The notes below the pieces were generated by a model. It was given only the letters and a program-made list of their open reading frames with translations, had not been told where the DNA came from and made no database searches. Positions 1 through 21,189 of a stretch of DNA of 21,189 nucleotides are shown piece after piece. Position 1 is the stretch's first letter; each line of letters begins with the position of its first letter. Source of the DNA: a virus; IMG/VR virus record IMGVR_UViG_3300009183_000423, positions 1 through 21,189 of that record; one strand, given 5' to 3'. Position numbers and translations under genes: made by a program.

Positions 1-160
1 AGTAAGTTGGTTGCATTGCAACACCAAGATTGATTCCTGGAATATTTGCAGAATTAGAAAAGAAATCTGCTTTTGGAATTTTTGTAATAGAAAATTTAAA
101 TCCAGCTGGAGATAAGAAATTTCTATTTGATAATTGTTTTGAGAATGGTGTCTGGGACAT
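1..160 (-). CDS. Tail tube family protein (gp19/gp54-like), 3' part cut off by window edge
   Basis: An open frame reads from an ATG at 160-158 without a stop to base 1, giving 53 residues that begin MSQTPFSKQLSNRNFLSP. The stretch GFKFSITKIPKADFF followed by SANIPGINLGV resembles the N-terminal strands of the tail tube fold. It aligns loosely with gp19 in this same window, where LFECELNFP is followed by AAVLPASNLGIIDV. I infer a tube-like protein such as the baseplate tube initiator gp54 or a second tube protein. In T4-like marine phages the gene after gp23 is often annotated as tail completion gp3, which remains an alternative. There is no clear Shine-Dalgarno sequence. A terminator separates it from gp23, so it is probably expressed separately. 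Confidence 0.65.
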   Translation of the reverse strand, partial: MSQTPFSKQLSNRNFLSPAGFKFSITKIPKADFFSNSANIPGINLGVAMQPTY

Positions 161-169
161 TTTTATTTG

Positions 170-177
170 TATTTATT
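170..177 (-). promoter_or_regulatory. Possible late promoter (AATAAATA) before the left-edge tube gene
   Basis: The minus strand reads AATAAATA, one base from the T4 late octamer TATAAATA. It sits directly after the T-tract of the gp23 terminator and only 10 bases before the ATG at 160. Transcription would start about 4-5 bases ahead of the start codon, much closer than at the other late promoters here (22-38 bases). It is therefore uncertain and could be chance in AT-rich DNA. Confidence 0.3.
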
Positions 178-182
178 TGCAT

Positions 183-207
183 AAAAAAAGAGGGTTCGAA
201 AACCCTC
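183..207 (-). terminator. Intrinsic terminator after gp23
   Basis: On the minus strand a 7-bp stem (GAGGGTT / AACCCTC) closes a TTCG tetraloop and is followed at once by seven T residues. UUCG is an unusually stable loop. The hairpin begins 23 bases after the gp23 stop codon and points in the direction of transcription, so it should end the head-gene transcript. This is the only convincing intrinsic terminator I find in the window. Confidence 0.9.
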
Positions 208-230
208 CAGTAATTTTGTGAACCAATGGA

Positions 231-1634
231 TCACATTAAATTGTCAACGCGGACTCTTCTGTAGTAACGGTTTGCGTTAGCAAGAAGACGACCAGAACCT
301 TGTTGAGTGCCTTCAGCGAATGGATTAGCAACAAGACCATAACGAGTCTTGAATCCAATTTTTGGCTGGAAGCTGTTCTCACCAACGGCACGAACCATTT
401 GGAGAGGAACATATGGGCAGTAGAAGATGCCAGCATCATAAGGAGAAGAACCCTTATAACCAACAACGTAGTATTGGTTTGTAGAAACGTTAGCAGCATA
501 AGGATCGATATAAACACGATACTTACCTTGGAGTACACCAGCAAAGGTATTGCCGGTATCATCAACGTTAAGATTAGCGTTAAGTGCTGGGGTGTAATCA
601 AGAACACCTGCCATGGTGAGTGCTGAAGCAACGTCTGCCGAGCAGAGGATCATGTTACCCTTTCCTCTACGAGTTCTTTGTGCAATTGCGTTAGCATCGC
701 GCTCGATTTGGAATAGAAGTCCTTTGAACTTCTCAACTGACCAACGACCGTTGGAGTCAACGTCAAGGTCAAAAATACCAGCGGTAGCAGTATTAACAGC
801 AGCACCTTGCTCAGCAACCTTATAGATGGTTCTGATAACTTCTCTGTTGATTTCAGCGAGGATTTCAGTTGAGAGAATGTTAGCAAGTTCTGCTTCTGCA
901 TTCAGACCGTGAATTGCCTTGAGGTCTTGAGCAAGCTCAAGTGAGTACTCAGCTTTGAGTGCTCTTGACTTTGCAGTAACGGTGACTTTCTCGATTGAGA
1001 ATGCCATTTCGTTGAACACACTAGTGCCATCACCAAGCGATTCGGAATCGCCAGTGTTCATTCCTTGACCAGTAGCATATCCAGCGGTACTTGCGGTTCC
1101 AACTGGGTTCAGAACACCTGGATTTGTTCCTGCTGGATTTGAAGTAGTACCAAAACCAGCAGCGACATCAGTGAATGAACCTGTGAGGTTCTGTGCTGCG
1201 TTTTCGCCAGAGAATGAAGTATCTGCTTCGTTGAAGAATGCTTCAGATCCAGTTGTTCTATTTGTTCCGTAACGTGAACGCATTGCAAAGATAAGTCCAG
1301 TAGGACCGTTCATTGGTTGAACACCAGCTAGGTCATAAGCGACCAAGTTAGGCATTGAACGACGGATTAAGCTGATTAGAACTGGATCGAAACCAGCAAC
1401 TGGACCAGTAGCAACTGAACCAGTTCCAGTGTTTGAAAATCCACCAGTACCAGCTGAGTTGGTTGGACCAGCTTCGTAGAGGAACTCACGCTCTTCTCTT
1501 AAAAATTTTTCTTGGTTTTCTAGCAGGACTGCAGTTACCATTCTGCGATGCGAGTCTTTGATTTTATCAAGACCCTCATAGTTTAGAAGTGGTGCCCACT
1601 TTTCCTGCAATTGTTCTGCATTGAACATTTGCAT
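231..1634 (-). CDS. 23: Major capsid protein gp23
   Basis: The 467-residue protein forms the hexamers of the T4-like head shell. It is shorter than T4 gp23 (521) and close to marine T4-like capsid proteins. The N terminus (EKWAPLLNYEGLDKIKD) is the typical charged propeptide. A gp21-type cleavage site (L/I)xE lies at LYE-A, residues 52-55, so the mature protein should begin near A55, as in T4 where about 65 residues are removed. The start at 1634 is favoured over the Met two codons later because AGAGG lies about 8 bases upstream. Composition differs from its neighbours: two 60-base lines counted at 241 and 901 hold 29 and 28 G+C, against 15 in a gp13 line at 15601. The 49-base gap to gp22 has only a two-mismatch late-promoter match (CATAAATC, 1667-1674), so transcription from the gp22 promoter is likely. 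The gene ends before a strong terminator. Confidence 0.97.
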   Translation of the reverse strand: MQMFNAEQLQEKWAPLLNYEGLDKIKDSHRRMVTAVLLENQEKFLREEREFLYEAGPTNSAGTGGFSNTGTGSVATGPVAGFDPVLISLIRRSMPNLVAYDLAGVQPMNGPTGLIFAMRSRYGTNRTTGSEAFFNEADTSFSGENAAQNLTGSFTDVAAGFGTTSNPAGTNPGVLNPVGTASTAGYATGQGMNTGDSESLGDGTSVFNEMAFSIEKVTVTAKSRALKAEYSLELAQDLKAIHGLNAEAELANILSTEILAEINREVIRTIYKVAEQGAAVNTATAGIFDLDVDSNGRWSVEKFKGLLFQIERDANAIAQRTRRGKGNMILCSADVASALTMAGVLDYTPALNANLNVDDTGNTFAGVLQGKYRVYIDPYAANVSTNQYYVVGYKGSSPYDAGIFYCPYVPLQMVRAVGENSFQPKIGFKTRYGLVANPFAEGTQQGSGRLLANANRYYRRVRVDNLM

Positions 1635-1683
1635 TTGTTTTGCCTCTTTTGGAAATTTGTTAGTTTGATTTATGATTTAAAAA

Positions 1684-2859
1684 TCACTTTTTTGAAACTC
1701 TATTCAGAGTCTGAAGATATGATTCCATCAAACCAGAAACTGGTTGATTATAAGTTGAACCTTCTTCAGTTAATGTTTCTGAATGATCTCTTTGAGTACC
1801 AGCATTCTTTGGGAAATAAGCTTCCCTCAATGTTACTAGTTTCTCACGATATTCTGCTTCACTTTCAAACTCAACACTTTCTGCTAGAGAAGCAAGTTTA
1901 TCTTTCTGAGAAACTGCAAGTCCCTCAGAAATATCACTGAAAATTACATCAGCAACTGATTCTGCTAGTTTTTGATTAAGAGCAACGTTCTTTGAAATTT
2001 GCTCATTGAGTTTTGTCTCCATTTCATCAAGTTTGTCTACCATACTCTCAAGTACATCATATCTATCTTCAGGGATTGTTACATAATGTTCTTCAAAAAG
2101 TCCTTTCAGACCAGAAAGGAACGATTCAGTCATTTCTGCCTGAAGTCCTCTTTCTACTGAAAGTGCATTTTCCTGCATCCATTCATCGGATACATACTCA
2201 AGATATGAATCAACTCTTTCAGCGAGTTGAACTTTCATATCTTCAACTTGCTCAATTAATTGAGCTTCATAATGTGCTTCTAGTGATTCTTGAATTTCAA
2301 CAATCTTTGAATTGATTGCTGACTCAAAGATAATTTTTGCTTTTTCTTTGAATTCTTCGGAAAGATCTTCTCCACCTAGAAGAGCATTGACATCTTCTTC
2401 GATGTCATATGCTTCCTTCACAGGAGCATCTTCTTCCTCATCCTCATCATCCTCTTCGTCTTCTGATTTTTTGGACTTTTTATTTTTCTTTTCTTCTGCA
2501 TCATCTTCTTCACTATCCTCATCTTCTTTTTCTTCTGCTTCGGAAAGAAGATCTTCATCTTCGAGTTCTTCCTCTTCCTTCATAGACTTCATTGCTTCAG
2601 CAGGTTTTGCACCTTTATTAATAACATCCTTAACTTGCTTAAGCGTTGCGCCAGGAGTTTTTAATTTTGCTGAATCATCGTCAGATCTATAATTTTCGGG
2701 GGTAGGACCACCAAGATCTTCCCAACTGCCAGTTTGACCAGCAACTGCTCCTGCATCTAATTTTTGCATTGAATCGCCTGCCTTTGCGTTAGCATTTACA
2801 GCAGTGCGAGATTGTGAAGTGCCTGTTTCCATTTCTTGTAAATTGTTACCACGGGACAT
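1684..2859 (-). CDS. 22: Prohead core scaffolding protein gp22
   Basis: This 391-residue protein is the internal scaffold on which gp23 assembles; the protease later degrades it to peptides. Residues about 94-145 are an extreme acidic tract of Glu and Asp broken by a short Lys run (KKNKKSKK, 124-131). Residues about 165-345 are long charged helices, likely coiled coil. Candidate gp21 sites of the (I/L)xE-(A/G/S) type are frequent: LSE-A (105-108), IFE-S (177-180), IQE-S (189-192), LAE-S (298-301 and 325-328), ISE-G (310-313), LRE-A (344-347) and LME-S (377-380). This fits a protein meant to be shredded. GGAGAG just upstream supports the start, and an exact late promoter lies 38 bases before it. 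It sits between gp21 and gp23 as in T4. The serine-rich open frame opposite the acidic tract is only its complement. Confidence 0.93.
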   Translation of the reverse strand: MSRGNNLQEMETGTSQSRTAVNANAKAGDSMQKLDAGAVAGQTGSWEDLGGPTPENYRSDDDSAKLKTPGATLKQVKDVINKGAKPAEAMKSMKEEEELEDEDLLSEAEEKEDEDSEEDDAEEKKNKKSKKSEDEEDDEDEEEDAPVKEAYDIEEDVNALLGGEDLSEEFKEKAKIIFESAINSKIVEIQESLEAHYEAQLIEQVEDMKVQLAERVDSYLEYVSDEWMQENALSVERGLQAEMTESFLSGLKGLFEEHYVTIPEDRYDVLESMVDKLDEMETKLNEQISKNVALNQKLAESVADVIFSDISEGLAVSQKDKLASLAESVEFESEAEYREKLVTLREAYFPKNAGTQRDHSETLTEEGSTYNQPVSGLMESYLQTLNRVSKK

Positions 2860-2896
2860 TTGAACTCTCCGATTAAACCTGTGTTAAATCTATATT

Positions 2897-2904
2897 TATT
2901 TATA
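2897..2904 (-). promoter_or_regulatory. Late promoter TATAAATA upstream of gp22
   Basis: An exact match to the T4 late promoter octamer reads on the minus strand in the gap between gp21 and gp22, 38 bases before the gp22 ATG. It should drive the gp22-gp23 transcript that ends at the terminator at 183-207. In T4 such sites are read by host RNA polymerase carrying gp55 and gp33, activated by the gp45 clamp. Those genes are not in this window. Confidence 0.8.
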
Positions 2905-2906
2905 AA

Positions 2907-3557
2907 TTATAAATTTGATAGAAATTCGTTGAACAGATTGAGTTTCTGTTCATCCAATCTCTTTTGATCAACTAATGTATTTATTCTTCTTTGAATGTTA
3001 CTTGCATTCTTTTCTCTTAAAATAGTTCCTTCCCAAATCCATTCTTTTCCTTCCATAATCCCATTTACAAATGCATCTGGTGCAGAAGGATCTGCAACAA
3101 TATCAGCAGCAGTGGCAAGCATAAAATCTTCACCAACAACTTTATGTCCTTCATTCGTTTGAATTAATGAACCAACACCACGAGAAGAAACACCAAGAGT
3201 TACACCTTCACCGATAAGTGATTGTGCAATTTTACCCATAGGAGTAGAAAGAAGTTGCGATCTTCCTTTAAAATTATCTCCTTCACGAACAAGTGAAGTA
3301 ATTTTATGAGAAACACGATCTAAATTGATTGTTGGTCCATCTGGGTGGCCAAGTTCCCCAAGAGCACGACCCTTTTGGATGAAAGATTCATTATAACGAT
3401 TTACTTCACGGTTAAGAATATCTACTGGATATTCTCTTCCATTACGATTTCTCATATTTCCTTGAAGGTATATGCCCTCAATAAACATTTTCTTTTCAGC
3501 ACCCTTTCCTTCAACAATAAATTCAACTTTTTGTACTTCTTCTGTGATTAGTTTCAT
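2907..3557 (-). CDS. 21: Prohead core protein protease gp21
   Basis: This 216-residue serine protease of the T4 gp21 / herpesvirus assemblin fold (peptidase family U9/S80-type) cleaves scaffold and capsid proteins after (I/L)xE during head maturation. The sequence shows the expected catalytic His in GELGHPDG (H71) and the Ser in LGVSSRGVGS (S124 or S125). An Asp in ADIVADPSAPD (D152 or D156) follows. The N-terminal half (FIEGIYLQGNMRNRNGREYP) is typical of the family. Possible self-cleavage sites are IVE-G (14-17), IME-G (167-170) and IWE-G (174-177). GGAGA, overlapping the end of the preceding gene, supports the start; only two bases separate the two genes. It lies between the head core genes and gp22, as in T4. 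Confidence 0.93.
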   Translation of the reverse strand: MKLITEEVQKVEFIVEGKGAEKKMFIEGIYLQGNMRNRNGREYPVDILNREVNRYNESFIQKGRALGELGHPDGPTINLDRVSHKITSLVREGDNFKGRSQLLSTPMGKIAQSLIGEGVTLGVSSRGVGSLIQTNEGHKVVGEDFMLATAADIVADPSAPDAFVNGIMEGKEWIWEGTILREKNASNIQRRINTLVDQKRLDEQKLNLFNEFLSNL

Positions 3558-3559
3558 TT

Positions 3560-4108
3560 TTATGCGTCTCCAGCAATTTGAATTTGTTGATAATATAAAG
3601 ATCCTGATCCGGCACCATATGCCGATATTTTTATAGATTTCCTCAAATTACCATCAGTAGAGAATGCGGTTGCAATTCCTGAAGTATTTGTTCCAATACT
3701 AACTCTAGTAGAAAAATAACCATTATAACCAGTTGATGAATCAACTGCTGTGACAGGTTGATATGTAAAGTTATAGTATGGTTGTCCCACAGAAGTTAAA
3801 GATACAAAATCTCCAACTCCAAATGGTGATCCAGTTCCTTCTGGAAAAGTAATTGTAGTTGTAGTACCTGTTGCGATTCCAACAACTGTTTGTGATGCTG
3901 GACTTAATGCAAGAACTGCAGTTCCTCCACTTGGAACATAATAATCTGTTGTTGATGCTGTTGGATTTGTTCCAATTGCAATAAAAGCTGGAGCAGTTGC
4001 TACAACTCTTAATGCTTTTGTTTGAACCGATAATGCAGATGAAGTTGTTGCGGTTCCAGAAGTAACCGCAATAGAACTACCAAGACCAACTGGTTTGTGT
4101 ACTGTCAT
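3560..4108 (-). CDS. Small virion structural protein, conserved in marine T4-like phages
   Basis: This 182-residue protein begins MTVHKPVGLGSSIAVTSG and is rich in Thr, Ser, Gly and Val with no charged helices, so I expect an all-beta fold. The central motif FPEGTGSPFGVGDFVSL and the C-terminal LYYQQIQIAGDA resemble small structural proteins I recall at this position in T4-like cyanophages. The role is not established; a capsid decoration or head surface protein is possible given its place among head genes. Start and stop codons overlap the gp67-like gene by one base (TAATG), suggesting coupled translation. The codons of the acidic tail of that gene (GAGGAAGAAGAG) provide purine-rich Shine-Dalgarno sequence. 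Confidence 0.8.
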   Translation of the reverse strand: MTVHKPVGLGSSIAVTSGTATTSSALSVQTKALRVVATAPAFIAIGTNPTASTTDYYVPSGGTAVLALSPASQTVVGIATGTTTTITFPEGTGSPFGVGDFVSLTSVGQPYYNFTYQPVTAVDSSTGYNGYFSTRVSIGTNTSGIATAFSTDGNLRKSIKISAYGAGSGSLYYQQIQIAGDA

Positions 4109-4320
4109 TACTCTTCTTCCTCTGTGTAATCTTCATCCTCATCATCATTTTCATCATCTTCATATGTTTCTGAATCTTGTTCACCAAAAAGACCAGCAGA
4201 AACTTGAGGTCTTACTGCCTCAACTCTTTCTGCACTTTTGGCAAAAAGAATTTCTTTAATTTTATCTGCAATTTGTGAAGGGGATTCGTCAGAAACAATC
4301 ATATCTAGTAGATCATCCAT
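4108..4320 (-). CDS. 67: Prohead core protein, gp67-like
   Basis: This 70-residue protein starts MDDLLDMIVSDESPSQ. It has an amphipathic N-terminal half (about residues 1-35) and ends in an acidic tail from about residue 51 made almost wholly of Glu and Asp. T4 gp67 (PIP) is of similar size, lies between genes 20 and 21, starts similarly and also has an acidic C terminus; it is part of the prohead core and is processed in the head. I therefore call this a gp67 homologue or analogue on position, size and composition, since the sequence is too short and biased for strong proof. An exact late promoter lies 29 bases upstream, overlapping the end of gp20. No strong Shine-Dalgarno sequence is visible. 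Confidence 0.75.
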   Translation of the reverse strand: MDDLLDMIVSDESPSQIADKIKEILFAKSAERVEAVRPQVSAGLFGEQDSETYEDDENDDEDEDYTEEEE

Positions 4321-4348
4321 ACTGTTTTGGTATATAATAACTAAAAAC

Positions 4349-4356
4349 TATTTATA
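4349..4356 (-). promoter_or_regulatory. Late promoter TATAAATA upstream of the gp67-like gene
   Basis: An exact T4 late octamer on the minus strand overlaps the gp20 stop codon (4352-4354) and lies 29 bases before the gp67-like start. It should drive the gp67-like gene, the 182-residue virion protein and gp21. Confidence 0.75.
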
Positions 4357-6028
4357 TCTCTCCACCTTTCGGCATTTGAATTTGCGTTGCTTTTGCTTGT
4401 TTTTCCAGTCCTGGTTCCATCATTGGTTGTCCCAAATCCATAGAACCATTCATATCTTGCGTGGGCATTCCAGTTGTTGGGTCTATTGGTTGATTTGGAT
4501 CTGGAATAATACCGTCTTCAATCTCTTTTTTGATCTGCTTATCAATTTCTATAATTTCTGTATCAGATTGTTTTAATACTTTAGTTCTGATGTATTGTGC
4601 AGAAAAATATTTTCCAAGATATGGTTCCATTGCTGCAACAACCCCTAATTGATCATTTAAAAGTTCATTTTCCTTTAGGTTTGAAAAATGATTATCATAA
4701 ACATAATCATATTGGATGTGGTCATTTAAAACTTGCCAATCTTCTGGAGTAACAATATTCTTTAAGATAAGCTGCGTTTTCAACATATCATTGAAAACTC
4801 CAGAAAATCTTTTTCTAAGTCTTCCTACAAATTTTGTAAATTTTAATTCATCTCTTAAAATTTCTGAAGATCTTCCTAAATTAAATCCACCACCACCAAC
4901 ATCAATTCTACTTGATGGAACATTTAAAGATTTGTATAATTTCTTTTGGAAATATTCAATATCTGCAAGTTCTCCAAGATTCTGTCCACCAGGAAGTGTG
5001 GTGATTTCAGTTCCACGACCACCTTCTCTACGTGGTAACCAAAAATCTTCCAGCATTGCCATGTGCTTACGATCATCACGGATTTCTCCAGTATCAGCAT
5101 TATAAACAAGTTTATTGCGATAACGATTCATTACATCACGCAAATATTGCTCCGCTTTAATCTTCGGGAGATTGCCAACATCAATGTAGAAGATACGACG
5201 TTCTGGGGCACGAGAAAGTCTATAAATGACCAAACTATCCTCAATCATTCTTAATTGATTCAGTGCCTTGATTGCTTTGTGTAGATATGAAAGGATTGTT
5301 TGCTTATTTCTATCTACTAATCCAGAAGTTACATATGTAATTGAATCTTTTGCAATTTTTACACTTTTTGATTCATTTCTATAGGAAATTGTTCCACCAC
5401 TTGAAGTTGGACTATTTGGATCATACAAATAATATTCTTCAATAGTTGGTGCTTGGTATTGTTCCAAACCTTCTTTGTTTACAAACATTGAAGATTGATT
5501 ATTGTTTGATATTTGTTCTGCTTTACGAATAAATCTAATTTTTAATGGATCAATAAATCTTATTTCTTGAATCCCAGAGCTGGGATCTTTCATATCAATT
5601 ACTTTATGGTAGAAGATTCTTCCATCTACATACCAATTTCTAAAAATTTCGTGGCATTTTTTATCAAAGTCCATTACCTCTTTAATATATCTAAACTCGT
5701 CTCTAATAATGGATTTTAACTTGTCTGACGCTGGGAGATTTGATAGATCAATTTCTACTGGAGAATCATTTAAATCCGATACAATTGCTTCGTTTACTAC
5801 ATCTTCAATAGCACTATCACACTCTGGATGAAGAGACATCTCACGATATCTTCTTACCAAGTCCTGTTCGTTTTTATATACTCCTTCAATATCTACATAT
5901 TGCCCATAAAATCCACTAGAAAGATAAAAATCTGACTTATCTTCGTCATTAGGGGCAACTGGAGAAATAAGTTTTTTGGACTTATCATCTCCAGTATTCT
6001 GTATTTTAAAACCAAATAATTTAGCCAT
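4352..6028 (-). CDS. 20: Portal vertex protein gp20
   Basis: This 558-residue protein should form the dodecameric portal through which DNA is packaged and to which the neck binds; T4 gp20 has 524. The highly conserved centre is clear: LSRAPERRIFYIDVGNLPK, MLEDFWLPRREGGRGTEI, LPGGQNLGELADIEYFQ and LNVPSSRID. These surround the region used for cyanophage gp20 diversity PCR. I start at the ATG at 6028 (MAKLFGFKI) rather than at the TTG one codon upstream. The Shine-Dalgarno sequence is weak (AAAAAG). The C terminus is rich in Met, Pro and Gln, a variable tail. A near-consensus late promoter lies 23 bases upstream. Confidence 0.96.
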   Translation of the reverse strand: MAKLFGFKIQNTGDDKSKKLISPVAPNDEDKSDFYLSSGFYGQYVDIEGVYKNEQDLVRRYREMSLHPECDSAIEDVVNEAIVSDLNDSPVEIDLSNLPASDKLKSIIRDEFRYIKEVMDFDKKCHEIFRNWYVDGRIFYHKVIDMKDPSSGIQEIRFIDPLKIRFIRKAEQISNNNQSSMFVNKEGLEQYQAPTIEEYYLYDPNSPTSSGGTISYRNESKSVKIAKDSITYVTSGLVDRNKQTILSYLHKAIKALNQLRMIEDSLVIYRLSRAPERRIFYIDVGNLPKIKAEQYLRDVMNRYRNKLVYNADTGEIRDDRKHMAMLEDFWLPRREGGRGTEITTLPGGQNLGELADIEYFQKKLYKSLNVPSSRIDVGGGGFNLGRSSEILRDELKFTKFVGRLRKRFSGVFNDMLKTQLILKNIVTPEDWQVLNDHIQYDYVYDNHFSNLKENELLNDQLGVVAAMEPYLGKYFSAQYIRTKVLKQSDTEIIEIDKQIKKEIEDGIIPDPNQPIDPTTGMPTQDMNGSMDLGQPMMEPGLEKQAKATQIQMPKGGEI

Positions 6029-6050
6029 CAAAAATTTAAATACTTTTTAG

Positions 6051-6058
6051 TATTTATG
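6051..6058 (-). promoter_or_regulatory. Probable late promoter (CATAAATA) upstream of gp20
   Basis: The minus strand reads CATAAATA, one base from TATAAATA. It overlaps the gp19 stop codon (6054-6056) and lies 23 bases before the gp20 ATG, in the spacing range of the exact sites. It fits the looser NATAAATA form I recall from T4-like cyanophages. Confidence 0.5.
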
Positions 6059-6689
6059 ATCCTGTTCCAAGTTGAGTAGTACCATCAGAATTGAGAGCAT
6101 CCCACCATTGAACTTGAAGATCTACAGTGAATTCTTCAATTGTATCTGAAGAATCATAAGAAAGTGAAATATCACTTACTGCAGTTGGGAATACCCCATA
6201 AAACTTATATTGCTTCAATACCGGAAGTTGAGTGTCAGAGGTTGGAACATTTCCATTAATCCCTGCTCTTCCGAGTTGTCTAACAATAGCATCTTGTTGA
6301 TAATCAAATGGATTGATCAATCCAGCATTATCTTCGTGCTTATTGATTATATTCATCCATCTTTCAAATGCAGTTCTGATATTGAAATTAATATCATTAA
6401 TGACAGTAATGGACCAAGGATCAAATGTCCTGTCTCCAGCAATCTTGAGATTTCTTCCTCTAAAAGGAACATCAATAATACCAAGATTTGATGCTGGAAG
6501 AACTGCTGCTTTAATTAGGAATCTAGTTGAATCAGATAAACTATCTGCAGTAGATCCATCTGGAAGTGAAATTGTTGGAAAATTTAATTCACATTCAAAT
6601 AAATTAGGTCTCGCTCCACCTCCAAGCATTCTTCCCTTGAATTGCTCAAGGGTTCTGTCTTTTGTATTTGGAATGTTCTGATTAGCCAT
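6054..6689 (-). CDS. 19: Tail tube protein gp19
   Basis: This 211-residue protein should form the hexameric rings of the inner tail tube inside the gp18 sheath. T4 gp19 has 163 residues; marine homologues are longer. Recognisable parts are RMLGGGARPNLFECELNFP near the N terminus, the strand pair KAAVLPASNLGIIDVPFRGR and the stretch FDPWSITVINDINFNIRTAFERWM. Near the C terminus SDISLSYDSSDTIEEFTVDL leads into QVQWWD. AGAGGT shortly before the ATG supports the start. Only 19 bases separate it from gp18 and there is no promoter in that gap, so the two share a transcript, as in T4. Confidence 0.94.
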   Translation of the reverse strand: MANQNIPNTKDRTLEQFKGRMLGGGARPNLFECELNFPTISLPDGSTADSLSDSTRFLIKAAVLPASNLGIIDVPFRGRNLKIAGDRTFDPWSITVINDINFNIRTAFERWMNIINKHEDNAGLINPFDYQQDAIVRQLGRAGINGNVPTSDTQLPVLKQYKFYGVFPTAVSDISLSYDSSDTIEEFTVDLQVQWWDALNSDGTTQLGTGS

Positions 6690-6708
6690 TGTGTTTTACC
6701 TCTAGTAA

Positions 6709-9078
6709 TTAAACGTTTCCAACGACTTCTTCAAAACTTACTCCAGTGCGAGTAGCAACGAAGGTAAGTCCAATGAAGTTGATTGATCTTGCAGGTTTTA
6801 CGAAAATGTCAGCCCTGAATTGATTTCCATCAATCACATCGGGAGTATTATTTGTCTCATCACAGATAACAACAAAATCGGTAATTCCTCTCTTTGATTT
6901 GACATCGCGGAGATATGGTTCAACAATGTTAATAAAGTTTGATCTTGTGATTACGTCATTGAATTCAAAAAGTTGTGATCTTGCTGCCCTTTCAATTGTT
7001 CCTTCAATTGTCAAAAACAAACGACGAACGTTGATTCTATCAAAAGCAGAAGCATAAGAGAGTGCAGTCTTATCACCAAATAAGATGATTCCAGCACCAG
7101 GAGAGAAAATAATTGGATTAATTCTCTTTGGATAAAGTAAATCTCTTTGTGCTTGTGAGGGATTGTAAGCAAGTTTTACAGCACCATTGATTCCACCTCT
7201 GGACGAACCAGCAGGGGAGAACCAAGGATATTGATTGATTGATGTTCTAGCCATCAATCCAGCAACGTCTGCATTACAAGCAACGTATCTGAAGGTGTTA
7301 TTAAATCTATCAAACATATACTTATAACCAGAATCAAAAACTGCATACGAAGATGAATTTATTGAGTCAAAGAAATTAATAACGTTTTGTGTTTGTGTAT
7401 CTGAGTTGGTAACATTTACAACTCCATCTCTGTGTGGAGAAATGACTGCAATACAATCTTTTCTTTGTTCTGCAATAGAAATTAATTCCTTTGCTTTTGC
7501 TTGTGAGTCAAAAATTGTAACACCACCAGAAGGTCCAGAAATTAAGAAATTGACTGAATATTCTGCTGGATTGGTAAGAATTCTGTAAGATGAAATTATA
7601 TTTGCGATTGTTGCATCCATTCCACCATTTGCAGAATAGTCAACACCACCAGTTAAGTTGTAAGTTACATTTCCAGCAGCACTAAATGTAGTTCCTTGTG
7701 CATTTGCTCCCCAATTTCCAGTTCCAGTAGCGGTAAGTCCTACAGTTGATGCAAATCCAGTAGCAGTTCCAGTTGGTGCATACCCAGCAAAAATATATGA
7801 AGATTTATTTGCAATGGAATCTTTATAGTATACTGGTTCTGTTGGTGAAATCTTACCATCAAGTGCTTTTGATAAGTAAGTATATTTTTCTAAAACATTT
7901 CCAGCAATACCAGTTACCAAACCAGTATCATCTACAACTGCAAGGTGGAATTCGTCATTACGACCATTTCTCTCTACACAATATTGTGAAGTTTTTGGTT
8001 TTTCTGCAATAGATTTCCAATAAACTGTAGTATTGGTAAGACCTAAAGTTTGTTGATTGTACCAATCTGACAATGTAGCAGAAGCAATTGAGCTAGTTGT
8101 TACACCTGCTGTAGTAATTACTCGAATTGCATTTGAAACAGTTGATGACGTAGAACCTCTTGTAAAAGTAAACGTTGTTGTTCCAATACCTGCTGTGATT
8201 GTTTTGTCAACAAAAATTGTACTTGCTCCAATAGAAACAACCGTTGTTCCTGCTGCTACACTTGTTCCAGAAACAATATCACCTAGTAGAATTCCAGTTG
8301 TTACGATTCCAGTAATTGAAACATCAAACGATTCACTCAAAAAACCAGAAGTTGTTGCAACTCCAACTGTTGTTGATACAGTAGATGTTGTTGGAGTTTG
8401 GAATGCATATGTACCTCCTTCAGTATAAGCAATTTGCGAAACTGTTGTTCCAGAAACTGTTTCAGATACTTTTACATACAGTTCACTTGCACCTACACCA
8501 GTGATAATTCCTCTCAAATAACCAGTAGCAGAAGAAGTTGATCCTGCACCAGCAATCACTCTACCATCAATTGACTGGGTGATTCCCATTCCAACAGATA
8601 CACCAGTAGTTGATATGCCTGAAATAGTTTGGTCAGCAAAAGCATCAATCGTGCAAACTTTTAAATTATTTGCCCACTTTCCTGGATTCTTGGCAGCATA
8701 GTACCAAGATGTTGCAGTTTGTTGGTTATTGATGTAATCTTCATATGTAGAAATTTTAAGCGTAGTTGATGCTACGGAAACACCAGCATTTGAATTATTT
8801 AAATTGTCTCCATCTGTTCTAATAACTCTAAGAATGCCACCATAAGAAAGATATGATGACGCACCTAACCAGTACTCATATTGAGCATCAGTCGAAAGAG
8901 GCTTACCGAATGTTTTAAGAAGATCGTTTTCAGTTTCAATTAAGATAGGAACATTTACTGGTCCTTTCTCAAATGGTCCTGCTATAGCGCCGACTTGATC
9001 ATTAATTGCATCAATTCTCCCAATAGTCAAGTCAACTTCTCTCGTTTTGACGCCCGGAGATACTAAGTTTAGCGACAT
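6709..9078 (-). CDS. 18: Contractile tail sheath protein gp18
   Basis: This 789-residue protein is the contractile sheath around the tail tube; T4 gp18 has 659. The N terminus (LVSPGVKTREVDLT) and the C-terminal part are well conserved with the family: YPWFSPAGSSRGGINGA, LLYPKRINPIIFSPGAGIIL, TIERAARSQLFEFND and RSINFIGLTFVATRTGVSFE. That conserved part carries the arms that link subunits. Residues about 145-335 are a Ser/Thr/Gly/Val-rich insertion with repeated short beta motifs (GTSVAAGTTVVSI, TTTFTFTRG), probably a surface domain. This explains the extra length. AGAGGG six bases before the ATG supports the start, and an exact late promoter lies 38 bases upstream. Confidence 0.96.
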   Translation of the reverse strand: MSLNLVSPGVKTREVDLTIGRIDAINDQVGAIAGPFEKGPVNVPILIETENDLLKTFGKPLSTDAQYEYWLGASSYLSYGGILRVIRTDGDNLNNSNAGVSVASTTLKISTYEDYINNQQTATSWYYAAKNPGKWANNLKVCTIDAFADQTISGISTTGVSVGMGITQSIDGRVIAGAGSTSSATGYLRGIITGVGASELYVKVSETVSGTTVSQIAYTEGGTYAFQTPTTSTVSTTVGVATTSGFLSESFDVSITGIVTTGILLGDIVSGTSVAAGTTVVSIGASTIFVDKTITAGIGTTTFTFTRGSTSSTVSNAIRVITTAGVTTSSIASATLSDWYNQQTLGLTNTTVYWKSIAEKPKTSQYCVERNGRNDEFHLAVVDDTGLVTGIAGNVLEKYTYLSKALDGKISPTEPVYYKDSIANKSSYIFAGYAPTGTATGFASTVGLTATGTGNWGANAQGTTFSAAGNVTYNLTGGVDYSANGGMDATIANIISSYRILTNPAEYSVNFLISGPSGGVTIFDSQAKAKELISIAEQRKDCIAVISPHRDGVVNVTNSDTQTQNVINFFDSINSSSYAVFDSGYKYMFDRFNNTFRYVACNADVAGLMARTSINQYPWFSPAGSSRGGINGAVKLAYNPSQAQRDLLYPKRINPIIFSPGAGIILFGDKTALSYASAFDRINVRRLFLTIEGTIERAARSQLFEFNDVITRSNFINIVEPYLRDVKSKRGITDFVVICDETNNTPDVIDGNQFRADIFVKPARSINFIGLTFVATRTGVSFEEVVGNV

Positions 9079-9115
9079 GTTTTTCCCTCTAAAGAAGTTT
9101 CATTTTGTCTAGAAG

Positions 9116-9123
9116 TATTTATA
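9116..9123 (-). promoter_or_regulatory. Late promoter TATAAATA upstream of gp18
   Basis: An exact T4 late octamer reads on the minus strand in the 57-base gap between gp17 and gp18, 38 bases before the gp18 ATG. It should start a gp18-gp19 transcript and raise sheath and tube output above that of the terminase genes. Confidence 0.8.
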
Positions 9124-9135
9124 AATTATTGTTTT

Positions 9136-10785
9136 TTAGTTATATTCCCACATATAAGATCTGTCTCCATATTCATCTATATGCCATCTATCTCCATCAA
9201 CATCTACAAATGAAGTTTCTTCATTAATTCCATCAGAAATAAACCCAAATGGAGACATATCCGCTTCAATTTGATCTTTCTGTTCTTCATATATTCTTTT
9301 GCGGACATCATTATCCGTCATTTCTCTAAAATAATCCTGAATAACTAACCAAGCAAAAATTACTAAACACATTGCTAAGTCATCATTACAACCTTCTTCT
9401 GCTTCAAATGATTGATTTTTTTGAATAAAAGTTGTCAATTCACTAATAATGTCATAATCGCTAATTATTAATTTATCATCTTCTATGATTGTTTTTAAAT
9501 TTGAACATCCAACTTTTTTTACAGTTTTGGACATTTTCACACCAAGTTGAGATTTCTTTCCAGAAAATCCTTGCCCAACTAATTGTCCTGCCCTACCTCT
9601 CATTGAACACATCAAAATGTTATCATATTCCAAATCAAAGTGAAGTATTGTTGATACTTGTTCTCCAATATCATTAACCTCAACTAAAACAAAGCATTTA
9701 TTGTATGCTTTTGCAACATCATGTATGATATTTGGAAAAAGCATTGGTTTTATTTCATTATTTCTATATTTTGCAACAACTCTATATGGGAAAGTAGTAA
9801 TATCAAAAACTACAAATGCAGAATAGTCATTACTCATACCTCTAGAAACGTCAACAGTCATCAAATAACTATTGTCCTCAATTGGTTCGTAATATACATC
9901 AAGACCTTTATTCCTTTTCAATGGATCTTCATAAACCATTGATCTAAGTTTGGATGGAGTAATTAAAGTATCAACAGACCCAAGAAATTCGCACTCAAAC
10001 TCTTGTGTGAACTGTCGTTCAGAAGTATTCGCAATTGTTTGTCGTTTCCACTCTGCGTCCCTTCCAGGCACTGCAGACCAATGAACTTCGAGTGGAATAT
10101 AACCATTCTTTCCTCTTTCGGCATCGTGCCAAAGTTTATAAAACATATTCATCCCATTAGGAGTTGAGATGATAATGACTTTTGTACTTGATCCTGAAGA
10201 AATAGTAGGATACACAGAAGAGAAAAACTGTTCTGCGATATGATTTGGAATGAACGCAAATTCGTCCAAGAAAATAATATTAAAAGAGTTTCCTCTAACA
10301 GCAGATGATGATGTGGATGCTGCTACAATTTTAGAACCATTTTCAAGTTCCAAAGAACCTTTGTTCCAAGAACCAACCCCTTGCTGCAACCACTTTGGCA
10401 AATTCTCATAAGATAGTTGCAATCTACCTAAAAGTTCTATTGCAGTTGCTGCTTTGTTTGCTAGAATTGCAATTCGTATATTATCATTAAAAAGGGCATA
10501 GTGAAGAAGATAAGATACAACAGTTGTTGATTTTCCTGTCTGCCTAGGAAGTTTTGCAATATTAAATCTATTTTGATGAAAGTTTGTAATCAATTCTTCC
10601 TGAAAATCATACATACTGAATGGAATTAATCCATCATCAAGAGAAACAATTTTTATATAATTTTTTGCAAAATATATTGGATCTTCTTTGCACCTTATAT
10701 ATTCTTCAATATTTTCTTTAGTAAATTCAATTTGAACGTTTTCAGCTTTTAAATTGGGATTTCCCTTATAATGTTTTTCTACCAT
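9136..10785 (-). CDS. 17: Terminase large subunit gp17
   Basis: This 549-residue packaging motor ATPase and headful nuclease docks on the gp20 portal. The ATPase domain has the Walker A variant LPRQTGKST (79-87), Walker B IIFLDEFA (171-178) and the coupling motif ISTPNG (206-211). The RNase H-like nuclease domain has metal-binding acids in VDVSRG (D312), VEVND (E369) and CNDDLAM (D468/D469), matching the T4 triad D401, E458 and D542. All key residues are intact. T4 gp17 has 610 residues; the difference is mainly at the N terminus. The C terminus ends in an unusual Asp/Trp/Tyr-rich tail. The start codon overlaps the stop of the 60-residue gene by one base (TAATG) and there is no clear Shine-Dalgarno sequence, so translational coupling is likely. 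Confidence 0.97.
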   Translation of the reverse strand: MVEKHYKGNPNLKAENVQIEFTKENIEEYIRCKEDPIYFAKNYIKIVSLDDGLIPFSMYDFQEELITNFHQNRFNIAKLPRQTGKSTTVVSYLLHYALFNDNIRIAILANKAATAIELLGRLQLSYENLPKWLQQGVGSWNKGSLELENGSKIVAASTSSSAVRGNSFNIIFLDEFAFIPNHIAEQFFSSVYPTISSGSSTKVIIISTPNGMNMFYKLWHDAERGKNGYIPLEVHWSAVPGRDAEWKRQTIANTSERQFTQEFECEFLGSVDTLITPSKLRSMVYEDPLKRNKGLDVYYEPIEDNSYLMTVDVSRGMSNDYSAFVVFDITTFPYRVVAKYRNNEIKPMLFPNIIHDVAKAYNKCFVLVEVNDIGEQVSTILHFDLEYDNILMCSMRGRAGQLVGQGFSGKKSQLGVKMSKTVKKVGCSNLKTIIEDDKLIISDYDIISELTTFIQKNQSFEAEEGCNDDLAMCLVIFAWLVIQDYFREMTDNDVRKRIYEEQKDQIEADMSPFGFISDGINEETSFVDVDGDRWHIDEYGDRSYMWEYN

Positions 10786-10967
10786 TATTTAATTATGTTT
10801 GTTTCTATTGCGGATAATGTTTCTTGTTGCTTAAAATAAAGTTTAATAAAAGATTTAGCAAGATTTTTTACAAATTTTATATCATCACAACTGTCTATTT
10901 CTCTTGAAATTTTTTCATATTCAAATATTTTACTCAAATTATTAAGTTCAATACTGTTTGGGTCCAT
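10785..10967 (-). CDS. Small conserved protein of unknown function upstream of gp17
   Basis: I choose the ATG at 10967, giving 60 residues that start MDPNSIELNNLSKIFEYEK. GGAG lies seven bases before it, whereas the longer frame upstream reads into the preceding gene and has no ribosome site. The protein looks helical; FEYEKISREIDSCDD and AKSFIKLYFKQQETL resemble short proteins I recall near gp17 in marine T4-like phages, but I cannot name a function. It overlaps the end of the 484-residue gene by 20 bases and the start of gp17 by one base. Its expression is therefore tied to the terminase. Confidence 0.75.
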   Translation of the reverse strand: MDPNSIELNNLSKIFEYEKISREIDSCDDIKFVKNLAKSFIKLYFKQQETLSAIETNIIK

Positions 10968-12402
10968 TTGTATCTCCAGTAAATAATAATGGTTTTGTTG
11001 GGTCTTTTGTGGATGGATTAAATGACAAGACAATTGCATTTGGATAAATTTTTCTTACTTCATCCGTGACTTGTTTTTTCGTTGGTCTTGTGAATTGCGG
11101 GAAAAACATCTGTGATGTAATATATTTCCCTCTCCAATTTAGTAGTATACTATAAGTTGTTCCGCGAGTTTGTATTCGTAGATAGTTTTCATCTATATCT
11201 TCAATTGTTGCTGATTCATTTGCAGGATACGGCATTGTTATATTATAATCTTTTTTTGAACTAATTATCTCTGCTGGTAAGGAGAACATATCCCAATATT
11301 TTGTACCATACTTACATTCTGTTCTTTTTTCGAGTTTTTCACATTTTGGACAATATCTATCTGCTCTTTCACGAATTAAAGTATGCCAATCACCCCCAAG
11401 TGAATCAGTACTTTCAGATTTTGTTCCCCAATTTGCAGCACCAACTTTACGACATTTTACAACTGCTCCAGAAGCATAAGCACTAGGCCAAACTTTATAC
11501 CTTGATTTGACTTTTGTTTTACAGGCATCTTCTTCTACATACTCTTCTGTTGCAACATTTATTGCCTTACCTTTTCTGTCTGGGTTTGGATCTTCTTTTC
11601 TCTTTCTTCTTGCTGCTGCATTTTCTTCATCATCAGACATATTTGCAGCCATTTTTGACGAACCACATTTTGGTTTAGTATTTTGTCCTGGTTGCTTCGC
11701 ACAAGGTTTCCCAGCATATTTCCCTCCCAATTGAACCCATCCTGGTTTTCCATCTTTTGATTTACTTTTGGAAAACCAATCGTGTAAAGAATAATCTCCT
11801 GATTTTCTTCCTTCACTAATACCTTTCATTTTTTCTGATTTGATTAAATCTATAATTTCTAAAAAGGTATTTCCATTTGCATCTTCAATTGTCACTGTCT
11901 CTTTAACATCTTTGAACTTTTTATGCTCTTTTTTTGCAGATGCTTCCATTTTTTTCAAACGAGTATAATAATCTGGAATTTCATCAAGATGTTGAAGAGC
12001 AATATCAATTGCTAAAGTTTTATTTTTTGTGTGTTCGTGTTCAATAGGAGCACCCATATCAAGTTGCTTCTGAATATCCGAAACATTCATACGATGTTTC
12101 CTTGCAATTTGCTCTACCGTTTTATGTGGTTTTAATTGCTCATTAACTTCTGTTTCTGACTCTCCACTATCCATATGGTCAGCAACAGTATCAATATAAT
12201 CAGCAGCTTTCGTGATTTTTGATTGTATCCAAGCTTCTAAATTTCCCTCACCGTTCAATTTTTTCAATAATCTGTCAATTGCATTTTTTGCAGTTTTTAA
12301 CTCACTTCTTGCCATTGAAAATTCATAATCTTCTGATATGATGGAATTACAAATCATCATATCTGTAATGAATCTCCAATTTTTAAAAGAGTTAATGCTC
12401 AT
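10948..12402 (-). CDS. 484-residue mosaic protein between the terminase subunits (DUF5661-like and DUF5872-like parts)
   Basis: I do not recognise a function, but several blocks resemble parts of marine phage proteins. Residues about 30-80 (ARSELKTAKNAIDRLL, then AWIQSKITKAADYIDTVADH) form a helical block seen in phage structural proteins. Residues about 92-153 (TVEQIARKHRMNVSDIQKQL, EHEHTKN, HLDEIPDYYTRLKKME) match my memory of DUF5661. Residues about 203-330 (LHDWFSKSKSKDGKPGWVQL, PNPDRKGKAINV, VWPSAYASGAVVKCRKVGAA) match DUF5872 and are very basic. CPKC at 351-354 with C363 looks like part of a zinc knuckle. Residues about 395-476 are a further folded part. A gp21-type site ISE-G lies at 195-198, so a processed, DNA-associated head protein is possible. 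A GGTAGAG element upstream supports the start. It splits gp16 from gp17. Confidence 0.85.
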   Translation of the reverse strand: MSINSFKNWRFITDMMICNSIISEDYEFSMARSELKTAKNAIDRLLKKLNGEGNLEAWIQSKITKAADYIDTVADHMDSGESETEVNEQLKPHKTVEQIARKHRMNVSDIQKQLDMGAPIEHEHTKNKTLAIDIALQHLDEIPDYYTRLKKMEASAKKEHKKFKDVKETVTIEDANGNTFLEIIDLIKSEKMKGISEGRKSGDYSLHDWFSKSKSKDGKPGWVQLGGKYAGKPCAKQPGQNTKPKCGSSKMAANMSDDEENAAARRKRKEDPNPDRKGKAINVATEEYVEEDACKTKVKSRYKVWPSAYASGAVVKCRKVGAANWGTKSESTDSLGGDWHTLIRERADRYCPKCEKLEKRTECKYGTKYWDMFSLPAEIISSKKDYNITMPYPANESATIEDIDENYLRIQTRGTTYSILLNWRGKYITSQMFFPQFTRPTKKQVTDEVRKIYPNAIVLSFNPSTKDPTKPLLFTGDTNGPKQY

Positions 12403-12422
12403 TGTTTTTTCTCTACCTTTTA

Positions 12423-12854
12423 TTATTTAGTTTTATCTTCAGGGTTTATCCCATTTTTGATTAATTTGTGAAGATCTGCCGTTGAACCAATGAATACAGA
12501 ATTGTTTACTGTAGATGGTCGTTTTGTTTCTTCTTCTCTTATTTTTTTATTTTTTTGTTGTAAGTCCATAAGTTTATCGGCAACGTCGGCAATATTTTTA
12601 ATTCCCTGAAGTGCAACTTCAAAGTCTCTTGCTTTTTCTGAACTTTGTGCTAATTCTAATATACTATCAATTGCTTCTTGTCCTTTTTCCAATAAAGCAT
12701 AATAATGTCCTCTTGTATATTCATAATCGGCATCTAAATCATTTTTATCTATTGGTATAGATAATTTTGATGGAGATCTTTTTATAATTTCCTTTTCTAT
12801 GGGAGTTGCCTCTATCTCTAATGCTTCATTAATTTCTTCAAATTTGTTATTCAT
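12423..12854 (-). CDS. 16: Terminase small subunit gp16
   Basis: This 143-residue protein should recognise DNA and stimulate the gp17 ATPase; T4 gp16 has 164. The family pattern is visible in DADYEYTRGHYYALLEKGQE, which enters the long central helical region IDSILELAQSSEKARDFEV (residues 62-80). VALQGIKNIADVADKLMDLQ (80-99) continues it and drives ring formation. The basic stretch KKIREEETKRP follows, and the C terminus is variable. The start overlaps the gp15 stop in an ATGA junction, and AAAGGT lies just upstream inside gp15. The next gene is the 484-residue mosaic rather than gp17. Confidence 0.9.
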   Translation of the reverse strand: MNNKFEEINEALEIEATPIEKEIIKRSPSKLSIPIDKNDLDADYEYTRGHYYALLEKGQEAIDSILELAQSSEKARDFEVALQGIKNIADVADKLMDLQQKNKKIREEETKRPSTVNNSVFIGSTADLHKLIKNGINPEDKTK

Positions 12855-13903
12855 ACATCAATACCTTTAGTTGGACTATATACTTTTCCGTCATTGTAGT
12901 CATAACGATATTCACTAAATCCAAAATCATCAGTTTGTTCTATTAAATCATCATCTAAAGAATTAATTAAATTAATATAACTTCCATTTGTGTGGGATTC
13001 AATTGGTGTGCTATCTTTACCTCTTGCTACAGTCAATGTATTTCCATCAATTGATTTGATTAACATTGATTCTGTATCAATTTGAATATAATCATTGACA
13101 GATAGATTTGTGGAATCTCCAACATCAAATGTTGTTATTTCATCGTCAATATTTTCTGCTAATGTTGTAGTGTGATCATCGTTGTAATCTTGTATTGCTC
13201 TTGGTTCTGCAACATATCTAAGTTGTCTAGAAGCATTTTTAGTATTTGTGTTGCTATAATAATCAACTTGTACTTTTTTGATAAATCCTTCATCGGAATT
13301 TGGAACAGGTCCAAATAGATAAGTTTTTGCTGTAAAATCTAATGTGTAAATAATAGTTCTTTTTTCTTCATATCCACTATCATAATTATCTTTAAATGAT
13401 ACATCTTCCAGAATCATTGGAATATCTCTCCTTTCTCCAATAGAAGATACCAAATCTACAGAAAGATTGAAAGATGGTTGAAAGTAAGGTAAAATTTGCT
13501 CTACGATTTGTAGAGCATCTTCATTATATTGAGTCATAATGGAAAGTTGTATGCCTATGTTATATGGAACAGGCATAAACATTTTTTTTATAGTTTTGTT
13601 ATCAGTTTGACTTATTGCTTTAAATGTTTGCATAGTAGAAATTTTTCTACTATTATCATAACGAATACTAGTCATTTCAAATGACATTCTTGGAAGTGTT
13701 ATTGATACTCTTTTTCTTAAGTCTGGTTTTTGTTCTAATCTAGCAAGAAACTTTTCTACTGGACCATAAGCAATTGGAACTCTAATAATACTATAATCTT
13801 CATCATTTTGTTTTTTGTGCTTAATATCAATGGTATTAAAAAGAGTACCAAAAGCAATAATGGTATTTCTAATTATTTCGTGGTAGTAGTATTGCCCAAA
13901 CAT
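12851..13903 (-). CDS. 15: Tail sheath stabiliser / tail completion protein gp15
   Basis: This 350-residue protein should form the ring on top of the tail that joins it to the neck; T4 gp15 has 272. The first 215 residues are clear family sequence: MFGQYYYHEIIRNTIIAFGT, VPIAYGPVEKFLARLEQ, VSITLPRMSFEMTSIRYD, MFMPVPYNIGIQLSIMTQYN and TLDFTAKTYLFGPV. Residues about 246-312 look inserted: LAENIDDEITTFDV, DYIQIDTESMLIKSIDGNTL, TVARGKDSTPIESH. This module is shared with the DUF4815 protein and accounts for most of the extra length. No Shine-Dalgarno sequence is visible; an AT-rich 30-base gap upstream contains a one-mismatch late promoter. Confidence 0.93.
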   Translation of the reverse strand: MFGQYYYHEIIRNTIIAFGTLFNTIDIKHKKQNDEDYSIIRVPIAYGPVEKFLARLEQKPDLRKRVSITLPRMSFEMTSIRYDNSRKISTMQTFKAISQTDNKTIKKMFMPVPYNIGIQLSIMTQYNEDALQIVEQILPYFQPSFNLSVDLVSSIGERRDIPMILEDVSFKDNYDSGYEEKRTIIYTLDFTAKTYLFGPVPNSDEGFIKKVQVDYYSNTNTKNASRQLRYVAEPRAIQDYNDDHTTTLAENIDDEITTFDVGDSTNLSVNDYIQIDTESMLIKSIDGNTLTVARGKDSTPIESHTNGSYINLINSLDDDLIEQTDDFGFSEYRYDYNDGKVYSPTKGIDV

Positions 13904-13924
13904 AATATTAAAAGTTTTATTAAT

Positions 13925-13932
13925 TATTTAGA
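13925..13932 (-). promoter_or_regulatory. Possible late promoter (TCTAAATA) upstream of gp15
   Basis: The minus strand reads TCTAAATA, one mismatch from TATAAATA at the second base. It lies in the gp14-gp15 gap, 22 bases before the gp15 ATG. The mismatch is at an internal position, so it is weaker than the NATAAATA-type sites, and AT-rich background makes chance matches likely. Confidence 0.3.
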
Positions 13933-13933
13933 T

Positions 13934-15331
13934 TTAATAATCTCCAAAAGGATTTCTTTCACTAAAATCTAGAATATTGTCTGCTTCATCTTCTATAGAA
14001 ATATTTTCTGCGTATGGATCATACAAATCATCTCTATCTATTGATAGAATTTTATAACTTGAACTATAACCACTAGTTGTTCCCAAACCAACAACTGTTT
14101 CTCCAAGTGCAAATGTTCCACTAGTAACTTTAACTTCAAGTTTTCTGGTGTCAGAATCCCATTTGGATACATAAGCAGTTGTTCCTGTTGAAACTCCCCT
14201 TACAGTTTCATTAAATTTATAATTTCCATATGAACTGCCAGAAGGTGATGTAAATGTGACAGATGGTGCTATTGTATATCCAGCACCAGCATTAATATAT
14301 CTTATAGAAGTAACTTCTCCGTCTGAATTTATAAAAGCTTGTGCGGAGGCATTTGTACCACTAGAAGGAGCAGTGGAAATTGAAACTATTGGTGCTGATG
14401 AATATTCAAATCCGGTATTAATTATACTAATACTTGAGAGTGAATTATTAGAAAGAACTGCTTTTGCAATTGCTCCAGAACCAGAATTTGCTTTTATTGT
14501 TACTGTTGGTTCAATCGTATATCCATATCCTGGATTAATTACTAAAATTCTATCAATAGAATTTCCAGTTTGTCCAGAACGATGTGTCATAATTGCAACT
14601 GCTGTTGCCGAAATGCCATTTGGTGAAGTTGAAATTGAAACAACAGGATTGGACAAATACCCAGTCCCATCATTAATTAAATCTATACTTGAAACTGATT
14701 TACCAATTGGAGTACTTAAACTGATAGATGCTGTTGCAGAAGTTGCAGCACTTCCAACCATATTAATTGTTGTTATATATCCAAAATCATCTACAGATTC
14801 ATCAACTTCAGTTATTGAGGTGTCGATAATATCATCAGATGCATAATCAAATACTTCACATCTCAATTCATAAACATATAAATTATTCAACTGATAGAAT
14901 GGTGCTTTTCCTTCTACGTATTTAATCTCAAATATTGTATTGTCTAGTGGCAAATATATTAAATCTCCTTCTTCTGGTCTTGTAGTTAATTGTATTTGAT
15001 CATTTCCATTTAAAAATGGAGTTATAAAATCTTCATATCTTTCTTTTGAAATTATTAAAGTAAGTTGATCTGTAGTTTGAACTCCAAATTTTGATAATAT
15101 ATCTCCTTGACCACCAAATCCCTGATAATTCATTAAATATGCTTCAATTCTAAAAGAATCATCAAATTTTGATGCAACTATTTCTTTAATAACAGTTTTT
15201 TTATTAATTATTTTTCTGGGAAGATATACTACATCTTGTCCATACATTCTCAATTGTTCATTAATTAAATCCTGAACTAGTCTTTGTTCACCTGCAGTGC
15301 CTTGTAAAAAAAATGGATTAAGTGGTGACAT
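13934..15331 (-). CDS. 14: Neck protein gp14
   Basis: This 465-residue protein should, with gp13, seal the filled head and form the neck joint to the tail. T4 gp14 has 256. The family part is at the two ends. At the N terminus (1-165) it shows MSPLNPFFLQGTAGEQRLVQ, GQDVVYLPRKIINKKTVI, EAYLMNYQGFGGQGDILS and RPEEGDLIYLPLDNTIFEIK. The C terminus runs about 430-465, with DPYAENISIEDEADNILDFS and NPFGDY. Between them, residues about 195-365 carry four copies of a Gly-Tyr motif. A second module (FNETVRGVSTGTTAYV, TFALGETVVG) spans about 373-420. These insertions explain the extra 200 residues. The gene starts four bases after the gp13 stop and has only a weak GGAT ribosome site. Confidence 0.92.
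   Translation of the reverse strand: MSPLNPFFLQGTAGEQRLVQDLINEQLRMYGQDVVYLPRKIINKKTVIKEIVASKFDDSFRIEAYLMNYQGFGGQGDILSKFGVQTTDQLTLIISKERYEDFITPFLNGNDQIQLTTRPEEGDLIYLPLDNTIFEIKYVEGKAPFYQLNNLYVYELRCEVFDYASDDIIDTSITEVDESVDDFGYITTINMVGSAATSATASISLSTPIGKSVSSIDLINDGTGYLSNPVVSISTSPNGISATAVAIMTHRSGQTGNSIDRILVINPGYGYTIEPTVTIKANSGSGAIAKAVLSNNSLSSISIINTGFEYSSAPIVSISTAPSSGTNASAQAFINSDGEVTSIRYINAGAGYTIAPSVTFTSPSGSSYGNYKFNETVRGVSTGTTAYVSKWDSDTRKLEVKVTSGTFALGETVVGLGTTSGYSSSYKILSIDRDDLYDPYAENISIEDEADNILDFSERNPFGDY
14252..14686 (-). repeat. Four-copy Gly-Tyr protein repeat inside gp14
   Basis: Residues 216-360 of gp14 hold four copies of a pattern close to I-x-x-I/N-x-G-x-x-Y-x-x-x-P-x-V-x-I. The copies are DLINDGTGYLSNPVVSI, ILVINPGYGYTIEPTVTI, ISIINTGFEYSSAPIVSI and IRYINAGAGYTIAPSVTF. 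They start at residues 216/217, 262, 301 and 343, a period of about 42 residues. Each is followed by a small Ala/Ser/Thr-rich strand pair. The DNA copies have diverged, so this is a protein-level repeat. Confidence 0.85.
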
Positions 15332-15335
15332 AATA

Positions 15336-16151
15336 TTATCCGATCATATCCATTGGGGGCAATTCGTATTCGTCCTTAAGTTGCTTTTCAATTTCATCCA
15401 ATTCTGCAACTGCATCGTCATAAATTTGTCTACCATTTAATTGAACACCACCAGGAAGCATAACTCCTTGGAATTTGATCATATTTTGACCCCATTGTCT
15501 TTTAATTAAAGATGTCAAATATTTTTTTAACCACAAATCATTATATACTTTTGGCGTATCTGACGGATTTATCATTCTATAGCAATCAAATATTAAATAA
15601 TTTGTATCACTCATTTGTGACCAATCAATATCCAAATACAACCTATGATTTTTTTTATTAAATCTTATTTGAACGTCTGGTGTTAAAAGTCTACTTAAAT
15701 CCTCCAAATAAGTTTTTGTCATTGCAAAATTTAAAAGATCTAATGCCCCATAATAATACAGATCATTTAAAAATATTTGATATTTGAGATTAAATAAACC
15801 ACTAGATATGGTGCTAGAATCAACTTTAAATACGTTGTTGACTCCAATGACATAATCTGGAAGTTGTAAAAAATTATTTGTTTCTGTGTATGATACTGTA
15901 GTTACTCCAACATTTGATGATGCAGTTGATGTTGTAACCCCTGTTTTTATTGTATTTACTTGATCTTTATCTAATTTGTGTTTTAAATAGACTCGTTCGA
16001 TTCCATCATAATGCCTCTCATTATAATATTGAATGGCATCATCAACCAAATCATCTATTTGATCATCATCAACATTAATTTCTAATACTGGATATCCAAG
16101 CTTTCTCAAGCAATAATCAATTAATCCTTGGCGAGATGATGGTTGTGACAT
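15336..16151 (-). CDS. 13: Neck protein gp13
   Basis: This 271-residue head completion protein should bind the portal after packaging and, with gp14, close the head; T4 gp13 has 309. Family motifs are GLIDYCLRKLGYPVLEINVD, DDLVDDAIQYYNERHYDG and ERVYLKHKL near the N terminus. Further on are LPDYVIGVNNVFKV, LDIDWSQMSDTNYLIFDCYR, WLKKYLTSLIKRQWGQNMIK and LPGGVQLNGRQIYDDAVAEL. An AGAGG element lies unusually far (about 13 bases) before the ATG. The gene ends four bases before gp14, which must share its transcript. Confidence 0.95.
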   Translation of the reverse strand: MSQPSSRQGLIDYCLRKLGYPVLEINVDDDQIDDLVDDAIQYYNERHYDGIERVYLKHKLDKDQVNTIKTGVTTSTASSNVGVTTVSYTETNNFLQLPDYVIGVNNVFKVDSSTISSGLFNLKYQIFLNDLYYYGALDLLNFAMTKTYLEDLSRLLTPDVQIRFNKKNHRLYLDIDWSQMSDTNYLIFDCYRMINPSDTPKVYNDLWLKKYLTSLIKRQWGQNMIKFQGVMLPGGVQLNGRQIYDDAVAELDEIEKQLKDEYELPPMDMIG

Positions 16152-16173
16152 TTTTTAAATTTTTGCCTCTTCT

Positions 16174-16181
16174 TATTTATC
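16174..16181 (-). promoter_or_regulatory. Possible late promoter (GATAAATA) upstream of gp13
   Basis: The minus strand reads GATAAATA, one base from the T4 late octamer, 23 bases before the gp13 ATG in the 47-base gap after the 62-residue gene. A start 5-7 bases downstream would fall close to the AGAGG ribosome site, which weakens the case. It fits the NATAAATA form. Confidence 0.4.
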
Positions 16182-16198
16182 TTGATCTTTTTGAGTAT

Positions 16199-16387
16199 TC
16201 AGTAAGTTCCACCATCTATTATTCCAGATTCCCATCTAGAATTTGATTGATTGTAAAACAAAACCATTCCATCAGTTGCTCCAGTCACATCAACATCTAG
16301 CAATCCATCTAATTTTAATTTTGCTTCTGTTGTGGAAATAACTTTTATTGCATTTTGTGATCCAACTCTTACTTTAATGTCTGCCAT
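16199..16387 (-). CDS. Small virion-type protein, 62 residues
   Basis: The protein begins MADIKVRVGSQNAIKVIST and continues with LDGLLDVDVT, then TDGMVLFYNQSNSRWE (residues 27-53). The pattern L..L.DVD....DG..L.YN.....W recurs in tail fibre and structural proteins of marine myoviruses. Short proteins starting IKVRVGxQNAIKV are familiar from their structural clusters. The exact role is unknown; a fibre or baseplate accessory is possible. It lies five bases after the 111-residue gene, so it is cotranscribed with it. No clear Shine-Dalgarno sequence is present. Confidence 0.8.
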   Translation of the reverse strand: MADIKVRVGSQNAIKVISTTEAKLKLDGLLDVDVTGATDGMVLFYNQSNSRWESGIIDGGTY

Positions 16388-16392
16388 TTTTA

Positions 16393-16728
16393 TTAGGTAG
16401 TAATTCCAGCAGTAACAATAGCACTTCCCTCGACAATTCTGGTTTTGATTGAACCGTCATTCAATAATATATCATAACAGTATCTTCCCGGTTTTAATGT
16501 GGAAGTAATAGATGATCCCAAAGATAATGCTACTTGTCCAAATATTCTGTTAGGAAACGAAACTACGAATGATGCAGTAGTTCCCAATGATGCTGGATGT
16601 TTTTTCATCAAAGCAGAACCAGTATATCCAGTCAAATTCAACGGTGAATTTGCAACATTCTCAAGATTAAAAGTTTGTGAAAAGTCACTTCCAGCATTAA
16701 TAACTATGTTACTGACATATACAGTCAT
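16393..16728 (-). CDS. Small beta-rich virion protein, 111 residues
   Basis: The sequence MTVYVSNIVINAGSDFSQTF leads into LNLTGYTGSALMKKHPAS, and later into LKPGRYCYDILLNDGSIKTR and IVEGSAIV. This is an immunoglobulin-like beta pattern seen in small phage tail or baseplate accessory proteins, similar to BppU N-terminal domains. I infer a virion protein but cannot assign a position in the particle. An exact late promoter lies 31 bases upstream. The Shine-Dalgarno sequence is weak, and the only nearby alternative ATG is followed directly by a stop. Confidence 0.8.
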   Translation of the reverse strand: MTVYVSNIVINAGSDFSQTFNLENVANSPLNLTGYTGSALMKKHPASLGTTASFVVSFPNRIFGQVALSLGSSITSTLKPGRYCYDILLNDGSIKTRIVEGSAIVTAGITT

Positions 16729-16758
16729 TACTACATTCAGATAAGATCTTTCTTAAGT

Positions 16759-16766
16759 TATTTATA
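16759..16766 (-). promoter_or_regulatory. Late promoter TATAAATA upstream of the 111-residue gene
   Basis: An exact T4 late octamer reads on the minus strand in the 40-base gap between the 74-residue and 111-residue genes, 31 bases before the start codon. It should drive the two small virion genes and may read on into gp13-gp17, where no further exact octamer occurs until gp18. Confidence 0.75.
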
Positions 16767-16768
16767 AA

Positions 16769-16993
16769 TCATTTATTCACAATAAAAGTCAATAGTGATT
16801 TAATTTCACTTAAATCATTTTTTATTGACTTGACTTCATCTTTTAAATTTTCAAATTCTTTTTTTTCTTTGTATTTTTGTTCTGATATTTTTAAAAATTG
16901 ATCATATTCACTTTTGTTTTTATTGACAATTGCATTAGAATTTAAATCTCTAATTAAATTCCTATCAGTTTTTACTATTAAATAATTATTCAT
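16769..16993 (-). CDS. Small coiled-coil protein of unknown function, 74 residues
   Basis: The N-terminal third (MNNYLIVKTDRNLIRDLNSN, then AIVNKNKSEYDQF) resembles short proteins with an RDLxSxAIxN motif that I recall from structural clusters of marine T4-like phages. Residues about 36-74 (EFENLKDEVKSIKNDLSEIK) have heptad spacing of Leu and Ile and should form a coiled coil. A small assembly or trimerisation factor is possible, but no function is known to me. It overlaps the end of the DUF4815 gene in an ATGA junction, so the two are probably made together. Base composition is very low in G+C here (11 of 60 in the line at 16801). Confidence 0.75.
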   Translation of the reverse strand: MNNYLIVKTDRNLIRDLNSNAIVNKNKSEYDQFLKISEQKYKEKKEFENLKDEVKSIKNDLSEIKSLLTFIVNK

Positions 16994-19900
16994 TCTGCTG
17001 CATATGAACGAAGTGCAATTGACCTGAAGTTTTTAATTCTAGGTGGTTTTGATTGATCATTGGAAGTCATAATAACTTTAATCATAAATCCATTAAATTG
17101 TGGTAGATTTTCAGCAGTAAATTTATATTCACTAAATTGATTTAAATTATTATTTGGATTTACTACTTTATCTGGCAACCCATTAGTATTAAATAGAGTA
17201 TAAATTTGTTGAAAATCTGAATTATCATTTCTATAAAGTTTATACATAACTCTAATATCTGCTCCTGCAAATTTATGTCCATCAAATTGAACATAAAGTG
17301 AGTTTGATGGAAACTCTAAAGCTATTTTTTTAGTTTCATATATTCCAGAATTTGGATCATTTCCTGGAATTTTGCATCTACTATCAGTTTCGAAATCATC
17401 AACTTTATCATCAACCAAATTGCTAATTGTGATGATATTTGCAGTGTTCAAATCAATAAATGGTGATACATCTTCTTTTGTTGTAGATAGAGTCATTTCA
17501 AGTGCAAATGATTTTTGATTTGAAAGTAAATTATATTCATTTACCTTTGATGCCACAATTCTTGCACTATTGAGGTAATTCAATTTGTTTAAAGAAACAT
17601 TTTCATATCCTTGATCTGCAAATGATGCCTCATTTCCACTGATACTTGTTCCTGAAGTTGTTTTGACTCTTGCTGTGATATTTGTTCCTGAAGGAGTGAT
17701 TGCATTTACTCTTGGAGAAATAACTTCAAATGGGATATTTTGAGAAACTTCAAGATTTTTTCCACCACCAGATTTGGTTGTTTTGAATGATTTTGATGTA
17801 TCTATTAATTTTAAATAATAACTATCAAATGTTTTTTCTCTTGAATCAATATTGTGTGTGTTGTTGATTTTTCTCAATGAAACAGAGTTAAATTGATAAG
17901 TATATACCAATGAATTTGCTGCGTGAGTTGTCTTCAAACTATTGTCAATTGCTCTTCCAGTAATTGTAATATCATTACCTGCAATAGAATTATAAGAAAT
18001 TATTTCATTATCAATTAACAAATAACCAGTATTAGCAACACCTATAGCAGAACCTTCAAATGAAGTTAATATTCCGGCATTATTTACAGTTATTGTTGTT
18101 GATGTATCCGAAATAGATGAAGAAAGAATTGTTGGAGATGTGTCACTATTGAAATTAATTACTTCTAATTTATTTGAACTTGAATGCATTCCATGATTTC
18201 TATGATCAAATAATAATGTATATCCATCTCTGATTGGATCATCATTAACAGAAGTTGGAGCAGCAAGTCCAGACGATGAACCAGTAGAATTATAATAGGT
18301 CAAAGAATTTGATGTATTGAATGATCCATTTACATCATCAATAACCAATAGATTTGTAGTAGAAACAATTCCAACTGTTGCTCTTACTCCAGTTCCGGTA
18401 TTTCCTAATTGATTTGCTAAAATTAAATCACCAACTCTATATCCAGATCCCCCATTTGTTATATTAAAATTAGTTACAGAACCACTAAGAATAGTTACTG
18501 TTGCAACACAAGAACTTCCATAACCAGTTATTGCACTAAATCCAATATTCGTAAAAGTCCCATCAGTTAATCCAATTCCAGTAGAAGATACAACTAAAGA
18601 AGTTGTTCCCAATCCGACTGGACCACCATAATCAAAAATATTACCATAAGATGATGCTTGAGTTAAACTATTTCCTTGAGAAAATGGAATAGTTGTATTT
18701 GCAATTGAAACATATTGTCTCTTAGAATATGAAGTTGCTGGGTTTTCTTTTAGAATTTTACCTTTTGGAAGATCGGAATTATAGAATATGAAACTAGATG
18801 GAGTATTTGTTACAAACTTTGCCTTAAAGAGTTTAAACTTCAAATCTTCAAATTGACTTGCATCCCAAGTAGATCCATTTTGTGATTTAAACAATGAACC
18901 CATATATGGTTGTTTGTTGCTTATTGAACCAAGAATCAAATCTTCTTCACCGACTCTAGATGTAAATGTTAAGTATTTGCTAGTTGGTGATACCAAAACA
19001 AGTGCGTATTCATAACCAGATTGCAAATAGACTGGAGTTGAAAAATTAAACGTGGTTGGAGCACTTCCATCCACAGAAAGTGGAATATCTTTTGGGTCAA
19101 CTTGAGTTTCCCCAAAGGGAACGATTACTCCAGTTGGAGAACCATCTCTCATAGTTCTAATTTGAATTGTTACAGGAGAAACTTCATCTTTTGTTTTAAA
19201 GTAGACTTCTCCACCAGTAACAAATACTCCATCTTGATATTTGTCTCTCTCAATTAAGAAAGATTGAGCAAGAGGATCATACCAACCAGTATCAGAAACA
19301 TTTGTTCTGGTTTCAATTCTATTTTCATCAAGATTTTGTGTTATTTGTGTTATTGGTTGATCAGAACCAATTTGTTTTCTTTCAATTTCTGGAGTTTTGA
19401 TTGAAAGTGTTTGTTCTTGAGTATTTTGTGCATAACCAGTAGCAAAATAAGTTGTTTGTGCAGAACTTTCTCCTGGATCTAAATTATTTGCATTTGTTGG
19501 ACTTGTTGTAATTCTAATTGTATTCTGTCCAGTGGTAAATTTAGGATTACTTGGAATTTTTGGATCTGGAATAAATAACGAGAAAATAAGAGTTCCCTTT
19601 TCGTCACTCTTTAAACTCAATTCATTAACAACAGCTTCAGCAGTTCCAGATTCATTTGCTATCACAGAACCTTTTCTAACCCATCCAGAACGTGATGGAT
19701 CAACTAGAAGTGCCAAATCACCAGTATCAAGGTTTACAATCGCACTAGTGCTTGAATATGATGATCCTAAAGGAGATAATGTATATGGATCTGCACTATA
19801 AGTTACAGTCGGTGTTTTGAAATCACCAAATTTGTGATTAAGTTGTGCAACTCTAAATTTAATTTGAGGATTTCCAACTGATTGTGTTGCTACTGAAGTT

Positions 19901-21189
19901 CTTACAATATCAGAAGTTGAGAATGACCCTCTTGTCATTGTAATTGGTAAAAGTTTTGGAGTACAATATTCCGTTACATCTGTATTTTCAAAGAAAACAT
20001 AATACCTTGTATTTGGTTTTAATTTATTTCCAACCACTTCAATATTTCTAGAACGACAATTATATAAAACATCAACTCCAACAACTCTATTACCAAGACT
20101 TATTTTTTCTTCACCTGCAGTCAATTGTAGACCAAAAGTTTTATCTATTCCTGTTTGTTGGATTGTTTGTAAATAATCATTAGAAAGTACATTAGTAGTA
20201 GTAGTTACATCTCTTAATCTTGGTCCTCTACTTCTAGATTGTCTATCAACAACAGAACTTGATGAAATTAAATCACTATTAACTAATTCTTCTTTAATTA
20301 ATTCTCTTCCAGTCCAAGTTGTTTCGTGCGAATTCCAATAACTTGCAGACATTCCACCGTTTTCTCTATCCTCTACTCCGAGCAATTCTGCAACAGCACC
20401 AAAAGCGGAATCAATTTTTATTACATCTGGAGTTTCCAGGATAACTTCTTCAATCCAGAAATCAGATATTGGGGTAAGTTCAATTGCTCCAGCATATAAT
20501 GCTATGTGGAAAGGATTTATATTTTCTGTTCTACTTGCAAGACTTTGGACAATAAATGGAACTTCAGTGTATTTTAAAGTTAATCCTACACCATTTCTTG
20601 TAATATTGTCAGATTCAAAATCTTCAATCCAACGATAGTCTGAATTTGTTGGATTTGCCAAAGATGATTTTGTTTCAAAAATTAAAGAAACATTTCTTTC
20701 TGTTGATCTTGGTCTGCATTCTCCATTTTCTATATCAATATCAAATTTAGAATCACCCGTCAAATTATGAGATTCGTGATTTCTGAAAGTATCTACAAAA
20801 AATCCTGATTTAAATTTATCAAGTCCAGTATTTGGATCTTTAATTGAAAGATTTTTTGTATCAGTTTCAAGTAAAGAAAGAGTTGTATAATCTTCTAATG
20901 TTTTAATTCTGGTTTCAAGATTTCCAATATCATTCATAGTATACCTCTTATGAGGTATAGTTTTTATTGAACAATCATTAGTAGCATTGATTACATAAGG
21001 ATTCATTGAAATTGTTGCAACTTCAAATCCTTCATTATTTGGAACAGGAAGTTTTGGATTTTCGGATGGTTCTCCTTTTTTTATTTCAAACAATCCATCT
21101 TTAGTTAGATACAATCTATCTAATCTTCCAAGATAATATGAATAATCAACTACAATTGTTTCATTGGAAACAATACTTTCAGAAGAAGA
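16990..21189 (-). CDS. Giant virion structural protein with DUF4815 region, 5' end outside the window
   Basis: The frame stays open to the window edge, giving 1399 visible residues. The true start lies beyond 21189; a TTG at 21114 is an internal Leu codon, because DYSYYLGRLDRLYLTKDGLF reads straight through it. That motif is the DUF4815 signature as I remember it. RYTMNDIGNLETRIKTLEDY (about residues 80-100 of the visible part) is typical of long tail or baseplate proteins of T4-like cyanophages. WYDPLAQSFLIERD (about 634-650) opens a domain common to such proteins. GGSGYRVGD (about 900-930) resembles the gp14 repeats, and about 1020-1100 carries the module shared with gp15. I infer a baseplate or tail fibre-associated protein. 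The stop overlaps the start of the 74-residue gene. Confidence 0.88.
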   Translation of the reverse strand, partial: SSSESIVSNETIVVDYSYYLGRLDRLYLTKDGLFEIKKGEPSENPKLPVPNNEGFEVATISMNPYVINATNDCSIKTIPHKRYTMNDIGNLETRIKTLEDYTTLSLLETDTKNLSIKDPNTGLDKFKSGFFVDTFRNHESHNLTGDSKFDIDIENGECRPRSTERNVSLIFETKSSLANPTNSDYRWIEDFESDNITRNGVGLTLKYTEVPFIVQSLASRTENINPFHIALYAGAIELTPISDFWIEEVILETPDVIKIDSAFGAVAELLGVEDRENGGMSASYWNSHETTWTGRELIKEELVNSDLISSSSVVDRQSRSRGPRLRDVTTTTNVLSNDYLQTIQQTGIDKTFGLQLTAGEEKISLGNRVVGVDVLYNCRSRNIEVVGNKLKPNTRYYVFFENTDVTEYCTPKLLPITMTRGSFSTSDIVRTSVATQSVGNPQIKFRVAQLNHKFGDFKTPTVTYSADPYTLSPLGSSYSSTSAIVNLDTGDLALLVDPSRSGWVRKGSVIANESGTAEAVVNELSLKSDEKGTLIFSLFIPDPKIPSNPKFTTGQNTIRITTSPTNANNLDPGESSAQTTYFATGYAQNTQEQTLSIKTPEIERKQIGSDQPITQITQNLDENRIETRTNVSDTGWYDPLAQSFLIERDKYQDGVFVTGGEVYFKTKDEVSPVTIQIRTMRDGSPTGVIVPFGETQVDPKDIPLSVDGSAPTTFNFSTPVYLQSGYEYALVLVSPTSKYLTFTSRVGEEDLILGSISNKQPYMGSLFKSQNGSTWDASQFEDLKFKLFKAKFVTNTPSSFIFYNSDLPKGKILKENPATSYSKRQYVSIANTTIPFSQGNSLTQASSYGNIFDYGGPVGLGTTSLVVSSTGIGLTDGTFTNIGFSAITGYGSSCVATVTILSGSVTNFNITNGGSGYRVGDLILANQLGNTGTGVRATVGIVSTTNLLVIDDVNGSFNTSNSLTYYNSTGSSSGLAAPTSVNDDPIRDGYTLLFDHRNHGMHSSSNKLEVINFNSDTSPTILSSSISDTSTTITVNNAGILTSFEGSAIGVANTGYLLIDNEIISYNSIAGNDITITGRAIDNSLKTTHAANSLVYTYQFNSVSLRKINNTHNIDSREKTFDSYYLKLIDTSKSFKTTKSGGGKNLEVSQNIPFEVISPRVNAITPSGTNITARVKTTSGTSISGNEASFADQGYENVSLNKLNYLNSARIVASKVNEYNLLSNQKSFALEMTLSTTKEDVSPFIDLNTANIITISNLVDDKVDDFETDSRCKIPGNDPNSGIYETKKIALEFPSNSLYVQFDGHKFAGADIRVMYKLYRNDNSDFQQIYTLFNTNGLPDKVVNPNNNLNQFSEYKFTAENLPQFNGFMIKVIMTSNDQSKPPRIKNFRSIALRSYAAE

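Follow-up and report, generated by a model that had tools for sequence, protein, structure and literature searches.

A reshuffled mosaic protein encoded between gp16 and gp17 of cyanophages is a predicted head-internal polyprotein

Between the small and large terminase genes of the virus studied here lies a gene for a 484-residue mosaic protein, which is very probably a head-internal virion protein. The explanation that we favour, and consider reasonably likely, goes further: the protein would be targeted in the manner of the T4 internal proteins and made as a modular polyprotein that the prohead protease gp21 cuts. According to this scheme, (i) an N-terminal targeting peptide would take the precursor into the prohead core (for the window protein itself, a prediction), (ii) gp21, which cuts after phi-x-Glu, would strip that peptide, (iii) further cuts at the module junctions would free several small, partly basic proteins, (iv) the freed modules would remain with the DNA and probably enter the host at infection and (v) modules would be reshuffled among phages in a single gp16-gp17 hot-spot. 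The scheme builds on what is established here or published, namely family membership, synteny, shuffling, virion detection of two members, a capsid-targeting sequence (CTS) in many relatives and motif statistics; the family, its position and its presence in virions were already known.

The mosaic gene and the gp16-gp17 interval

The window, that is, the whole 21,189-nucleotide stretch that was analysed (IMG/VR record IMGVR_UViG_3300009183_000423), carries the mosaic gene on the minus strand at 10948-12402, with its ATG at 12402, preceded by a plausible ribosome-binding site, and its stop codon at 10950-10948 (484 codons). The ORF, found in 80 homologous loci and in a constant position wherever neighbours are present, is a real gene, far beyond chance. 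A PHROGs profile search assigns its product to phrog_727, the T4-GC119 family (E 5.1e-72), and its place downstream of gp16 agrees. Along the minus strand the genes run gp14, gp15, gp16, mosaic gene, 59-aa ORF, gp17, gp18, gp19, gp20, two small genes, gp21, gp22 and gp23, where gp15, gp16, gp17 and gp21 are named by profile and the rest by order and sequence. The upstream neighbour is the small terminase gene gp16 (12423-12854, minus; phrog_445, E 1.5e-45). On the other side are a conserved 59-aa ORF (10964-10785, minus; phrog_27081, E 2.8e-29), which stands directly ahead of gp17 in nearly all close relatives, and the large terminase gene gp17 itself (9136-10785, minus; Terminase_6N/6C). Terminator-like sites number 6 vs 1.5 in shuffles, none of them tied to the mosaic gene, and a promoter scan found promoter-like sites at chance level.

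Several other genes of the window merit mention. Its gp15 (13903-12851, minus) is longer than usual at 350 aa, and a match of residues 251-318 to a tail-fibre PHROG suggests an extra C-terminal domain. Between gp20 and gp21, an acidic 70-aa protein (4320-4108, minus; phrog_14164, unnamed) has the place of T4 gp67 and a gp67-like acidic tail, and a DUF7243 protein (4108-3560, minus) precedes gp21. A DUF7243 relative in S-SM1 (L085, 4082-4618) lies between gp16 and the mosaic gene, and S-CREM1 gp176, labelled 'ubiquitin-like modifier-activating enzyme', belongs by eye to the same family and is probably misnamed.

A prior sequence-only reading had taken gp16 and gp17 for usual neighbours that are here set apart, and had proposed a survey of their spacing. 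They are indeed set apart, but a gene in between is the rule in this clade. In a set of 84 cyanophage-like IMG/VR loci that were collected by means of gp17, not of the mosaic protein, and that have both terminase genes in order, gp16 and gp17 are never adjacent: no gap is shorter than 150 nt (the smallest is 271 nt and the median 1.69 kb), modules of the mosaic family occupy it in 82 loci and a multi-module ORF in 74. This interval is one of four hot-spots in Synechococcus phages (Sullivan et al., 2010, citing Millard et al., 2009; PMC3037559). Since the gp17-recruited loci almost all carry modules and the hot-spot was already listed, the insertion is a trait of the clade and not an oddity of this phage. 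Other cyanophages also have genes for structural proteins, metabolic enzymes and a DUF7243 protein in this interval, and gp16 and gp17 overlap in T4 and likewise in C48C1, a distant Kyanoviridae record. In one locus (L066, 5325-8496), the gp17 ORF is interrupted by an intein-like stretch with a weak NCBIfam match.

Module anatomy

The family was resolved from about 300 IMG/VR loci into ten recurring modules, A to J, which occur in 76 orders among 292 complete unique ORFs (single-module ORFs counted). Comparison with relatives resolves the window protein into a 24-residue N-terminus followed by A-B-C-D-E-F-G. The mosaic make-up that had been read from the sequence thus holds, although its division into at least four blocks gives way to one into seven modules; that blocks recur in other marine phage proteins is borne out by the occurrence of the module family across cyanophage loci.

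All parts are encoded on the minus strand. Residues 1-24 (MSINSFKNWRFITDMMICNSIISE; 12331-12402) form a predicted N-terminal propeptide of a divergent F-K-N-W type ending in I-S-E↓D (the arrow marks the putative cut), as judged from the site list and the N-termini of relatives. Module A (residues 25-88, SMARSELK..AADYIDT; 12139-12330) is helical, with a linker that ends V-N-E↓Q. Module B (residues 89-168; 11899-12138; ending V-K-E↓T) contains the DUF5661 domain that had been recognised at 92-153 and that Pfam confirms at residues 97-153 (PF18905; 49.6 bits vs a cut-off of 27, E 5e-13). The short module C (residues 169-197, TVTIEDANGNTF..IDLIK; 11812-11898) ends I-S-E↓G. Modules D (residues 198-291; 11530-11811; ending V-E-E↓D), which is basic with two invariant Cys, and E (residues 292-345, KSRYKVWPSAYASGAVVKC; 11368-11529; ending I-R-E↓R) both have invariant Cys and many Lys/Arg. 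A DUF5872-like block had been placed over 203-330; the resemblance is smaller, being confined to residues 292-330 of module E and falling below the gathering cut-off (PF19197; 15.2 bits vs 27.5). Module F (residues 346-405; 11188-11367; ending I-D-E↓N) has a CxxC...C zinc-ribbon-like motif, and module G (residues 406-484; 10951-11187), which is beta-alpha-beta and basic (pI 10.1), has in many marine relatives a gene to itself, with a CTS. Module J, from other members, is DUF6321 by profile search. Residues 25-484 have a pI of 9.0, with modules B, D, E and G at 9.4-10.1 and A, C and F acidic. In one relative (L064, 1807-3822), the SAYA^SGAVV motif, which is invariant in module E, is split by a 281-aa insertion; this insertion is intein-like in that it starts with Cys, contains TPNHKW and ends GN↓S, and Pfam and NCBIfam gave no confirmation of an intein.

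It had been considered that the blocks might match one known enzyme over their full length or that the whole architecture might be an already characterised family. Pfam and PDB searches found no such enzyme and no full Pfam identity for the mosaic protein. The family is a known one, phrog_727 / T4-GC119, but its function is not given in the records; its Pfam and PHROG matches include no internal-protein family. AlphaFold2 models had a pLDDT of 52.5 for the whole protein (22-row alignment) and 61.6 for modules D-E (16 rows). Foldseek found no PDB match with E below 0.001 for either model, and the named significant matches in a viral library were further proteins of cyanophages and a single DUF5872 protein from an uncultured phage. 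The sole PDB match by sequence profile, the polyketide-synthase fusion 6gw3_D, was dropped as other chains of the same enzyme gave no support.

Targeting signals and presence in virions

Virion proteomics of related isolates, which had been named as a way to examine the protein's role, is already published, and two members of the family were detected. S-SCSM1_29 (SSCSM1_29) carries the annotation 'virion protein' in S-SCSM1, whose virion proteins were identified by mass spectrometry in the genome study (PMC9602691). S-CREM2 gp137, by sequence a family member with modules G and J, is represented by four unique peptides (4.1% coverage) in the virion proteome, and its neighbour gp136 by eight (PMC10665884, Table 3). 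In records of other phages the family is labelled 'structural protein, T4 GC0119'. Detection thus rests on these two relatives, from which the presence of the window phage's own protein in virions is predicted. As for the suggestion that the protein's place links it to packaging or the head, virion detection, CTS and gp21-type sites favour the head or virion, and no finding connects the protein with the packaging motor.

The N-termini of relatives point to a way in. A strict CTS pattern, M..[FY]..[FY][ILMVF].E (random rate 6e-5), is found in 44 of 65 close relatives (among them the same gene at the same locus), which are not independent of one another, vs 1 of 339 other ORFs of the same loci, and that lone match is a separate module-G protein adjoining a member. 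Frequent forms are MKTFQEFILE↓A, MKTFSQFLLE↓A, MKNFKEFIDE↓T and MKSFKQFIKE↓T; T4 IPII and IPIII begin MKTYQEFIAE↓A, and ipII and ipIII are the only matches to the strict pattern in 41 kb of T4. In T4 IPIII, targeting depends on residues 4 and 7 and processing on residues 8 and 10 (PMC9026906); positions 4, 7, 8 and 10 are the conserved CTS positions in the relatives.

For the two cyanophage genomes backed by proteomes, the pattern was widened so that residue 4 could also be Leu and residue 7 Trp. Six of the 219 S-CREM2 proteins match, and five of these were found in virions (p 0.003): the SAM hydrolase gp6, gp13, the APH-like kinase gp14, gp136 and the cytidylyltransferase gp154. In S-SCSM1, the matches that are real genes are gp30 (module G), absent from the virion list, and the NMN adenylyltransferase gp91, which was detected and for which the authors of the virion study thought a structural role unlikely. 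With both phages combined, six of eight CTS proteins are in virions (Fisher p 0.001): a CTS-type N-terminus predicts virion presence. The two genomes also encode three proteins with a second type of motif (FSNWR, ending in phi-x-E), and each of these is a virion protein. This is weaker evidence because the motif was defined after family members had been viewed and one match needed a loosened form.

The non-structural S-CREM2 virion proteins gp6, gp13, gp14 and gp154 (OR473000; L313 and L315) all start with a T4-like CTS, one of them being only 78 aa long; this signal on the SAM hydrolase, the APH-like kinase, the cytidylyltransferase and the 78-aa protein would explain their presence in virions. 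S-CREM2 Cas9 (gp12, OR473000 10313-7704), also in virions, has a CTS-like RFASFMAE↓A after about 17 residues and is, from its sequence, possibly packaged in the head. The gene for the NMN adenylyltransferase gp91 of S-SCSM1 (L318, 38819-40048) encodes a strict CTS, MKSFLQFLKE↓A, and a relative (L115, 1326) has MKRFGDFFSE↓A.

The window protein itself has SFKNWRF...IISE↓D in its N-terminus, which does not match the strict pattern and resembles the second type (F-K-N-W-R), with a perfect I-S-E site directly before module A; the N-terminus of another member (L017, SFKEW...SIQE↓D) likewise has its site directly before module A. Most marine members, including the virion-detected S-SCSM1_29, are without an N-terminal CTS. 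Internal CTS-like motifs occur in 61 of 169 such members vs 0 of 854 control ORFs, and these members may enter the head by means of the internal motifs or of a partner protein.

Junction sites, competing readings and significance

The protease gp21 cuts after L/I-x-E (PMC9026906). The window phage encodes one (2907-3557, minus; Peptidase_S77, Pfam E 2.6e-34), the predicted processing enzyme, whose local specificity is given by the N-terminal site of the major capsid protein gp23 (231-1634, minus): FLYE↓AGPT, aligned by eye with LLTE↓A in S-CREM2 and FLTE↓A in T4. With the junction site taken as the last Glu before an internal module, an imperfect rule that before F picks a Glu inside the linker, P3 is hydrophobic (I/L/V/M/F) in 65.8% of 482 unique junction hexamers. 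Controls gave 10.4% for within-module Glu, 33% for Glu in other ORFs and 18% for shuffled linkers (maximum 23% in 1000). P2 is hydrophobic in 5.8%, P1' is mostly G, A, K, D or S, and 80% of the family's junction linkers contain [ILVMF]xE. The window protein has nine such sites (24, 88, 141, 168, 182, 197, 291, 345 and 405), of which seven fall in the seven linkers, one in each (p 0.001); both within-module sites have Ile at P1'. The signal is uneven: it reaches 77-100% at the junctions that lead into B, G, I and J and 35-54% at those that lead into A, C, D and E, and it is low before F (absent by the last-Glu rule). P3 is hydrophobic in the majority of cases for just 24 of the 47 junction types; V and M are often found there, whereas T4 gp21 prefers L/I. 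The propeptide has its L/I-x-E site (IISE↓D, residue 24) and the phage its gp21 gene, and it is highly likely that gp21 cuts at least at the N-terminus. From the junction sequences, it probably also cuts at several junctions.

For modules D, G, H and J there are also free-standing genes, each with a CTS (85 unique sequences for G, five for H). A separate J is S-CREM1 gp179 (MKTYNDFITE↓VAAWQRK), and a separate D (L338) begins MKSFAEFIDE↓SKSGDSSLRDWF and is followed by E and G. For both, the distance from cut to core equals one that is common at mosaic junctions (VSE↓GAAWTKK and VSE↓SKSGDSSLRDWF). The simplest history, judging by these sequences, would be that CTS-bearing cargo proteins were fused and their cut sites retained.

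Such a history also suits a head-internal multi-domain protein that gp21 trims once at the N-terminus and otherwise leaves intact, since relic phi-x-E sites are expected at the junctions if, as seems clear, the modules arose by fusion of separate CTS-bearing proteins. The CTS and virion evidence also fits that protein and the P3 signal is weak before several modules, but P3 remains hydrophobic even as the residue found there (V, L, I, M, F) varies and the flanks diverge, which looks like continued selection, and the sites keep a fixed register; we regard an intact protein as unlikely. Sites of gp21 type throughout a chain are also typical of degraded T4 core proteins (PMC9026906), and the coverage of S-CREM2 gp137, despite its four unique peptides, is low. 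Both would suit a helper of the prohead core or scaffold, comparable to T4 gp67, gp68 or IPIII: such a protein would give the head its shape, be degraded by gp21 and for the most part leave before the DNA is packaged, and would play no part in the host. The extreme shuffling and the basic, Cys-containing modules are, however, unlike conserved scaffolds, and the window has a separate gp22 as well as the small acidic gene in the gp67 position, which makes such a helper quite improbable.

Two further roles were weighed. Records that say only 'structural' or 'virion' protein would suit an outer decoration or tail-associated protein, but the CTS and gp21-type sites of relatives indicate passage via the prohead core and no tail or fibre homology was found with Pfam, PHROGs or the viral structure library, so that we give this very little credence. 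The constant place between the terminase genes recalls an accessory factor of the DNA-packaging motor. This was rejected because T4 and C48C1 are without the gene and unrelated genes fill the interval elsewhere; the occurrence of the protein in virions also speaks against such a factor, which we consider barely credible.

The T4 internal proteins are a functional class rather than one homologous family. IPI, IPII, IPIII and Alt are head-internal, CTS-bearing, processed by gp21 and injected; the mosaic family shares with them the CTS of relatives (aromatic at 4 and 7, I/L at 8, Glu 10 followed by A or S), a net basic mature chain, a gp21-family protease in the phage, presence in virions (in relatives) and a highly variable gene content. 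It differs in having several modules per chain with repeated phi-x-E sites, in its place between gp16 and gp17 and, for the window protein, in a longer, divergent N-terminus. The T4 core proteins gp22 and gp67 also have several gp21-type sites per chain, whereas those of the mosaic family lie at junctions of conserved modules that change order between members and are found as stand-alone genes as well. In the giant phages phiKZ and SPN3US, internal or ejection proteins likewise lie within the head, and the prohead protease cleaves them on the C-terminal side of a Glu that follows a short motif; this is mainly propeptide removal, and shuffled module polyproteins are not described in the same source (PMC9026906). 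Publications and database entries found for phrog_727 / T4-GC119 'structural protein', which is the same family at the same locus, give no function, targeting signal or processing model. T4 achieves head loading and processing with single proteins, and shuffled fusions were not found in the literature searched. That literature, which included few subscription journals, likewise held neither the CTS link, the periodicity of gp21 sites nor the polyprotein reading, and no paper joining prohead protease, polyprotein, phage and cleavage sites; capsid targeting sequences and cyanophages were mentioned together in a single review.

By analogy with the T4 internal proteins, injection of the freed modules into the host has perhaps an even chance of being right. 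IPI blocks a restriction enzyme in T4, and on that analogy the modules would most likely serve counter-defence or host take-over, either of which would fit their shuffling. More tentatively, the mosaic proteins could be fused and reshuffled CTS-tagged cargo from which gp21 frees about 5-8 proteins per head for injection, with the same CTS code loading enzymes such as the NMN adenylyltransferase, the SAM hydrolase, the APH-like kinase and possibly Cas9.

It is as internal head proteins that T4 sends anti-restriction and host-modifying factors into the cell along with its DNA; beyond T4-like coliphages and a few giant phages, few such proteins have, to our knowledge, been identified. If the proposed scheme is true, (i) a short N-terminal code would reveal a cyanophage's head cargo from sequence alone, (ii) an explanation would be at hand for the puzzling enzymes that virion proteomics has found in cyanophages and that the authors were unable to separate from carry-over, (iii) a polyprotein cut by gp21 in the prohead would be an unusual way for a phage to obtain equal amounts of several proteins and (iv) the long-noted variable 'structural protein' of abundant marine phages would become a set of testable injected effectors.
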